Made by a program: the position numbers and the translations under genes | Part shown: positions 1 through 64,000 of the stretch, one piece after another | Layout of the letters: every line of letters begins with the position of its first letter | Numbering within the stretch: position 1 is the stretch's first letter | Assembly: GCA_019358855.1 (NCBI GenBank) | Contig: JAHHII010000001.1 | Location: 310,001-374,000, forward strand | Direction: 5' to 3' | Length of the DNA stretch: 64,000 nt | DNA from: Timaviella obliquedivisa GSE-PSE-MK23-08B | GTDB taxonomy: Bacteria > Cyanobacteriota > Cyanobacteriia > Elainellales > Elainellaceae | The notes under the pieces: generated by a model | Seen by the model: the letters and a program-made list of their open reading frames with translations, nothing else | Databases searched by the model: none | What the model was told of the DNA's origin: nothing

Positions 1-148
1 TCGTTTGGATATTGGTTCCTTTGGCATCGGCAATGTCTTGGAGGAAGGCGATGAGGGCGCTTTCGAAGTAGATGGGCAATTCAAATTGGGCATCTGGATG
101 GTAGAACTTGCCGCGTTGCCCCTGGGAGAAGTCGTAGGATTCTTTCAT
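1..148 (-). CDS. Small antitoxin-like protein, partial (C-terminus off the left edge)
   Basis: The first 49 residues are present, starting at an ATG (complement of 146-148) with MKESYDFSQGQRGKFYHPDA. The rest lies beyond the left edge. From memory, cyanobacterial genomes carry many short proteins opening with a K-x-x-YDFSxxxRGKFY motif followed by a short helical region, usually beside a small toxin-like gene. That makes an antitoxin role plausible but unproven here because the partner would be off-window. No DNA-binding motif can be confirmed from the fragment. Confidence 0.6.
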   Translation of the reverse strand, partial: MKESYDFSQGQRGKFYHPDAQFELPIYFESALIAFLQDIADAKGTNIQT

Positions 149-551
149 AACAGTCCTTAATGCCGGGGATAGCACAACTGCCGCAAGCTTAGCCGATAAT
201 TCTTTGCTGCGGCAACTTATAGATCTGTAGGGAGACGAGGGAAGGCGATCGCTGATTCTATCTTCTCTAAATCAATAAACGAGTGAGCAAAGAGTCCTTC
301 CGCCCACTTCTTTCAGTAGATCACGCATCCCAAAATAATATTCACCCACCCTAAAACAACATTTGCCCACTTGTTTCAGTTGAGCGCGCACCCCAAAATA
401 GTATTTGCCGACTCAAATACCATTTTTGCCGACTTATTTAAGGCGATCGCGCACTTAATCCTAATTTTTGACAGGAGTTGATACTCGCGGATGAATGATG
501 AGGCAAAGCAACACAAGCAGATTGACAAGATCTCGTTTTGGCTGCTCCATT
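149..551. other. Non-coding accessory stretch with a 63-bp triplicate repeat
   Basis: There is no convincing gene between the partial antitoxin-like gene and the helicase stop. The notable content is the repeat block at about 301-475, annotated separately. The short open frames here translate the repeats and look like shadows. Confidence 0.6.
301..475. repeat. Degenerate tandem repeat, period 63 bp, built from 21-bp sub-units
   Basis: The word GCC(C/G)ACTT starts at 302, 365 and 428, exactly 63 bp apart. The first two copies match closely over about 50 bp and the third is more diverged. Inside each unit a shorter element, roughly CCYAAAAYARYATTYGCCSAC, recurs at about 21-bp spacing. Read on the minus strand these are repeated G(T/C)(C/G)GGCAAA...TTTTGGG words. 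Closely spaced short repeats of this kind are seen at the ends of Tn7/Mu-like (TnsB-type) transposons, so a transposon-end remnant is one explanation. No transposase gene lies nearby in the window. Confidence 0.6.
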
Positions 552-2948
552 TCAGCCGCGATCGCTCTTGTCCTGGGATACAGCCTGCGGAAATCGCTGG
601 GCTAGGGCAGGTAACACTGAACAAGCCTCTCGATCGCTCAGGTTTTCTGGCTTGCTCCAAGTGAAGGGAGCCAGGCGCGCGGCTGACATCCATAAAAGTT
701 TACGGGCGCGGGTCATTGCCACATATAGCAGCCGAAATTCTTCTGCTGTCTTAAGCAAACCCGCGCGATTCCAAGCCGCCTCGATATTGGGCAGAATTCC
801 TTCGCCGTGGATATGGGCACGGATTTGTGCCCTAGCCACTTCAGAGAGCGTGAAGTTACCCAGAAATTGGGCTTGAGGTAAAACCCGAAGACTACCGGGA
901 ATCAAAGAGTCGTGAAGAAAGGGTAGAAACACGTAGTCCCAATCTAGACCTTTGGCTTTGTGCATCGTCATAATAGTTAGCTGACGAGGGCGGATATATC
1001 GAGCTTCAGAATCGTCGGCTTCAACAGGTTCAAAGCGCTCGGAGCGGACAAGTTCGCTCAGGGCTTCAAGTACAGCAACCATTGATGAGTCAGCAGAAGT
1101 TTGTTGAGAGATCCGCTCTGCAAGTTTATCGGCGCTTGCTAGCTCGGCTTGGTCATATTGCAAGGTCATTGCCAGGAAAGAAATGAGTTGGTAATGGGGC
1201 AGTTCTAGTCGGGCACGAAGCAACCCTGCACAATAGCGACGAGCGCGTAGGACGGGTTCGGGTTGGGGTGGATCGAGAGGGGCAGGATAGAGGAATTGTT
1301 CGGGGAAACTGACTAAGCGGTTGAGGTCTTGAGGCGGAATGAGTTGACGATCGCTCAACACTCTGAGCGCTGCTTTCAGGTAATCGGGCGAATGGGGGCG
1401 ATCGAGAAATTGCAACAGGGTCAAAATTTCGGCAGGCACATGGGAATGACGATCGCGATCGCCCACGTCGTAGATTTCAATTCCTATTTCTTCTAGGTTT
1501 GTCTCAATTCCATACTGAGCCGGATTGCGTAACACCTCTGCTAGAAACTTTCCCTGCCGATTTTCTCGGACTAATACTGCTGCTCGTGCCTCTGGATTAT
1601 GAGTCAGGCGATCGGCAACCCGTTGGGCGATTAAATCAACGCTGCGATAAATGTCGCTAGGAAAGCAAATCTCCAAACCTTTTCCTTCAGCCACAGGGTT
1701 CGCATCGGCTTGTGGATCATTGGTAGAAACGGGATGAATGTACTGGTGACGAAAAGGTTGTGTCGAACCGATCTGATGGATTGTCTCAATCTCAGGGAGG
1801 GAGTAGCGAGTGTTGACCCAATCAAGGGTAAAGTTGGCTGCGTCGATAATAATTTGGGTACTGCGTCCGGCTTGATCCATCTCAGCTAAGCGACCTTCGG
1901 TTTGACAGCGTTGACAGAAGTCGTTAAAGAAGGAGGGGTCGGCAGGGGTGAAGGTAGAATTGATGGCTTGATTGGGGTCGCCCACCCGAATCAGATTAAG
2001 AGCAGGTTCGCTTGGGTGGGCTGCCAGGATTTCTAATAGACGGGTTTGCAGTGGCGAGGAATCTTGGGCTTCGTCTTCAAAAACAGCGTAAATTTGAGAT
2101 TGCCAGAGGTGACGGGCAGCTTCGTTTTCGAGCACTCGCAGAGCCGCCAGAATCATCTCGTCGTAGTCAATGTAGCCTCTAGATTGCAAGAGCCTTTGGT
2201 AGCGATCGTACAGTCCAGCCGCTATTTCTAAAACGTTGTAAGTTGCACCCTCTAAAGAAGAGCGAAACTCTGCGTTGTTACTGATTTCTTGTAGATCTTG
2301 GGGCAGTAATCCTGAGCTTTTTGCCTCATGAATCGCAGTGAATGCTAGTTCTGGTAAGACCTCAGAGCGCAGAACCGACTGGCGGCGGAGGCGCTCTGTT
2401 TCTTCATGATCTGCCTGTCTTCCTTCCAAAAGCTGCTGATAGGCTTGAGGATTTGCCGAAACCCATTGCTCGACGCAAGCGCGAATCAAGCGACTGCTTT
2501 GACCAGGAGAAACCAATGTCATGCGGCTGAGGTTGAGTCCTGAAAGTTCTGGATGCTGAGTAGCGATGTTTAACGCCAGCCCGTGCAGAGTAGACACCAT
2601 AAATCCTTGAGACGGCAAGGATAGCTCCTTCAAAGACTGACGAATTTTGCCTTTAAGGTTGGCGACGGCTGAGCGGGTGAAAGTCACCAGGGCAAGTTGT
2701 CCGGGTTGTGCATCTTTTCCTTGCTGGAAGCGGCGGGCAAGGAGCAGAGCAGAGGCGATCGCCATTCCCGTAGATTTTCCTGAACCCGGCACCGCCGAAA
2801 CTGCTAATGCTCCTCCTTGCCAGTCTGCCATGCACTGCTGCCCCGGGCGCAGGCGATCGCGCAGAGCTTGTAGGGCTAGATTCCGCTCTGTCTGTTGTGA
2901 GCTTATCTCTTGTGGATCTGAAGACGCTACCATAATGACACGAGGCAT
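552..2948 (-). CDS. UvrD/Rep-family superfamily I DNA helicase
   Basis: A 798-residue ATP-dependent DNA helicase of the UvrD/PcrA/Rep superfamily, expected to unwind DNA 3' to 5' in repair or replication restart. Visible motifs are Walker A AVPGSGKST near residues 52-60, motif II VFEDEAQD near 290, the 2B/motif V region TIMTMHKAKGLDWDYVF near 660, and motif VI YVAMTRARK near 750. Length and motif order suit an intact enzyme. It is distinct from classical UvrD in lacking a long C-terminal tail. The start could be the ATG at 2948 or the one at 2933 (MVASSDPQ). The gene is divergent from the Uma2 gene with about 20 bp between starts, so their promoters must overlap coding sequence. The 63-bp repeat block lies downstream. 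Confidence 0.87.
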   Translation of the reverse strand: MPRVIMVASSDPQEISSQQTERNLALQALRDRLRPGQQCMADWQGGALAVSAVPGSGKSTGMAIASALLLARRFQQGKDAQPGQLALVTFTRSAVANLKGKIRQSLKELSLPSQGFMVSTLHGLALNIATQHPELSGLNLSRMTLVSPGQSSRLIRACVEQWVSANPQAYQQLLEGRQADHEETERLRRQSVLRSEVLPELAFTAIHEAKSSGLLPQDLQEISNNAEFRSSLEGATYNVLEIAAGLYDRYQRLLQSRGYIDYDEMILAALRVLENEAARHLWQSQIYAVFEDEAQDSSPLQTRLLEILAAHPSEPALNLIRVGDPNQAINSTFTPADPSFFNDFCQRCQTEGRLAEMDQAGRSTQIIIDAANFTLDWVNTRYSLPEIETIHQIGSTQPFRHQYIHPVSTNDPQADANPVAEGKGLEICFPSDIYRSVDLIAQRVADRLTHNPEARAAVLVRENRQGKFLAEVLRNPAQYGIETNLEEIGIEIYDVGDRDRHSHVPAEILTLLQFLDRPHSPDYLKAALRVLSDRQLIPPQDLNRLVSFPEQFLYPAPLDPPQPEPVLRARRYCAGLLRARLELPHYQLISFLAMTLQYDQAELASADKLAERISQQTSADSSMVAVLEALSELVRSERFEPVEADDSEARYIRPRQLTIMTMHKAKGLDWDYVFLPFLHDSLIPGSLRVLPQAQFLGNFTLSEVARAQIRAHIHGEGILPNIEAAWNRAGLLKTAEEFRLLYVAMTRARKLLWMSAARLAPFTWSKPENLSDREACSVLPALAQRFPQAVSQDKSDRG

Positions 2949-2967
2949 TCAGCGAAGGACTCTAACG

Positions 2968-3585
2968 ATGCAAGCCACCCAAACTCGTGACTACACACCC
3001 GAAGAATATCTGGCAATAGAGGAATTTTCCGAGTACAAAAGCGAATATATCAATGGACAAATTATTCCTATGGCAGGTGGAAGTACAAACCATAATCGAA
3101 TTGCCCTAAATTTTAGTAGCGCATTGAATTTTGCATTTAAACAGCAAGACTATGAGGTTTTCATTGGTGATGTCCGGTTGTGGATACCTGAAAAGCAGAT
3201 CTTCACCTATCCAGACGTAATGATTATTGCAGGCGAACCAGAATATGTTAGCAATCGCACGGATATAATTACCAATCCTGTAGTTATTATTGAGGTCTTG
3301 TCAAAATCTACTCAGGCATACGATCGCGAGGGAAAGTTTAATGCTTACCGCACTATTCCAAGTTTTCAAGAATATCTATTAGTAGATCAAACCCGAATTC
3401 ATGTGGGGCAGTCTTTCATAACGGGTAAGAAACAAGGATGGTTTCGGGAATATGACGACGAAGATGAAGCGATCGCCCTTGCCGCAGTTCCCTTTCAGAT
3501 TTCCTTGAATGATCTCTACAGTAAAGTCAAATTTGAGCAAGAGATAGAAGAAGAACTTCTATCCTCACAACTGCTGAATGAGTAG
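2968..3585 (+). CDS. Uma2 family (DUF820) PD-(D/E)xK endonuclease-like protein
   Basis: A 205-residue protein of the Uma2 family, a restriction-endonuclease-fold family greatly expanded in cyanobacteria with mostly unknown targets. Family hallmarks are visible: YTPEEYLAIEE at the N-terminus, EYINGQIIPMAGG, GDVRLWI, YPDVMII, then IEVLSKST and the YRTIPSFQEYLLVDQ block. The PD and the E of IEVLS are the expected metal-binding residues. The frame is open upstream to 2647, but that part overlaps the helicase on the opposite strand and does not resemble the family, so the ATG at 2968 (MQATQTRDY) is chosen. The C-terminus is acidic. Confidence 0.88.
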   Translation: MQATQTRDYTPEEYLAIEEFSEYKSEYINGQIIPMAGGSTNHNRIALNFSSALNFAFKQQDYEVFIGDVRLWIPEKQIFTYPDVMIIAGEPEYVSNRTDIITNPVVIIEVLSKSTQAYDREGKFNAYRTIPSFQEYLLVDQTRIHVGQSFITGKKQGWFREYDDEDEAIALAAVPFQISLNDLYSKVKFEQEIEEELLSSQLLNE

Positions 3586-3639
3586 AGACGTGCTCTAGCG
3601 TTAGGATAGACTGTCAGGATAGCAATAGAAGGTAAAGCG

Positions 3640-3930
3640 ATGTTTGAAGTTTACACACGCTACATCTTAAACCAAGACCATCAGCCTATTGCGGTACAAA
3701 TCCCCATTGAACAATTTCAACAAATAACTGGAATTCTGGAAGCATCGGGACAAGTTCTCTTAATGAGGGAAGTAATAGGTGAAGAAGTGTTGGAAGAAGA
3801 TGAAACCTGGATGCAAGCAGATTTATCAAGCCTCGGCAACCATGAACCCTATGATTGGCAGCCGGGTGAGCGAGAAGAGGGCTTACCTGTAAAATATGTA
3901 CCCGGTAAAGGATTAACGATCGACAAATGA
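3640..3930 (+). CDS. Putative antitoxin of a MazF-type toxin-antitoxin pair
   Basis: A 96-residue acidic protein (MFEVYTRYILNQDHQPIAVQ) with no recognised domain. Its stop codon overlaps the start of the downstream MazF/PemK-like gene by 4 bp (ATGA), the classic translational coupling of toxin-antitoxin operons. Small size, acidity and position upstream of the toxin support an antitoxin role by context only. No AbrB-type or ribbon-helix-helix motif is obvious, so it would be an unusual antitoxin class. A YefM/Phd-like role is an alternative. Confidence 0.6.
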   Translation: MFEVYTRYILNQDHQPIAVQIPIEQFQQITGILEASGQVLLMREVIGEEVLEEDETWMQADLSSLGNHEPYDWQPGEREEGLPVKYVPGKGLTIDK

Positions 3931-4313
3931 CCCAGCGATCGTTGCAGTTTGGAGACATCGTCACAGCAATCTTCCCAGAGCAGATGCCAAAAGGGCGCGA
4001 GCAGCAAGGATACCGACCTGCAATTGTTGTAGCTATTCCTGACCTCCTTGACATCCCTCGTTTTCCGCTAATTGTGGTGATGCCACGCACTACAGATAGA
4101 GGTCAGAAATGGGCGATTGCTTCCTCCAACTTATATCCTCAATTCTCCGCAGGAGTCGGTGGGCTGCGTTCTCCCTCTATTGCTTTGCTAGATCAAGTGA
4201 GATCATTAGATATCAGCCGAGTAACGGCATACCGCGGCAGTTTATCCCTTGAGGAATATCAGCCAATTCTGTCCGGACTTCAGCGAATGTTTACCTGGAC
4301 TCCTGTATCTTGA
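3927..4313 (+). CDS. MazF/PemK-like mRNA interferase toxin
   Basis: A 128-residue protein resembling the MazF/PemK (CcdB-fold) family, which cleaves mRNA at short sequences. Visible elements are an N-terminal FGDIVTAIFPEQ, then RPAIVVAIPD in place of the usual RPxxVxS strand, LIVVMPRTT, and ALLDQVRSLDISRV matching the family's conserved DQVR segment. It overlaps the preceding putative antitoxin by 4 bp. Length is slightly above the usual 110 residues. Confidence 0.78.
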   Translation: MTQRSLQFGDIVTAIFPEQMPKGREQQGYRPAIVVAIPDLLDIPRFPLIVVMPRTTDRGQKWAIASSNLYPQFSAGVGGLRSPSIALLDQVRSLDISRVTAYRGSLSLEEYQPILSGLQRMFTWTPVS

Positions 4314-4340
4314 ATAATCATCTATCGCTCTAAAATTTTT

Positions 4341-6131
4341 GTGCCCCTCAAAGTTTTTCCTCGTCCGATCGCTCATTACCTTCTACTTTTCACCATCCTG
4401 CTCTTAGGCTTGGGGCTACGATTTTGGCACCTTGATAGTAAACCTTTGTGGCTGGATGAAGTTCTGAGTGCGCTGTTTACAATGGGACGGAGTTATCAAG
4501 ATATTCCACGGGAAGAGTTTTTCCCATTAACCGCACTAGATCAATTATTTACGCTGCAACCTGGGATAACTTGTCCTCAAATCGCTCAAACGATCGCCAC
4601 CCAATCGGTTCATCCTCCCTTATTTTTCTGTTTAATGCACCGTTGGCTGAACTGGCTACAGCCCAATGCCGAAAACTGGGTTTGGGCAATTCGATCGCTG
4701 CCTGCATTGCTAGGCGTGGGAGCGATCGGAGCAAGTTATTATCTTAACCGCGTTGCTTTTTCTAAATCGGCAGGATTAGCAAGTGCAGCGCTGATGGCAG
4801 TTTCTCCATTTGCAGTTTATTTATCGCAAGAGGCGCGGCATTACACGCTGCCAATGCTGCTAATTACGCTGGCGTTAGCAGCATTGGTGCAGATGCAGCA
4901 AGACTTGACCCAGCAAGCATTTCGCCCATGGGTATGGTTGGGTTGGGTTGTTCTCAATAGTATTGGGCTATACGTTCATTACTTCTTCGCGTTGGCAGTG
5001 GTCGCACAAGTTATTGCATTGGGCGGATGGATGGGAATAGGGCAGCGTAGACCCCTTCACCATTGGGGATTTTTAGGAGGAGCGATCGCCGGGATTGTCC
5101 TCTGTTATTTGCCCTGGCTACCTACCCTGATCAGCCATACAGGTCGCCCCGAAACAGACTGGCTGATTCCTTATAAACCCGATTGGTTAGATCGGGTTGC
5201 CCCACTCTATCAAACGGTTGTGGGTTGGGTGCTGATGATCATTGCATTGCCTGTGGAAAACCAATCTTTTGCTATTAAAGTTGCATCGAGCCTAACTATT
5301 ACAGTGTTTGGGTTGTGGCTGATTAGTCGCGTAGTAGTAGCATCCCGAAGCCTGTGGAAAACTTTTTCTTTACGTCCGGCAATCGTGCTGCTTTTGGGCT
5401 TTACCTTGTGCGTGATTTTAGAGTTTTTTGCGATCGTTTATGTTTTAGACAAGGACATTACAGTCGTTCCTCGATATAACTTTGTGTACTATCCAGGGAT
5501 CTGTGCCTTGCTGGGAGCGTGTTTTGGAGGTGTTGGATCTGGGCAGGAGCCCTTACCATGGCGCATTTGGATTAGGGGAGTAGGGCGATCTCTTCGAGAT
5601 ACCCACAAGGGGTCGCTACTCATTATCCTGCTAGTCGGTTTAATTAGCAGCGGATTTGTGGTGAATGGGTGGGTATTTCAAAAGTCCTATCGTCCTAATG
5701 AAGTGGCTCAAGATATGGTTTTGAAGCCCGATCGACCCCTGATTGTGGTCGTTAGCTATACGTCGCTCCAAGACATTGCTTTAGGGTTAAGCTTTGCGTT
5801 GGAGTTGCGTAAACTGTACTCGGTAAAGGATGTGGAAAAGTCGGTACGGTTTGCATTTTTTGATCGTTCACAAAGTTATCAACAGATGTGGAAAACTTTA
5901 GCGCGATCGCCCCAACTGTTGCCCCTGCCGCTCAATCTGTGGGTTGTTACTTCTCCTGGAACCCGAGCAAAGGACTATCCAGAACGGCTCAGGTTAGCCA
6001 GCCAGCCAGGGCAAAGACGCACCCTTTGCCAAGTTGATCCTCAAGAATTTTATCGGATTGGGTTTCCCTACCAATTGTATCGATGTGCAGTGAAGGGAGG
6101 TAAGCCACTGTCGGATCAAGGTCAGGGGTGA
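4341..6131 (+). CDS. Multi-pass glycosyltransferase, GT39/ArnT-like (GT-C fold)
   Basis: A 596-residue integral membrane protein with an N-terminal membrane segment, a first loop containing the acidic motif LWLDEVLSA typical of lipid-phosphate-sugar-dependent GT-C transferases, and about ten further hydrophobic segments. It would move a sugar from a polyprenyl-phosphate donor to an acceptor on the far side of the membrane. The start is GTG at 4341. It converges on the GT4 gene with a 10-bp overlap of the two 3' ends, so it lies on the edge of a surface polysaccharide region. The substrate cannot be predicted. Confidence 0.8.
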   Translation: MPLKVFPRPIAHYLLLFTILLLGLGLRFWHLDSKPLWLDEVLSALFTMGRSYQDIPREEFFPLTALDQLFTLQPGITCPQIAQTIATQSVHPPLFFCLMHRWLNWLQPNAENWVWAIRSLPALLGVGAIGASYYLNRVAFSKSAGLASAALMAVSPFAVYLSQEARHYTLPMLLITLALAALVQMQQDLTQQAFRPWVWLGWVVLNSIGLYVHYFFALAVVAQVIALGGWMGIGQRRPLHHWGFLGGAIAGIVLCYLPWLPTLISHTGRPETDWLIPYKPDWLDRVAPLYQTVVGWVLMIIALPVENQSFAIKVASSLTITVFGLWLISRVVVASRSLWKTFSLRPAIVLLLGFTLCVILEFFAIVYVLDKDITVVPRYNFVYYPGICALLGACFGGVGSGQEPLPWRIWIRGVGRSLRDTHKGSLLIILLVGLISSGFVVNGWVFQKSYRPNEVAQDMVLKPDRPLIVVVSYTSLQDIALGLSFALELRKLYSVKDVEKSVRFAFFDRSQSYQQMWKTLARSPQLLPLPLNLWVVTSPGTRAKDYPERLRLASQPGQRRTLCQVDPQEFYRIGFPYQLYRCAVKGGKPLSDQGQG

Positions 6132-7312
6132 AGGATCTGGTGGTAGGTTGCAATCATTTGCTGCGCGATCGCCCCCCAGCTATAGTTCTTCAACGCATGA
6201 GCTTTTGCATTTTCTCCCCGACGCTGCCGTTCTGCGCTGTCGGCTAGAGCCAACCGGAGTTGCTCTACCAATCCAGACACCGTACAAGGGCTAACCCATC
6301 CCGCCTCTGCCTGCTGAATTTGATCCCAGATGTAGACCTGATCTGAAATCACGACAGGCACTCCTGCAACCATTGCTTCTGCCACTGCAATCCCAAAGTT
6401 TTCGTAATAAGAAGGCAGCACGAATAAGTCGGCGGCTTGAAGCAGCATAGCTTTATCTTCGCCTGTAACAAATCCCGCGATCGCCGTTCGTTCCTTCAAA
6501 GTAGATTGCTGAATCTGGGCGAAGATCTCTTGCTCGTAGTCTGGATCTTGAGAATTAGACCCGGCTAGCACAAAGTGAAAGTCTTGTCCCGCTGCTGCTA
6601 GCTGCTGCAAGGCTGGGAGTAGCAGATCAAATCCCTTTTTGCGATCGAGGCGGGACATAAAAAGAATGATAGGGCGATCGCCAGGAATGGCGTACTGAGC
6701 GCGCATCACTTGTCTTGCCTGTAGATTCTGCTCTACAGGTTTTACTCCTAAAGGCAAGACTAATTCCCGGCTCATTGTTCCAAACCGCTCCGAGATTTTT
6801 GCCTCTTGGTCGCTAGTAAAGTGAAGGGCTGCGGCTCCTCTTAAGTTGGGGCGCTCTAATACCGCTGCGTAAAGTTGTTTAAGCTGACGTTTTTTCTGTA
6901 AGTCGGCGGGGTCGAGGGTGCCTAGCGGACGCAGGATGTAGGGAAGTTGCTGATGACGCGCCACTGTTGCAGCTAGGCTGCTGACAGGCGAGAACAGAGC
7001 ATGAATATGGGCAAGGTCAAATTCGCGTCCGTGCTGTGCTAGCCATTGCAACAGCCCCAAGGAAAACTTGTAGCGGCGAAACGGTGAGCAGTGGAAGTAT
7101 CGAATTTGATAGCCATCTTGTGAAATGGGGCGATCGCATGGCACATCTAAAGGTGGTTGTCCCACATCGCCATTAGAATCGGTTGTCAGAATCGTCACCT
7201 CTACACCCTTCTCTGCCAAAGCCTTAGAAAGTCCCAGTACCATTTGACTAGGGCCGCCGTAAACCAGCGAAACAGAAGGAATAATTTGGAGAATGTGAAG
7301 GGGTTTACTCAT
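6122..7312 (-). CDS. Glycosyltransferase family 4
   Basis: A 396-residue GT-B enzyme. The N-terminus ILQIIPSVSLVYGGPSQMVLGL is the acceptor-domain glycine loop of GT4. The C-terminal donor domain has ILFMSRLDRKKGFDLLLPAL and the E(x7)E-type PSYYENFGIAVAEAMVAGVP region. It is the last gene of a five-gene minus-strand operon and overlaps the upstream GT4 by 8 bp, so the two are translationally coupled. A role in building a cell-surface glycan is inferred; donor sugar and linkage are unknown. Confidence 0.87.
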   Translation of the reverse strand: MSKPLHILQIIPSVSLVYGGPSQMVLGLSKALAEKGVEVTILTTDSNGDVGQPPLDVPCDRPISQDGYQIRYFHCSPFRRYKFSLGLLQWLAQHGREFDLAHIHALFSPVSSLAATVARHQQLPYILRPLGTLDPADLQKKRQLKQLYAAVLERPNLRGAAALHFTSDQEAKISERFGTMSRELVLPLGVKPVEQNLQARQVMRAQYAIPGDRPIILFMSRLDRKKGFDLLLPALQQLAAAGQDFHFVLAGSNSQDPDYEQEIFAQIQQSTLKERTAIAGFVTGEDKAMLLQAADLFVLPSYYENFGIAVAEAMVAGVPVVISDQVYIWDQIQQAEAGWVSPCTVSGLVEQLRLALADSAERQRRGENAKAHALKNYSWGAIAQQMIATYHQILHP

Positions 7313-8489
7313 TCTTTTTCCCTAGCAAATGCTGATAAAAGTCTAACTGCCGCCGCGCTAAAGCTCGATTGGTGTAACATTCCATCGCTCTAGAGTAAGC
7401 CCGTTTGGAGAGATCGATCGCCAGTTCCGGCTGACTCATCAACCGCGCCAAACAATCCCGCAGAGCCTCTACATTGCCTTCAGGAAAGACCATGCCCGTG
7501 TCGCCAATGACATGGGGAATCTCGCCAGAATCAGAGCCAATGACGGGCACTTGACAAGCCATTGCTTCAATGAGAACGTGTCCAAACTGCTCTTTCCAGC
7601 CTGCCGAGGTCAAGGTTTTGAACTTTTGGGTGGATTGGGAAGGCAGCACTAGCACATTCATCAAGTTGATAAAGCGAGGAACATCTTTGTGGGCTACGCT
7701 TTCGATGATGATGAGGCGATCGCCAATTCCTGCTTCTTCAGCTTTCGCCATCAACTGTTCTTTTAATTCGCCCCGACCTAATAGCAAAAGTTTCCAATGC
7801 TTTTCTTTTGCCAGACCTGCCACTGCATCACACAGCGTTAAAAGCCCCTTCTCTTCAACAAATCGCCCGACAAACCCAATCACAAACTCATGCGGCTGAA
7901 TCCCTAGCTGTGCAGCAAGTTTTGGCTGTGCTTGAGGACGAAAGAGAGACTCATCGACACCAAGTTGGGGCATAACTCGCATTTCGCCTTTGTAGCCGCG
8001 CTGCCGCAACACATCCACGCCATCTTGGTTGCCCGACACAATGCCGTGACTATGGTGCAGATTGTACGCCTCTAGTGCCGAAACGGGGAACTTGAGCCTA
8101 TAGGGCAAGTTCCACCAGGTAAAGAAAAGGTTTTTGGCGTTGAGTTTGAGGAGACGATTCAGGGTAATCATTTGGGCATAAGCGATCGCCTTTGCCCCTT
8201 GCTCTACTTGAATAATATCGGGGCGAAACTCCTGCATTAAGGAGACTAAATCTGCGCCAAAACAGAGCATTCCCTGATTGTTTTGGCTAAAGTTCGACAC
8301 GGGCACGACTCGAAAAGAACCCTTTTGCCAGAAGCGGGTTTCAATAAGTTTATTTTGCACGCCGCCGGGTCGCCATTTCCTAGGCACCACAATTGTTACT
8401 TCGATATTAGGTGCTAAGGATGCGAGGGTTTTGAACTTTTCGCAGTTGAGATCCACAATATAGGTATGGCTAGCAACAAGAATTTTCAT
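7305..8489 (-). CDS. Glycosyltransferase family 4
   Basis: A 394-residue GT-B enzyme with FVGRFVEEKGLLTLCDAV and HVLIEAMACQVPVIGSDSGEIP in the donor-binding half. The open frame begins at 8498, but the ATG at 8489 (MKILVASHTYI) gives a canonical 4-bp ATGA overlap with the upstream GT2 gene and starts at the first Rossmann strand, so it is preferred. The N-terminal half resembles GT4 enzymes that act on a lipid-linked acceptor. It sits between the GT2 and GT4 genes of the operon. Confidence 0.86.
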   Translation of the reverse strand: MKILVASHTYIVDLNCEKFKTLASLAPNIEVTIVVPRKWRPGGVQNKLIETRFWQKGSFRVVPVSNFSQNNQGMLCFGADLVSLMQEFRPDIIQVEQGAKAIAYAQMITLNRLLKLNAKNLFFTWWNLPYRLKFPVSALEAYNLHHSHGIVSGNQDGVDVLRQRGYKGEMRVMPQLGVDESLFRPQAQPKLAAQLGIQPHEFVIGFVGRFVEEKGLLTLCDAVAGLAKEKHWKLLLLGRGELKEQLMAKAEEAGIGDRLIIIESVAHKDVPRFINLMNVLVLPSQSTQKFKTLTSAGWKEQFGHVLIEAMACQVPVIGSDSGEIPHVIGDTGMVFPEGNVEALRDCLARLMSQPELAIDLSKRAYSRAMECYTNRALARRQLDFYQHLLGKKNE

Positions 8490-9484
8490 GATGCCCATTC
8501 CCTCAAAGCAGGATCTACCCGGTCGCTTTGACTGTAAACTTGCCCGTCATTCCACAGCGACTTTACCATCGTTCCGACTGCCTTAATGAACGCAAGGATG
8601 TAGAACACGCCTCGACTCATGACCTTTAGCGGGGAACCGCTTTTGTAGCAAGGAGGGTGCCCCAAGACATGACAATCAAACAGCTTAATGAAAAACTGGA
8701 GACACTGCCCCGGCGTAAGACTTTTTAACCCCATTAAAAAGTGATTGTGGTAGAAAGTAACCTGGTATTGCAGCGATCGCGTACTAATGTCATGACAACC
8801 GCCTGTTTCCTCGCCCAAATGCACCAAATGCGCCGCTGGGTCATACCAAATCATTAGCCCTGTTTTGCGAATATGCAGACAAAAATCTGACTCTTCCCGT
8901 ACCGCGCTGCCCCGAAACCGTTCATCAAACCAAATACCGTGTTTGGCAAAAATCTCGCGCCGAAAAGACATATTACAGCCCCGCGCCGTCAAGACCTGCT
9001 GCGGCTTAACCGTATGCACCAAATTAATGTGATACCAGGCTATCCCTGGATTCATCGCTTCCGGCGGCAAATCTTCGATCGCCAATCCTGACTGATGATC
9101 TGCTAATTTCATGCGATCGAACACGCGACCTGCAACAGCCCCAACCTCAGCGCGGGAATAGTTTTGGGCATGAGCCATTAAAAACCCCGGAGATAGCTGC
9201 ACGTCATCGTCGAGGAACAGGACAATATCGGCTTGCGATCGCCTGACTGCATAGTTTCGCGCGCCTGGCAGACTTGCCCAATCTACCTGAAATAAACGAA
9301 TTGTTTGCGCCGCAGCAAGCTGATCTAAATAAACCTGCGTTTCGGGCTGATGCTGCGGCTTTTGATCCACCACAATGACATCAAAGTGAGGATAATCTTG
9401 CTGCACCACATCGGCAAGGGTTTCGCGTAAAGTATCTTCGCGCCCATAGGTTGGAATAATGACAGAAATAGAAGGTAAGCTCAC
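8486..9484 (-). CDS. Glycosyltransferase family 2
   Basis: A 332-residue GT-A enzyme opening with SISVIIPTYGREDTL, with the metal-binding FLDDDVQLSPGF motif near residue 90 and the ARGCNMSFRREIF acceptor-side block. It resembles rhamnosyl- and other polysaccharide transferases. It is cytoplasmic or peripheral: the C-terminal part has an amphipathic or weakly hydrophobic segment but no clear membrane helix. Coupled by 4 bp to the following GT4 gene. Confidence 0.86.
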   Translation of the reverse strand: MSLPSISVIIPTYGREDTLRETLADVVQQDYPHFDVIVVDQKPQHQPETQVYLDQLAAAQTIRLFQVDWASLPGARNYAVRRSQADIVLFLDDDVQLSPGFLMAHAQNYSRAEVGAVAGRVFDRMKLADHQSGLAIEDLPPEAMNPGIAWYHINLVHTVKPQQVLTARGCNMSFRREIFAKHGIWFDERFRGSAVREESDFCLHIRKTGLMIWYDPAAHLVHLGEETGGCHDISTRSLQYQVTFYHNHFLMGLKSLTPGQCLQFFIKLFDCHVLGHPPCYKSGSPLKVMSRGVFYILAFIKAVGTMVKSLWNDGQVYSQSDRVDPALREWAS

Positions 9485-9512
9485 AGGCGGCTCCGTTGAC
9501 TCGCCCTCTTAG

Positions 9513-10523
9513 TTATCCCAGAGGACGCACAAATCCTTCAAAATCTTGAGGCGAACCCAGAAGAAATGCCCTTGTTAAGGTTCGTTCTTTAATTAGAAAA
9601 TAAATTGCGACTGGAATCAATGATGCTAGCAAGAACCGGATTTCGCTCGCAGTTTCCAGCTTTTTCAGTGTCAGTTGAATCGGCTGATGCAGATACATAA
9701 TGACCATTGATGCTGCACCTAAATAAGATAATCCCTTTTGCAACATTCCTAAATACTGAGCAATTAGTTTAGACAAGCCGATTAAGATAATAATTACTGC
9801 TATTGAAAAGAGGGGCGTTATCAAAGGGATACCATACCCAGAACCTTTCATGTTGTAGGAAATTTCATAGCCATTGCTGATTAGCCAGAGGGCGATCGCC
9901 GTCATTCCTGCCGCTATTCCATAGGCTAGTTTGTGCAGATGAGTTTGCTTCAAATAAAACCCAAACGCAAAAAACGGCAACGCTGCAAAAACTACATTCA
10001 CGTTCCAAGGAAAGCTCACCTGGAGAAAAAACCGCGCGTTGAGGTAGCTAACGCCAAGGGCGATCGCCAGGCAAATCAGCCAACCTTTTCGACTACAGCG
10101 TTTGTACAAAATATTAAACAATTGCTGCGTTAAGAAGAAACAAGTCACAAACCAAAACACCCCCGTCCATCCTTGCAACAACCGTCCGCCATAAATTGCA
10201 ATTCCCACAATCTGAAACAGATCAGAAACCGTTGCTAAACTGGGCGACTTGAAAATGTGCAGCAACGCTGCCACAACATCTTTTGCCGAGAGTAATACCA
10301 GAAAAGAAAGATAGGGAATTAGTAAATGAACCGCTTTCTGTTTGAGAAAGGCACGATCGCTAGAGGGCGATCGGTACAACATTCCACCAATCACAAAAAA
10401 CAACGGCATATGGAACAGAAAAATCATATCTCCTAGTACGCCGCCATAGATATGACCTGCAACTACTGAAAGAATGCCAATTCCCTTTAAAACATCAATC
10501 CACGCTAATCGATCTTTGCTCAT
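9513..10523 (-). CDS. Membrane acyltransferase family 3 (sugar O-acetyltransferase-like)
   Basis: About 336 residues with ten hydrophobic segments. WIDVLKGIGILSVVAGH carries the family's conserved Asp and His, and FLFHMPLFFVIGGMLY the second His region. Such proteins transfer acetyl or other acyl groups onto exported sugars. The frame extends to a TTG at 10562, but the ATG at 10523 (MSKDRLAWIDV) puts the family signature at the N-terminus as usual. Position between the ligase-like gene and the GT2 gene suggests it decorates the same glycan. Confidence 0.85.
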   Translation of the reverse strand: MSKDRLAWIDVLKGIGILSVVAGHIYGGVLGDMIFLFHMPLFFVIGGMLYRSPSSDRAFLKQKAVHLLIPYLSFLVLLSAKDVVAALLHIFKSPSLATVSDLFQIVGIAIYGGRLLQGWTGVFWFVTCFFLTQQLFNILYKRCSRKGWLICLAIALGVSYLNARFFLQVSFPWNVNVVFAALPFFAFGFYLKQTHLHKLAYGIAAGMTAIALWLISNGYEISYNMKGSGYGIPLITPLFSIAVIIILIGLSKLIAQYLGMLQKGLSYLGAASMVIMYLHQPIQLTLKKLETASEIRFLLASLIPVAIYFLIKERTLTRAFLLGSPQDFEGFVRPLG

Positions 10524-10586
10524 GTTCTTGAAACCAATAATCTCTTTACTAACTCGTTCCAATTTGTTTAGGGTTAGCCCAAAATC

Positions 10587-12239
10587 TCATCCAAATCCAG
10601 ACCGTTTAACGCGCTGTTTCTTGCCGATAGATTCTGGTACATCTTGCAGTTTTGCCTCTCGATTTTCCTGATTTTCAATTTCGGGCAGCTTTAAAGTCAC
10701 CCCTGCAAAAAACCAGTAGTAAACAGCAACAGGGTCAACATCAAGGGGATAGTAGTAAGTGTTGTAGCTCATGGCAAAAATAAATAGCCAAAGCGCTGCA
10801 CCATAGCTTCTCAGAGTACGATCGCGCCCTGAACGATAGGCTTTAAATGTGGCGATCGTTAAAGTAGTGACCAAAATCAAGAACGCGATCGTCCCTAAAA
10901 TCCCAATCTCATAAATTAGCTTGGGGTAATAAGTCTCAACCAGCACCGTCTCTCCTAAAAACCGCCCCGAATTTGTTGCTCGTCCTAGCCCCCGTCCCAA
11001 AAAACCGCCTCGCGCCAATGACCACTGCAACTGCTGAAAAATAAAGTCATAGGGCGGAGACGCATTCCATCGGCTCATAAAGCTATCAATGCGCTCTTGC
11101 ATAGTCGCGGCATTATTTGCTGCGCCAACTCCCAACGCCAAACCTAACCCGACGGCGATCGGCAAAAACCTCTTTAGGTTGGCAATCTGACCTGTAAAAA
11201 TCAGTAGCACTGCAACCACTACAGGCACCAGCGCCAAGGCAATTCGTTGTCCTGACACCACCGCCATGACAAAAACTGCACCCAAGCCAACTAGCCCTAA
11301 AAGTCGCCATATTGGTTTGGGATCATTAAATGCAGTTGGAAAGGCAATAAATGCACTCGAAATAAGAAACCAGCCCCACTGCCAGGGCGCAACAAAAGTT
11401 CCAGGCAGACGAATAACGCCCTGGGAAGGACTGTAAAGCAACGAGCCACCAACAAAACATCGCGCCCCTAAAGATGCCCGAAATAAATCGCTGCCTTGGG
11501 CTAATCGTGTTCCCTGGCAAATTCCAGTCAACAGCATGAGGTATTGAATCAGCCCGAGTCCACAACAGAAGATGATCAACAGCAATGACAGCCGCATCAA
11601 AAACAAAAAATCCTGGCGATCGCGCAGTAAGTAATACGCACAAAACAACAGCGGCGCATAGCCCAACAAAATTTTGATACCAAAAATTCCCAAACCCAGA
11701 GGCACCCCTCCAGGTTTAGTCACAAACTGCTGGTAGCCATTGACAAACAGCAGCGTCAGGAAGCAGCAGGTCAACATAATTCCTAGCGGCACCGTTAATT
11801 GCTTAGGAATAAGGATGGGCAGTTTTTTCTGCCGACAGTACTGCACCACTCCGAGCACGGCAGGAATGTAAAATCCATCTTTTGCTAATTGCAGAATCGG
11901 GCTATTACCTAGCGCATAAATTACCGTTCCTCCTAGCGGTAAATAGATGAGAAATGACCACAAAGCTTGACGAGGATATTTGAAGGAAAGAGCGGTCACA
12001 AGGATGGCAACGATCGCCCCTACTGCTGCTTTTAGCCCCCCCGCGATCGCCGCCAGTCCACCTATAAACAGAGCAAACCCCAGGACAGAAACTGTAAAAC
12101 TAATAAACTCTTTGCGAAGGCGATCGGCTTGACGTTTTTGTGCCAACTGCTCCTTCAAACTCAGTCCTGATTCAGCCGCTTTCCGACCTTTCTTCTTTTT
12201 GCCTTTTTTCGGTTTACTTTTAGGCTTTGTTTTTACCAC
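10587..12239 (-). CDS. O-antigen ligase/polymerase-like membrane protein with a polybasic N-terminus
   Basis: A 550-residue protein with roughly 12 membrane segments and a large loop near residues 250-300, the architecture of Wzy polymerases and WaaL ligases (the O-antigen-ligase-related family). It would polymerise or ligate lipid-linked oligosaccharide at the periplasmic face. The start is GTG at 12239. The first 21 residues are extraordinarily basic (KTKPKSKPKKGKKKKGRK) before a predicted cytosolic helix. It is the first gene of the five-gene operon running to 6122. Confidence 0.8.
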   Translation of the reverse strand: MVKTKPKSKPKKGKKKKGRKAAESGLSLKEQLAQKRQADRLRKEFISFTVSVLGFALFIGGLAAIAGGLKAAVGAIVAILVTALSFKYPRQALWSFLIYLPLGGTVIYALGNSPILQLAKDGFYIPAVLGVVQYCRQKKLPILIPKQLTVPLGIMLTCCFLTLLFVNGYQQFVTKPGGVPLGLGIFGIKILLGYAPLLFCAYYLLRDRQDFLFLMRLSLLLIIFCCGLGLIQYLMLLTGICQGTRLAQGSDLFRASLGARCFVGGSLLYSPSQGVIRLPGTFVAPWQWGWFLISSAFIAFPTAFNDPKPIWRLLGLVGLGAVFVMAVVSGQRIALALVPVVVAVLLIFTGQIANLKRFLPIAVGLGLALGVGAANNAATMQERIDSFMSRWNASPPYDFIFQQLQWSLARGGFLGRGLGRATNSGRFLGETVLVETYYPKLIYEIGILGTIAFLILVTTLTIATFKAYRSGRDRTLRSYGAALWLFIFAMSYNTYYYPLDVDPVAVYYWFFAGVTLKLPEIENQENREAKLQDVPESIGKKQRVKRSGFG

Positions 12240-12601
12240 GGTCGGGCACAGCTAGGGGTCTGATTAGGTAAGTTGTAGGTTTTCAAAAATCCTGACTTCT
12301 AGAGCAAAAAGTTTGCGCGGATATCCGTTTGCACCACTAGGATTAGGAGAGAGCAAGGGAAACTGGCATTGCTGAATCAAAATATGAATCCTTCAAAGTC
12401 CCTTTCCCTTAGGAGAGGGATTTAGGGAGAGGTCTGTCTCGCTGCGTTGTCGAAACCTAACCCCTAGCCCCTTCCCTGCGAGGGCAGGGGAACATGATTT
12501 TCATATCGCAATTCAGCAACGGCGGGAAACTTGGATTTTGACCTGCGGAGTTACAGCTATAGACTTCCCTTACCTTCATTAAAAGTAACGACGATCGCAT
12601 C
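12240..12601. other. Intergenic region between divergent surface-polysaccharide genes
   Basis: This holds the promoters of the operon ending at 6122 and of the nucleotidyltransferase gene, plus the MITE-like repeat at 12367-12520. No ORF of merit is seen. Confidence 0.6.
12367..12520. repeat. MITE-like interspersed repeat, copy 1
   Basis: An element of about 154 bp with imperfect terminal inverted repeats: ATTGCTGAATCAAAATATGA at the left, and at the right a sequence whose complement reads GTTGCTGAATTGCGATATGA. The interior has CTTTCCCTTAGGAGAGGG and TCTCGCTGCGTTGTCGA, then CCTTCCCTGCGAGG. The same interior and left end recur at 56238-56400. Non-autonomous elements with palindromic ends are common between cyanobacterial genes. 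No target-site duplication is obvious. Confidence 0.65.
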
Positions 12602-13417
12602 ATGTCCTACAGTCTAGAAATTCATTCTCAGCCTGATATCATTGCCCTTCTACCCGCAGGCGGACAAGCCACCCGCCTTTCGCCGCTACCCCTCAGCAAA
12701 GAGCTTTATCCCATTGGCTTTCGTGCCACAGAGGGCGGCTTAAAACCCAAAGTCGTTGCCCACTATTTATTAGAAAAGATGCAGCGATCGGGCATCACAA
12801 AAGTCTTCTTTATTCTGCGCCCTGGAAAGTGGGATATTCCAGCGTATTTTGGCGATGGCACAATGCTAAAAATGCACCTGGGCTACCTAACTGTGCATGT
12901 GCCCTATGGCGTGCCTTATACGCTCAATCAGGCGTACCCATTTGTGCAAAATTCTTTGGTAGCGATCGGTTTCCCCGATATTTTATTTGAACCCGCCGAT
13001 GCCTACACTCATCTCATCGCTCACCAGTCTAAAAGACAAGCCGATGTAGTGTTAGGCTTGTTTCCCACTGAAAACTACTGGAAAGCGGGAATGGTCGATT
13101 TTGATGATTCCGGGCGAGTTCGGCAGATCGTTGAAAAGCCGTTAAATTGTGAACTGAACTATATGTGGGCGATCGCCCTCTGGACTTCTCGCTTCACCCA
13201 GTTTATGCAGGATTATCTTGCCGCTATTCCCAACCCAGCCCAGGAGATTCCCATTGGCGATGTGATTCAAGCCAGCATCTCGTCTGGTTTACAAGTCGAA
13301 GCTGTCCCTTTCCCAAACGGCTCTTATTTAGATGTTGGCACCCCCGCAGATCTCATGACCGCAATTTTGGCACATACACCGCGATCGCCGTCCTCTCCAT
13401 CGCGTCCCCACCCCTAA
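12602..13417 (+). CDS. Sugar-phosphate nucleotidyltransferase
   Basis: A 271-residue protein of the NTP-transferase (RmlA/GalU-like) fold, which activates a sugar phosphate to an NDP-sugar. The N-terminal nucleotide-binding loop reads LLPAGGQATRLSPLPLSKEL, differing from the usual GxGTRL by Ala for Gly. VEKP (substrate binding) and the late YLDVGTPADL segment are present. It lacks the long C-terminal domain of GalU, so it resembles the short glucose-1-phosphate thymidylyltransferase-like group. It is divergent from the O-antigen-ligase-like operon and may supply its precursor. Confidence 0.8.
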   Translation: MSYSLEIHSQPDIIALLPAGGQATRLSPLPLSKELYPIGFRATEGGLKPKVVAHYLLEKMQRSGITKVFFILRPGKWDIPAYFGDGTMLKMHLGYLTVHVPYGVPYTLNQAYPFVQNSLVAIGFPDILFEPADAYTHLIAHQSKRQADVVLGLFPTENYWKAGMVDFDDSGRVRQIVEKPLNCELNYMWAIALWTSRFTQFMQDYLAAIPNPAQEIPIGDVIQASISSGLQVEAVPFPNGSYLDVGTPADLMTAILAHTPRSPSSPSRPHP

Positions 13418-13609
13418 TCATGACTAGATCGCCGCGATCGCTTGTTCACTGAACGCTACCTTCTCGTAAGATTTTTTAACAGAAACGCTCATCGAATCAG
13501 ATTACTCTAACAAGTTGGGGGCTAATCGAGCCGTTGGTCAGCATTCAATTGTTCCGCAGATGAACATCACCTTTTATCAACCCTAGGTAGTTTTATTAGG
13601 AAATTTAGC

Positions 13610-14323
13610 ATGGTCAATTTAGCACTCAAGCTGAAAGAAGGCACCAAGAAAGCCCACACAGCCGCAGAAAACGTCGGTTTCGTTAAATGCTTCCTGAAAG
13701 GCGTGGTAGAAAAAAGCTCGTATCGTAAGCTTGTCGGCAATCTCTACTTTGTCTATTCGGCAATGGAAGAAGAGATGGAACGCCTCAACCAAAACCCAAT
13801 TATTTCAAAGATTAACTTTCCTGAACTGCACCGCAAAGCCAGCTTAGAGCAAGATCTGTTCTACTACTACGGCAGCAACTGGCGCGATCAAGTCGTGCTT
13901 TCTTCCGCAGGCAAAGCTTATGTCGATCGCATTCGAGAAATCGCCAAAACCGCCCCCGAACTATTGATCGCCCACTCCTATACCCGCTACATGGGTGACC
14001 TGTCGGGCGGTCAAATTCTCAAGGGCATTGCTCAACGCGGCATGAACTTGGTTGAAGGAGAAGGCACAGCCTTTTACGAGTTTGAAGGGATTCTTGATGA
14101 AAAGGCGTTCAAAGCAAATTATCGCCAGGCGCTGGATGCAATGCCTCTTGACGAAGCAGATGCAGACCGAATTGTAGAAGAAGCCAATGATGCTTTTGGC
14201 TTGAACATGACGATGTTCCAAGAGCTAGAAGGTAATCTGATTAAGGCGATCGGCATGTTGCTCTTTAATACGCTCACTCGCCGCAAAACACGGGGCAGCA
14301 CTGAGTTGGCTACCGCTGAGTAG
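13610..14323 (+). CDS. ho1: Heme oxygenase (biliverdin-producing)
   Basis: A 237-residue soluble enzyme that opens heme with ferredoxin electrons to biliverdin IXalpha, iron and CO, the first step to phycobilins. Visible are the proximal-His region LKEGTKKAHTAAENVGF (His16), YTRYMGDLSGGQ of the distal helix, and a length matching cyanobacterial HO1. It is a single gene with a strong inverted-repeat terminator after it, so probably monocistronic. HO2 is a paralogue possibility; the sequence reads more like HO1. Confidence 0.95.
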   Translation: MVNLALKLKEGTKKAHTAAENVGFVKCFLKGVVEKSSYRKLVGNLYFVYSAMEEEMERLNQNPIISKINFPELHRKASLEQDLFYYYGSNWRDQVVLSSAGKAYVDRIREIAKTAPELLIAHSYTRYMGDLSGGQILKGIAQRGMNLVEGEGTAFYEFEGILDEKAFKANYRQALDAMPLDEADADRIVEEANDAFGLNMTMFQELEGNLIKAIGMLLFNTLTRRKTRGSTELATAE

Positions 14324-14344
14324 GTTTCATCGGTTAGAAAAGCA

Positions 14345-14436
14345 AGGGCTAGAGGTTTGGATGTTGAGTCTTGAGTGTTGGGTGTTTTAGCCCAAAGCTG
14401 AGGATTTAGGATTCAAAGCTCTAGCCCTAATTTTTT
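14345..14436 (+). terminator. Long inverted repeat and T-tract after heme oxygenase
   Basis: An 18-bp arm at 14345-14362 pairs with 14411-14428 with two mismatches (core AGGGCTAGAG/CTCTAGCCCT perfect), followed by a six-T run at 14431-14436. The 48-nt loop contains its own small hairpin TTGGG...CCCAA. This is larger than a normal intrinsic terminator, so it may also be a palindromic repeat element used as a terminator. Confidence 0.65.
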
Positions 14437-14501
14437 GGCTTGGCTGTACTGCGGCTCTGGGCGATCGCAGTACACTAGATCCATTCCTTAAGGGGGGCGC
14501 T

Positions 14502-15176
14502 ATGTCACAAGTCTCAACGCCGTTACAACCCGAAATCATTTATCCGGACAGCGACGGCAAGCCCATGTCAGATAACACCAAGCAATTTCGTTGGATTGTC
14601 CTGATCCAGCAGAATTTGGCGGCAATGTTTGCCCAAGATCCTAACGTCTTTGTTGCCGGGGATTTACTTTGGTATCCAGTTGAAGGAGATAACAAAACCC
14701 GCTATGCTCCCGATGCTATGGTCGTTTTTGGCAGACCGAAGATAGATCGTGGTTCCTACCAACAATGGAAAGAAGAGGATATTGCCCCTCAGGTGGTGTT
14801 TGAGATTCTTTCTCCTAGCAATACTCAAACCGAGATGAACAAAAAGCTATTGTTCTACGATTGCTACGGTGTGGAGGAATATTACTTGTATGACCCGGAT
14901 AAAAACGACCTCAGCGGTTGGCTGCGCCAAGGCGACCCTTGCGGTATCTGCGAAGCAGCGCGCCTTTCTGTTGTTGATCCGATTGCCAGTTGGGTGAGTC
15001 CTCGACTCAATATTTGTTTTGATTTAACGGACGAAAGGTTACAACTTCTGCGTCCAGACGGCACTCCGTTCACCACGCTGGAACAAGAATCTCAACGAGC
15101 AGAACAAGAACGCCAACGAGCAGATAAATTGGCAGCAAAGCTGCGAGAGCTAGGAGTAGACCCAACTGAAATCTAA
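14502..15176 (+). CDS. Uma2 family (DUF820) PD-(D/E)xK endonuclease-like protein with coiled-coil tail
   Basis: A 224-residue Uma2 protein of a different subgroup from the one at 2968. It has GDLLWYPVEG, RYAPDAMVVFGRP (PD motif), VVFEILSPSNTQTEMNKK (catalytic E and K) and YDCYGVEEYYLYDP. The last 40 residues (EQESQRAEQERQRADKLAAKL) form a charged coiled coil ending in ELGVDPTEI, a common tail in this subgroup. A G-rich Shine-Dalgarno (AAGGGGGG) precedes the ATG. Biological role unknown. Confidence 0.88.
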   Translation: MSQVSTPLQPEIIYPDSDGKPMSDNTKQFRWIVLIQQNLAAMFAQDPNVFVAGDLLWYPVEGDNKTRYAPDAMVVFGRPKIDRGSYQQWKEEDIAPQVVFEILSPSNTQTEMNKKLLFYDCYGVEEYYLYDPDKNDLSGWLRQGDPCGICEAARLSVVDPIASWVSPRLNICFDLTDERLQLLRPDGTPFTTLEQESQRAEQERQRADKLAAKLRELGVDPTEI

Positions 15177-15338
15177 TCCTGTCGCTGAACTCATTTCTTC
15201 TTGAGCTACATCCTATGGTTGGAGGAAGGACATCCCACGGTAGAATCTGAGATTAGCGACTTCACGCTGGCTTTTCGTCAGCAGGGTTGCCCGATCGTTG
15301 CTGTAGCGCTTCCCATCCTTCATTTTAGTCCCACAACA

Positions 15339-16691
15339 ATGCGTTTCGACAAAATTTTGATTGCCAACCGAGGAGAAATTGCCCTTCGCATCCTCCGCAC
15401 CTGTGAGGAAATGGGCATCGCCACGGTTGCAGTCCATTCCACTACCGATCGCAATGCTCTCCACGTTCAACTTGCCGACGAAGCCGTTTGTATTGGCGAA
15501 CCGCCCAGCAGCAAAAGCTATCTCAACATTCCTAACATCATTGCCGCAGCCCTGACCCGTAATGCTACAGCCATTCATCCAGGCTACGGTTTTTTGGCAG
15601 AAAACGCCCGCTTTGCCGAAATCTGTGCCGACCACCAAATTGTTTTCATTGGGCCCTCCCCTGACTCTATGCGCTCTATGGGCGATAAGTCTACTGCCAA
15701 AGAAACCATGCAGAAGCTCGGCGTACCGACGGTGCCTGGAAGTGATGGACTGATTGGTGATGAGCAGGAAGCCCTGGCGATCGCCAAACAAATTGGCTAT
15801 CCCGTTATGATCAAAGCCACGGCAGGCGGTGGTGGCAAAGGAATGCGCCTCGTTCGCTACCCTGAAGACCTGATCAAGTTCTATATAGCTGCCCAAGGTG
15901 AAGCGGAAGCGGCATTTGGTAACTCTGGCGTTTACATTGAAAAGTTTGTGGAACGCCCTCGCCACATTGAGTTCCAAATTTTGGCCGATAGTCACGGTCA
16001 TGTCGTTCATTTAGGCGAACGCGAGTGTTCCATTCAGCGTCGGCACCAAAAGCTGCTGGAAGAAGCGCCTAGTCCGGCTCTCACTCCATCTCTGCGAAAG
16101 AAAATGGGCGCAGCGGCAGTGCGGGTTGCTAAAGGCATTAACTATGTGGGAGCAGGGACAGTCGAGTTTTTGTTAGATCAATCAGGCAACTTTTACTTTA
16201 TGGAGATGAATACCCGAATTCAGGTCGAACATCCGGTCACTGAAATGATTACGGGGTTGGACTTAATTGCTGAACAAATCCGCATTGCCCAAGGCGAAAA
16301 GCTTCAGTTCACCCAAGATCAAGTCGAGTTTCGCGGTCATGCGATCGAGTGCCGCATTAATGCCGAAGACCCTGACCACAACTTCCGCCCCAGTCCGGGT
16401 CGCATCAGCGCCTACTTGCCCCCTGGCGGTCCAGGTGTACGGATGGATTCCCACGTCTACACCGAGTATGAAATTCCGCCCTACTACGACTCTTTGATTG
16501 GCAAGCTAATTGTGTGGGGGCAAGATCGACCGATGGCGATCGAGCGGATGAAACGAGCCTTGCGAGAGTGCGCCATTACTGGACTCAAGACTACTCTTGG
16601 GTTTCACCAAAAAGTTTTAGAATCACCAGATTTTGTCAAGGGCGACATTTATACAAATTTTGTAGAACAGGTGATGATGAAAGGGAAATAG
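15339..16691 (+). CDS. accC: Acetyl-CoA carboxylase, biotin carboxylase subunit
   Basis: A 450-residue ATP-grasp enzyme that carboxylates biotin on the carrier protein, the first half-reaction of fatty-acid synthesis. Motifs: [21 protein letters not shown], the glycine-rich loop [37 protein letters not shown] (catalytic). The open frame runs back to 15201, but those 46 codons do not resemble the family; the ATG at 15339 ([13 protein letters not shown]) gives the usual length. The downstream toxin-antitoxin genes follow with a 61-bp gap and probably have their own promoter. Confidence 0.96.
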
Positions 16692-16717
16692 CATTTACTC
16701 ATCTAACAATTTTTGCA

Positions 16718-16735
16718 TTACTGTAATTACAGTAA
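16718..16735. promoter_or_regulatory. Perfect 18-bp palindrome, candidate operator of the toxin-antitoxin operon
   Basis: TTACTGTAATTACAGTAA is identical to its reverse complement and lies 17 bp before the ATG of the AbrB-type antitoxin gene. Antitoxins of this type, alone or with toxin, bind palindromes overlapping their own promoter, so autoregulation is the natural reading. Binding is inferred from position only. Confidence 0.6.
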
Positions 16736-16752
16736 CTACAAATTATTGATTT

Positions 16753-17025
16753 ATGGAAAAACAGTCCCGTAGTCGAAATGTCAGGCTGATTCAAATCGGG
16801 AACTCTAAGGGGGTTAGGTTGCCGAAGGCGATCTTGCAAAAATATGGGTTTGCAGACGCTTTGCTATTGGAAGAAACTGAGCATGGAATCTTGCTTAGAA
16901 ACCGTGACAATCTCAAACTCTCCTGGGAAGAGACGTATAAGGCGATCGCCGCGGAGCAAGAAGATTGGGCAGATTTTGACGATGCTCTTGCAGATGGACT
17001 AGACCCCGATGAGTTTGATACCTAG
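16753..17025 (+). CDS. AbrB/MazE-type antitoxin
   Basis: A 90-residue protein whose N-terminus VRLIQIGNSKGVRLPKAILQKYG is a SpoVT/AbrB swapped-hairpin DNA-binding domain of the MazE kind. The acidic C-terminal half (WADFDDALADGLDPDEFD) is the expected toxin-wrapping tail. It overlaps the following toxin gene by 17 bp. It should dimerise, neutralise the toxin and repress the operon, probably through the palindrome at 16718-16735. Confidence 0.88.
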   Translation: MEKQSRSRNVRLIQIGNSKGVRLPKAILQKYGFADALLLEETEHGILLRNRDNLKLSWEETYKAIAAEQEDWADFDDALADGLDPDEFDT

Positions 17026-17344
17026 GCAATATGAAATTTATCTAGCAGAATTAAATCCTATAGTCGACGCTGGAATTGGCAAAATTCGTCCTGTTGTGAT
17101 CGTCAGCCAAAATGCAATGAATCGCTACTTGGAAACGATTGTTATCTGTCCTTTAACTTTCAAATTGCATCCCCAATGGCAGAGCCGATTACAGATTATC
17201 TGCGCTGGTAAGCCCGCTGAAATTGTTGTTGATCAAATTCGAACAATCAGCAAAAGTCGGCTGAGGAAAAAACTAGACAATCTATCAGTAGACAGTGCAG
17301 ATCAATTGAGGCGATTGATTACAGAGATGTATGGGGAGTCGTAA
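17009..17344 (+). CDS. PemK/MazF-type mRNA interferase toxin
   Basis: A 111-residue CcdB-fold toxin. QYEIYLAELNPIVDAGIGKIRPVVIVSQNAMN carries the conserved GxxRPVVIVS segment; TIVICPLT and EIVVDQIRTISKSRL complete the family pattern. Such enzymes cleave mRNA at short sites, often giving growth arrest. It overlaps the antitoxin by 17 bp, so the pair is one operon. It converges on rsmH with 2 bp between the stops. Confidence 0.9.
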   Translation: MSLIPRQYEIYLAELNPIVDAGIGKIRPVVIVSQNAMNRYLETIVICPLTFKLHPQWQSRLQIICAGKPAEIVVDQIRTISKSRLRKKLDNLSVDSADQLRRLITEMYGES

Positions 17345-17346
17345 TC

Positions 17347-18219
17347 TCAATTTAGAACTCGCTCCGCTACTCGCAGTTTGGCAGACCGCGATCGCCCATT
17401 CACTTTCAACTCTTCTTCCCCCGCAATGACAGGCTTCTTAGTCAGCACCTTTAGCTCTTCTGATTCCTTCAGCGTGTGCTTGACAATCCGATCTTCCAAA
17501 CTGTGAAAGCTGATAACTACTAGCCTTCCCTGGGGTTTTAGCCAGTGGGGAGCCTTAGCCAAAAACGTCTCTAACACTTGCAGTTCCTGGTTCACCGCAA
17601 TTCGTAGTGCCTGGAACGTCCGGGTGGCTGGATGAATGCGTCCATAGCGATAGGAGCGAGGCACCGCATGAAAAATTGTGTCTGACAGCGCAGTAGTAGT
17701 TTCAAACGGGCGACGCTCGACAATGCGGCGGGCAATTTGGCGCGATAGCCGTTCTTCGCCATATCGATAGATCACGTCCGCAATTTTGACTTCTTCCCAG
17801 GTGTTAATCAAATCCGCCGCTGTCAAATCTTGCCGCTGATCCATCCGCATATCTAGGGCTGCTTCATGACGGAAGCTAAAGCCACGTTCGGGAATATCGA
17901 ACTGGGCAGAACTTACTCCCAGGTCAGCAAGGATGCCATCGAATAACTGGTCGCCAGGATCATAATCAGCAAAGTTAGTCGCGTGGAATTGAACCCGATC
18001 GCCAAACTCTGTCAATTTCAGTTGAGCAGCGGCGATCGCCTGTTCATCTTGGTCTAACGCCATTACCTGCACATCAGACAGCGCCTCCAAAATCAACTGG
18101 CTATGCCCGCCACCTCCCACCGTCGCATCCAAATAATGCCCGCCTGCCCGTAGCGCCAGCCCCTCCATCACTTCCTGGCTCAGCACTGGAACGTGAACAA
18201 ACTCAGTCTCTAACTGCAT
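17347..18219 (-). CDS. rsmH: 16S rRNA m4C1402 methyltransferase
   Basis: A 290-residue SAM-dependent enzyme methylating N4 of C1402 in 16S rRNA. N-terminal HVPVLSQEVMEGL and the SAM loop LDATVGGGGHS are diagnostic, with GILADLGVSSAQFD, PERGFSFRHEAALDMRMD and VISFHSLEDRIVK later. In many bacteria rsmH heads the division/cell-wall cluster; here it stands alone opposite ndhH, a common cyanobacterial arrangement. Length is slightly short of the Escherichia coli protein. Confidence 0.96.
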   Translation of the reverse strand: MQLETEFVHVPVLSQEVMEGLALRAGGHYLDATVGGGGHSQLILEALSDVQVMALDQDEQAIAAAQLKLTEFGDRVQFHATNFADYDPGDQLFDGILADLGVSSAQFDIPERGFSFRHEAALDMRMDQRQDLTAADLINTWEEVKIADVIYRYGEERLSRQIARRIVERRPFETTTALSDTIFHAVPRSYRYGRIHPATRTFQALRIAVNQELQVLETFLAKAPHWLKPQGRLVVISFHSLEDRIVKHTLKESEELKVLTKKPVIAGEEELKVNGRSRSAKLRVAERVLN

Positions 18220-18308
18220 AAAGCCTCAATAACTTCCGCCCTCTAGCATCTTCTATTAAAGCGACAATTCACATCAAGCTATCACTAGGTTTCTAGCAAC
18301 AGACTCTC

Positions 18309-18314
18309 TATAAT
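18309..18314 (+). promoter_or_regulatory. Candidate -10 element upstream of ndhH
   Basis: A perfect TATAAT lies 58 bp upstream of the chosen ndhH start, in the gap divergent from rsmH. No good -35 is visible at 17 bp spacing, as is common in cyanobacterial promoters. Confidence 0.35.
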
Positions 18315-18372
18315 CAATAAGAAGTTGAATCGGCGCAACACCCAGATCCTTAGCGGGGGAGATAGTTCATCT

Positions 18373-19557
18373 ATGTCAATGATCGAAACCAAGACCGAAC
18401 CCATGGTTATCAACATGGGTCCTCACCACCCTTCTATGCACGGGGTGTTGCGGCTTATCGTTACTTTAGACGGCGAAGACGTAGTAGACTGCGAGCCTGT
18501 CATTGGCTACCTGCACCGAGGCATGGAAAAAATTGCCGAAAGCCGCACCAACGTCATGTATGTTCCTTACGTCAGCCGCTGGGACTACGCCGCAGGGATG
18601 TTCAACGAGGCAGTTACCGTCAATGCTCCCGAAAAGCTTGCCGATATCCCTGTGCCAAAGCGCGCCAGCTACATCCGGGTGATCATGCTAGAGCTTAACC
18701 GGATTGCTAACCATCTGCTGTGGCTAGGGCCCTTTCTAGCAGACGTAGGTGCGCAAACTCCCTTCTTCTACATCTTCCGCGAACGAGAACTCATTTACGA
18801 CCTATGGGAAGCCGCAACTGGCTACCGAATGGTCAACAACAACTACTTCCGCATTGGTGGAGTTGCCGCAGATCTACCTTATGGGTGGGTCGATAAATGT
18901 GAAGACTTCTGCGACTATTTCTTGCCAAAGGTGGATGAATACGAAAAGCTGATTACTAATAATCCTATCTTCCGTCGTCGCATTGAAGGCATTGGTACCA
19001 TTACCCGCGATCAAGCCATCAACTGGGGGCTCTCTGGACCGATGCTACGGGCATCAGGCGTTCAATGGGATTTGCGCAAGGTCGATCACTACGAGTGCTA
19101 CGATGATTTTGACTGGGATGTGCAGTGGGCAACCGAGGGCGACTGCTTTGCCCGTTATGTTGTCCGCATTCAGGAAATGCGTGAGTCTGTGAAGATTTTG
19201 TATCAAGCCCTCAAAGGTTTACCGGGCGGCCCTTACGAAAACTTGGAAGCCAAGCGGATGACTGCTGGACCCAAATCAGAGTGGAACAGCTTTGACTATC
19301 AGTTCATTGGCAAAAAGATTGCACCGACCTTTAAAATTCCTCAAGGTGAACACTATGTCCGAATTGAGAGTGGTAAAGGCGAACTCGGTATTTACATCAT
19401 CGGTGATGATAACGTTTTTCCTTGGCGCTGGAAAATCCGGGCAGCAGATTTCAACAACCTACAAATCTTGCCCTATTTGCTGCGTGGGATGAAAGTCGCA
19501 GATATGATCGCTATTTTGGGCAGCATCGACATCATTATGGGGTCGGTCGATCGCTAA
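18373..19557 (+). CDS. ndhH: NAD(P)H dehydrogenase (NDH-1) subunit H
   Basis: The 49-kDa-type subunit of the thylakoid NDH-1 complex, used in respiration, cyclic electron flow and CO2 uptake. Motifs include [37 protein letters not shown], and the C-terminal [12 protein letters not shown] ending. The frame opens at a TTG (18325), but the ATG at 18373 gives 394 residues, the usual cyanobacterial length, and follows a G-rich Shine-Dalgarno (GGGGGAG). It is monocistronic here, ending in a hairpin terminator. Confidence 0.97.
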
Positions 19558-19579
19558 GTCAGGTGATTACTACGCTCTG

Positions 19580-19612
19580 CCTTCCGTTCCTTCAAGGGTC
19601 GGGAGGTTTTTT
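19580..19612 (+). terminator. Rho-independent terminator of ndhH
   Basis: CCTTCCG at 19580-19586 pairs with CGGGAGG at 19600-19606 (one G-U pair), followed by six T at 19607-19612. It lies 23 bp after the ndhH stop. Confidence 0.75.
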
Positions 19613-20316
19613 ATTCACCTAACGCCATAGCCATTTTGTGAATAAAAAACAGTTTATTAATCCCAAGATTTTGTAGGTAAAAGATCTTCATAGAATCCTT
19701 AAGATTTCTTAATACTAAAAAGTCAGTCATAAAGCGCCAGACTCAACATTTGAGATCTGATTTTGCTAAATAGCACTCAGAATCAACTGCTTTGAGGAAG
19801 TTTTTTCTCGAATGGCGTGCCTTCCTTGATAAGGGTTACAAACTTAGAACACATTCATAGTCAGGAATTGAGCGCTGATTGAGTCAAGTTTTCGGTCATC
19901 TGCAAGAAGCGTTAGAAAGACATGTAGGCTTTGTGTACAGACTCCGCAGTAGTACTGAAGTGATGTAGGTCACTTTGAAAGAAACCTAAGGGTGTTTATC
20001 GAACCGTTTAATAAGTTCACTAGGTAGCATTGGGTGTCATAGGGGTTCTACTGATTAGAAACTTTATCCAACCTAGAAAGAACTCTTGCCTCTGGCAATA
20101 TTTAACTTTCAAAGAAGGCTTAGTCTGCAAGAGTATGAAGTAGAGATGCTGAGTAAGGTTCACTTGAATTTATCTACTCTTAGCTCTTGGCGTATCTAAG
20201 TTTTCTGTCGCCCTTCCCCTCCAAGTTCGTGTGCTTGTATTCTACGTTTGCGGAATAGTTATCCCATAACAGAACCGCGATTCGGAGAATAATTACCTAA
20301 TTTATAGCTAGAGAAT
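19613..20316. other. Long AT-rich intergenic region without a recognised gene
   Basis: About 700 bp between the ndhH terminator and the small ORF at 20317. No protein-coding frame of merit on either strand. A short perfect inverted repeat AAGTGA...TCACTT lies at 19958-19975. Size and isolation would fit an unannotated small RNA or a decayed gene, but I recognise no known RNA family. Confidence 0.5.
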
Positions 20317-20619
20317 ATGAAAGACAACGACTTTAAAGCATTGGAATTGATCGCAGCACAACCCTTTGAGTACGAGATCGAAGAGAGTTGGATATTTCAA
20401 ACTTGTCAATACGAAAACATTCCTCTCAGTGAAATTTTTGATCTGCTGGAGGGCGCTGTAGAGACATACAATGCGATCGCCCCTACCTTATCAAAACGTT
20501 TGAGGGAGAGCGCTGAGCAGGAAATTGACTTTTTCTATTCATTAATTCAAAAACGTCTCAGTTCTCTAATTGTTCAACCCAACTTGCTCCCTGTAAATAG
20601 TCAATGGGTTATGGCATAG
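20317..20619 (+). CDS. Hypothetical small protein
   Basis: A 100-residue mostly helical, acidic protein (MKDNDFKALELIAAQPFEYE) with a plausible coiled segment in the middle (LSKRLRESAEQEIDFFYSLIQKRL, given here only as its character). I do not recognise the family. It is isolated, with 700 bp of non-coding DNA upstream and convergent mnmE downstream. Coding character looks normal and it has an ATG start, so it is probably real. Confidence 0.55.
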   Translation: MKDNDFKALELIAAQPFEYEIEESWIFQTCQYENIPLSEIFDLLEGAVETYNAIAPTLSKRLRESAEQEIDFFYSLIQKRLSSLIVQPNLLPVNSQWVMA

Positions 20620-20675
20620 TTGAGAATTAAATTTGTGGCTCAGCCTAACTGTATTTTGTGAATAAATTTTATTTT

Positions 20676-22046
20676 TTATTTTCCAATACAGAATCGGCTA
20701 AAGATTTGATCTAGAACCGATTCTGTAAGATCCTCGCCTGTAATTTCTCCTAAAGCTCGAATGGCTGTGCGGAGATCAATCGTCCAAAAGTCGAGGGGCA
20801 GTTGCTCGGCGATCGCCCCTCCCACATCAATTAAAGCTATCTTTGCCTGCATCAATGCTGCTGCTTGTCTTTGATTAATTGCCACATCCAAATTTGCTGC
20901 CTGTAAGTTTCCTGACTTAACAGCCGCCAAAATTGCCTGCTCTAATGCTTCGATTCCCTTTCCTTGGGCGGCGATCGTCTTGACCACGGAAGCAATCGGT
21001 AGATCTGAAAAGTCTCTATCTTCCGCCAAATCATTCTTATTAATGACCAAAATTAACGGACGATGATTGACCGACTCGTAAATCGCTTGATCATCATCTG
21101 TCCAACCCGTTTGCGCATCAATAGTCAGCAAAACTAAATCAGCCCCTTGCGCTACAGCCCGCGATCGCTCTACTCCAATTTGCTCCACCGCATCCACTGC
21201 CTCTCGAATTCCAGCCGTGTCTAGCACCTGCACCGGAATTCCACCTACCACCAATTGCGACTCCACAACATCTCGCGTCGTCCCTGGTAAGTTTGTGACA
21301 ATGGCGCGATCGCTCCGACTCCACGCATTCAGCAAACTCGACTTGCCCACGTTGGGACGACCGACGATCGCCACCTTGAGCCCTGTCCGCAATAGCTGCC
21401 CCCGATCTGCCGTTGCCAAAATCTTTTCAACTTCTGCTAAAACCGTTGCTAAATCGTGCTTCGTCTGTACGTCATCCAAGGGGGGCAAATCATCGGCAAA
21501 ATCAATCCGGGCTTCCACTTCTGCCAAAATATCTAAGCAATTTGCTCGAAGCTGACGAATTGGCTGTGCCAACTTGCCCTGGAGCCCGGCGATCGCGGTT
21601 TGTGCTGCTTGGGGTGACTGTGCCCCGACCAAATCCGCAACGCTCTCGGCTTGAGTTAAATCCAGCCGTCCGTTTAAGAATGCCCGAAGCGTGAATTCTC
21701 CAGGTTCCGCTAGTCTTACCCCCTGCTCTAAACAAAGCTGCAAAACTTGCTGCACCGCTATAATTCCACCATGGCAATGGAACTCCACCACATCCTCACG
21801 GGTATACGAACGGGGAGCCAACATCAATAACAAAAGCGATTCATCTATCAACTGCTGAGTTTGAGGATGACGCACATAGCCATAGAGAATTCGATGGCTT
21901 TCCCAAGGTTGATGACCCGGACTATAGAAAAGGATTTTGGCGATCGCCACCGACTCTGATCCCGACAGTCGCACAATGCCGACGCTACCTTGTTGCGGAA
22001 CAATGGCAGTGGCGATCGCGGCAATGGTCGAAGGTGAGTAGGTCAT
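20676..22046 (-). CDS. mnmE: tRNA modification GTPase MnmE (TrmE)
   Basis: A 456-residue GTPase that with MnmG installs carboxymethylaminomethyl groups at U34 of certain tRNAs. N-terminal folate-binding domain ([24 protein letters not shown]), central helical region, inserted G domain with [12 protein letters not shown] (G1), VLDTAGIRE (G3) and VINKND (G4), and the C-terminal FCIGK whose Cys is needed for catalysis. A perfect 10-bp inverted repeat (20688-20697 with 20717-20726) spans its last codons. Confidence 0.97.
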
Positions 22047-22092
22047 GGGTTTGGGGTATTGTTAGGATTCGCTATTGTGCAAATACTGGTAT

Positions 22093-22284
22093 ATGCCAAC
22101 CATTGAACAAGCCTTCGCCTGCGTTAGAGTTTGCCAAATGCTTTCCAGTGGGTTTCAGCCCATTCATTTATTTCGATACAATCGAAACACCAGGACGGTC
22201 TATATTCTGGCAGGGGTAACTGAAAGTATAGAAGTTATCGTTCATCCTAATGGGGTATGGAGGTTTAAGAATGACGAAGCCTGA
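22093..22284 (+). CDS. Small cyanobacterial protein, first of a coupled pair (DUF6888-like)
   Basis: A 63-residue protein beginning MPTIEQAFACVRVCQMLSSG and containing QPIHLFRYN, VYILAG and a late IEVIVHPNGVWRF. I associate this pattern with a cyanobacterial family annotated DUF6888, from memory. The ATG at 22093 is chosen over one at 22075 because family members start MPT. It overlaps the next gene by 14 bp, the layout of a toxin-antitoxin or other obligate two-gene unit. Function unknown. Divergent from mnmE. Confidence 0.7.
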   Translation: MPTIEQAFACVRVCQMLSSGFQPIHLFRYNRNTRTVYILAGVTESIEVIVHPNGVWRFKNDEA

Positions 22285-22480
22285 CTTCAATCAAATGAGC
22301 CGCCAAGAGTTGAGAAAATATGTTTTGGTTAACCGCGAAGATGATGACGCGATCGAGGCTCTGATTAATCGATTTGATTCAGATTCTCCAGCGTACCCCT
22401 GTCCCAAAACAGACGAGGAATTCCGGGAAATGGAAAAAATTTTCAGGGAAAGGCTAGGTCTGAACAGAGACTCAGCTTGA
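22271..22480 (+). CDS. Small cyanobacterial protein, second of a coupled pair (DUF6887-like)
   Basis: A 69-residue protein starting MTKPDFNQMSRQELRKYVL with ReDDDAIEALINRF following, matching my memory of the cyanobacterial DUF6887 family. The frame opens at 22250 but the ATG at 22271 gives the family N-terminus. It overlaps the upstream small gene by 14 bp. Acidic and helical, with no catalytic motif. Confidence 0.7.
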   Translation: MTKPDFNQMSRQELRKYVLVNREDDDAIEALINRFDSDSPAYPCPKTDEEFREMEKIFRERLGLNRDSA

Positions 22481-22507
22481 TGCTGATTGATTCTGACCAT
22501 TTGCTCC

Positions 22508-24295
22508 TTAGGTCTTTGGCTTGCTAACGGTAGAAATATGCAACTCCTTAAGCTGCTTAGTATCTACCTCCGAAGGCGCATTGGTCAACAAACAACGAGC
22601 CTGTTGAGTTTTAGGGAACGCGATCGCATCTCGAATCGACTCCTCACTCGCCAACAACATCACCAAACGGTCTAGCCCGTAAGCAATGCCACCGTGGGGC
22701 GGCGTACCAAACTCGAACGCTTCTAGCAAAAAGCCAAACTTATTCTGCGCCTCTTCATCCGATAGCCCGATCGCCTCAAATACCTGTTTCTGCATTTCTG
22801 GCTGATAAATCCGTAAACTGCCGCCGCCGACTTCAAACCCATTAAACACTAAGTCATACGCCTGTGCCCGCGCCGTTTTCAGGTCATGGGCATCTTCTGG
22901 GAATGGAGCCGTAAAAGGATGGTGCAACGCTTCTAGGCGCTTCTCATCAGCATTCCACTCAAACATCGGGAACTCGGTAATCCACAGTAAATTAGTTTTC
23001 TCAGGATCAATTAACTTTAACTCCCGTGCCACAACTTGACGCAGGCGATCGAGCGTCTTATTCACCGTCGGCGCATCCCCAGCACCAAACAGCAGCAGAT
23101 ATCCAGGCTGTGCTCCCGTCCGGCTCAATAGCTCCTGCTTCTGTGCTTCTGTAAGATTGTCTTTAATTGCCCCAATAGTATCGATGTCGCCATCTTCCCG
23201 CACCCGGATGTACGCCAGCCCTTTTGCACCAGCCTCACTCGCCTCTCTAAACAAATCTCCACCCGGCTTAATCCGTACATTAGAAATCGCCTCATTGCCC
23301 CCAGGAATCGGCAACACTTTAACGATGCCGCCACTCGCCACTGCTCCCGAAAACACCTTAAAGCCAGAATCCTGCATCAAATCAGAAACATCCACCAACT
23401 CCAGCCCATAGCGCGTATCTGGTTTGTCGGAACCGTAGCGCTCCATCGCCTGAGCATAGGTCAGGCGCGGAAAGGGCATGGGTAGATCAATTCCCTTAAC
23501 TTGCTTGAAAATATGGCAAACCAAAGCCTCATTCAACGCCAAAATTTCTTCTTGTGACATGAAGCTCATTTCCATGTCTAGCTGTGTAAACTCTGGCTGC
23601 CGATCTGCTCGTAAATCCTCATCACGGAAGCAGCGAGCAACTTGGTAGTAGCGATCGAACCCCGACACCATCAGCAATTGCTTAAACAACTGCGGTGACT
23701 GGGGCAACGCATAAAACTCACCCGGATTCACCCGACTGGGCACTAAATAATCCCGCGCTCCTTCGGGAGTCGATCGCGTCAATATTGGGGTTTCAATTTC
23801 CATAAACCCCTGGTCATCCTCTAAAAATCGCCGAATCGCCTTGATGACTTGGTGCCGAAGCTGCAAATTCTTAGACATGCGCTCTCGACGCAAATCCAAG
23901 TAGCGATACCGCAATCGCAAATCTTCTCGCACCGATTCTGTTTCAGCGATCGACACTTGGAACGGTAACTGTTTGCGCACTGCATTCAGCAGTTCAACCT
24001 GATCAGCATAAATCTCTACCTCACCTGTGGGAATCCGAGGATTGAGAGAATCCTCAGGGCGCTTCGTCACGCGTCCCGTAATCTTGACTACATACTCGTT
24101 TCGCAGATCGCCTGCTGCTTCGTAAGAGGCAGGGGTACGCACCGGATCGCAGACAATTTGACTAATACCGGAGCGATCGCGCAAGTCCAAAAAAATCACG
24201 CCACCATGATCACGCCGCCGATCGACCCAACCAAAAAGGGTAACTGTCTCTTCAACATGTTCGGCTCGGAGTTGACCGCAGTAGTGAGTTCGCAT
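22508..24295 (-). CDS. aspS: Aspartyl-tRNA synthetase
   Basis: A 595-residue class II synthetase charging tRNA-Asp (possibly also tRNA-Asn). The order is: N-terminal OB-fold anticodon-binding domain ([24 protein letters not shown]), class II motif 1, motif 2 ([20 protein letters not shown]), an inserted GAD domain of the bacterial type, and motif 3 ([13 protein letters not shown]). The frame is open to 24358, but the ATG at 24295 gives the standard N-terminus and length. Confidence 0.97.
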
Positions 24296-24442
24296 GGCTC
24301 TAAAAATCGCTAGGAATATGGATTCAGTTAAGAAAACCTCTCCATTATCTAGCATCATGAAACTTTTGAAAGCATAAAAAAAGTATCAAGAACGAAATCA
24401 AGTTCTTCACCTTTTTTCAATATCGTTTTCGTTCAAAAACGA

Positions 24443-24497
24443 CTAAAACCCTAACGATGCACCAGGTTCATTTGGCTCTGAGTCTTCAGGGTTTTAG
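24443..24497 (-). terminator. Inverted repeat between aspS and the TM2 gene, candidate terminator
   Basis: CTAAAACCCT (24443-24452) and AGGGTTTTAG (24488-24497) form a perfect 10-bp stem around 35 nt, just after the stop of the minus-strand TM2 gene. On that strand a T-rich GTCGTTTTTG follows, consistent with termination before aspS. Confidence 0.5.
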
Positions 24498-24500
24498 AGT

Positions 24501-24998
24501 CTAAACATCAAAAAAGTACCGAATAGCACCTGTAGTAGGGTCGTTGCCTATGTGTGCATATCCAACCCTTTCAGCTTCTTGAAGCAGTTTTTTGATATCT
24601 TCAGCTTCCAATTCAGTGTGCATGGCAGCTTGAGCCATGGATAACTGTCCACCTTGCTCTTTCGCAGCCTTGAGCAATTTTTGCATGGGACTCTTACGAG
24701 GAGTCTCTCCAGACTTTAATCCTCCTAAACCTTTTGGTTGGGGAATATCTCCAATATTTAGTGTGACTAAATGATTAATATCAGATGCTGCTTTTCCCTG
24801 AAGATAAAAGTTGCGCTTTTCAACCATGCCAGGGATGAGAATCAAGTCAATCAATTGACCGAAACCGAAAAGACCAAAGGTAAAAAGATAAATTAACCCC
24901 ATCCCGGTGTTCCCGGTATAAAACCGCTGCCCGCCACAGATACCAAAGAGACATAGACACCAAGTAATGTAAGCGTTGCTCGAATTTACTTGCTGCAT
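24501..24998 (-). CDS. TM2 domain protein with C-terminal helical/winged-helix-like domain
   Basis: A 165-residue membrane protein. The TM2 domain has two hydrophobic segments in residues 8-55, the characteristic [19 protein letters not shown] turn and a [13 protein letters not shown] end. A linker follows, then a soluble C-terminal domain (residues 100-165: [20 protein letters not shown] and an ending that reads like a small winged helix). TM2 proteins are widespread in bacteria with no firm biochemical role. Isolated gene upstream of aspS on the same strand. Confidence 0.8.
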
Positions 24999-25117
24999 AG
25001 GTATTTCCCACTCTCAAGCAATTTACTCTTACCTAAGCGTACTCACGATCTGGAAGAAGCAACGAATTCTTCATCTTTTCTCAATCACCTGTGGTTGACC
25101 TAATTTTTTAGCGATCG

Positions 25118-25342
25118 CTATTTCGGCAAATTACGATCTTTTGGCTGATTGATGCAACCTGGCTTTTGAGTGTACTGACAGACCTTTGTCCAGAGCGTGT
25201 CTCTATTTCCAGGTGAGCCGCTCGAAAACAAGACGCGATCGCCCCCAATCATGGCGACAATTTTTACTCCACAAACCGAACAAACTTTAGGCTCAGTTTT
25301 AGACATTGCAGCTGCTTCCCACTTCTCAATTGCGTTACTCAT
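25118..25342 (-). CDS. Hypothetical small protein with two Cys pairs (possible zinc ribbon)
   Basis: A 74-residue protein with CSVCG near residue 21 and two further Cys (VCQYTQKPGC) near 54-63, so a metal-binding ribbon is possible. The start could be residue 1 or the Met at position 13. It lies between the TM2 gene and the large caspase/WD40 gene, same strand, with 50 bp to the latter. I do not recognise a family. Confidence 0.55.
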   Translation of the reverse strand: MSNAIEKWEAAAMSKTEPKVCSVCGVKIVAMIGGDRVLFSSGSPGNRDTLWTKVCQYTQKPGCINQPKDRNLPK

Positions 25343-25392
25343 TATTTTTCCATGCCGAGTGCCACGTTGAGTAACATGCGCTAGTTCAATTG

Positions 25393-28300
25393 TTACGGAG
25401 TAACGGGCAGTTTAGGACAGGATTCAGCAGTGACCTTTAAGTATTGAACACATTCTTGAGGGGTTAATTGCCGAAAACTACGATCGCGCGCCAGCTTTAG
25501 CAACATATCCCAAGTTGCCGCCCACAGATAAATCTGTCCCTCTTCAGTCAATGTGGCTATATACTGCCCGTCGGGGCTGAAAAAGGCTTGCTGCATCTTC
25601 ACTGGCTCTCCTGTCACCCCAGGATTTAACACTGCCAACTCAGTTCCAGTTTCAGTCTCCCATAGCCGAGCCGTACCATCTGCGCTAGCCGTCACAATCG
25701 ATCGCCCATCGGGGCTAAAGTGTGCGTCCAATACAGCATTTTGGTGCCCCATCAAAAGAAACCGCTCTTCGCCTGTACGGGCATTCCAAACTTTGGCACC
25801 ATCCCAACTCGCAGCCACAACTTGCTCACCGTCGGGGCTAAAGCGAGCGCTGTTAAGTTCACCCGTATGCTTTAGCTCTTTCTCCAATAACCCTGAGCTA
25901 ACACGCCAAATTCGAGCCGTCCGGTCAAGGCTAGAAGTCACAATAAATTGCCCATCAGGGCTAAACTGAGCCTGCTGGATCGCTGCTGTATGTCCTTGGA
26001 ACTCCTGAATAAATTGCCCAGACTGCGTATCCCAAACCCGTACTGTCAAATCATCTGCAATTCCTAGTAACTGCTGCCCATCAGTACTAAAAGCCAACTG
26101 TCGCACAGCCGCCGCTTTAGTGCCCTGATCTGGAGTCGTCTTGGGTTTTTCAGACTGAATCGGCGATAATTCGTTGATAGGCTGGTCATCGTCCCGCCAG
26201 TTTGAAATTCGATGCGCTAACTTCATTGACTGATTAGGACGAACTTGATACAGTTCAACCCATCCCTCAGTGTTAGCCGTTGCTACCATTTGACCATCGG
26301 GGCTTAACACTGCCCCCGACAGAATTTTGTTTGTAACAGGAAGTTCTGATGATGCAACTCCTGAAGAAGAGGCAACTGTGCCGATCGCCAACTGAGAACT
26401 ATTCTCTAAAGAATCAACAGGTCGGATAACAGGGGGGCTTAATAGCTGAGTATTGACATTGAGCCGTTGAGTTCGCTTTCGCAAAAAGCTCATTAACCAT
26501 TGGAAAAAATTAGAGGAATCTTGAAGCTTGGTCTCTTCGCTTAATGCAGATGAGCCAATCTGAGGCGCAGGCTCTTCGAGATACCCGCGAGCGGTCGCAT
26601 CCGTCAGAATTTGCCAGCGTTGCAGTTGACCATTAGAGGCGATCGAAATCATTTGGTTAATAGCGGCATTAGCAGGTTTTCTCACCGCTGCTTGAGCGGG
26701 CTGGTCAGATCCCCATAAGCTTAAGCTGGGATTTTCCAAGCTCTTATTGCCCATTCCTAGTTCAGCAGAAGCTTGCCCTATCCGTCCTTTAGCTCCACCC
26801 TGGAGAAACATTGCCCAATGAACAGGTGCATCAGTTAGCTTCAGGGTTGGCAGTTCTCCCCCGGTTTTAGCCGACCAAAATCGTACTATGCCGCCCGCTG
26901 CCGTTGCAACATAAGTTCCGTCTGGGCTGAACTGAAGTCTGTTAATAGTGCCTTTCTGCCCTGGCAATGTGGCGATCTCCTGACCCGTTTGCAGATCCCA
27001 TAGTTGAGCTGCCTGAGGTTCAGCGGAACTTGTCGTCTGAGGTTCAACCGTTGCCATGATTCGGGCATCTGGGCTAAGGCTCAGTAGGTTATTTTCTGCT
27101 TGAATTACAGTCGTAGTTTGGGAAGTATGGGGAATAGTCACGTCATTTTTAAGAGTCCCAGAAGCGATATCCCAGAGCCAGACTCGGTGAGAAGGATCGG
27201 TTGTGACAAGAATTTGCCCATTAGGACTAAATTTCATCTGCACCACAGGCTGAGCAGTAGTATCCTGTCCTTTTTGGGTCAAACTCTGTCGGTTCAAATT
27301 TACTCTGCCTAAGGGGTTAGAATGATGAAGTTGCCCCAAGGGTATTTGTTTTTTTTGCTCAAAAGTATGCAGCAGCTTTCCAGTAGCCGTATTCCATAGC
27401 TTAGCCTGACCATTGCTAGAAGCTGTTGCCACCCACTCCCCATTGGGACTGAAAACAGACTGACTCACACTACTACCATGGGATAGCGTAGAAATGAGGT
27501 AGCGCTTAAAGGTTTGCGTATCAGATTTTGCAGGGTCAGACTTTAAACGCCAAAGCTGTGCCCTACCATTAAGCGCTGTAGAGAGCAAAAACTGTGTATC
27601 TGGGCTAATTTGCAAGCTCTTGATGTCTCCAGCTTGGGGCAGATTGTCTTCGAGCCGTCCGGTCTCAGCATCCCAAATTGAGATGGATTGGTCACGGTAA
27701 GCCACAACAATCCACTTGCCATCTGGACTGAACATGACCTCGGTTGCTTCGGCTGAGCCAGCTATATTATCCAAAATCAATCTGCCAGATTCAACTGACC
27801 ATACTTTGACTTGAGAGGAGTTTTCAGCGATCGCCGCCACATACAACCCATCTGGGCTATAAGCAACCGAAGTAACATTGGCGATCGCATCACTCTGTGG
27901 AGTGGGTTCTGCCCAAGTCAAAATTTGTAAAGGCTTAAGCACCGTGTTATAAACCGTCTGAGGATTGAGCGACCACAGTCGGATAGTACCATCGGCACTG
28001 GCAGTCGCTAGCGTTTGAAGCTTCTGGTTCTCAGGACTAAATACCATTTGATTGACGCTGTCTTCATGCCCTCGTAGCTCTAGCTGCAAGCGCAAATTTT
28101 TCAATGCAGATCGGATGCTTGCCTGCATTTCGTATGTTGCTTTACCATGCTCAGCAGCCAAACGACCGATCAGCAATGCCACCATGGGGTCGCTGTTAGA
28201 ATTTTGCAGCACGGTTTGGGCAATCAGCGCTCGCTCTCGTGCAGTAGCAATTTGTAGTTGATAATGCTGTTTGGCTTGGGTTTGCATCGTGCCATAGTAC

Positions 28301-30630
28301 TGGCTCAACACCATTGCCAACGTTGCCAATAACACCGAGGGAACAGCAATTTGAACTTGCCTTGATTCTCTTCGGGTTCGACGGATTGCCGATTGACTGA
28401 CTGCTACATATTGCTGAGCCAATGCAGAAAGCTCTTGTGGATAAAGCTGGATAAAATCCTCAGCGTCTCGTAAGCGTAGCCCTTGCAGCAAATACTCTCC
28501 TTGAGCAGATTGTCCAGCAGCATCCCATTCTTGAGCAGTCGACTCAATGCGGCGCTGTCGCCGCAGCATATCTCGATTTTCATTAATCCAATCTTTTAAT
28601 AATGACCAGTTGCGAATTAAAGCTTCGTGGGTGACATCTACAACTTCTTGAACTTGAGATTGAGCCTGAAAAAGTGGACTGGTAGATGAATGTGCCCCCT
28701 TGGGGACATCTCGAAGAGATTGCCCTGCTTCGCGCAAAGTTTGCTCACCCCCCATTTCTTGATTCGTGATCACTAACTTTGCAGCCACTAATTTTTCTAG
28801 CACCTGTTCAATCAAGTCGCTCGGAAAAATCGGGCTAACTAGCTCAGACTTAACCACCCGCCGCCGAGTATCTTCTGTGCCCTCACCCAATTGAGTTAGC
28901 GCTAGAAAAATTCGCTTAGCTACTGCTTGCTCTTCCAGCGTCAGACTAGAAAAAATTTCTGTGGCTTGTTTTTGTAGAGTACCCCGTACTCCTCCCAGTT
29001 CCCGATACGTGTCGAGGGTGAGACGAACAACACCTCCCTCGGCGCTGGTGCGGCGATGCTCCCAGAGTTCTAGTAAGGTGTATTGCAGCAACGGCAGTTC
29101 GCCAGGGGCACCGATAATATCCATCAGCATGGTGTAGACCAGGTTTGGCTCACAGACAAGCCCCACCTTTTGTGCTGGGCGGACAATGGTTGCTTTAATT
29201 TGCTCATATTTGAGTGGAGAAACCATTATCCGATGTTGCTCTATCTTCCGAGCCAGACCTTCATAAAGTGAGCATTTACCTATAAAATCTGCTCTCACTA
29301 CGATCGCCAGACTCAAGTAATCGCTAACCATTTCCAGTGCTACTGCTAAGCAATCAAAGAATTTTTGACGCTCATTCTCAACATGGATACCCCGAGGTAA
29401 CGTAAAAACTTCCTCAAATTGGTCAATGACCAGTAAAAGCTGAGGACGTTCTTTCGGAGATAAGCCTGTCGTACCACCTTCTACCGCTAAACTTGCCCGT
29501 ACTAACTGCGCTAAACCCATGCCACCATCTTGCAAAAATGCCTCTGCTCGCCGGAGTTGTTCTGCGCGTTCAAGTTCGCTTAGTTCTGGATCAATGAAGG
29601 CGGCAGCTAAGCTTTTGAGTGGATGTTCTGTAGGAGTCAAAAGCTTGATTTTCCACGCATTTGCGCCAGTAGGGGTTCTTTCTTGCTGAAGCCGCGAAAT
29701 TACTCCTGCCCGCAAGAGCGAAGACTTGCCACTGCCTGAAGCCCCTGTAACAGCCGCGAATCGTTCTGTTTTTAACTGGTCAATCAGCTGAGCCGTTAAT
29801 TCTTCTCGCCCAAAGAAGAACTCTGCATGAGCTTCGTCAAAAAACTCCAATCCTCGGTAAGGACAAATATGGGTGGGTTTTACTGTTTTGATGGGGCTAG
29901 GCTGTCCGCCATTGCCACGAGTCAAGATGATTTCGCTCCCCGAGCTTTCAAACAAAGGCTGCTGAATTTCGCTTTTAAGAGAGTGGTTGACCCAATCGGT
30001 GAGGGAGTGGTTAGTCACGACTCCAGCTTCGACACGGTTAGGGTCTAACCCAGTGACTAAGGCTTGAGTGAAAACACTGTAGGGGCTTTCGAGGGATTCG
30101 TAGGCGGTTTCGTATTCTTTAGAAGCTGCCATAAATAGGCGATCGGTTCCAGCTTGGGCACCAGGATCAGCTTCTAGAAAATTGAGCAGTTCTCCACTAT
30201 GGCAACAGTCAAGGATGACGATTCGTTGGCGGACGGGGCTTTCTTGAAGGAGCCGCCGCAACCAGAAGAGCGATAATCCGCAAAAGCCTTTGTCGGGATT
30301 AGCATCACTGACCGCCAAATAACCCTCTTGAATGCCTGCATCTCGCTGAATGCCGTGTCCAGAGAAATAGAATAGGGCAGTGTGGGGTGGATTATTGCCC
30401 TTAGGTTTGAAGAGATTGATGAGAGCAGTTTCTAATTCTTGCAGAGTAACAGGCGTTTTCTGTCCTATCTGGGATTTTCCAGACTGAATCATTTCTGGCA
30501 AACGATGAACCCGAAACTCACCGTAGGAGTGTAGTTGCTGGGCGATCGCCTCTGCGTCTTTTGCAGGAGCCTGCAAACTCGGCAAATATTGGTATGTATT
30601 AATTCCCACTATCAAAGCGTCGCGTGACAT
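25393..30630 (-). CDS. Caspase-like peptidase fused to STAND NTPase and WD40 repeats
   Basis: A 1745-residue multi-domain protein. Residues 1-235 are a caspase-fold (C14, metacaspase-like) peptidase with the dyad His92 in YFSGHG and Cys143 in LDCCHSG. Residues 255-700 are a STAND/AAA NTPase: CPYRGLEFFDEAHAEFFFGRE lead-in, Walker A GASGSGKSS at 296-304, Walker B LLLVIDQFEEVF near 400. A hydrophobic, probably membrane-spanning segment follows near 755-780. From about 850 to the end there are about 15 WD40 repeats (FSPDG...LW), enough for two beta-propellers. The WD40 part would sense a ligand, the NTPase oligomerise, and the caspase execute. Such architectures are known in filamentous cyanobacteria and in prokaryotic conflict systems; the target is unknown. 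Standalone gene. Confidence 0.9.
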   Translation of the reverse strand: MSRDALIVGINTYQYLPSLQAPAKDAEAIAQQLHSYGEFRVHRLPEMIQSGKSQIGQKTPVTLQELETALINLFKPKGNNPPHTALFYFSGHGIQRDAGIQEGYLAVSDANPDKGFCGLSLFWLRRLLQESPVRQRIVILDCCHSGELLNFLEADPGAQAGTDRLFMAASKEYETAYESLESPYSVFTQALVTGLDPNRVEAGVVTNHSLTDWVNHSLKSEIQQPLFESSGSEIILTRGNGGQPSPIKTVKPTHICPYRGLEFFDEAHAEFFFGREELTAQLIDQLKTERFAAVTGASGSGKSSLLRAGVISRLQQERTPTGANAWKIKLLTPTEHPLKSLAAAFIDPELSELERAEQLRRAEAFLQDGGMGLAQLVRASLAVEGGTTGLSPKERPQLLLVIDQFEEVFTLPRGIHVENERQKFFDCLAVALEMVSDYLSLAIVVRADFIGKCSLYEGLARKIEQHRIMVSPLKYEQIKATIVRPAQKVGLVCEPNLVYTMLMDIIGAPGELPLLQYTLLELWEHRRTSAEGGVVRLTLDTYRELGGVRGTLQKQATEIFSSLTLEEQAVAKRIFLALTQLGEGTEDTRRRVVKSELVSPIFPSDLIEQVLEKLVAAKLVITNQEMGGEQTLREAGQSLRDVPKGAHSSTSPLFQAQSQVQEVVDVTHEALIRNWSLLKDWINENRDMLRRQRRIESTAQEWDAAGQSAQGEYLLQGLRLRDAEDFIQLYPQELSALAQQYVAVSQSAIRRTRRESRQVQIAVPSVLLATLAMVLSQYYGTMQTQAKQHYQLQIATARERALIAQTVLQNSNSDPMVALLIGRLAAEHGKATYEMQASIRSALKNLRLQLELRGHEDSVNQMVFSPENQKLQTLATASADGTIRLWSLNPQTVYNTVLKPLQILTWAEPTPQSDAIANVTSVAYSPDGLYVAAIAENSSQVKVWSVESGRLILDNIAGSAEATEVMFSPDGKWIVVAYRDQSISIWDAETGRLEDNLPQAGDIKSLQISPDTQFLLSTALNGRAQLWRLKSDPAKSDTQTFKRYLISTLSHGSSVSQSVFSPNGEWVATASSNGQAKLWNTATGKLLHTFEQKKQIPLGQLHHSNPLGRVNLNRQSLTQKGQDTTAQPVVQMKFSPNGQILVTTDPSHRVWLWDIASGTLKNDVTIPHTSQTTTVIQAENNLLSLSPDARIMATVEPQTTSSAEPQAAQLWDLQTGQEIATLPGQKGTINRLQFSPDGTYVATAAGGIVRFWSAKTGGELPTLKLTDAPVHWAMFLQGGAKGRIGQASAELGMGNKSLENPSLSLWGSDQPAQAAVRKPANAAINQMISIASNGQLQRWQILTDATARGYLEEPAPQIGSSALSEETKLQDSSNFFQWLMSFLRKRTQRLNVNTQLLSPPVIRPVDSLENSSQLAIGTVASSSGVASSELPVTNKILSGAVLSPDGQMVATANTEGWVELYQVRPNQSMKLAHRISNWRDDDQPINELSPIQSEKPKTTPDQGTKAAAVRQLAFSTDGQQLLGIADDLTVRVWDTQSGQFIQEFQGHTAAIQQAQFSPDGQFIVTSSLDRTARIWRVSSGLLEKELKHTGELNSARFSPDGEQVVAASWDGAKVWNARTGEERFLLMGHQNAVLDAHFSPDGRSIVTASADGTARLWETETGTELAVLNPGVTGEPVKMQQAFFSPDGQYIATLTEEGQIYLWAATWDMLLKLARDRSFRQLTPQECVQYLKVTAESCPKLPVTP

Positions 30631-31247
30631 TTAAGCTATCCCCTACAAACCGTATCAATTACCGCTAGAGTTCTCTGATCTCAAAAAAGATCTAATCGAG
30701 TGCTAGTAATCAACTTAAACCGGACACAACAGGGGTAACGAACTCAGAATCAAGCCAGGTAAATCTACGTTAAATTACCGAAAATATTCATATCTTTCAT
30801 CGATTTATTTCTAGCTGCTATAAGCGAAGATATCCAAACTATTACAAAATGCAAAAGGGGTGACAACCCCTAACTGGTAACACTTACAGCAATTCGGGTT
30901 TGAACCTAAAGTTGTCATAAGGCGAAAACAGAAATTATTTAAATCGATCAGCTAAAATACTGAAATTATTACTAGTGATCTATAAATACGAGAAAACTAC
31001 TGAAGAGGATATACGGAATACTGCTGAATTTTCTCTTCGCTTACGATGAGAGTAAGTACAACTACTGGAACTTTGAGTTTCTTAATCAAACAATTGTAAG
31101 GAACTGATAAATACGTCATAAACTATAAAGTAAGTTTTGAGGATTAGTATAGTTAATGCAGTTAAACCCTACTCATTCAACTGCTGACTCTCAAACTTTA
31201 TAGGGTGTGAGAGTTCGGGCGTTGCATTGTTTCAACTGAGTATAGAC
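30631..31247. other. Intergenic region between the divergent caspase gene and TPR gene
   Basis: About 600 AT-rich bases without an ORF of merit. It must contain the promoters of both genes. One perfect short hairpin, AGGGGTGACAACCCCT, lies at 30856-30871. Confidence 0.5.
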
Positions 31248-31658
31248 ATGTCCCTTATAAAAATTGACCAAGCCTTAGCCGTTAATCCTGCAAGTAGTAG
31301 AATCTGGTACGAACGGGGTTGCACATTAGCAGATGCAGGAAATTACAGAGAGGCGCTTGTGAATTTTAATCAAGCTCTGACCTTGCAACCGAGTGATGCT
31401 AGGCTTTGGGTGTTTCAAAGCGTGATGTTGATTCACTTGGAGCGCTACTTGGAAGCGTTAGAAAGTTGCGATCGCGCCTTAGCCATCAATCCCAAAGATG
31501 CCGAAGCTCTACTATTCCGTGGTGTTGCCTTTCAGCGGCTAGGGCGCTACCGGATGGCGTATGCCAGCTATGAAAACGCTTTGGGTAGAGGTCAAAAAGC
31601 TTCTAGAGGCAGGTGGCAAAACTTTAAAGAGATTTGGAGCTCGTTGACTGCTAACTAG
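31248..31658 (+). CDS. Tetratricopeptide repeat protein
   Basis: A 136-residue protein made of about three TPR units: residues near 10-45 (WYERGCTLADAGNYREALVNF), 45-80 (WVFQSVMLIHLERYLEALES), and 80-115 (LLFRGVAFQRLGRYRMAYAS). TPRs mediate protein-protein contact and no catalytic domain is attached. The frame opens at a TTG (31227), but the ATG at 31248 is preferred. Position opposite the caspase gene could be coincidental. Confidence 0.78.
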   Translation: MSLIKIDQALAVNPASSRIWYERGCTLADAGNYREALVNFNQALTLQPSDARLWVFQSVMLIHLERYLEALESCDRALAINPKDAEALLFRGVAFQRLGRYRMAYASYENALGRGQKASRGRWQNFKEIWSSLTAN

Positions 31659-31748
31659 ATTTCTTCTGCAACTGGAGAGCAGACTTTGTGAGCAAATCTG
31701 TAGAATGAATGTATTCGGATTCAGACCCAGCAATGGCTGGAAATACTT

Positions 31749-33434
31749 ATCGAAACGATTTACGGAAACCTTCAGGGTCTAAAATCTAGCCAGCTTAAGC
31801 AGTTGCAGAAGCTCTATCATCAGCGGTTGCCGGGCGATCGCATGGCAACTACTGAGTTTGCTCAGCGCCTTGCAGCCGTGAGCGCCGAAATTAATCAGCC
31901 GATTTGCACCTACATTAACCGTCGAGGACAGGTGATTCGGGTCGGCATTGGCAGTGTGCGGCAAACGCAGATTCCGCCGATGGAGTTGCCGCGCTATGGT
32001 GCAGAGCGGTTGAGCGGTATTCGCTGTGTGGCAACTCAGCTTAAATCAGATGTGCCGAGTGAAGCCATTCTTACCTCTATGGCGTTGCAACGGTTGGATG
32101 TGTTGGTGCTGTTATCTCTGACGGGTACTGGTTTTGAGAAGCGGGGAGGCGGCGCAACAGGTTATGTCAGAGAGACTTATTTAGCGCATTTGGTGCCGCA
32201 CCCAGAAACGACTTGGACTGTTTCTCCGCCTATGAGTTTAGAGGATCTGACCAGTCAAGATTTTCTCGACCTGACTGAGGGGCTAGAAGCAGAATTCCGG
32301 CGGGAGTTTGTAGCTCGGCAGGTAGGAGATGACCAGGATCGGGTGCTTTTGGTGGGCGTGATGACGCAACGTATGACGGGACAGCGATTTCAGGATGGGC
32401 TGAATGAACTGGATCGGTTGATCGATACGGCAGGGGGTGAGGTGGTGCACGTGGTGCATCAAAAGCGATCGTCCTTTCATCCGCAGACTGTGGTGGGAGA
32501 AGGGAAGGTTCAAGAAATTGCCTTAGCGGCTCAGACAAGCGGGGCAAATTTAGTAGTGTTTGACCACGATTTGTCGCCGACGCAGGTGCGAAACCTGGAG
32601 ATGTTGATCGGGGTGCGGGTGGTCGATCGCACTGAGGTGATTTTAGATATTTTTGCCCAGCGTGCGCAGTCGAGGGCAGGAAAACTCCAGGTAGAGTTAG
32701 CGCAGCTTCAATATATGATGCCGCGTTTGGGTGGACGCGGAAAAACGATGTCGCGCTTAGGCGGCGGTATTGGGACGCGAGGGCCAGGGGAAACGAAACT
32801 GGAGACAGAGCGACGGGCGATTCAGCGGCGAATTCAGCGACTACAACAAGAGGTTGATCAGCTTCAGGCGCATCGATCGCGGCTTCGGCAACAACGGCAG
32901 CACCACGAAGTTCCGTCGATCGCCATTGTGGGCTATACCAACGCGGGCAAATCTACGTTGCTCAATGCCCTAACCAATTCAGAGATTTACGCAGCGGATC
33001 AGCTATTTGCAACGCTTGACCCTACAACGCGACGCTTGACGGTGACTGATCCGATGACTCAGGATTCTTTACCGATTGTTTTAACCGATACGGTAGGGTT
33101 TATTCAGGACTTACCGCCCGCATTGATGGATGCGTTCCGCGCGACGCTAGAAGAGGTCACTGAGGCGGATGCCCTTTTACATGTGGTGGACTTATCGCAT
33201 CGGGCGTGGCAAAGCCAAATTCGGTCAGTCATGTCGATTTTGTCGCAGCTACCAATCACGCCAGGGCCAGTGTTGCTAGCGTTCAATAAGATGGACGAGG
33301 TCGATGGAGATACTTTGATGCTGGCAGAGGAAGAGTTTCCGCAGGCGGTGTTTATTTCAGCAGGCGATCGCTTAGGCTTAGAAACTTTACGGTTACGATT
33401 AGCGCAGTTAGTGCAGTATGCGATCGTGTCTTAG
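31749..33434 (+). CDS. hflX: Ribosome-associated GTPase HflX (start codon unclear)
   Basis: An Obg-HflX superfamily GTPase that splits stalled or stressed ribosomes. It has an N-terminal HflX domain (GEGKVQEIALAA), coiled-coil linker, GGGIGTRGPGETKLETERR, and a G domain with GYTNAGKSTLLN (G1), LTDTVGFI (G3) and AFNKMDE (G4). A TTG at 31803 is the first canonical start, giving 543 residues. But the same frame continues upstream from 31704 and encodes ETIYGNLQGLKSSQLKQLQ, which matches the N-terminus of cyanobacterial HflX as I remember it. The Met expected before this is ATC at 31749, used here as the boundary. True initiation may be at ATC or another weak codon, or the codon is mutated. Confidence 0.85.
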   Translation: METIYGNLQGLKSSQLKQLQKLYHQRLPGDRMATTEFAQRLAAVSAEINQPICTYINRRGQVIRVGIGSVRQTQIPPMELPRYGAERLSGIRCVATQLKSDVPSEAILTSMALQRLDVLVLLSLTGTGFEKRGGGATGYVRETYLAHLVPHPETTWTVSPPMSLEDLTSQDFLDLTEGLEAEFRREFVARQVGDDQDRVLLVGVMTQRMTGQRFQDGLNELDRLIDTAGGEVVHVVHQKRSSFHPQTVVGEGKVQEIALAAQTSGANLVVFDHDLSPTQVRNLEMLIGVRVVDRTEVILDIFAQRAQSRAGKLQVELAQLQYMMPRLGGRGKTMSRLGGGIGTRGPGETKLETERRAIQRRIQRLQQEVDQLQAHRSRLRQQRQHHEVPSIAIVGYTNAGKSTLLNALTNSEIYAADQLFATLDPTTRRLTVTDPMTQDSLPIVLTDTVGFIQDLPPALMDAFRATLEEVTEADALLHVVDLSHRAWQSQIRSVMSILSQLPITPGPVLLAFNKMDEVDGDTLMLAEEEFPQAVFISAGDRLGLETLRLRLAQLVQYAIVS

Positions 33435-33461
33435 AAATTAGCCTGGGTGGGAGAAATTGCT

Positions 33462-34136
33462 ATGTATGTTGTGGTTGGCGGTGCGGGGCTAATTGGGCTG
33501 AACCTTGCTCAGAAGCTGGTAGACCTAGGACATACGATCGCCATGATTGACATTGATCCGAAAGCTTGCCGCTACGCGCGGGAACAGCTGGGCGTGATGG
33601 CATTTGAGGGCAGCGCTGTGAGCACTGAGGTTTTGATTGAAGCGGGGATTCGTAAAGCTGATGCTTTGGCGGCGGTGCTGCGTAACGATGCTTTGAATTT
33701 GGCAATGGTGGCATTGGCAAAACACTACGGGGTGGCGCAAATTTTGGCGCGGATGCGGCACCGAGATTTTGCAGAGCCGTACCGAATTGCCGGAGCAACT
33801 TCGATCATTAATGCGATCGACCTGGCGGTTTCAACCCTGGTCAATGCGATCGAATATCCTCAGGTAGAGTCGATGCTGCATTTTGAGCAAGATCAGATTG
33901 AGGTATTAAAGCTGTCGATTCCAACCGAGTCTCCGATCGCGGGTCGCAGCTTAGCGAAAATTTCCCAAGATCCTAGCTGTCCTACAGGTTCATTAATTAT
34001 TGGCTATCAAGCCCATCCTCATGAGGATTTGATCATCCCGAATGGTAGTACTGTCTTGGAAGCAGGCTCAACTATTTTGATGGTGACCAAGCCGGGGGCA
34101 ATTCATCAGGTGGTGGATTTTGTGCTGGGCAGCTAG
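33462..34136 (+). CDS. TrkA-type potassium transport regulatory (RCK) protein
   Basis: A 224-residue cytosolic protein. The first half is a Rossmann TrkA-N domain starting VVVGGAGLIGLNLAQKL with the acidic DID at the strand-2 end (NAD-type binding). The second half is a TrkA-C-like domain (VLKLSIPTESPIAGRSLAKI). It would gate a K+ transporter in response to nucleotide. The frame opens at a GTG (33447), but the ATG at 33462 has GGGAG eight bases upstream. It is close behind hflX and converges on the antiporter gene, overlapping by 4 bp. Confidence 0.85.
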   Translation: MYVVVGGAGLIGLNLAQKLVDLGHTIAMIDIDPKACRYAREQLGVMAFEGSAVSTEVLIEAGIRKADALAAVLRNDALNLAMVALAKHYGVAQILARMRHRDFAEPYRIAGATSIINAIDLAVSTLVNAIEYPQVESMLHFEQDQIEVLKLSIPTESPIAGRSLAKISQDPSCPTGSLIIGYQAHPHEDLIIPNGSTVLEAGSTILMVTKPGAIHQVVDFVLGS

Positions 34137-35701
34137 TCATCTCCCAGGCTGATGAGTTTTTCATCAATTTGCCGCAGACGCTCTTGCACAACATCTTCTG
34201 AGATGATTTGTTTGCGGAGGGCATCGCTTAAGGCTCCTTTTTCGGCAAGTAAGAGTCGGCGGCGAACTGCGTCCAGCCGAGACGGATCGGCTTGATTATA
34301 GAGGTCGCGGAGAACTTTTTCGGCTTTGGCAACTTGAATTTGGTAGAGCGATCGCATTTCTTCATAAACGGCTTTGGGCAACACTCCAGTTTTCAACATC
34401 CCATCCAGTTCATCTTGGGCGGCTTTGGCGGTAATCAGTTGTGCCCTTAATTCCTCAGCCTGTTGAGAAGGGGCTGACAAGGACTTGAGACGAAGACGTT
34501 TGACAAACCAAGGTAAGCTCAAACCCTGCATGACCAGGGAAAGCAGGACGGTGCCGAAGACGATTGCAATCAAGTCGCCTCGTTCAGGGATACTGGCAGG
34601 GAGACTGAGAGCCAGAGCCATTGATAACGAGCCTTTGATATTACCGAAGAAGAGGACGTGTTGCCAACGCAGAGGAATGGGGCGATCGATCCGTTGAGCG
34701 ATCGCCAGCAAAGGATAAACTGCCAAAATTCGTCCAACCTGATAAGCCAAAATCGCCAGCAGCACCGCTGGCAAAGTTTGCCAAAGCGTCGTGAGGTTGA
34801 CCTCCACCCCAATCAGCAAAAAAATAAAGGTATTGACCCCAAACCCGGCATACTCCCAAAAGCTGTAAAGCGTAACGCGGTTAGAGGCAGACCCTTGGCG
34901 CGACAAACCGACATTTCCCACCATCAGCCCTGCCACCACCACAGCCACCACTCCAGACACCCCAATCAGATGACCCACCTGGTAAGCACCTAATGCTACG
35001 GCTACCGTCAGTAAAATGCTGCTTAAGTTATCTTCTGAACGAGTAAATAACTCGGCGCTGAGATAGCCTAGCACCAGTCCGAGCAGCGTTCCGCCAGCAA
35101 TCACAATAAAAAGTTGCTGTATGCCCCCAGCCACCGAGAATTTTCCCGTTGTATGTGCCAGCAATACGAGGTTGTATAGGACTAAAGCCACGCCATCGTT
35201 GAGCAGGCTCTCTCCTTCCACGATCGTTGTGAGGCGCGATGGAACAGAAATTTCTTTGAAAACGGCAATCACGGAAACAGTATCGGTGATGGCTAAAATG
35301 ATCCCGAGCAAAAACGCTGAAACCCAGTCAAGTCCAAGTCCAAACTTTAAGCCCAGAGCGGTAACCCCGGCAGAAATAATGACTCCAGGGCCAGCCAGGA
35401 GAGAAATGGGCTTTAGGGTACTGCGGAGACGGCTGATGTCGGTATTAATAGCGGCTTCAAACAGCAAGATGGGCAAAAAGAGGTTAAGAATGAGGGCAGA
35501 GCTAAGCCCTGTACGACCTGGCAGGAAAGGGGCGATCGCCAATCCAGCAAACACCAATCCTGTTACATAAGGAATTCGTAGCCGCCGTGACAGCAACGCC
35601 ACAACTGTCGCCACTAGCAACAAAATAATAGAGTCGGTCACAAATTCTGCAACAGGACTGACATCAAGCTCAGTGACAGCAAGATAAAAAGCAGAGGGCA
35701 T
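34133..35701 (-). CDS. Na+/H+ antiporter, CPA1 (NhaP-like) family
   Basis: About 522 residues: 12 or so membrane segments in residues 20-400 and a soluble helical C-terminal tail. The conserved GILAITDTVSVIAVF (the TD transport motif) and GESLLNDGVALVLYN pair identify the CPA1 exchangers that swap cytoplasmic Na+ (or K+) for protons. The frame opens at a TTG at 35710, and the ATG at 35701 (MPSAFYLAVTEL) is chosen. It converges on the TrkA-type gene, so the two may cooperate in ion homeostasis without being co-transcribed. Confidence 0.9.
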   Translation of the reverse strand: MPSAFYLAVTELDVSPVAEFVTDSIILLLVATVVALLSRRLRIPYVTGLVFAGLAIAPFLPGRTGLSSALILNLFLPILLFEAAINTDISRLRSTLKPISLLAGPGVIISAGVTALGLKFGLGLDWVSAFLLGIILAITDTVSVIAVFKEISVPSRLTTIVEGESLLNDGVALVLYNLVLLAHTTGKFSVAGGIQQLFIVIAGGTLLGLVLGYLSAELFTRSEDNLSSILLTVAVALGAYQVGHLIGVSGVVAVVVAGLMVGNVGLSRQGSASNRVTLYSFWEYAGFGVNTFIFLLIGVEVNLTTLWQTLPAVLLAILAYQVGRILAVYPLLAIAQRIDRPIPLRWQHVLFFGNIKGSLSMALALSLPASIPERGDLIAIVFGTVLLSLVMQGLSLPWFVKRLRLKSLSAPSQQAEELRAQLITAKAAQDELDGMLKTGVLPKAVYEEMRSLYQIQVAKAEKVLRDLYNQADPSRLDAVRRRLLLAEKGALSDALRKQIISEDVVQERLRQIDEKLISLGDD

Positions 35702-35883
35702 AGAAGGCAAATATAAAGAGCAGCAGTCAAAATCAAGAGCAGATAGAGCCGGAGTGATGAATTGGATAATATAACCAGAGAATCTTGATACGAGGTGGAA
35801 AAACTGGTAGATGTGGATGAGGCTGCTTAAACATATTCTCCAAGGCAGTGGCTTCGATTATTTGTGGGGAAAGGAGTGTAAAC

Positions 35884-36882
35884 GTGGCACAGGAAAAACC
35901 GACCATTTTAGTGACTGGCGGAGCAGGATATATTGGCTCCCATGCCGTACTTGCTCTTCAGAAGGCAGGCTATGGGGTAATTGTGCTAGATAACTTGGTC
36001 TACGGACACCAAGACATTGCAGATGTCCTGAAGGTTGAGTTGGTGATCGGAGATACGAACGATCGCTCCTTGCTCGATAATCTTTTTGCGACTCGAGAGA
36101 TTGCCGCTGTCATTCATTTTGCAGCTTACGCTTATGTCGGCGAGTCGGTTTCAGATCCCGCTAAATATTACCGCAATAACGTCGTTGGGACTCTGACTTT
36201 GCTCGAAGCAATGGTGGCAGCTAACGTTAAAAAGTTCGTTTTCTCTTCGACCTGCGCTACCTATGGTGTCCCGATCGCGGTTCCGATTGCTGAAGATCAT
36301 CCTCAAGCTCCCATTAATCCCTACGGCGCTACGAAACTAATGGTGGAGCGAATTCTGGCTGATTTTGATGAAGCGCACGAGTTTAAGTCTGTCTGCTTTC
36401 GATACTTCAATGCAGCGGGGGCTGATCCAGACGGGCTTTTGGGCGAAGACCACAACCCAGAAACTCACTTAATTCCACTGGTTTTACAAACAGCATTAGG
36501 CATTCGAGAGTCGATCGCCGTCTTTGGCACCGACTATCCTACTCCTGATGGCACCTGTATCCGCGACTATATTCACGTTACTGATTTAGCGACGGCTCAT
36601 GTGCTGGGTCTAGAGTACTTGCTGCAAGGGAATAACAGCGATATTTTTAACCTGGGTAACGGCAGCGGTTTCTCGGTGAAAGAGGTCATTGAAGCGGCTA
36701 AGACGGTGACGGGGCAAAAAATTATGGTAGTAGAACGCGATCGCCGCCCTGGCGACCCTCCAGCTTTGGTAGGCAGTAGCGAGAAGGCTCAGCGCGTTTT
36801 GGGCTGGCGATCGCAGTACGCCGATATCCATCAAATTTTGACCCATGCTTGGAGTTGGCACCAGAAACGGCATGGGCATTAG
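35884..36882 (+). CDS. galE: UDP-glucose 4-epimerase
   Basis: A 332-residue extended short-chain dehydrogenase/reductase interconverting UDP-glucose and UDP-galactose. ILVTGGAGYIGSH is the NAD-binding loop; SSTCATYG and the Y-x3-K of NPYGATKLMVER supply the catalytic Ser/Thr, Tyr and Lys; YFNAAGADPDG and RDYIHVTDLA are family blocks. The start is GTG at 35884, preceded by AAGGAG seven bases upstream; the ATG at 35848 would add a non-family extension. It supplies UDP-galactose for the surface glycans encoded on both sides. Confidence 0.93.
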   Translation: MAQEKPTILVTGGAGYIGSHAVLALQKAGYGVIVLDNLVYGHQDIADVLKVELVIGDTNDRSLLDNLFATREIAAVIHFAAYAYVGESVSDPAKYYRNNVVGTLTLLEAMVAANVKKFVFSSTCATYGVPIAVPIAEDHPQAPINPYGATKLMVERILADFDEAHEFKSVCFRYFNAAGADPDGLLGEDHNPETHLIPLVLQTALGIRESIAVFGTDYPTPDGTCIRDYIHVTDLATAHVLGLEYLLQGNNSDIFNLGNGSGFSVKEVIEAAKTVTGQKIMVVERDRRPGDPPALVGSSEKAQRVLGWRSQYADIHQILTHAWSWHQKRHGH

Positions 36883-36898
36883 CTAGAAGAATTAATCA

Positions 36899-36932
36899 AG
36901 AGGGGCGTGAGTCTGAAACTCATAACCCCTCT
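36899..36932. terminator. Hairpin between convergent galE and ftsZ
   Basis: AGAGGGGCGTGAGT and ACTCATAACCCCTCT form an imperfect stem with a short loop. The flanks are A/T-rich but have no clean T run, so it is probably a weak bidirectional terminator. Confidence 0.5.
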
Positions 36933-36975
36933 GATAAAAAACTTTGATAAAAACTTTGAAAGCGCTTCGCCACAC

Positions 36976-38271
36976 TTAACGAGGAGGTCGTCGCCGCTGC
37001 AAGAACTCAGGAATGTCGAGTCCTGGCTTAGTGACCTTTGGCTCAGGGCCAGGAGTAAGCGGAACTGAAGGTTGAGAAGGGGTTGGTGGCGGCGGTGGCG
37101 TACTGGGGAGCGATCGCCGGATTGACGAAACGCGTGCAGCTTGCACTGGCGGCGCGACGAGAGCTTCGGGGGTAAACCCTGTAGCAATGACTGTAATACG
37201 AATTTCGCCCTGGAGGCGATCGTCTAACACTGCACCAAAGATAATATTGGCGTTTGGATCAACCGCTTCGTAAATAATTTCAGCTGCTGCATTAACTTCA
37301 TGCAGGGTCAGGTCGTGACCCCCCGTAATATTAAAGACTACGCCCTTTGCGCCATCAATTGACGACTCTAGTAAAGGCGAGGAAATTGCTGCGGTCGCTG
37401 CTTCCCGTGCCCTAGATTTGCCAGAGCCAACCCCAATACCCATAAGAGCAGAGCCTGCATCCGCCATGACGGCTCGAACATCTGCAAAGTCTACGTTAAC
37501 GAGTCCAGGAATAGTAATGATATCAGAGATGCCTTGAACCCCTTGCCGCAAAATATCATCGGCAACTCGGAAGGCTTCTTGCACCGGAGTTTGCTCTGAA
37601 ATGACTGTAAGCAGCTTGTCGTTAGGGATGATGATGAGGGTATCAACCTGAGACTGGAGCGCTGCTACGCCATCGTCGGCTTGCCCGGTACGCCGCCGAC
37701 CCTCAAAGGTAAAGGGACGAGTGATGACACCAACCGTCAACGCCCCAACTTCCTTGGCAATTTCTGCCACAATGGGAGCCGCGCCTGTGCCTGTACCGCC
37801 GCCCATACCAGCGGTGATGAAAACTAAGTCAGAATGGTCGAGCGCGGCAGCAATTTCGTCGCGGGATTCTTCGGCAGCTTTCTGCCCGATCGCCGGGTTT
37901 CCTCCTGCTCCTAGTCCTCGAGTTAGCTTCTGCCCAATTTGCAAGCGATTGACCGCAGAAGCATGGGTAAGGGCTTGTGCATCAGTGTTGATTGTCCAAA
38001 ACTCTACACCAGAGACCTCACTCGCAATCATTCGATTGACGGCATTACAGCCGCCACCTCCTACCCCAATCACTTTGATCTTAGCAATGCTACTTGGCAC
38101 AATCTCATCACTCCTGTCTTCTTCTCGCAGTGAGCCCCTCGGATCATGGACTTGACCCAAGTGTATACCAGAGTTAGAGAAAGGATTTGCGTTGTTCATT
38201 GGGAGTGAAAAGTTGACCTGACTTTCGCCGGGGGCATCGGAGTTATTAGCTACTTTATTATCAAACGTCAT
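36976..38271 (-). CDS. ftsZ: Cell division GTPase FtsZ
   Basis: The tubulin-like ring protein, 431 residues. After a 60-residue N-terminal extension usual in cyanobacteria come [13 protein letters not shown], the tubulin signature [10 protein letters not shown], and LITIPNDKL-like and [18 protein letters not shown] segments. A proline-rich linker (residues about 380-415) leads to the conserved C-terminal peptide [14 protein letters not shown], which binds partner proteins such as SepF or ZipN. It lies downstream of ftsQ on the same strand, with 216 bp between, the conserved ftsQ-ftsZ order. Confidence 0.97.
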
Positions 38272-38487
38272 TGCGATTTAGAAGCCACTGGTACAAAGAC
38301 TTTTTAGCTCTAGATAACTATAGGTTAAGTTGCTTGAAAAACCAAACTTTACCGTAGCTCTTTGAAACAGTTGCTGACCTTAAGGAAAGTTCAATTTTAG
38401 TTAATTTTCATGAAAGGAAGGAGGCGATCGCCCTTAGAGCAATTTCACTTGACTGCTCAGTTTAACCCTTGGCAATCTACTCAGACT

Positions 38488-39393
38488 TTACAGACCTTGG
38501 AGAGGCTCTTGCTCTAGCTCTGGAGGCGAATCTTCCTCCAAATTTACAGGCGGTGGAGGCGCAAACATTTTGACTTGGGGTGCTTTAGGCTGATTGAGGT
38601 CAATATATTCTATTTGACTAGCATCAACCTGTTCAGGCAGTTTTCGCATTTGGTCAAGCGCCTGAAGTTGCTCGGCTAGGCGCGAGTCTTTGTAAGAACC
38701 TAAGTGAACTTTTCCAAGTTCGGTGTGAAGAATTAAGTTGCCTGGTTCACGCCAGTTAATTTCTGAAATTTTGACGGGGCTTTGGCTAATCAATTTGTAA
38801 AGGCTTGCCCACTGAGAACGATACTGCTCCTGCATTCCAAATACTTTCAGGGTTGGTAAGTCGCGGGATTTATTTAAAGAAACATATTTTTCGTAAGAAA
38901 GAATGTAACCTCGATCGTCGAGCAGCGATATGGGGATGGGTTCAGCAGGAGGAGGGATTTTTTGCTGAGGATTGGGGGCGACTGCGGGAACCATGTAGAC
39001 AACGGCGACAGCGTAGCGTTCTTGAATATGAACTGTAATGCCAGGTGGAAATAGACGACGGGTAATGTGGGCTTCGGCGATGGGGGCTTGAGAGTCTTCG
39101 AGTCGCTTGGCGATCGCATCTGGTTCCAGTGCCAGCAAGAACTGGGGATATTGGATGGCTAACAGCGATCGAATCGTGTCTGTTGTGAGGACTTTGTTGC
39201 CCTTAATTTCGACCTGAGCCGAATCGCGCAGAATCCAGTCGGGCAGGGTCGCTATCCATACGGCTCCAAAGGCTAGACCGCTAATAGCAAAGACTTGCCA
39301 ACTCGTTTGTAAAATGCGCCAACGTCTCTGGCGACGCAGCTTTTGCCGTCGGGCAGCCAGTTCTGAACGAGAGATGGAGGAGATATCGGTCAT
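38488..39393 (-). CDS. ftsQ: Cell division protein FtsQ/DivIB (POTRA domain)
   Basis: About 301 residues: basic cytoplasmic N-terminus (ARRQKLRRQRRWR), one membrane helix, then a POTRA domain (VEIKGNKVLTTDTIRSLL, ITRRLFPPGITVHIQERYAVAV) and an FtsQ-type beta region. It bridges early and late division proteins from the periplasm. The open frame begins at 39471, but the ATG at 39393 (MTDISSISRSEL) matches the cyanobacterial start. It ends in a proline/acidic tail (APPPPVNLEEDSPPELEQ). Confidence 0.9.
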   Translation of the reverse strand: MTDISSISRSELAARRQKLRRQRRWRILQTSWQVFAISGLAFGAVWIATLPDWILRDSAQVEIKGNKVLTTDTIRSLLAIQYPQFLLALEPDAIAKRLEDSQAPIAEAHITRRLFPPGITVHIQERYAVAVVYMVPAVAPNPQQKIPPPAEPIPISLLDDRGYILSYEKYVSLNKSRDLPTLKVFGMQEQYRSQWASLYKLISQSPVKISEINWREPGNLILHTELGKVHLGSYKDSRLAEQLQALDQMRKLPEQVDASQIEYIDLNQPKAPQVKMFAPPPPVNLEEDSPPELEQEPLQGL

Positions 39394-39529
39394 GACCTGA
39401 GCGCCTATATTTGCCAGGGTTAAGAAGCTAGTGTAGTCGGTCTCAACTGCTGCATCCGACTCATTCTGCACCCAGAAACGATACCAATATACGCCAGGAA
39501 TTCATTGATGGTTCACTCTGCCATAATCG

Positions 39530-41227
39530 TTAATCAATCTGCAAGGTGACTTGCTGAGGTGGATAATCAGAACCTTGCTTGGTGGCACAAAAGCCCAGAT
39601 CAACGGTTTGGTCGGGGTAGAGCGATCGCCCCCACTCGAAGGGTTCCACCGTATACGCAGTACCCTGGCGATCGAACCGTCCGCCCCAGCTATTGTCAAT
39701 CACCGCATCTGCCATTTGAAAGCGGAGTCGCCAATCGGGCGATCGGGCTGCTCCTTGATTTGTGACTTGCACCCGGAAGCAAAATCCAGTCTGCCAATCG
39801 GAGTCCATGTGGGTGGTATAGCGTAAGGACTCTACTGCTGCTCCTTGTGCTGCTCCTTGTGCTGCTACTCGAACTTCTGGAGGTTCTATCCGCTTTATTT
39901 CTGGGTCTTTAGCAGAAGAAGGAGGTGCCGCTGCGACTTCAGGAAAGGGGCTGGGCGTGACTCCTTGCGGGTAGCTTGAACGCGGGATCTGAGGAGAAAT
40001 TTGAGAAGCAGCTTGGAGATCTGCGGATGTGTCGATTTGGGCAGTTGTTGTGCCTACGAAACCTATTTTTCCTAAGAGTTTGCTTAAATAGCGTTGTTTT
40101 CGCCCATCTACCGCTCGCCAGTCATCCTTTAAAATGCCACCCGTATTGTCGCTGTTGGGGTTCCAACTCCAATAGGCAAAGTTGAGGTTGTTCTCGCCTA
40201 AATAATCCATGAATTGCCGTTGCCAAACCCCTTCTTTCGACCAGTAGCCAATTTTGTGTCCACCGAACTCTCCTACCAAAATGGGAGCCAACTTGAGACG
40301 AGCAATGTATTGAAAGCCAATTTCCCACCTTCTGTAAAGATTGTTGGGAAAAGTGCGATCGCTGAACCAGGCTTGGGGAAACACGCCTGAGCCATATTCG
40401 TGGGGTGAATAGACTAACTTATCAAGCCTAGATAGACGGACAGGATAGTTTCGTACTCCCTCCAAATTGCCGCCCCACCAGTGAGTATCCAACACCTGAC
40501 CTGGGACATTCTTTTCCACCCCTTCCACGACAATCAGCCAGTTGGGGTTAATGTCAAGAATGGCTTCTCCAGCGCGTTCTGCTGCCATCCGCCAATCGGT
40601 CGCCGTGTCACTGGTGCCCCAACTTGCGCGCCCGTGGGGTTCGTTCTTCAAATCAGCCCCAATCACATTGGCTTGGTGACGGTAGCGCTTTGCCAGCATT
40701 GTCCAAGTATTGAGCCAATCGGCTTCGGTGAAGCCATCGCCATACCATAGTTCAGGAATTTCCTTATCGTTAAGGCGATGGCTGTCGAGCAGCACCATTA
40801 GCCCGTACTGCCCTGCTTCTCCGATAATCCGATCCATGACTTCTAGAGGTGTTTTGCCCTCTAAATCCCGGTTGCTGCCTAGGGTGAAGTCAATGCCTTT
40901 GACCGCAGATTCTCGCAAAGATTGCACCGAGTAGGGTAGGCGAATCATGTTGAACCCCAGGTCTTTCATCTGAGCCAGCATCTCTTTGTAGTCCCTTGCC
41001 CAAAGACCATGGGGAACATGGGTATCGGTTTCAATGCCAAACCAATTAACGCCTCGGAGCAGAATTGGATGACCTTTAGCATCGACAATTTCAGCACCCC
41101 GAGTAGAGAGAGGCGTTTGAACAAGGGGGAGTTCTGCCACAGAGTTTTTGGAATAGAACGAGAATCCAATGATGAGGGACATCGTTAACAAACCGACCCA
41201 TAGCCAACTTAGCGATCGCCTCAACAT
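39530..41227 (-). CDS. Secreted GH5 cellulase-like enzyme with C-terminal CBM2-like domain
   Basis: A 565-residue exported glycoside hydrolase. It has an N-terminal hydrophobic anchor/signal (residues 5-27), then a GH5 (beta/alpha)8 barrel with the acid/base Glu in IGADLKNEPHG and the nucleophile Glu in ILVGEFGGHK. A Pro/Ala/Ser-rich linker (including a short AQGAAQGAA repeat) follows, and the last about 100 residues are a cellulose-binding-like beta-sandwich (QTGFCFRVQVTNQG...). It would cleave beta-1,4-glucans outside the cell, perhaps the organism's own exopolysaccharide. Downstream of menA and upstream of ftsQ on the same strand. Confidence 0.88.
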   Translation of the reverse strand: MLRRSLSWLWVGLLTMSLIIGFSFYSKNSVAELPLVQTPLSTRGAEIVDAKGHPILLRGVNWFGIETDTHVPHGLWARDYKEMLAQMKDLGFNMIRLPYSVQSLRESAVKGIDFTLGSNRDLEGKTPLEVMDRIIGEAGQYGLMVLLDSHRLNDKEIPELWYGDGFTEADWLNTWTMLAKRYRHQANVIGADLKNEPHGRASWGTSDTATDWRMAAERAGEAILDINPNWLIVVEGVEKNVPGQVLDTHWWGGNLEGVRNYPVRLSRLDKLVYSPHEYGSGVFPQAWFSDRTFPNNLYRRWEIGFQYIARLKLAPILVGEFGGHKIGYWSKEGVWQRQFMDYLGENNLNFAYWSWNPNSDNTGGILKDDWRAVDGRKQRYLSKLLGKIGFVGTTTAQIDTSADLQAASQISPQIPRSSYPQGVTPSPFPEVAAAPPSSAKDPEIKRIEPPEVRVAAQGAAQGAAVESLRYTTHMDSDWQTGFCFRVQVTNQGAARSPDWRLRFQMADAVIDNSWGGRFDRQGTAYTVEPFEWGRSLYPDQTVDLGFCATKQGSDYPPQQVTLQID

Positions 41228-41477
41228 CTGGCTCCAAGTCTCCTACTTACAAATCAACACAAAAATCCAAGTGTAACCAGACGATTGACGAATCGCTTGA
41301 GCAGATGGGTTCTAATGTACGGATTTTCACCCAAACTTTATTTGAACTAATGGGTTAGCAAATTACGCTTGACGGAAGTAAGTGGGAATGGTAGGTAATT
41401 TCTTGCAAAATTAGCCTTGAAAAATTAGCCTTGCTAAAGACCAACCTTTTTAATGATCAGCTTTCTTAAGGATTAGC

Positions 41478-42386
41478 TTAAAACAAGAAGCCCAGACTTA
41501 ACAGGATGCTGCTCCAAAAGTGGAGGGCGACGGCAATAAATTTGCTATTGCTAATGCGGGAGGGTTGGTTGTGATAGGTACGGACGTGGCGAGTCAGCTT
41601 GAGCGCAACTGGGAGGCTAGCAAAGATGAGCAGAGTCCCTAGGGGCAGAGTTCTCAGGGCAACAAAGATGACTGTGAGCGCGAAAATGCTGGCGGTTGCC
41701 AGGGTTAGCAGTTGAGAACCCTTGGCAGTGCCCAGCCGAACGATGGGCGATCGCTTCCCTGCTGCTAAATCATCCTCGACTTGGTGGAAGTGAGAGCAGA
41801 ACAAAACCAGCGTAGTGCTGATGCCCAGAATAATCGAAGCGACAAGGCTGGGGTTTGACCAAGCCTTAGTTTGACTGTAGTAAGCAGCGGCAACTGCTAG
41901 GGGCCCAAAGCTAAAGAAGCAGAGAATTTCGCCCAGCCCCTGGTAGCCTAAACGAAAGGGCGGCCCTTGGTAGAGATAGCCCAGGCAGCAGCACAGGAGA
42001 ATAATGCCCAGAATGGTGAAATCTTGCTGGAGGTAAGCGATCGCGCCAACTCCGCCAATTCCGAGCGCCAGCATGAGGTTGCCGATGGTTGAAATCAGCG
42101 ATCGATTACCTGTGAGATTTACTAAAGAGTGGGCTTTGTGGCGATCGATTCCGGTATCAGAGTCAAACACATCATTGCTAAGGTTTTCCCACGCCAGAAT
42201 TAGCACAGCAGAAACCAGAAATAGGCTAAAAATTTCCCAGTTAATGGCTTGCGTATCGGCGTAAGCGACTGCTGTTCCTAAAATAATAGGCATAATTGCC
42301 ACGCTGTACATGGGTGGCTTAATCGCTGCCATCCAGAGCTTTTTTGAGATGGGCGGGTTGGAATAATCGATGGGTTTGAGGGTCAT
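41478..42386 (-). CDS. menA: 1,4-dihydroxy-2-naphthoate phytyltransferase (phylloquinone synthesis)
   Basis: A 302-residue UbiA-superfamily prenyltransferase with eight or nine membrane segments that attaches the phytyl chain to the naphthoate ring of phylloquinone, the A1 cofactor of photosystem I. The first Asp-rich motif reads NDVFDSDTGID, and the second is represented by FHQVEDDLAAGKRSP. It is divergent from menF, with about 130 bp between starts, which suggests coordinated control of the pathway. Confidence 0.9.
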   Translation of the reverse strand: MTLKPIDYSNPPISKKLWMAAIKPPMYSVAIMPIILGTAVAYADTQAINWEIFSLFLVSAVLILAWENLSNDVFDSDTGIDRHKAHSLVNLTGNRSLISTIGNLMLALGIGGVGAIAYLQQDFTILGIILLCCCLGYLYQGPPFRLGYQGLGEILCFFSFGPLAVAAAYYSQTKAWSNPSLVASIILGISTTLVLFCSHFHQVEDDLAAGKRSPIVRLGTAKGSQLLTLATASIFALTVIFVALRTLPLGTLLIFASLPVALKLTRHVRTYHNQPSRISNSKFIAVALHFWSSILLSLGFLF

Positions 42387-42518
42387 GGCAAGAATCGAAA
42401 TTAGGCAACTCGTTTTCTTAGTATCCCATGGAGTAATCTACATCACGCTTCGACCCCTTAAATGTGTTAGTTGTATTCATATTGTGACCGCACACTTTAA
42501 TGGATTTTTATAACCTCA

Positions 42519-43943
42519 ATGCTATGCCAGCCCTCGGTTCCCACCCTTAGCTCCACTCAAGATTGTAAACAGTTATATCGGTTTGTTGAATTTTGCAAAC
42601 AACAATCCATGATCGATCATCATCCCAAGGTTGCTAGCGTTACCTTGGGCATTCCAGTCGTTGATCCACTGCAAGTGATCCATGATCTGATGCAGCCGGA
42701 TGAACTGCATTTTTACATAGAAAACCGGGAGGAGGGGATGGCGATCGCTGCCATCAACACCACTCTCATTCATCGATCTGAGGGCACTCAGCGATTCGCT
42801 AATGCCCAACAGTTTACGCAAAATTGGCTTCAGCATTTCATCACTGAGGGAGAACATTCGCCTTGGGCAGTGCCTCAGTTCTTTGGCAACTTCACGTTTT
42901 TTGATCAAGAGCCTACTTCTTGCTTTGCACCTGCCACAATTTTTTTGCCCCAATGGCAAATCGTTCGCCGTCAAGAGCAATGTGCTTTAGTCGCTAATTT
43001 TCTAGTTGATTTTCAATCCAATTCAGAACAATTAGCAATTAAAGTTTGGCAGCAGATCCAAACCGTGAATCGATTGCAGCACGATTGCCTATTTTTTACC
43101 AATGTTTTGCCGCATCCCTTAGAGCAATGGGACAGAAAGCAATGGCAAACTGAGCCGTTTCGATCGGCGGTGATCGCGGCGCTAGAATCGATCCAGAATC
43201 AGCAAATCCATAAGCTGGTTTTAGCTCATGCGGTTGATGTGCGATCGCCACTGCCTTTTCAGTGGGCGCATTCCTTGCACAACTTGCGGCAGCGCCATCC
43301 TGACTGCACAGTGTTTTCGGTAGGTAACGGTCAAGGGCAAAGTTTTATTGGTGCCAGTCCAGAGCGGATTTTAAGCATTCACAATCATCAGCTTGTCACT
43401 GATGCATTAGCAGGTTCATCCCCGCGTGGGCGATCGACAATTGAAGATGCTGATTTGGCACAGCGATTGATGAACAGTGATAAAGAGCGACGAGAGCATC
43501 AAGTTGTTGTAGATTTTATTGCGCAAAGATTAGTGCATTTAGGGTTGCAGCCTACGTTTATAAATAGTCCTACTATCTTGCCATTATCTAATATCCAACA
43601 TTTGCATACGCCCATTCACGCGGCTATTCCTAATCACGTTCACCCATTTGAGATTTTGGCATCCCTACACCCAACTCCGGCGGTGGCTGGACTGCCTAGA
43701 GAAATTGCTTGTCAGCAGATTCGACAGTATGAAAACTTTGGGCGATCGCTCTATGCTGCGCCGCTGGGCTGGTTGGATGCTCAAGGAAACGCTGAGTTTA
43801 TCGTGGGCATTCGATCGGCGTTGTTAGATGGGCACTGCGCTCGTCTTTATGCAGGCGCAGGCATTGTCCAAGGCTCTGACCCAGACCGGGAATTAGCAGA
43901 AATTAAGCTGAAGTTTCAAACGCTCTTGCAGGCGCTAGTTTGA
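42519..43943 (+). CDS. menF: Isochorismate synthase
   Basis: A 474-residue chorismate-utilising enzyme converting chorismate to isochorismate for phylloquinone. The C-terminal half carries KLVLAHAVDV, FIGASPERILS, ALAGSSPRGRSTIEDADLAQRL, HPTPAVAGLPRE and YAGAGIVQGSDPDRELAEI, all diagnostic of the MenF/EntC/TrpE fold. The N-terminal 200 residues are poorly conserved as usual. It converges on the surface-glycan cluster with a 9-bp overlap of 3' ends. Confidence 0.93.
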   Translation: MLCQPSVPTLSSTQDCKQLYRFVEFCKQQSMIDHHPKVASVTLGIPVVDPLQVIHDLMQPDELHFYIENREEGMAIAAINTTLIHRSEGTQRFANAQQFTQNWLQHFITEGEHSPWAVPQFFGNFTFFDQEPTSCFAPATIFLPQWQIVRRQEQCALVANFLVDFQSNSEQLAIKVWQQIQTVNRLQHDCLFFTNVLPHPLEQWDRKQWQTEPFRSAVIAALESIQNQQIHKLVLAHAVDVRSPLPFQWAHSLHNLRQRHPDCTVFSVGNGQGQSFIGASPERILSIHNHQLVTDALAGSSPRGRSTIEDADLAQRLMNSDKERREHQVVVDFIAQRLVHLGLQPTFINSPTILPLSNIQHLHTPIHAAIPNHVHPFEILASLHPTPAVAGLPREIACQQIRQYENFGRSLYAAPLGWLDAQGNAEFIVGIRSALLDGHCARLYAGAGIVQGSDPDRELAEIKLKFQTLLQALV

Positions 43944-44858
43944 AATCAGCCGCTTGAATTTTCGCCAGATCCGCCTGGCCAATCCCCCTGCCTTCAATTT
44001 CTCTAATTCATCCCGCAGGGTGCTCACTTGGACTTGCAAAGCATCTTCTTGAGATTCTAGATAAATAATACGCTGTTCTCTTTTTTGAGAGAGATAGTGA
44101 GTTTTTTCTAAGCGATCGTACTTGTCAATAAAAGATTTTTGAAGTTCTACTAAACGTTGATTGAGCCAATCTGGTTCTTGGTAAAGAGGAACTTGATTTT
44201 GAATGGCAAAAACTTCTTCAAATAAAGGGCGAATGTGACTTGATGCGCCTCCATGAGCATAAGATACAATCGTTCGAGGGTAATAGCCTAACTGAAGTGT
44301 ATTATTTTGCAGCAATCGAGTGAACCATTCGTAGTCTCCAGCAATGTTATAAGACTCGTTAAATAGTCCCAACTTCTGAAACAGGGCAGCTTTAAAGAAG
44401 CTAGCAGGTTGAATGAAGCATTCTCCTAAGCAGACCATTTCTTTAAGAATTTGATCGGGTGTGGCAGGTTTATGAATAGAAGACTTACCGAAGTTGAATC
44501 TTGCTTCATGATCGCCGTAGAGGAAGTCATATTCTGGACGATCTGCTAGAAAGTGAACCACATCATGAATAACGTTAGGATCATACAAGTAATCATCGGA
44601 GTTAAGGAAGTATAAAATATTTCCAGTGGCAAGTTGAATGCCTTTATTCATGGCGGCATAGATGCCATTATCAGGTTCGCTAATAAAATAGGTAATGCGA
44701 TCGCCATACTGCTCAATAATCGATTTTGTCCTATCAGTTGAATCACCATCAATCACAATATATTCAATTTGCGGATAGGTTTGAGTAACGAGACTTTGAA
44801 TCGATCGCTCAATAGTTTTTTCTGAGTTTTTACAGACTGTGATGACAGAAACTTTCAT
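43935..44858 (-). CDS. Glycosyltransferase family 2 with C-terminal coiled coil and basic tail
   Basis: About 307 residues: a GT-A domain (VSVITVCKNSEKTIERSIQS, FLNSDDYLYDP metal-binding region) followed by a coiled coil (YLESQEDALQVQVSTLRDELEKL in outline) and a basic end ARRIWRKFKRL. The basic tail is related in character to the SKFW module of the neighbouring genes but lacks the SKFW core. The frame opens at a TTG (44876), and the ATG at 44858 is preferred because it starts at the first Rossmann strand. Last gene of the seven-gene operon. Confidence 0.82.
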   Translation of the reverse strand: MKVSVITVCKNSEKTIERSIQSLVTQTYPQIEYIVIDGDSTDRTKSIIEQYGDRITYFISEPDNGIYAAMNKGIQLATGNILYFLNSDDYLYDPNVIHDVVHFLADRPEYDFLYGDHEARFNFGKSSIHKPATPDQILKEMVCLGECFIQPASFFKAALFQKLGLFNESYNIAGDYEWFTRLLQNNTLQLGYYPRTIVSYAHGGASSHIRPLFEEVFAIQNQVPLYQEPDWLNQRLVELQKSFIDKYDRLEKTHYLSQKREQRIIYLESQEDALQVQVSTLRDELEKLKAGGLARRIWRKFKRLISN

Positions 44859-44862
44859 AGAC

Positions 44863-46389
44863 TTACTCTTGTTCAACAGATAATCCCAACCACCGTTTTA
44901 GTTTAAACCACGCGCTGCGGAGCTTCCAAAACTTGCTAGTTTCTATAGCGGTAAGGCGATCGCGCAATATTTGTACTTCTGCTTGCGATCGCTCTAACGA
45001 TTGCCGGGCTTGCCGCCGAGATTCCTGCAATTCCTCTTCTGTAACTTTCAATGCCAGCGGATAAAACACTTTTTCAAAGCGCTTGCCCATCGCACCCGAA
45101 CCCCTCTCACTGCTGTACTGCTTTGGAGCATTGTGTCTCAAGTCCTCATATAGTTCAAGGTATCGCTGTGCCTGCACCGTTAAAGCATACTGTTGTGCCA
45201 TGACTTGCCGAGAGGCTTGTGCCCGGTGCTCTCGTAAATCATCAGCAAAGATGCCCTCTAAGATTGCTGCTGCCATTGCCGCAGTGTCTCCTAGCGGCAC
45301 AGTCCAGCCCGTCACACCATTTTTAACCACATCTGGAATGCCGCCTACCTCAAACGCAATGACAGGCGTACCGCAACTCATGGCTTCTAGCATGGTGTTA
45401 GGAAAGTTGTCTTCGAGGGAAGGCAGGACAAACAGGTCGGCAGCGGCATAGACTTGGCGGAGTTGTAGGTCAGAGTCAATTCTGCCAAAGAAATGCAAAG
45501 GCAAGCCAAGTTCGGTGAGGTGCTCGTTGGGAGTGCCGAAACACCAAAGCTGGAATTTTTGGGCAGCAAGAAGAGCTTGAAATTGAGGATTTTGGCGGCA
45601 GAGGTGCAGAGCTTGCAGCAGTTCGACAAACCCTTTGCGATCTTCGTTACCGTTGTCTGCACCAATCAGGAGAGCGATCGCCCCTGCTTCAAGTCCTAAT
45701 TCGCGTTTTGCCTCTGCCCGATTTAAGGGGAAAAAAACATCTGTTTCTAAAGAATAAGGAATTACCTCAATCCGTTGATTCTTCAACACGCGACTTTGCT
45801 TGGCGCAATTAGCTAACCACTGGCTAGGCGTAACAATCACAAGCGGTGTATCGCCCAACAAATCCAGCCGATCTTGCAACACTGCTGCGGTGAGGCTGTA
45901 TGGATCAGCTTGGAGTTGAGGACACACGGCACAATTTTGTTGATATTGATTGCACCCTGCTGAGTAATGACAGCCGCCCGTGAATGCCCACATATCATGC
46001 AGCGTCCAAACCACAGGCTTGTGCATTAACAGATGATGTAGGCTGGCAGGGGATTGATAATAAGCAACCCAATGAAGATTAATAATGTCAGCAGTAACGA
46101 TCGCATCGACAGGAGTTAAATCAATTCCGGGGTAGGGCAGTGAGAACGAAGTATTAGATAAAGGCGTGCGATTTTGGTTAACGTAACGCTTCTGAATGAT
46201 GGAAAGGAAACTGGAATGAGGATTGGTGGAAGAATGATCAAGCTTGAGAACAGTTTTATCTGGCGATCGCCGATCCAAAACCAGCATTTGTGAGTCTTGC
46301 TGAATAGCAATTAGTCCTCGGTGCAAACGGTAAGCCGCTCGTGCCGCTCCACCCCGAATATCACTGTTGCTCACCTGAATAATTTTCAT
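44863..46389 (-). CDS. Glycosyltransferase family 4 with C-terminal coiled coil and SKFW module
   Basis: A 508-residue GT-B enzyme. The N-terminus is MKIIQVSNSDIRGGAARAAY, and the donor site region PSLEDNFPNTMLEAMSCGTPVI carries the E(x7)E motif. After residue 430 comes a coiled coil (ARQSLERSQAEVQILRDRL) ending with IETSKFWKLRSAWFKLKRWL, the cluster-wide tag. The open frame begins at 46485 but overlaps the upstream gene; the ATG at 46389, seven bases after the upstream stop, is the clear start. Confidence 0.87.
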   Translation of the reverse strand: MKIIQVSNSDIRGGAARAAYRLHRGLIAIQQDSQMLVLDRRSPDKTVLKLDHSSTNPHSSFLSIIQKRYVNQNRTPLSNTSFSLPYPGIDLTPVDAIVTADIINLHWVAYYQSPASLHHLLMHKPVVWTLHDMWAFTGGCHYSAGCNQYQQNCAVCPQLQADPYSLTAAVLQDRLDLLGDTPLVIVTPSQWLANCAKQSRVLKNQRIEVIPYSLETDVFFPLNRAEAKRELGLEAGAIALLIGADNGNEDRKGFVELLQALHLCRQNPQFQALLAAQKFQLWCFGTPNEHLTELGLPLHFFGRIDSDLQLRQVYAAADLFVLPSLEDNFPNTMLEAMSCGTPVIAFEVGGIPDVVKNGVTGWTVPLGDTAAMAAAILEGIFADDLREHRAQASRQVMAQQYALTVQAQRYLELYEDLRHNAPKQYSSERGSGAMGKRFEKVFYPLALKVTEEELQESRRQARQSLERSQAEVQILRDRLTAIETSKFWKLRSAWFKLKRWLGLSVEQE

Positions 46390-46396
46390 AGTTATA

Positions 46397-47530
46397 TTAC
46401 TCCTGCCTACGCAAGCGAAGCATTCGCTTAAAGCGAAACCATCCTTTGCGAATTGCCCAAAACTTGCTGGTTTCCATAGCGGCAATTTGCGATCGCGCTT
46501 GCTCTAGCTCTTGCTGAGTGTTGTCAAGACGCGATCGCAAATGTTCTATGCGGACTTTGCGATTCAGCAATTTTTCCTGGAGTTGTTCAATCTCGGCAGA
46601 GCGTGGGTCAGCCAAAGCTTTTCGTAAAAGGCGACGTTTCAGCATTGGGTCAATGCGGTTAGCTAACCTGTAGATGCGGATGTGGACTCGATTGGGCGCT
46701 TCATTGCGGTGAGCGATCGCGGCTTCGTACCAGCGTTCTAACATCACTTGATAGGCTTTGTTTGCCGTTTCAGGGGCAATGTTGCAATGCTGAAGGGCAT
46801 ACTTTAAAACCTGATAGCTTTCTTCGGCGTAAACGAGATATTTTAATGAGCCAGAACGAACGGAATGGGCATGGGTGCGAAAGTAGTTGAGCGGCGTGGC
46901 AACAAAGGCAATATCTGATTGCATGAGAATTTTAATCCAAGTGAGCCAATCACCACAGAGTTTTAGAGATTCTTCAGCCTTTCCGACCTGTTCATAAACA
47001 TTGCGACGGATGAGGGTAGCACTAGCATTAGGAACTGTATTTTTGTAGATTAAATAGCGTTGACATTCATCTTTACCATTATTAATAAAGTCCTGTTGCC
47101 AGCGTTCTAAATCAAGAGTATCGGTATTGAGTTTCCACGATTGCAAAATGCGATCGCCTTCATCCACTCCCCACGATTGACAGTAAGCTAAACCGACGTT
47201 GGGATGGCGATCGAGAACGTCAACTAATCGCTCCAAAAAGTGTTTATCGGTATAGTCATCAGACTCGGCAATCCAGAGGTATTCGCCTTGGGCTAAGCTT
47301 GCACCTTTGTTCCACTGTTTGAAAGGAATACCGCTATTCGTTTCGTTTTTAATAACATGAGTAAAGTGAGATAGAAATGGGGCAACAACAACATCGCTAT
47401 TATCAGTAGAAGTATCGTCGAGGTAAATGATTTCAAAGTCTTGGAAGGTTTGGTCAAGAATGCTTCGGACGCGCTTGGTGAGGAAGCGATCGTGATTATA
47501 GTTGGGGATGATGACGCTGACTTTAGGCAC
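46397..47530 (-). CDS. Glycosyltransferase family 2 with C-terminal coiled coil and SKFW module
   Basis: A 377-residue GT-A enzyme (VSVIIPNYNHDRFL, IYLDDTSTD, WIAESDDYTDKHFLERL). The domain ends near residue 260, followed by a helical region, a coiled coil (LQEKLLNRKVRIEHLRSRLD) and the end METSKFWAIRKGWFRFKRML. It shares this tail with four neighbours. Spacing to the next gene is 7 bp, so it is in the same operon. Sugar unknown. Confidence 0.87.
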   Translation of the reverse strand: MPKVSVIIPNYNHDRFLTKRVRSILDQTFQDFEIIYLDDTSTDNSDVVVAPFLSHFTHVIKNETNSGIPFKQWNKGASLAQGEYLWIAESDDYTDKHFLERLVDVLDRHPNVGLAYCQSWGVDEGDRILQSWKLNTDTLDLERWQQDFINNGKDECQRYLIYKNTVPNASATLIRRNVYEQVGKAEESLKLCGDWLTWIKILMQSDIAFVATPLNYFRTHAHSVRSGSLKYLVYAEESYQVLKYALQHCNIAPETANKAYQVMLERWYEAAIAHRNEAPNRVHIRIYRLANRIDPMLKRRLLRKALADPRSAEIEQLQEKLLNRKVRIEHLRSRLDNTQQELEQARSQIAAMETSKFWAIRKGWFRFKRMLRLRRQE

Positions 47531-47556
47531 TGGTTTAAAACCGCTCGATCTGAGCT

Positions 47557-48657
47557 TTATCGTTGTTCTTTACTAATCCTGAAAAAGCGTTTAATGTGCA
47601 ACCAACTTTTTCTAAGCTTCCAAAACTTGCTAGTTTCCATTGCCGCAGTTCTCTCCTGTGCTTCTGCCAGTTCTGCTCTGGTCTTTTGTAAATTTTGGCG
47701 CACACGCTTTAAGGTGACTTGTGCCTCTTGCAGTTGAGCTTGAGTTGAAGATGAAGTCTGATGTTCACCATGTCGCGGCGCACCAAACACGATCGTCATA
47801 TCGTCATACTGTTCAATTAACTTAGAAAACTTTTTCTTAAAATGCTGTACCAATATCTCGGTGTAAGCATTAGTGGTATGAATCATCGAATTAGGGTGAA
47901 CTCGGTAGGCACTTAAAATGTTAGGCACCAGCCTAGCGTCGTAGCCCGCTTGCGCTAGCTTTAGCCACAAGTCATAATCTTCCCAGCCTGACCAAGCAAT
48001 CACCATGAGTTCGGTAGAATAGCCACCGACTTTTAGCAAAATGTCCTTTTTGAACATTGCCATAGCGTCAATATAGGGGCAAGTGAGCAACTCCCTCACA
48101 TCCCACTCGTAAAAAGAAATTAATCCAGCGCCTTTACCTGTTTTACTATTAAAGCGATTAATGATGCCATACACTCCAGCAGATCCAGAGGTGTGAATGG
48201 CTTTATACAAAACGGATAAACAATTAGGATAAATCCAATTGTCGGCATCTAAAATGAAAACGAACGGAGCCCGAGCTAGGTGCAAGCCAGTATTACGGGC
48301 ATCAGCTAAGCCTGTATTGAATGCTTTCTTGACAAGGCAGATGGGGGTTTTGAAGTTCTTAAGATAATCTTCAACTAGACTAGCTGATTCGTCAGTGGAG
48401 CAATCATCGATAATGAGCACATCAAAACCACCCGGTAACGGGTCGGTAATAGTGGCGCAAACGCTATCCAAACATTGTTTAATATAGTCAGCATAGTTGT
48501 AAAGGGTAATGATGACCGTCACACTCGGAGTGGTGCAGCCATCAAAAGCGGCATTACTGGTAACAACCCAAGGCTCTTTACCCAGGAAGGCACACAGCTT
48601 CGCCATTTCTAGCCTTGTGCCCATCATGTTGCGTTTTGCCGACTCAATACTCTCCAT
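47557..48657 (-). CDS. Glycosyltransferase family 2 with C-terminal coiled coil and SKFW module
   Basis: A 366-residue protein. After a 45-residue N-terminal extension comes a GT-A domain (VTVIITLYNYADYIKQC, LIIDDCSTDES, FILDADNWIYPN, AWSGWEDYDLWLKLA). Residues 310-340 are a coiled coil (AQLQEAQVTLKRVRQNLQK) and the end is METSKFWKLRKSWLHIKRFF. It starts five bases after the upstream gene's stop. Substrate unknown. Confidence 0.87.
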   Translation of the reverse strand: MESIESAKRNMMGTRLEMAKLCAFLGKEPWVVTSNAAFDGCTTPSVTVIITLYNYADYIKQCLDSVCATITDPLPGGFDVLIIDDCSTDESASLVEDYLKNFKTPICLVKKAFNTGLADARNTGLHLARAPFVFILDADNWIYPNCLSVLYKAIHTSGSAGVYGIINRFNSKTGKGAGLISFYEWDVRELLTCPYIDAMAMFKKDILLKVGGYSTELMVIAWSGWEDYDLWLKLAQAGYDARLVPNILSAYRVHPNSMIHTTNAYTEILVQHFKKKFSKLIEQYDDMTIVFGAPRHGEHQTSSSTQAQLQEAQVTLKRVRQNLQKTRAELAEAQERTAAMETSKFWKLRKSWLHIKRFFRISKEQR

Positions 48658-48662
48658 GAGGT

Positions 48663-49637
48663 CTATGCCTTTTGCAGATTTTTTTGTTCTAAATGCTGTC
48701 TCAACTCTTGTAATACTGATTTGCAGAGAATACCAGAGTTAAATTCTTGAGTAATAAATTCGTAAGCTTTGTTAACGATCGCTAATCGTTCTGATTCATG
48801 TTCTAGATAGTAGTCACATTGGGCAGCAATGTCGTCTATCTCGGTGATAATTAAATGTTTATTATTAATGAGTGGCTCAATGTAGTCGCTGGTTTCGGAA
48901 ATGACAAGACAACCGTTAGCGATCGCCATCACGACTCTCAACCATTCAAAGTAAGTATTATCGTTAGCGTGAATGTTGACTAAGATTTTGCAGGAGCGCA
49001 AAAGTCGATTGCGATCGTGGTTGGCAAAAAATCCGGCAGTGTGGTGAAATTTAGGTTTTTCTAGACGGGTGATGACGATATTGCTGTTGTAACGATTGAA
49101 CAGATCAGCATTTTGAGAGAGAAAGCGCTCACGTTTAGGGGAGTTGCTGCCGAGAAAAAGTAGGTCGAAGGTGCGATCGGGCAGATTTTTGGGATCGATC
49201 CCTGCTTCAAAACAGGTGGCGTAACCCAAGGGAGCATGGAGCGTGAAGATGCCGCGTTTGCGGTATTCGATAGCAGTGTGCTCGGTAATATCTAAAACGC
49301 CAAGAGAGGGTCTAGCGCGATCGCAAGCCATCTCAAACCAATGGGTGAGCGGTTGTTCGGCACTCAGGATATAGACCGATCGCACCACTTCTAAAACTTC
49401 AGTGGGGGTAAGCCGCGGTTCTAGAAACAGGTTGAAGAACTCGTGGGGAGCAATGACCAACTGCATCAATTCCGGTTTAGGCTGAAGGGATGGAATCTTA
49501 TCAATCCTAATTTCTGACTGAATGCCGCTATTTCTGAAGCCTTCATCAAAAATCTCAGCAATCTCAATCATGAAATGATTGCCTAATGATGTGACAAATA
49601 TTTTGACGGCTTGGATAAGAGGCTGGGAAGAAGACAT
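48663..49637 (-). CDS. Putative CgeB-like glycosyltransferase
   Basis: A 324-residue protein without the SKFW tail. Segments DLLFLGSNSPKRERFLS, ILVNIHANDNTYFEWLRVVMAIANGCLVISE and DYIEPLINNKHLI follow the pattern of the CgeB/spore-maturation-type GT-B glycosyltransferases, where the second segment lines the donor site. The N-terminal half is less conserved. Position inside the glycosyltransferase operon supports the call. A non-catalytic role is possible. Confidence 0.65.
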   Translation of the reverse strand: MSSSQPLIQAVKIFVTSLGNHFMIEIAEIFDEGFRNSGIQSEIRIDKIPSLQPKPELMQLVIAPHEFFNLFLEPRLTPTEVLEVVRSVYILSAEQPLTHWFEMACDRARPSLGVLDITEHTAIEYRKRGIFTLHAPLGYATCFEAGIDPKNLPDRTFDLLFLGSNSPKRERFLSQNADLFNRYNSNIVITRLEKPKFHHTAGFFANHDRNRLLRSCKILVNIHANDNTYFEWLRVVMAIANGCLVISETSDYIEPLINNKHLIITEIDDIAAQCDYYLEHESERLAIVNKAYEFITQEFNSGILCKSVLQELRQHLEQKNLQKA

Positions 49638-49699
49638 TAATCTAGAGAAAAAACGGACTGGTCAAATCGTGACTTTTCAGGCATCTTTATAGGAGAAAC

Positions 49700-50710
49700 C
49701 TAAGGTAACCTTCTCGCAATTAGAACGACCTCATAGGCTCCATTTTTGAAGACCAACTCAATATCAAATTTGATAGATAGATTTTGCTGTAAGTCGACAA
49801 AGAGTTTTAGCCACGAGGTTTGAGTAAAGACGTGATAGTGAATGCTGTAGTCAATCTCAATGAGATGGTCAATTTCACGGGCGATATCGGCTTCGTCTTG
49901 TTTTTTCCCAACATGACGTACCCAGCCTTCAAAGTGCTGGCGTTTTGACCACGCGGGACCCTCAGTATGATCGCGCCATATATGTTCTAGAGAGGTGACT
50001 TGACGATCGACATCAAAGCTAAAGCGTTTGTCGGGGATGGCGGTGTATAAAATGCCTCCTGGTTTGAGCACTCGGAGCATATTGTGAATGGCGCCAATGG
50101 TATCTTGACAATGCTCAATGAAATGGTTGGCAATGACAAAGTCTTGGGTGACATCTGCGATGGTTTCTAGTTCTTCGCCGTTGGCTAAGATGTCGGCTTC
50201 GACGAGGTCTATATCGTTGAGTTCTGGGTACTGCTGCCGTAGGTCTGCAACGGACATACGATCAACGTAGAGAACCTTGACACCTTCGGGGACAGCAAGA
50301 GGATGGTTTAAAGCCCCGATCTCAATACCTTGCCCTTTAAGATATAGTTCTGCGATGTGTTCGCGGGTCAACTCCATAATTGACTTCTGTTCTAATGGAA
50401 GCGCTTTTATGGGAGCTTCTGCAACCGCGCTGATGAGTTCGGTGGGCGTGGAAAGCAGATCAGTCGTATCAGGACGAGGCTGAGGGAGCGATCGCGTCTC
50501 GTGAAAGTTATCTTTGCCCAGCCTAAGGCTCTTTTTTAGCTCAAACCAAGCATTCCGCAATTGCCAAAACTTGCTGCTTTCCATCGCAGTGATAATCGAG
50601 GTGGCATAGTTATGTTCTTTTTGGACTTGCTGAAGCTTTCGTTTGAGTCGTTTAAGTTGGTTCTGGAGTTGCTGAACTTCTGGTTGTTCTGCGTCAATTT
50701 TTGTTTGCAT
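49700..50710 (-). CDS. SAM-dependent methyltransferase with N-terminal coiled coil and SKFW module
   Basis: A 336-residue protein. Here the tag is at the front: a coiled coil (residues 10-38, QQLQNQLKRLKRKLQQVQ) then MESSKFWQLRNAWFELKKSL at about 43-62, followed after a linker by a class I methyltransferase domain (KGQGIEIGALNHPLAVPEGV, VIANHFIEHCQDTIGAIHNMLRVLKPGG). The reversed order relative to its neighbours argues that the tag is a portable module. The likely target is a sugar or lipid intermediate; unknown. Confidence 0.82.
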   Translation of the reverse strand: MQTKIDAEQPEVQQLQNQLKRLKRKLQQVQKEHNYATSIITAMESSKFWQLRNAWFELKKSLRLGKDNFHETRSLPQPRPDTTDLLSTPTELISAVAEAPIKALPLEQKSIMELTREHIAELYLKGQGIEIGALNHPLAVPEGVKVLYVDRMSVADLRQQYPELNDIDLVEADILANGEELETIADVTQDFVIANHFIEHCQDTIGAIHNMLRVLKPGGILYTAIPDKRFSFDVDRQVTSLEHIWRDHTEGPAWSKRQHFEGWVRHVGKKQDEADIAREIDHLIEIDYSIHYHVFTQTSWLKLFVDLQQNLSIKFDIELVFKNGAYEVVLIARRLP

Positions 50711-50857
50711 CTACTTTACCTCATACAGACTAAACGCCCCTTGCCTCAAGCGCAGAAGGAATTCCGCAATGTGCAATACAAAGATTACCATTGAAATGTC
50801 CTAAACCCACCCACGATCATTGAAGGAATTGCTGACAATGAATGATGAAAGACAGCA

Positions 50858-52069
50858 TTATTCTGGGGTAGACAGTCGCAAAAATCGTTTGAGCTTGAAC
50901 CAGCCTTTTCTGAACTTCCAGAATTTACTGGTCTGCATTGCATTAATCTCGTTTTGCGCGTTGTCTCGTGCTACTCGGATTTCTTGTCGCTTTGCTCTGA
51001 TTCGAGTCAGCCGATGATTAAGAACTTCTATATTGGTTTGAAGCTCCCAAATCTGATTCTTTGTATTTTCTAAGTCTGATTGAGTTTCACCAAGCTGCTC
51101 TTTGATTTGGTATCGCTCTACTTGAGTTTGGTGCAGCTTAGCATTGGCTTCGTAGAGTTCTACCTGTGTTTGATGAAGTTGTGTCGTCGCTTCGTAGAGT
51201 TCTACCTGTGTTTGATGAAGTTGTGTCGTCGCTTCGTAGAGTTCTACCTGTGTTTGATGAAGTTGTGCAGTCGCTTCGTAGGATTGGGTCTGGGCTTCAT
51301 GAAGCTCTAATTGAGTTTGATGAAAATGAGTTCTAGAGTCATGAAGTTCTGTCTGAGCTTGGTGAAGTTGAGAAGCAAGGGTCACAACCTGTTGTTGTTC
51401 TCGAACCAATTTTTGAGCTGATACTGCATGGCTTATAAGGTAGCTGTCTTGCATGGCGATCGCCAGCACATCTTCTAAGCTATTTTCCTGAGTCTTTTGT
51501 AACTCCCAGATAGATATATTTTTGACATACCAGTCTAAAGTACTGACTAGACGAGCCTGGACTGATGCTTCATGAAGCAGCTTAAATCCTCGACTGACTA
51601 AGCAAGAGAACCAATGCGCTTCAGGCTTCTCGTTAATGTGTCCTGTACCACCTTGCCCTGGGGTTGCACCACTAAAAACAAGATAGCGATGGGTATGCCG
51701 GGCAATGTTATTGAACACAGTCTCCTCACAAGCCTCAGGAATATGTTCTACGACTTCAGTACACATCACAACGTCGTAGGTTTTTTCAAGATCAAAGGGT
51801 TGACTGAGATCCTGTTGAATTTGGTAGCCTGGGGCTTTAAATGATGTGCCTAGATCTTCTCCTTCTACTCCCCAAGCCTCAACTCTTTTTTCTCTAAGCC
51901 ACTTAACGAAATAACCTTGACCACAGCCTAAATCTAGAACGGTTGTTGGTTGACAAATATCTAAGACTGATTGAATGAAGCCCTCATCGAATGCCGACTG
52001 ATCAGGTAAACGATCAGCATACATTTCTTTCTTCCAAGGACCGCTCAAGTTGTCTGAAGCTAAATCCAT
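50858..52069 (-). CDS. SAM-dependent methyltransferase with long repetitive coiled coil and C-terminal SKFW module
   Basis: A 403-residue protein. Residues 1-190 are a class I methyltransferase (VLDLGCGQGYFVKWL, VMCTEVVEHIPEA). A long heptad coiled coil in residues 230-350 includes three near-identical 14-residue units (QLHQTQVELYEAT type), encoded by 42-bp direct repeats at 51147-51272. The end is MQTSKFWKFRKGWFKLKRFL. It is the first gene of the seven-gene operon, 139 bp from the tRNA gene. Confidence 0.82.
   Translation of the reverse strand: MDLASDNLSGPWKKEMYADRLPDQSAFDEGFIQSVLDICQPTTVLDLGCGQGYFVKWLREKRVEAWGVEGEDLGTSFKAPGYQIQQDLSQPFDLEKTYDVVMCTEVVEHIPEACEETVFNNIARHTHRYLVFSGATPGQGGTGHINEKPEAHWFSCLVSRGFKLLHEASVQARLVSTLDWYVKNISIWELQKTQENSLEDVLAIAMQDSYLISHAVSAQKLVREQQQVVTLASQLHQAQTELHDSRTHFHQTQLELHEAQTQSYEATAQLHQTQVELYEATTQLHQTQVELYEATTQLHQTQVELYEANAKLHQTQVERYQIKEQLGETQSDLENTKNQIWELQTNIEVLNHRLTRIRAKRQEIRVARDNAQNEINAMQTSKFWKFRKGWFKLKRFLRLSTPE
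51147..51272 (-). repeat. Three tandem 42-bp direct repeats inside a methyltransferase coiled coil
   Basis: Units start at 51147, 51189 and 51231. The first two are identical over 42 bp and the third differs only in its last bases. Each encodes 14 residues, two heptads of the coiled coil. Diverged relatives extend on both sides, so the coiled coil probably grew by unit duplication. Confidence 0.9.
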
Positions 52070-52482
52070 ACGGTGTTGTCCTATCTATAATAAAGGCTTA
52101 GGCTATGTCTCAAGACATTGTAAGTTGAATTAGCCCTTTGGCATAGCTCTCTATGGCTTGCTTCAAATCTAGACTACAGGTTCAACGCGATCGCCACTTC
52201 TAAGATATGGAGCTAAGGAGACTCGAACTCCTAACCCCCTCCATGCCATGGAGGTGCGCTACCAATTGCGCTATAGCCCCTTAAAACTGAATCTAAGCTT
52301 ACACTAGCCTTGGCATTATTTCAATCTATTGGCGTTGAGTGGCAGTGGGGCGATCGCCTCTAAGCACTGCCAAGCCTGCATTTAAGATTAATCAACCTAG
52401 AATGGTTAAGATGCCTCTTTTGTGATGAACAAAGAGCTTGTAGGATCGAATCTGTGATGTATGTCGTGATTTAGGCTAAGGC
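52070..52482. other. Intergenic region containing tRNA-Ala, upstream of menD
   Basis: Apart from the tRNA gene at 52208-52280 no further gene is seen. It must hold the promoters of menD and of the minus-strand glycan operon. Confidence 0.55.
52208..52280 (-). tRNA. tRNA-Ala (anticodon GGC)
   Basis: A 73-nt cloverleaf. The acceptor stem GGGGCTA pairs with TAGCTCC and includes the G3-U70 wobble that marks alanine tRNAs. D-stem GCGC/GCGC; anticodon stem CCTCC/GGAGG enclosing ATGGCAT with anticodon GGC; T-arm AGGAG-TTCGAGT-CTCCT; discriminator A. The CCA end is not encoded. It reads GCC codons (and GCU by wobble). Confidence 0.96.
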
Positions 52483-54207
52483 GTGACGTTAATCGACTTC
52501 AGTAATACTAATACAATCTGGGCATCGATTTTGGTCGAAACGCTCTCTTGCTTGGGACTAGAGACTGTAGTAATTTCTCCGGGGTCACGGTCTGCACCTT
52601 TAACAATAGCGTTTGCTCGGCATTCCTCAATTGAAGCAATTCCTATTCTTGATGAGCGATCGGCGGCGTTCTTTGCGTTGGGTGTGGCACGTCGCACAGG
52701 CAACGCAGTGGCGTTAGTTTGTACATCAGGGACGGCGGGGGCAAACTTTTATGCGGCAATGATTGAGGCGCGGGAAAGTCGGGTTCCTTTGCTGGTGCTG
52801 ACCAGCGATCGCCCACCGGAGTTACGAGAGTGTAATGCAGGTCAAACCGTTGATCAGCAAAAGCTATTTGGCGATTTTCCGAACTGGTATAGCGAAATCG
52901 CAGTGCCAGGATTAGACCTAAAGCTATTGCAGTACTTGCGGCAAACTTTGATTCAGGCTTGGGAACGGACGCTTTATCCGGTGCCCGGAGTCGTGCATCT
53001 TAATTTGCCCTTTCGTGATCCGTTGGCTCCGGTTGCTAAAGCAGACGCAGCAGAATTTGGGCGGGGGTTTCCTGAAGACTTTTTTGACTGGATTCCACGA
53101 GATCTTCTACAAACTCTTGCGGTCAGCGATCGCCATTCTCCTGTAAATTTTCTGCCGCCGGGTCGGACGATTCTGGTGGCTGGAGTGGCGCAACCCGCAG
53201 ATCCACAAGCGTATTGTGAGGCGATCGCCCACATCTCTAAAACGCTTCAGATTCCGGTACTAGCAGAAGGTCTATCACCGTTACGAAATTACGCCGACCT
53301 CAACCCCTCTCTCATCTCCACCTATGACTGGATAGTACGAGATGTAGAACTCGCCAAAAAACTTGCGCCTGATTTTGTAGTTCGGGTGGGCGAGATGCCG
53401 ACTAGTAAAACCTTGCGGCACTGGCTAGAGCAGGTTCAGCCGTTGCAGTGGGTGGTTGATGAGGGCGATCGCAACCTTGATCCGCTGCATGGTAAAACGC
53501 TTCATTTACGGCGATCGCTCCCATCCTTTGCAGCAAACCTCCCGGCTCAACCTTCGGCAGACTTGGCTTATTTGGAAGCATGGTGTGGGGCTGAGGAACG
53601 AGTGAGGCGATCGCTTGACGAAAGCCTTAGCCAAGCGTCTGAAGAAAAATTTGAAGGGAAGGCGGTATGGCTTTTATCCCAGCATTTGCCCACAGGCACG
53701 CCTTTAATCATTGCCAATAGCACAGCCGTGCGCTATCTGGAATGGTTCTGGAAACCGGGAAATCGAGCCATCCGTCCGTTCTGTAACCGGGGTGCAAACG
53801 GCATTGATGGCACTCTGTCAACGGCGTTGGGCGTGGCGCATCGGCAGCAAAGCAGCGTGTTGTTGACCGGAGATTTGGCGCTACTGCATGACACTAATGG
53901 GTTTTTAATTCGCAATTATTTTGTCGGGCATCTGACCATTGTGTTGATTAACAACAATGGCGGCGGCATCTTTGAGCATTTACCAATCGCCCAATTCAAC
54001 CCACCGTTTGAAGAATTTTTTGCCACACCCCAACACATCAATTTTGCGCTGCTTTGCCAGACTTATAATGCAAAACACGAGCTAATCCGCTCTTGGGATC
54101 AACTCGTGCAGCGGTTAAATCCTCTGCCAGCAGAGGGAATTAGGGTGTTGGAAGTGGAGTGCGATCGCCAGTTCAGCACTCAATTTAGCGCTCGGTGGCA
54201 GCCCTAA
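52483..54207 (+). CDS. menD: SEPHCHC synthase MenD (phylloquinone synthesis)
   Basis: A 574-residue thiamine-diphosphate enzyme condensing isochorismate with 2-oxoglutarate. VVISPGSRSAPLTIAF, CTSGTAGANFYAAMIEA, TSDRPPELRECNAGQTVDQ and the later RGANGIDGTLSTALG and LIRNYFVGHLTIVLINNNGGGIF (ThDP/Mg binding) blocks identify it. The start is GTG at 52483. It acts between menF and menA products, though separated from them by the glycan cluster. It converges on psb27 with 3 bp between stops. Confidence 0.96.
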   Translation: MTLIDFSNTNTIWASILVETLSCLGLETVVISPGSRSAPLTIAFARHSSIEAIPILDERSAAFFALGVARRTGNAVALVCTSGTAGANFYAAMIEARESRVPLLVLTSDRPPELRECNAGQTVDQQKLFGDFPNWYSEIAVPGLDLKLLQYLRQTLIQAWERTLYPVPGVVHLNLPFRDPLAPVAKADAAEFGRGFPEDFFDWIPRDLLQTLAVSDRHSPVNFLPPGRTILVAGVAQPADPQAYCEAIAHISKTLQIPVLAEGLSPLRNYADLNPSLISTYDWIVRDVELAKKLAPDFVVRVGEMPTSKTLRHWLEQVQPLQWVVDEGDRNLDPLHGKTLHLRRSLPSFAANLPAQPSADLAYLEAWCGAEERVRRSLDESLSQASEEKFEGKAVWLLSQHLPTGTPLIIANSTAVRYLEWFWKPGNRAIRPFCNRGANGIDGTLSTALGVAHRQQSSVLLTGDLALLHDTNGFLIRNYFVGHLTIVLINNNGGGIFEHLPIAQFNPPFEEFFATPQHINFALLCQTYNAKHELIRSWDQLVQRLNPLPAEGIRVLEVECDRQFSTQFSARWQP

Positions 54208-54210
54208 CCT

Positions 54211-54609
54211 TTAGCCTTCTTCTCTCTTCAATGCTGACTCTACTTGCTTAAACTCCTGGTCTAGACGGTCTTTCAGCTTTTGGGGCACCGGACGATTGGG
54301 GTAAGAGCTATAGTGCCCCGCCAAAGAATTGAGCGCAGTCCGCATTGTGGTGAACGAGCTGAGCTTAGCCAAGCCGCCATCCCGACGATAGCGTGCCGAA
54401 AACTCATTGATTTTTTGACGGGCTGCGGCTTGAGCATCCATTCTTTCAGGTGCTTCTTTGGGTAAGGCAACGGCAGACTTGAGCGTTTCAATTAAATCCA
54501 ACGTATCTTGGCGATAGTTGCCACCCGCGATCGCAGGTGTTGCCAAACTCATCAGCCCGATTACACAAACCAGAACCAATGCAACCAAACGCGGTAGAAC
54601 TCTTCTCAT
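54211..54609 (-). CDS. psb27: Photosystem II assembly factor Psb27, lacking a lipobox
   Basis: A 132-residue exported protein that binds CP43 on the lumenal side during PSII assembly and repair. The mature part GNYRQDTLDLIETLKSAVALP, INEFSARYRRDGG, SFTTMRTALNSLAGHYSSYPNRPVP matches Psb27. Unusually, the signal peptide ends ATPAIAGG, an ordinary signal peptidase I site, with no Cys after the hydrophobic core. Most cyanobacterial Psb27 proteins are lipoproteins cleaved before a Cys, so this one should be soluble, as in chloroplasts. Confidence 0.92.
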   Translation of the reverse strand: MRRVLPRLVALVLVCVIGLMSLATPAIAGGNYRQDTLDLIETLKSAVALPKEAPERMDAQAAARQKINEFSARYRRDGGLAKLSSFTTMRTALNSLAGHYSSYPNRPVPQKLKDRLDQEFKQVESALKREEG

Positions 54610-54690
54610 AAAACCTCAGGTGTGGAGCGCGAAGTTATCCTTCATGCAAGGCGGGGATCATAAGTCATCATATCTTGATTAGGGGACTCT

Positions 54691-56139
54691 CTACTCCTTT
54701 GCCTGGAGTTTACGTTCTTGCAATTTCAACAAAATTTCAGCGTGGACTTCGCGAGTGATGGGATAAAAGTATGCCAACACCAAGCCCAAGACTAGGGCGA
54801 CCGTTGGGATCGGTCCGATCGCTAACCGAATGGCTAAAAGCGCTGAGGCAGGCTGAATGGGTGTAGGTTCTCCAGCCGCACTTTCAATGAATCCAGCGGT
54901 GTTGAGAGCCTGCCCAACTAAAAACAGCCCGATCGCTAAACCAATTTTTTGCAGCAGCACCATAAAACCGTAAAAAACTCCTTCGCGGCGCAGTCCAGTA
55001 TTCAGTTCGTCTAGCTCAATCACATCCGGCATCATTGACCAAGGAATCAGGTAAGCCGTTGAAACGCCCACCCCTGCCATGATTGCCAACGGAAAGATCA
55101 AACCCGACTGATTAGGCTGCAAGAAAAACAAGCCAGCCTGAGCAATAATCCAAATCACCATGCCCATAAAATAGACCGCTTTCTTGCCTACCCTAGCGCT
55201 CACAGCACTCCACACAAACAGCATCACCAACGCCGTGCCCTGAACTGCCAACGCCACCGCTGTGAAAATTGACGACGGCTGCCCCAGCCAATTAACCACA
55301 AAATAGGGCAGAATTGCCGCCGTGATCTGAACGCCGAGCCAGGAGCAAAGGTAAATGCCAATCACAAACAAAAACGGACGATTACTAAACACAATCTGCA
55401 TTTGTTGCAGATAGGGCAAGGGCGCGGGTTCTGCGACGCTGGAGGTAAGGTGATGTTGTGCTACTTCAATAGAACGGGCACGGGTGCCAAACACGCACCA
55501 ATAAAGTGGAATTGTGGAAAGCACCGCACAAATCCCACCCAAGATTAAATAACGCTGTGCTGCATCAGCCACGTTCGCAAAAATTACCTGCGCCAATATC
55601 AACGACAGAATGCTACCGCCAATGGAAAAGGTGAAGCGAAAACTATTGAGGCTGGTACGCTCGTTGTAATCCTGGGTTAGCTCTGGCGTAAGCGCCGTGT
55701 AAGGTAAGTTGACAATGGTATAAAAAGTATTAAATACCACAGCAACCGCAATGTAATACCAAAATAAACTCGTTTGATTGGTCGCTGGGTCGCTGCTAAA
55801 CTTAGGCACAATCCACTGCAAGAAGAACGTGATGCCAAAGGGAATGGCTCCCCACAGCATCCAGGGATACCGCCGCCCCCACTTGCCCGACCGGGTGCGA
55901 TCGCTCCACATACCTACAATTGGGTCATTCACAGCATCCCAAATTTTGCTAATCAGTAACAGGCTACCCGCCAACGCAGCATTCATTCCCGCGACGCTGG
56001 TGAAGAAGTACAGTAAAAAAAATGCCAAAATGTTGGCGGTAATCGCCGGGCCCAAGTCTCCAGCACCGTATGCCATTTTGGTCTGGAAGGACATGGGTTT
56101 GAGCGGGGTCGGGAGGGTCGGAGTCGATGGAGAATCCAT
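54691..56139 (-). CDS. GPH-family (melibiose-type) MFS sugar transporter
   Basis: A 482-residue 12-TM transporter. The N-terminal MAYGAGDLGPAITANILAFFLLYFFT and the loop ISKIWDAVNDPIVGMWSDRTRSGKWGRRYPWML are the glycoside-pentoside-hexuronide:cation symporter signature. Substrate unknown; in cyanobacteria such genes are often annotated as sugar:cation symporters. Upstream of psb27 on the same strand with an 81-bp gap. Confidence 0.85.
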   Translation of the reverse strand: MDSPSTPTLPTPLKPMSFQTKMAYGAGDLGPAITANILAFFLLYFFTSVAGMNAALAGSLLLISKIWDAVNDPIVGMWSDRTRSGKWGRRYPWMLWGAIPFGITFFLQWIVPKFSSDPATNQTSLFWYYIAVAVVFNTFYTIVNLPYTALTPELTQDYNERTSLNSFRFTFSIGGSILSLILAQVIFANVADAAQRYLILGGICAVLSTIPLYWCVFGTRARSIEVAQHHLTSSVAEPAPLPYLQQMQIVFSNRPFLFVIGIYLCSWLGVQITAAILPYFVVNWLGQPSSIFTAVALAVQGTALVMLFVWSAVSARVGKKAVYFMGMVIWIIAQAGLFFLQPNQSGLIFPLAIMAGVGVSTAYLIPWSMMPDVIELDELNTGLRREGVFYGFMVLLQKIGLAIGLFLVGQALNTAGFIESAAGEPTPIQPASALLAIRLAIGPIPTVALVLGLVLAYFYPITREVHAEILLKLQERKLQAKE

Positions 56140-56706
56140 AGGAAGTTGCGATCGCTAAAGAGGATCTATATCTTGCCTCTATCGCGGAGGGTTGAATCAT
56201 CCCCGTAAGAAATCTCTACCAGAACCTGCTTACAGGTATTGCTGAATCAGTAGTATAAATCTATTCAAAGTAAATCTATTCAAAGTCCCTTTCCTTCAGG
56301 AGAGGGGGTGGGAGAGTTCTATCTCGCTGCGTTGTCGACTCAACCTAACCCCGTTCCCCTTCCCTGCGAGGTCAGGAGAATGGGACTTTCATCCTACAAT
56401 ATAAATTTATGACGGTGGATGTACGGTAAATACGGATTAACTTGAGTTCCTAAAATACGTCAATTAACCCAATTAATTATGAAAAACAAGATACAAAATG
56501 AAGTGTAAAAAGACTAAAAAAGTTGGGCTTTGCTTACACATTGCCCAACTCAATTATCTACGCATGGATAACTGATGAATCATTTTACTGATGTATAACA
56601 TCCATAAAATGTTACAAAAGGCACATCCTGAATTAAGAGTACCCAGTCTTAACAAAAATCAAGAATTAACGCGAAAATGGAACCATAATCCACGCGCCAT
56701 AACCCA
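56140..56706. other. Intergenic region with a repeat element, upstream of the GTPase gene
   Basis: This contains the MITE-like repeat copy 2 (56238-56400) and then about 300 AT-rich bases without an ORF of merit, presumably promoter sequence for the GTPase gene. Confidence 0.5.
56238..56400. repeat. MITE-like interspersed repeat, copy 2
   Basis: It shares the left end ATTGCTGAATCA, the TTCAAAGTCCCTTTCC word, a GGAGAGGG stretch, TCTCGCTGCGTTGTCGA, and CCTTCCCTGCGAGG in the same order with copy 1 at 12367-12520. The right inverted terminus is not recognisable. It contains an exact 15-bp tandem duplication, AAATCTATTCAAAGT, at 56257-56271 and 56272-56286. Confidence 0.65.
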
Positions 56707-58101
56707 ATGGATAACCCTTCGACAGGACTATTGAAAGCCAGCTTACAAGATTTTCAATTCAACCAAGCTCGCAGCAGTCTCAAACAGACTCTGAATCGTT
56801 ACTCCCAGTTACCTCCGCGCAAACGCAACGCCGATGTTGCAGTCCGAGCCGCCCTCAAACGTGGCTTGGATGGATTGACCACGACACTAGATAAACTCAA
56901 CAATTGCTTGATTCGGATTGCGGTATTTGGGTTGGTGAGCCGGGGTAAGTCTGCTGTGGTTAATGCACTGTTGGGGCAGAAGGTGCTGCAAACGGGCCCT
57001 ATTAACGGCGTGACGCAGTATCCTCGATCGGTATATTGGGCGTGCTGCTCCGCAGATACCGCAAGGGTCGCCAACGGTCAACTGCGCGTCGAGCTAATTG
57101 ATACACCTGGACTAGACGAGGTAGACGGTGATGTGCGGGCAACGATGGCGCGAGATGTGGCAGATCAGGCAGATTTAATTTTGTTTGTGGTGGCAGGAGA
57201 TATTACCCGCACCGAGTATCGGGCTTTAGCAGAGTTGCAGGCGACCGATAAACCATTGATTTTAGTATTTAACAAAACAGATCTTTATCCTGAGCAGGAT
57301 CGGCAAACCCTTTATCGTAAGCTGGAAACCTTGTTTGCCCGCAACGAAGGCAAGCGTCCGGTTTTGTCGCCCGATGACATTGTACGAGTAGCGGCTGAGC
57401 CTGCGCCGCTAGAGGTGCGCGTGGAATGGGCAGATGGGCGGGTAACGCATGAATGGGAAACCCCAGCGGCTCAGGTGAATGAGCTAAAAGAGAAACTGTT
57501 GACGATTTTGAACCGAGAGGGCAAATCACTGCTGGCGCTGAATGCATTGCGGCAAGCTCGGCAGGCTGAAACGACGATCGCCCATAACATGCTTAAGCTT
57601 TACCACAACGAAGCCGAAGACTTGATTTGGAAGTTTGCGCAGTGGAAAGCGATCGCCATTGCTGCCAACCCGATCGCTGTCTTTGATGTGATGGGCGGAG
57701 CCGTCACCGACTTGATCATGATTCGATCGCTAGCCAAGCTGTATGGGTTGCCCATGACTCGGTATGAGGCGGGTAAGCTGCTGAAGTCGATTTTGTGGAG
57801 CTCAGGTAGTTTGATTGTGGGTGAGGTGGGCAGTAGCGTGCTGTTGGGAGTGGGAAAGAGTATGGCGGCGATCGCGACTGCATTTGAAAGCGGGTCGGGG
57901 TTTGCAGCGTATTCTAGTGCGGCGATCGCGCAGGCAAGTTTGGCGGGATATGGTTCTTACCGCGTTGGTAAGGCGGCTCAAATCTATTTAGAAAAAGGCT
58001 GCACTTGGGGAGAGCAAGGAGCGAATACGCTAATTCAAGAGATTCTTCAGCAGGTTGATAAAGATACCGTGATTCATCGATTGCGCCGAGAGTTAAGCTA
58101 G
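56707..58101 (+). CDS. Era-like GTPase with DUF697-type C-terminal domain
   Basis: A 464-residue protein. After about 65 helical residues comes a G domain with FGLVSRGKSAVVNALLG (G1), LIDTPGLDEV (G3) and VFNKTD (G4). The second half (from about residue 300) is hydrophobic and alanine/glycine-rich (AIAANPIAVFDVMGGAVTDLIM), matching the DUF697 membrane-associated region found behind such GTPases. Dynamin-like or YcjX-like membrane remodelling is a common guess; function is not established. Divergent from the transporter gene. Confidence 0.83.
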   Translation: MDNPSTGLLKASLQDFQFNQARSSLKQTLNRYSQLPPRKRNADVAVRAALKRGLDGLTTTLDKLNNCLIRIAVFGLVSRGKSAVVNALLGQKVLQTGPINGVTQYPRSVYWACCSADTARVANGQLRVELIDTPGLDEVDGDVRATMARDVADQADLILFVVAGDITRTEYRALAELQATDKPLILVFNKTDLYPEQDRQTLYRKLETLFARNEGKRPVLSPDDIVRVAAEPAPLEVRVEWADGRVTHEWETPAAQVNELKEKLLTILNREGKSLLALNALRQARQAETTIAHNMLKLYHNEAEDLIWKFAQWKAIAIAANPIAVFDVMGGAVTDLIMIRSLAKLYGLPMTRYEAGKLLKSILWSSGSLIVGEVGSSVLLGVGKSMAAIATAFESGSGFAAYSSAAIAQASLAGYGSYRVGKAAQIYLEKGCTWGEQGANTLIQEILQQVDKDTVIHRLRRELS

Positions 58102-58263
58102 AAAAGTTTAGATTCATTTAGAGGATTTTTAAAGAGCTTCTGACTCGTGAGAGTAGTAGGCTGACCAGAGAGCGCTTGATATGCAGCTTGAGGAGATCAC
58201 TGCACCTTTGCTCTCAGGACTAACCAGAGTGCCATATTCATTCTTTAAAGAAGGAAGAGACGA

Positions 58264-58678
58264 ATGACGACAGAAGAATCACCCCGACTAGACCGACTTG
58301 AAGCACTGGCAGAAGCATTACTTCAAGTCGCCCAACAGCAGCAGACTCGGGGCATTAGACATGAGAGTGACATAGATGCCTTGAAACAATCTACAGAGAC
58401 ATTACTTCGAGTCGCCCATCAACAGCAAACTCAGGGCATCAGGCATGAGGGCGAGATAGGGGATCTTGAAACAATCTACGGCTAATTTACGAGCCTCTAC
58501 GGCTGATTTACGAGCGTCTACGGCTGACATGGTTAGCATGATTGGGACTCTAGCCAATCAACAATCTGAGATTGTGGAGGAGATTAGAGGAATTTTGTCA
58601 GAGGTTAGAGGACTTCGACTCGAATCTCATAGAATTTTGGATTACCTCTTTAATCAACAAGGTGGAGAAGCGACCTAA
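58264..58678 (+). pseudogene. Coiled-coil protein gene interrupted by a one-base frameshift
   Basis: Two overlapping open frames (58264-58485 and 58466-58678) read as one 137-residue protein if one G is removed from the four-G run at 58459-58462. Internal evidence: an 84-bp repeat (units from 58321 and 58405) stays in step until that run, after which the shared word TTGAAACAATCTAC is 85 bp apart. The first part has RLEALAEALLQVAQQQQ and GIRHES(D/E)I repeats; the second has TANLRASTADLRASTAD and a coiled-coil end. It could be a true pseudogene, a sequencing error, or slippage. Confidence 0.7.
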
Positions 58679-58739
58679 CGTGTTTAACCCGGCTTCATTG
58701 AGGTCGAACCTCAATGAAGGAACACCCTAATTTAGGCTT

Positions 58740-59888
58740 TTAAGGCAGTTTTTCCGATCGCTTCTCTTCGTCAGAAGGATTGGATTGCTGATAACCTGGA
58801 GAATCTGTCGCAAACTCTGAAATCATCTGTTCTTCAGAATATTCTGGCGTTCGTTGTAACTCTGGTTGTTTCCATTGATCCAAAATATCTTTAATTAAGG
58901 CTTCCTGAATCCAAGTTTTGGCGACGACGGTGAGGGGAAGCGCTAAGAGCAGTCCTAGAAATCCAAAGAAGCTGGCGAAAAAGAGTTGCGCAATGAGGGT
59001 AAGGGCTGGTAGTAGGGAAACTTGCTTTGCCATCACGGTTGGCGTGATCCAGTAAGATTCAACCTGCTGAATGACTAGATAAAGGATAAGGACGGCGATC
59101 GCTTTCCAGGGTGCATCTAAGAAAGCCACCGTTAATGGAAAGACTAAACTAAGCGTAGGGCCAATATTGGGAATAAAGTTCAGCAGCCCTGCCAATAGAG
59201 CTTGGGCTAACACTAGATCAACCTGCAAAACCGATAGCCCGATCGCACTAAAGATTGCGACTGCTGTGGAACTTAACAAGGCTCCTCCCAACCAATTATC
59301 TAACGCGATTTCACATTTGGTCAGAATAAAATCGGCTCGTTGCCGATAAAAGGAAGGAAATAAAACAATGAACGCTTTTCGGTATGATGGCGGATCAGCC
59401 AAGAGCATAATGGTGAGAATGAAAACCAGTAAACCTTGTACAACTACGGTTAAAGAGTTGGAGAAAAAGGCGAAAAAGTTGCGAATAATATTTTGAAGAA
59501 TTGGCTGGAGATCTTGAGTGAGCCTTGCTGTGGTGGGCAATTCGATCGCGGCTAGCCAGGATGGTAGCAGTTGGAGTTGGCGATCGCCCCACCTCACAGC
59601 TTGGTCAAAGCCTGTGGGGAGTAGCTCAAGAAGCTGTAAGAACTGACTAATGAAGGGCGGCACAATTAGAGCGACAAATAAAATGCCAGCCAGTACAGAA
59701 ATCCCTAATGTCAACATTACAGCCCGACCACGCTTCATTCCTGAGCGGCGTAATCGCTGAACCAGGGCATTAAGCGCAGTTGCCAAAACCACGGCGGCAA
59801 ATAGCAGCAGCAGCATCTGACGAACTTGCCACAAGATAATCAGAGCGAGGATAAGGCTGAGGAAGCCGAGCCATTGACCGAGTTTCAT
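58740..59888 (-). CDS. AI-2E family transporter (PF01594-type permease)
   Basis: A 382-residue membrane protein with eight hydrophobic segments and a long central hydrophilic stretch between residues 75 and 150. LLNFIPNIGPTLSLVFPLTVAF and QQVESYWITPTVMAKQVSLLPALTLIAQL are the family's C-terminal signatures. Family members have been linked to autoinducer-2 export or Na+/H+ exchange, but most remain uncharacterised. The C-terminal tail is acidic and probably cytoplasmic. Confidence 0.9.
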   Translation of the reverse strand: MKLGQWLGFLSLILALIILWQVRQMLLLLFAAVVLATALNALVQRLRRSGMKRGRAVMLTLGISVLAGILFVALIVPPFISQFLQLLELLPTGFDQAVRWGDRQLQLLPSWLAAIELPTTARLTQDLQPILQNIIRNFFAFFSNSLTVVVQGLLVFILTIMLLADPPSYRKAFIVLFPSFYRQRADFILTKCEIALDNWLGGALLSSTAVAIFSAIGLSVLQVDLVLAQALLAGLLNFIPNIGPTLSLVFPLTVAFLDAPWKAIAVLILYLVIQQVESYWITPTVMAKQVSLLPALTLIAQLFFASFFGFLGLLLALPLTVVAKTWIQEALIKDILDQWKQPELQRTPEYSEEQMISEFATDSPGYQQSNPSDEEKRSEKLP

Positions 59889-59972
59889 GATTATCGAGGG
59901 AAATGGGCTTACCTATAATACCGAACCTTGGCGATCGGGTGGTAATGGGAGCGAGCATTGTAAAATACGAGG

Positions 59973-61697
59973 GTGAAAAATCGTTCTAGCTATTGGCTGT
60001 TAATTCCGTACCTGCGTCCCCATTGGCGCACGATCGCTCAAGCATTTGTCTGTACCTTAGTATTTTCGGTCTGCTGGCCGCTGTTGGCGCAGGTCGGCGG
60101 GCAGATTCTAGACTTTTTAGTGAAGGGCAATGTCTCAGCGCTGGTAAAATCGGCGGGCGTTGTGGTCGGGATTTTTGTGGTGCAAAAAATCGCCCAATAC
60201 GGTCAGGATTCGCAGATGGCGAAAGCGGCACTGGCGATCGCCCTAGATCTACGGAAGCACGTCTATGCTCATCTGCAAACCTTAAGCCTCAGCTACTTTG
60301 AAACGGCACAAACCGGAGACTTGTCCTACCGACTAACCGAAGATATTGACCGGATTGGCGAAGTCATCAACAAAGTTTTTCACGACTTTTTGCCCTGCGT
60401 GTTGCAACTTGTGCTGGTCTTTGGGTACATGATTTATCTCAACTGGCAATTAACGTTGGCAAGTTTGATTGTTGCGCCACTTATGGGTTTGCTAATTAGC
60501 TGGTTTGGCGAACGAATGCTAGTTTTTGCGCGCCGTAGTCAAAACTTAGTGTCGGATCTGTCGTCGCTGCTCACCGAAGTGTTTACGGGCATTCGATTGG
60601 TGCGTGCGTTTGCGGCAGAAGATTATGAGGTAGAACGGTTTAGCCAAGCGGCAGAACGCAATCGGCGAGCGAAGTATGAGGCAGCTTGGTTGAAGGCGGT
60701 GCAGTATCCAGTGGTCGGGTTTTTAGAAGTTTTGAGCGTGTTGTTGTTATTGCTGCTGGGTGGCTGGCAAATTTCGACGGGCAATTTGACGGGCAAAGAG
60801 TTTGGCATTTATGTCCTTGCCGCCGCCATGCTGATTGATCCTATTAACCACTTAACTGAAGACTACAACGAGTTTAAGCAAGGGCAAGCCTCGGCAGACC
60901 GAATTTTTGAACTGTTGACAATTCCTCGCTCTGTGCTAGAATCACCCACTGCTCAACCGTTGCCCCCTGTCACAGGCAAAGTAGAATATCGGGATATTTA
61001 CTTTTATTACAATGCTGACCAGCCCGTGTTGCAAAAGCTGAGTTTATTAGCATTTCCTGGAGAGGCGATCGCCCTGGTTGGGTCTTCTGGCTCTGGCAAA
61101 ACCACTCTCGCTAACCTCCTGCCCCGCTTCTACGATCCGCAAGCCGGACAGGTGTTGATTGATGGTATTGACATTCGTACGGTAACGTTGCCTAGCCTGC
61201 GTCGGCAAATTGGGATTGTGCCCCAAGAAACCATTTTGTTTTCTGGCACGATCGCCCAAAACATTGCCTTCGGGCAACAGCACTTTGATATCACTGCCGT
61301 CCAAGCTGCCGCCAAGGTGGCAAATGCTCACTCGTTTATCAGCCAATTCCCCAACGGCTACCAATCTTGGGTGGGCGAACGGGGCGTAAACTTGTCGGGC
61401 GGACAAAAACAAAGACTGGCGATCGCCCGTGCCATTCTGCTCAACCCGCGCATCCTAATTTTAGATGAAGCCACCTCTGCCCTCGACTCTGAATCGGAAG
61501 CGCTGGTGCAAGAGGCGCTAGAACGATTGATGAAAAATCGGACAGTGTTTATTATTGCCCATCGATTAGCAACCGTGCGCCGCGCCGATCGCATCTTGGT
61601 AATTGAACAGGGGCAGGTGGTGGAATCGGGAACCCATGAAGAGCTATTGGAAAAGGGCGATCGGTATGCCCGGTTTTATGCACAGCAGTTTCAGTAG
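59973..61697 (+). CDS. ABC exporter half-transporter (HepA/MsbA-like)
   Basis: A 574-residue fused permease-ATPase that should homodimerise. Six membrane segments occupy residues 1-320 (type-1 exporter fold). The nucleotide-binding domain has Walker A GSSGSGKTTLANLL, signature LSGGQKQRLAIARA, Walker B ILILDEATSALD and the H-loop IAHRLAT. It is likely a lipid or glycolipid exporter; HepA of heterocyst-forming cyanobacteria is a relative that exports envelope polysaccharide material. The start is GTG at 59973, divergent from the AI-2E family gene. Confidence 0.9.
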   Translation: MKNRSSYWLLIPYLRPHWRTIAQAFVCTLVFSVCWPLLAQVGGQILDFLVKGNVSALVKSAGVVVGIFVVQKIAQYGQDSQMAKAALAIALDLRKHVYAHLQTLSLSYFETAQTGDLSYRLTEDIDRIGEVINKVFHDFLPCVLQLVLVFGYMIYLNWQLTLASLIVAPLMGLLISWFGERMLVFARRSQNLVSDLSSLLTEVFTGIRLVRAFAAEDYEVERFSQAAERNRRAKYEAAWLKAVQYPVVGFLEVLSVLLLLLLGGWQISTGNLTGKEFGIYVLAAAMLIDPINHLTEDYNEFKQGQASADRIFELLTIPRSVLESPTAQPLPPVTGKVEYRDIYFYYNADQPVLQKLSLLAFPGEAIALVGSSGSGKTTLANLLPRFYDPQAGQVLIDGIDIRTVTLPSLRRQIGIVPQETILFSGTIAQNIAFGQQHFDITAVQAAAKVANAHSFISQFPNGYQSWVGERGVNLSGGQKQRLAIARAILLNPRILILDEATSALDSESEALVQEALERLMKNRTVFIIAHRLATVRRADRILVIEQGQVVESGTHEELLEKGDRYARFYAQQFQ

Positions 61698-61774
61698 GGG
61701 GCTGAAAAGTTAATGTATCTCACTGGGGCTTTTTTTCATGCAACTCTCTAACTTTCATTTAGCAATGCTGTTCT

Positions 61775-62206
61775 TCACGATTCTGGTTCGCTGTTGAAAA
61801 GTTCTAGAATTTGCCGACAAACGCCCTTTAAGGTTTCTTTGACCTCATCGACAGGCTGCTTCTCGCCCACAAACCGCCACTGTTCCACAGTTGAAACTCG
61901 CCATTGCTCACCCAAGTGGGTAAACCCTACCATCTCCAGCCCGATCGCCCTGCGAGAATGAGTCAGGGAATCTTGGTAAAAGCGAATTTGTACCAAAATG
62001 CTGCGGCTCTGAAGTCGACGACTCCAGCCAGGTAGGTGGAACCCAATATCAATCGAATCTGGATCAACCCATTCCCGTGTCCCGGCATCATTTGCCCAGG
62101 GCTTCAGGTCGGCATAGGCATCAGGAAATTGGACTTTAAATAGGTTCACCACGGCAGCAATTTTTGTGGCGACCTCAACTCCTAACGCTTGTTCTGCTGC
62201 ATTCAC
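61775..62206 (-). CDS. Conserved hypothetical protein
   Basis: A 143-residue soluble protein without a recognised domain. Central strands (SILVQIRFYQDSLTHSRRAIGLEMVGF) alternate with helices, and the last 40 residues are helical (VKETLKGVCRQILELF). The start is GTG at 62206. It may be cyanobacteria-specific. Separated by 124 bp from the upstream DUF427 gene on the same strand. Confidence 0.6.
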   Translation of the reverse strand: MNAAEQALGVEVATKIAAVVNLFKVQFPDAYADLKPWANDAGTREWVDPDSIDIGFHLPGWSRRLQSRSILVQIRFYQDSLTHSRRAIGLEMVGFTHLGEQWRVSTVEQWRFVGEKQPVDEVKETLKGVCRQILELFNSEPES

Positions 62207-62330
62207 GCCGATCGCTCCGATAACTTATGAACTATGGTGCCACAGAGCGCCAGGTCAGGCGTACAAAGAGATACCGTTTCGGATGCTTGTCCTATTTTTC
62301 ACCAATATTCTCACCCGCTATTTCTCAGTT

Positions 62331-62825
62331 TTACCATCCCCATGTGCCTGGAGCGCCCTTAAAAGGCCCAATAATTTCCTTTGTAATCCAGCCGCCGTAG
62401 AAATCTCCTGGCTGAGAGGTGACTAATTCGTCGTTAATGTAACAAGCTTGCATTCGGCTGGGATAAAAGGCAACGTAATCTTTAAGAGCTAAAAAATCAG
62501 GAGTTGGGTCGGCGTAAAACCAGGCGGCATTATCTGCAACTTGCTCGCCAATGGCGATCGCATAATAGCCTGCCATTCCTTTCCATTCACAAAAGCTGGA
62601 GCGAGGCGTTTGCCGCAAATACTCCATGCAAATATCTTCTGGAGGAATGTAATAAACCGGAGGATGGCTGGTTTCTAAAACGCGCTTAGCTCGGTGGGTA
62701 TCGGCAAGCATTACCTCATTAAATAAGATTTGGATGTGCTTAGGAGAATCCTCCAGCCGGGGCGGGCGGGGATAGTCCCAAACCGATTCTTGACCAGGGG
62801 CGGGAACGGGGCGATCGAAACTCAT
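62331..62825 (-). CDS. DUF427 domain protein
   Basis: A 164-residue protein with YPRPPRLEDSPKHIQILFNEVMLADTHRAKRVLETSHPPVYYIPPEDI followed by SSFCEWKGMAGYYAI and FYPSRMQACYINDELV in the family order (segments quoted are separated in the text only to show order). DUF427 is a small beta-rich domain, structurally solved in a few cases but without an agreed function. It overlaps the upstream cyclic-nucleotide-binding gene by 4 bp, so the two are coupled. Confidence 0.88.
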   Translation of the reverse strand: MSFDRPVPAPGQESVWDYPRPPRLEDSPKHIQILFNEVMLADTHRAKRVLETSHPPVYYIPPEDICMEYLRQTPRSSFCEWKGMAGYYAIAIGEQVADNAAWFYADPTPDFLALKDYVAFYPSRMQACYINDELVTSQPGDFYGGWITKEIIGPFKGAPGTWGW

Positions 62826-63265
62826 GGTCTTCCTTTTCCAATTTGATCTAACTTTTCATTTAAGTCGCGCGTGCGGCGAGAAAGCATCCGAATAATATTA
62901 ATTGCTAAACCCGATGTTTCTTCGATCGCCTCATAAAGCTGCTGCTGGGTGAGCGTTAGGCATTCGCAGGTTTCTAAAGTCGTAATAGACGCAGAGCGGG
63001 GTTCGGCATCAAACACCGACATTTCGCCAAAGCATTTTCCTTGTCCTAGCTTTGCCAATTCCCGATCGCCACTGTGCACCTTGACGCAGCCTGACACCAA
63101 AATAAACAGCGATCGCCCTTCTTCGCCCTGCGTGACAATCGTGTGCCCTGGGGGAAATGACAGTTCTTGCATTGCCGATGCTAAACGTACCAGGAAGTCA
63201 TCTCGCAACTCTTGGAAAATGCCGACTTGTCGCACAAACAACAGGCGATCGAAACTACTGAGCAT
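62822..63265 (-). CDS. Single-domain cyclic nucleotide-binding protein (Crp-like sensor)
   Basis: A 147-residue protein consisting only of a CNB beta-roll: FPPGHTIVTQGEEGRSLFILVSGCVKVH, LGQGKCFGEMSVFDAEPRSASITTLETCECLTL (the phosphate-binding cassette FGEMSVFDAEPRSAS) and a C-terminal helix. It has no DNA-binding helix-turn-helix, so it is not a Crp transcription factor but a free sensor or regulatory subunit. Coupled to the DUF427 gene by a 4-bp overlap and 41 bp from the HEAT gene upstream. Confidence 0.87.
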   Translation of the reverse strand: MLSSFDRLLFVRQVGIFQELRDDFLVRLASAMQELSFPPGHTIVTQGEEGRSLFILVSGCVKVHSGDRELAKLGQGKCFGEMSVFDAEPRSASITTLETCECLTLTQQQLYEAIEETSGLAINIIRMLSRRTRDLNEKLDQIGKGRP

Positions 63266-63306
63266 AAGGGCAAGCAGACTAAGATTGACACGAGACGACG
63301 CTGAAC

Positions 63307-64000
63307 TCAGCCCAGACGCTCGACCAACCGCAGTTTTTCTCTAGCAGAAGGCGGCGTTTTGCTTGAAGGGGTTGAGTTCAGCCCTAATTCTGCCATCAAT
63401 TGATGAACTTGAGCAGAAACCAAGGGATTAGGATCATCTTTTAATGAGGGCAAAATTTGAGGAAGAACTCTAGGCGAGGCAACTTTCAAGTAGTTTAAAA
63501 CAGCTTCGCGGACAAATCCAGTGGGAGAGTGCAAACAGGCTAAGGTCGGGTCAGCCGTTAGGCTCCAGCGGGCTTTGCTGGCAATGTGAAAGCAGCACGC
63601 CAGCACCCAGTCAGAGAGTAAATGGCGCAAATCAACTAAATGCCGGAGGCGATCGCTCGGTGTCATCGGCACATAGGGCATAAAATCTTCGAGGATTTGC
63701 AGTTTCTCTAGGGTAGGCTGGCGATCGAGAATATTGAGCAGCACAATTTTGCTGGAAATTTGAATGGTGTTATCCAAAATTTCCAATCCCTGCGCTATGC
63801 TTTCCCGCGCATTTGATTGCAGACTTAGAGATGCCGCTTGAATGTTGCTGGGTTCGTACAAAAACTGCATTAACAGAAATAAGCATTCCACCGCGTCTTT
63901 TTCAGAATCTTGAAGGGCGCGGTACAGAAACTGGGCTTCTTCAGTGGAGACAGTTTCCAGCTTCAAGTCTTGCAGGCTGGCGTAAAGATGCGCCAAGAAC
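63307..64000 (-). CDS. C-terminal part of a HEAT-repeat protein, cut by the right edge
   Basis: The last about 231 residues of a larger protein; the frame stays open to the window end and no convincing start is present. The helical repeats (AVLNYLKVASPRVLPQILPSLKDDPNPLVSAQVHQLM in outline) are HEAT-like. In cyanobacteria, similar tails belong, as I recall, to large membrane proteins combining an MFS- or nucleotide-transporter-like part with HEAT repeats, often next to a CNB gene. That upstream part cannot be seen here. Confidence 0.7.
   Translation of the reverse strand, partial: FLAHLYASLQDLKLETVSTEEAQFLYRALQDSEKDAVECLFLLMQFLYEPSNIQAASLSLQSNARESIAQGLEILDNTIQISSKIVLLNILDRQPTLEKLQILEDFMPYVPMTPSDRLRHLVDLRHLLSDWVLACCFHIASKARWSLTADPTLACLHSPTGFVREAVLNYLKVASPRVLPQILPSLKDDPNPLVSAQVHQLMAELGLNSTPSSKTPPSAREKLRLVERLG

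Follow-up and report, generated by a model that had tools for sequence, protein, structure and literature searches.

To our knowledge, the way in which soluble enzymes of surface-polysaccharide synthesis are gathered at the membrane has been worked out in few cases, WbdD being an example. WbdD is described as consisting of a catalytic part, a coiled-coil ruler, and a C-terminal portion with an amphipathic helix that associates with the membrane and a site for WbdA, and its C-terminal region is reported to bind the membrane and to recruit the WbdA polymerase in O9a (passages of PMC11231755, PMC3447403, and PMC6286764); a WbdD fragment is a trimer (passages of PMC3482155). LpxK, PimA, and LpxB also have a basic amphipathic membrane helix, and a PimA tryptophan associates with the membrane, but the relevant passages of PMC6286764 present these helices as parts of single enzymes or GT-B domains and make no mention there of a coil or of portability.

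The tagged genes of the window

In the 64,000-nucleotide stretch analyzed here (the window), five of seven consecutive genes of a glycan operon carry a coil followed by an SKFW tag, all five SKFW motifs lying on the minus strand. The serine of SKFW is at 44937 in a GT4, at 46468 and 47631 in two GT2s, at 50575 near the N-terminus of one methyltransferase, and at 50929 in another. An initial annotation had named these same five genes, and had singled out the GT4 as the only exception to a leading M; both statements agree with the translations, which read IETSKFW in the GT4 and M(E/Q)(T/S)SKFW in the other four. By motif reading and a profile of the five, the tag helix is C-terminal on the GT4 (SKFWKLRSAWFKLKRWLGL, 44881-44937), on GT2 46397-47530 (46412-46468), on GT2 47557-48657 (47578-47631), and on methyltransferase 50858-52069 (50873-50929), and N-terminal on methyltransferase 49700-50710 (50519-50575), in each case on the minus strand.

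AlphaFold2 models of the 47557 and 50858 proteins both have a rod, a kink at T-S, and a separate short basic amphipathic helix. In the 47557 GT2 the coil is modeled as helix 301-341 (47635-47757, minus strand), and the tag as helix 344-358 past a T342-S343 kink; in the 50858 methyltransferase one helix, 209-379, forms a 171-residue rod (50933-51445, minus strand), and tag helix 382-396 lies past a T380-S381 kink. The 50858 model, built from 7 sequences, has a mean pLDDT of 68, with rod blocks mostly at 80-91 and the catalytic part below 80. This rod contains 42-nt (14-residue) tandem repeats (51149-51274, minus strand), and the N-terminal part of the protein matches Methyltransf_23 (E 7.7e-11). 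A GT-B-like protein of the operon, recognized by its Glyco_trans_1_2 match (48663-49637, minus strand), is untagged, the translated gene containing no SKFW. The GT4 probably begins at residue 33 of its ORF, since a homologue with 84% identity aligns from there, and would therefore not overrun the next gene; the 43935 gene probably begins near residue 6-7.

The GT2 gene 43935-44876 ends in a coil and ARRIWRKFKRLISN (43938-43979, minus strand), in which only the second half of the tag (W.KFKRL) is left. Among 12 tails compared, including its own and that of a close orthologue, five relatives with 43-59% identity have a full tag at the end, one has an internal tag, and four with 44-50% identity are untagged; counting the gene itself, 21 of 46 related ORFs are tagged. 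That this tail is a remote version of the tag, as initially suggested, is plausible from these alignments, with a full tag at the same place in five relatives and none in four.

Distribution and partner enzymes

The five-tag profile recovers its own five sequences in the 4.9 Mb host genome with E < 1e-22, as it must by construction; the next match has E = 0.27, and four weaker ones follow. A DNA pattern of the motif gives 5 matches and none when reversed. Elsewhere, 44 of 59 other genomes match the tag profile at E <= 0.01, and the window together with 74 loci (taken from the best 80 of 243 contig-scan matches, and cyanobacterial by title) contains 174 tag copies in 170 ORFs, one copy, in L072, being weak (E 0.016). 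The copies are C-terminal in 129 cases, internal in 36, N-terminal in 7, and at edges in 2; 58 of the 75 loci have at least two tagged ORFs, with a maximum of six per locus, and in three proteins the C-terminus consists of two tags in tandem. Among 72,556 plasmid records one, from Nostoc, contains the SKFW consensus. A single tag match, L114, was seen in viral contigs.

A tally of partner domains over 111 non-redundant tagged proteins, which gives the 25 commonest of 31 Pfam families (the other six having one member each), yields GT2, GT4, methyltransferase, and sulfotransferase families together with one coiled-coil model. The module is portable between unrelated catalytic folds, as had been proposed from the window. 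Regular expressions left 88 of the 111 proteins without an enzyme class, and the classes used here come from iterated profiles, which leave 23 of 111 unclassified. Untagged neighbors also include Wzt_C (7), ABC_tran (7), and Epimerase (4), these being among the 25 commonest of 126 families in 130 scanned proteins out of 260 non-redundant ones (252 of the 260 up to 900 residues), themselves drawn from 462 complete neighbors of at least 180 residues. The tagged enzymes appear, from these assignments, to build or decorate surface sugar chains. Position changes as well: the 49700 methyltransferase is tagged N-terminally, whereas a relative with 49% identity, in L084, has the tag at its far C-terminus, in agreement with the positional flip noted at the outset.

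It is very improbable that the tag belongs as a constant segment to some known catalytic domain, or that coiled coils merely resemble one another here by chance. Pfam and NCBIfam contain no domain over the SKFW segment above curated cut-offs, and the weak coiled-coil family matches that could speak for such a reading all fall below them; the PDB has no match to the tag at E < 0.001 (best E 0.31, to coiled coils), in keeping with the initial annotation, which knew of no named domain for the element. Unrelated folds, three positions, and the serine codon usage set out below, which indicates common descent, all stand against that reading, which is refuted as far as present data reach. Motif-string and topic searches of the open literature, judged by the titles of the matches listed, turned up no paper that presents the SKFW tail, or the S.SWR tail, as a module.

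Common descent of the tag

The serine of SKFW is encoded by AGY in 104 of 108 non-redundant copies (148 of 163 with redundant copies counted), against a background of 37%. The same preference is found in 32 of 37 copies outside the scan pattern, and in 55 of 57 at loci found by protein search (some of them from the same genomes, and with 8 matches lacking S..W set aside). Because 104 of 108 copies share this codon type, a single origin of the SKFW tag, with old common descent and carriage between genes, is strongly supported by the codon evidence. The initial suggestion that the module spreads by recombination is thus borne out for old common descent, but hardly for recent conversion between the five copies of the window: where residues are identical, their codons also agree in 52 of 120 tag-core comparisons versus 42 expected (SD about 5 if the comparisons were independent, which they are not), and in 15 of 53 in the coil versus 18 expected. 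These counts give recent gene conversion at most weak support, and the DNA similarity between the five copies is mostly due to protein similarity.

A putative membrane anchor with a spacer rod

Across 173 tags, in part selected by the scan pattern and profile threshold, S28 is conserved in 99%, W31 in 99%, R34 in 95%, W37 in 91%, and K/R41 in 94%. In 144 gap-free copies the tag helix has a mean net charge of +5.6 and a hydrophobic moment of 0.373, versus 0.274 when shuffled, and a helical wheel places the conserved R34 and K41 beside the hydrophobic face. The hydrophobic a/d layers of the coil keep a fixed register with the tag. Positions g21 and e26 have opposite charges in 57 of 113 copies (shuffled mean 32.7, as high in 0 of 5000) and like charges in 3, a covariation that supports a parallel coil. 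The R(g)-h(a)-x-x-h(d)-E(e) motif, published as a trimer motif and found also in some dimers (passages of PMC3653964), follows its strict definition, with d being Leu, Ile, or Val, in 5 of 113 copies, and 30 more have Met at d; in the window it is present in one of the five, the GT4 (RLTAIE). By a crude measure (a run that has no Pro and at most one Gly), the coil-like stretch has a median length of 60 after methyltransferases (at least 100 in 9 of 30), 45 after GT2 (at least 100 in 2 of 35), and 19 after GT4 (0 of 14); methyltransferases differ from glycosyltransferases with p = 5e-4 in a test that omits 29 copies without a classified upstream domain (median 56, at least 100 in 4).

The tag's portability, the shared descent of its SKFW form, the helix-kink-helix in two models, the charge-paired coil, and S..W in genes at the WbdD position are computational results, and we think it rather probable that the element acts as a portable anchor to the membrane, generalizing the WbdD arrangement and including a spacer rod; membrane binding, oligomeric state, and the setting of height are what we infer. 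A parallel coiled coil would end at the T/S-S kink, past which a short basic Trp-rich amphipathic helix (SKFWKLR..WFKLKR) would rest against the plasma membrane on its cytoplasmic side, with avidity arising from several tag helices per coil. The module would keep glycosyltransferases, methyltransferases, and sulfotransferases whose substrates are lipid-linked glycans close to those substrates, while coil length would fix the height at which the catalytic domain stands, with short coils for glycosyltransferases and longer ones for methyltransferases. This would resemble the working of the C-terminal part of WbdD, and WbdD has a related S..W segment past its coil. The interfacial membrane helix proposed in the initial annotation agrees with the charge, the hydrophobic moment, and the models, while membrane binding itself we infer; no membrane or oligomer experiment on the SKFW tag was found in the literature among the titles of the matches listed. 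If the proposal is true, sequence alone would predict which enzymes cooperate on lipid-linked glycans, length-controlling enzymes would have a reason for their long rods, and a ready-made targeting module would be at hand.

Two other readings are less probable. The W31-R34-W37-K41 stripe could bind one defined ligand, such as a polyprenyl-pyrophosphate glycan or one of the pathway's membrane proteins; R34 and K41 beside the hydrophobic face may indicate that one particular ligand, and not plain lipid, is bound, conservation at S28, W31, R34, W37, and K41 is tighter than a generic lipid helix requires, and tag cores are alike across loci, but the related S.SW tails keep S, W31, and a mostly basic residue 32 and not the R34/W37 pattern, and we regard a dedicated receptor as somewhat unlikely. 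Slightly less probable still, in our judgment, is a pairing of coils between different enzymes from the same operon into a hetero-oligomeric multi-enzyme complex, with the SKFW helix in the interface. Most loci do have two or more tagged ORFs, the tags share one coil register with mostly compatible g-e charges, and among unrelated enzymes the similarity of coil halves is a little higher for pairs from one locus than for pairs from different loci (0.246 versus 0.211; 1 of 1000 shuffles as high), a small effect that may stem from genome composition. The g-e charge types R/E and E/K are, however, each self-complementary, and therefore nothing favors hetero- over homo-oligomers; the tag is missing in many relatives (of 46 ORFs akin to the 43935 gene, that gene counted, 21 are tagged); and the tag core has no locus specificity, its likeness between unrelated enzymes being 0.594 within and 0.581 between loci (147 of 1000 shuffles as high). 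The operon-specific docking entertained initially thus leaves no clear sign in the core and a small within-locus effect in the coil, and a common target fits better because the cores are hardly more alike within than between loci.

Relation to WbdD and to proteobacterial S.SW tails

The link between the tag and WbdD goes beyond the initial annotation, and is proposed here. The WbdD chain terminator of E. coli O8/O9/O9a, like the gene at its place in an O99-type locus, resembles the tagged proteins in having a catalytic domain (a methyltransferase in O8), a coiled coil, S..W, and basic stretches; the genes at the WbdD place of the O8, O9, and O99 loci have S.SW past a coil-like stretch, and the 50858 protein has, by sequence and model, the WbdD order of methyltransferase, 171-residue rod, and tag. 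There are also differences: i) the WbdD-place gene lies beside Wzm/Wzt but 50858 does not, Wzt_C matches in the host genome being confined to contigs C8 and C22 and the window lying on C1; ii) in O8 and O9 the WbdD-place gene continues for 116-117 residues after S, whereas the SKFW..R..W tag is mostly near the very end; and iii) in O8 and O9 the S..W segment is present in the WbdD-place gene and absent from WbdA (and, in O8, from WbdB and WbdC, which were also read), whereas in cyanobacteria glycosyltransferases, sulfotransferases, and other methyltransferases are tagged too. Among 448 stretches, the SKFW profile gives the O9 WbdD tail a weak match (E 0.004) and misses the O8 tail (E 5.7). Construct WbdD 1-600 is implied to include the amphipathic helix already (passages of PMC3447403), and SRSW begins at 592; the published helix is therefore not necessarily the SRSW segment.

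Proteobacterial glycan enzymes carry a tail motif, S.SW[RK].T.PLR, for which no named family was found. At the match, 21 of 31 plasmid records, some of them near-copies of each other, are annotated as glycosyltransferase, methyltransferase, FkbM, sulfotransferase, or 'rhamnan synthesis', 6 are hypothetical, and 4 are unannotated; 13 were retrieved, together with the Nostoc record, and L133, which has T for the first S, was excluded from profile and codon counts. Three such tails were found in the 60 genomes, and relatives of the 49700 methyltransferase with 33-34% identity (L086 and L115) also bear one. Like SKFW tags, these tails have a coil-like stretch and then S..W[RK][LIVM] on the same enzyme types, but they have T.PLR in place of LR..WF.LK, and their serine codons are mixed (9 of 16 AGY). 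Comparison of profiles of the two tails (107 versus 13 sequences) gives a probability of 93.3 (30 column shuffles, <= 4.1), and the 28-column core alone 81.4 (shuffles <= 26.7). The proteobacterial core-only profile is poorly selective, tags making up 9 of its top 20 and 35 of its top 100 among 2778 ORFs, 170 of them tagged; with all 50 columns the profile becomes selective (47 of its best 50 are tagged), but the coil contributes to this. We consider it quite unlikely that both tails, SKFW in cyanobacteria and S.SWR.T.PLR in proteobacteria including WbdD, are one ancient interchangeable glycan adaptor whose coils would mix the enzymes of a pathway at coil-set heights in one membrane assembly.

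A link to ABC export was rejected as a general rule, tagged and untagged genomes carrying Wzt_C alike (31 of 45 versus 10 of 15); tag and Wzt_C being unassociated, the export context of WbdD is therefore not general. Within the 60 genomes, many of them fragmented assemblies, a tag is found no more than a few kb from Wzt_C in G050, G057, and G059.

Distribution of the tag

Judged by its sequence, the coiled-coil and SKFW tag of the window operon is real, common in cyanobacteria and of single origin, and is probably a membrane anchor with a spacer, of the kind found in the E. coli chain-capping enzyme WbdD. Across genomes, the tag showed no association with ABC export, and comparison within and between loci gave no clear sign of locus identity in its core.

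The operon consists of seven minus-strand genes between menF-like and menD-like genes (flank names from reading of the translations), for which Pfam gives GT2, GT4, GT2, GT2, a GT-B-like protein, and two methyltransferases; five of the seven carry the coil and SKFW tag at the places assigned by the initial annotation, and a profile of these five tails, run on the whole genome, found nothing beyond them better than E = 0.27. In the 43935 protein, a GT2, ARRIWRKFKRL occupies the place of a full terminal tag in five relatives of 43-59% identity; four further relatives (44-50% identical) end without the full tag. The window DNA is cyanobacterial: orthologues of 3 window genes, 83-90% identical, occur in the single same-genus genome searched (G001) and a Leptolyngbyaceae-titled contig (L040), the matches in the two being identical.

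Pfam was run on 111 tagged proteins, non-redundant at 60%. The 94 shorter ones include i) glycosyltransferases (Glycos_transf_2, 28; Glycos_transf_1, 13); ii) methyltransferases (Methyltransf_23, 28; Methyltransf_24, 5; FkbM, 4; TylF, 1); and iii) sulfotransferases (Sulfotransfer_3, 5; Sulfotransfer_1, 1); the 17 long ones have Glycos_transf_1 (12), Glycos_transf_2 (9), Methyltransf_23 (4), and Sulfotransfer_3 (2). Tagged proteins thus contain catalytic domains of four or more kinds. Among the untagged neighbours (n = 130) are members of the same families and, in addition, of Wzt_C (7), ABC_tran (7), and Epimerase (4), the last three of which are families none of which appears in the list for the 111 tagged proteins. 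The tag would fit a marker of enzymes touching a lipid-linked chain.

A profile search matched the tag at E <= 0.01 in 45 of 60 genomes (own, one same-genus, 34 same-family, and 24 of the class), frequently in multiple copies per contig. Scanning with the pattern A[MI][EQ][TS]SKFW, which covered 84,980 species genomes, gave 274 stretches, 243 of them confirmed; the best 80 of the 243 lie in 74 loci with cyanobacterial titles. A refined profile, applied to these best-match loci plus the window, found 174 copies in 170 ORFs. Of these copies, 129 lie no more than 40 residues from the C-terminus and 7 close to the N-terminus, while 36 are otherwise internal and 2 fall at contig edges. At least two tagged ORFs are present in 58 of the 75 loci, three proteins end in two tandem tags, and one 1124-residue protein has both an internal and a terminal copy.

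Giant tagged proteins of about 1750-1850 residues, with a divergent internal tag (e.g. S-D-W-W or S-L-W-W), are encoded in 13 loci (L050, L056, L061, L064, L065, L073, L076, L080, L082, L085, L098, L100, and L113), and a longer relative in L069 combines GT2, GT4, and methyltransferase domains. A same-genus locus encodes a 1266-residue fusion with two SKFW tags (L115:7468-11268, minus), in the order deacetylase-like start, GT2, coil, SKFW tag, GT2, GT2, coil, SKFW tag (names from reading). An SKFW tag is also encoded in a 117 kb viral-contig record (L114).

Origin and movement of the tag

Serine is encoded by two codon blocks that a single base change cannot bridge. The SKFW serine is AGY-coded in 104 of 108 non-redundant copies, as against 37% of serines in the same proteins and 60 of 167 Ser-Lys pairs outside tags; in loci from a protein search the figure is 55 of 57. 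Because this codon is near-uniform, the SKFW tags of unrelated enzymes most likely descend from a common ancestor and were transferred from gene to gene. The spread between genes proposed in the initial annotation is backed by this codon bias and by visible moves, and the proposed flip in position recurs between relatives: the tag is N-terminal in the 49700 methyltransferase and C-terminal in a 49% identical relative (L084). In the same-genus locus L115, a methyltransferase that is a 34% relative of 49700 has the S.SW.TAPLR-type terminus NSKSWKITAPLR, and directly upstream of this methyltransferase an SKFW piece lies stranded between stop codons (L115:6699-6800, minus).

Structure of coil and tag

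Coil-like length before the tag, a crude measure that left 29 tag copies unclassified, has a median of 60 after methyltransferases (>=100 in 9/30), 45 after GT2 (>=100 in 2/35), and 19 after GT4 (0/14); the longer coil after methyltransferases than after glycosyltransferases is as a ruler model would have it. In the rod of the 50858 methyltransferase, each 14-residue coil unit is encoded by a 42-nt tandem repeat (window:51107-51379), and through these repeats the rod's length could shift easily.

The coil has a and d layers in a register fixed relative to the tag. At g/e of the last heptad, 57 of 113 copies have opposite charges (mostly R/E or E/K), as against a mean of 32.7 after shuffling (0/5000 as high), and 3 copies have equal charges; the effect is smaller in the penultimate heptad (23/113, shuffled 13.1, 0/1000) and slight in the third-last (14/102, shuffled 9.6, 62/1000). 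Such a charge pattern would be expected of parallel helices. R-h-x-x-[ILVM]-E occurs at the last heptad in 35 of 113 copies, and in 2 and 0 at two earlier registers; the strict trimer motif, with the Leu, Ile or Val at d that the published determinant requires (PMC3653964), occurs in 5 of 113.

Conservation across 173 copies, in figures partly selected by the search itself, is 99% for S28 and W31, 95% for R34, 91% for W37 and K29, 88% for F30, and 85% for A24, and the final helix is amphipathic and basic by charge and hydrophobic moment. In the AlphaFold2 model of the 47557 GT2 (24 sequences), the catalytic domain is predicted with confidence (most blocks >90), and there is a helix at 301-341, a kink at T342-S343, and a helix at 344-358 with pLDDT about 85; the model of 50858 (7 sequences, mean pLDDT 68, catalytic part poorly modelled) has an unbroken helix at 209-379, a kink at 380-381, and a helix at 382-396 at about 72-78.

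Comparison with WbdD

Tails of the S.SWRLTAPLR type also occur in other bacteria. A tail of this type, that of a 49700 relative (L086), searched against 72,556 plasmids at E <= 10, matched 31 records, some of them near-copies of one another and with weak single E-values (best 0.04); at the match, 21 have an annotation as a glycosyltransferase, a methyltransferase, a sulfotransferase or a protein of rhamnan synthesis, 6 are hypothetical, and 4 carry no annotation. In one of the 31 records a methyltransferase gene lies between the O8 wzt and a large glycosyltransferase, which is the place of WbdD; the order wzt - methyltransferase - glycosyltransferase is the same in an E. coli chromosome, and the O8 protein has a coil-like stretch and NSRSWRITQPLRWL. 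In one O9 and one O99 locus, located via wzm/wzt DNA independently of the tail, the gene at this place encodes IEKIHRSRSWRMTKGYRYLG (O9, 708 residues) or ILNSRSWMITKPYRYFG (O99); the O8, O9, and O99 genes are unnamed as wbdD in the records and were assigned by place and length. The published length of O9a WbdD is likewise 708 residues (PMC3482155). The one O60 locus read had no S.SW-type tail.

Profiles of the two tails align in register with probability 93.3 (at most 4.1 in 30 column shuffles), or 81.4 for the core alone (at most 26.7 in 30), both sets having been cut round S..W, which aids the register, not the shuffled comparison. Direct cross-search gave a weaker link than this profile comparison: the proteobacterial core profile was poorly selective for SKFW tags, and the SKFW profile matched O9 WbdD weakly (E 0.004). 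Like 50858, WbdD has a coil and then an S..W segment; the WbdD place adjoins wzm/wzt. WbdD offers an experimentally tested precedent for a coil with a membrane-binding end (PMC11231755, PMC3482155, PMC3447403, PMC6286764). One paper implies that its construct 1-600, which ends within the S..W segment, already holds the amphipathic helix (PMC3447403), so that the published helix and SRSW may be distinct; another form, apparently the full-length protein, is described there as hard to solubilise (PMC3447403). A cyanobacterial protein ending KRSRSWKLARKL (L072:4601-5635), with a weak profile score, is intermediate between SKFW and S.SWR.
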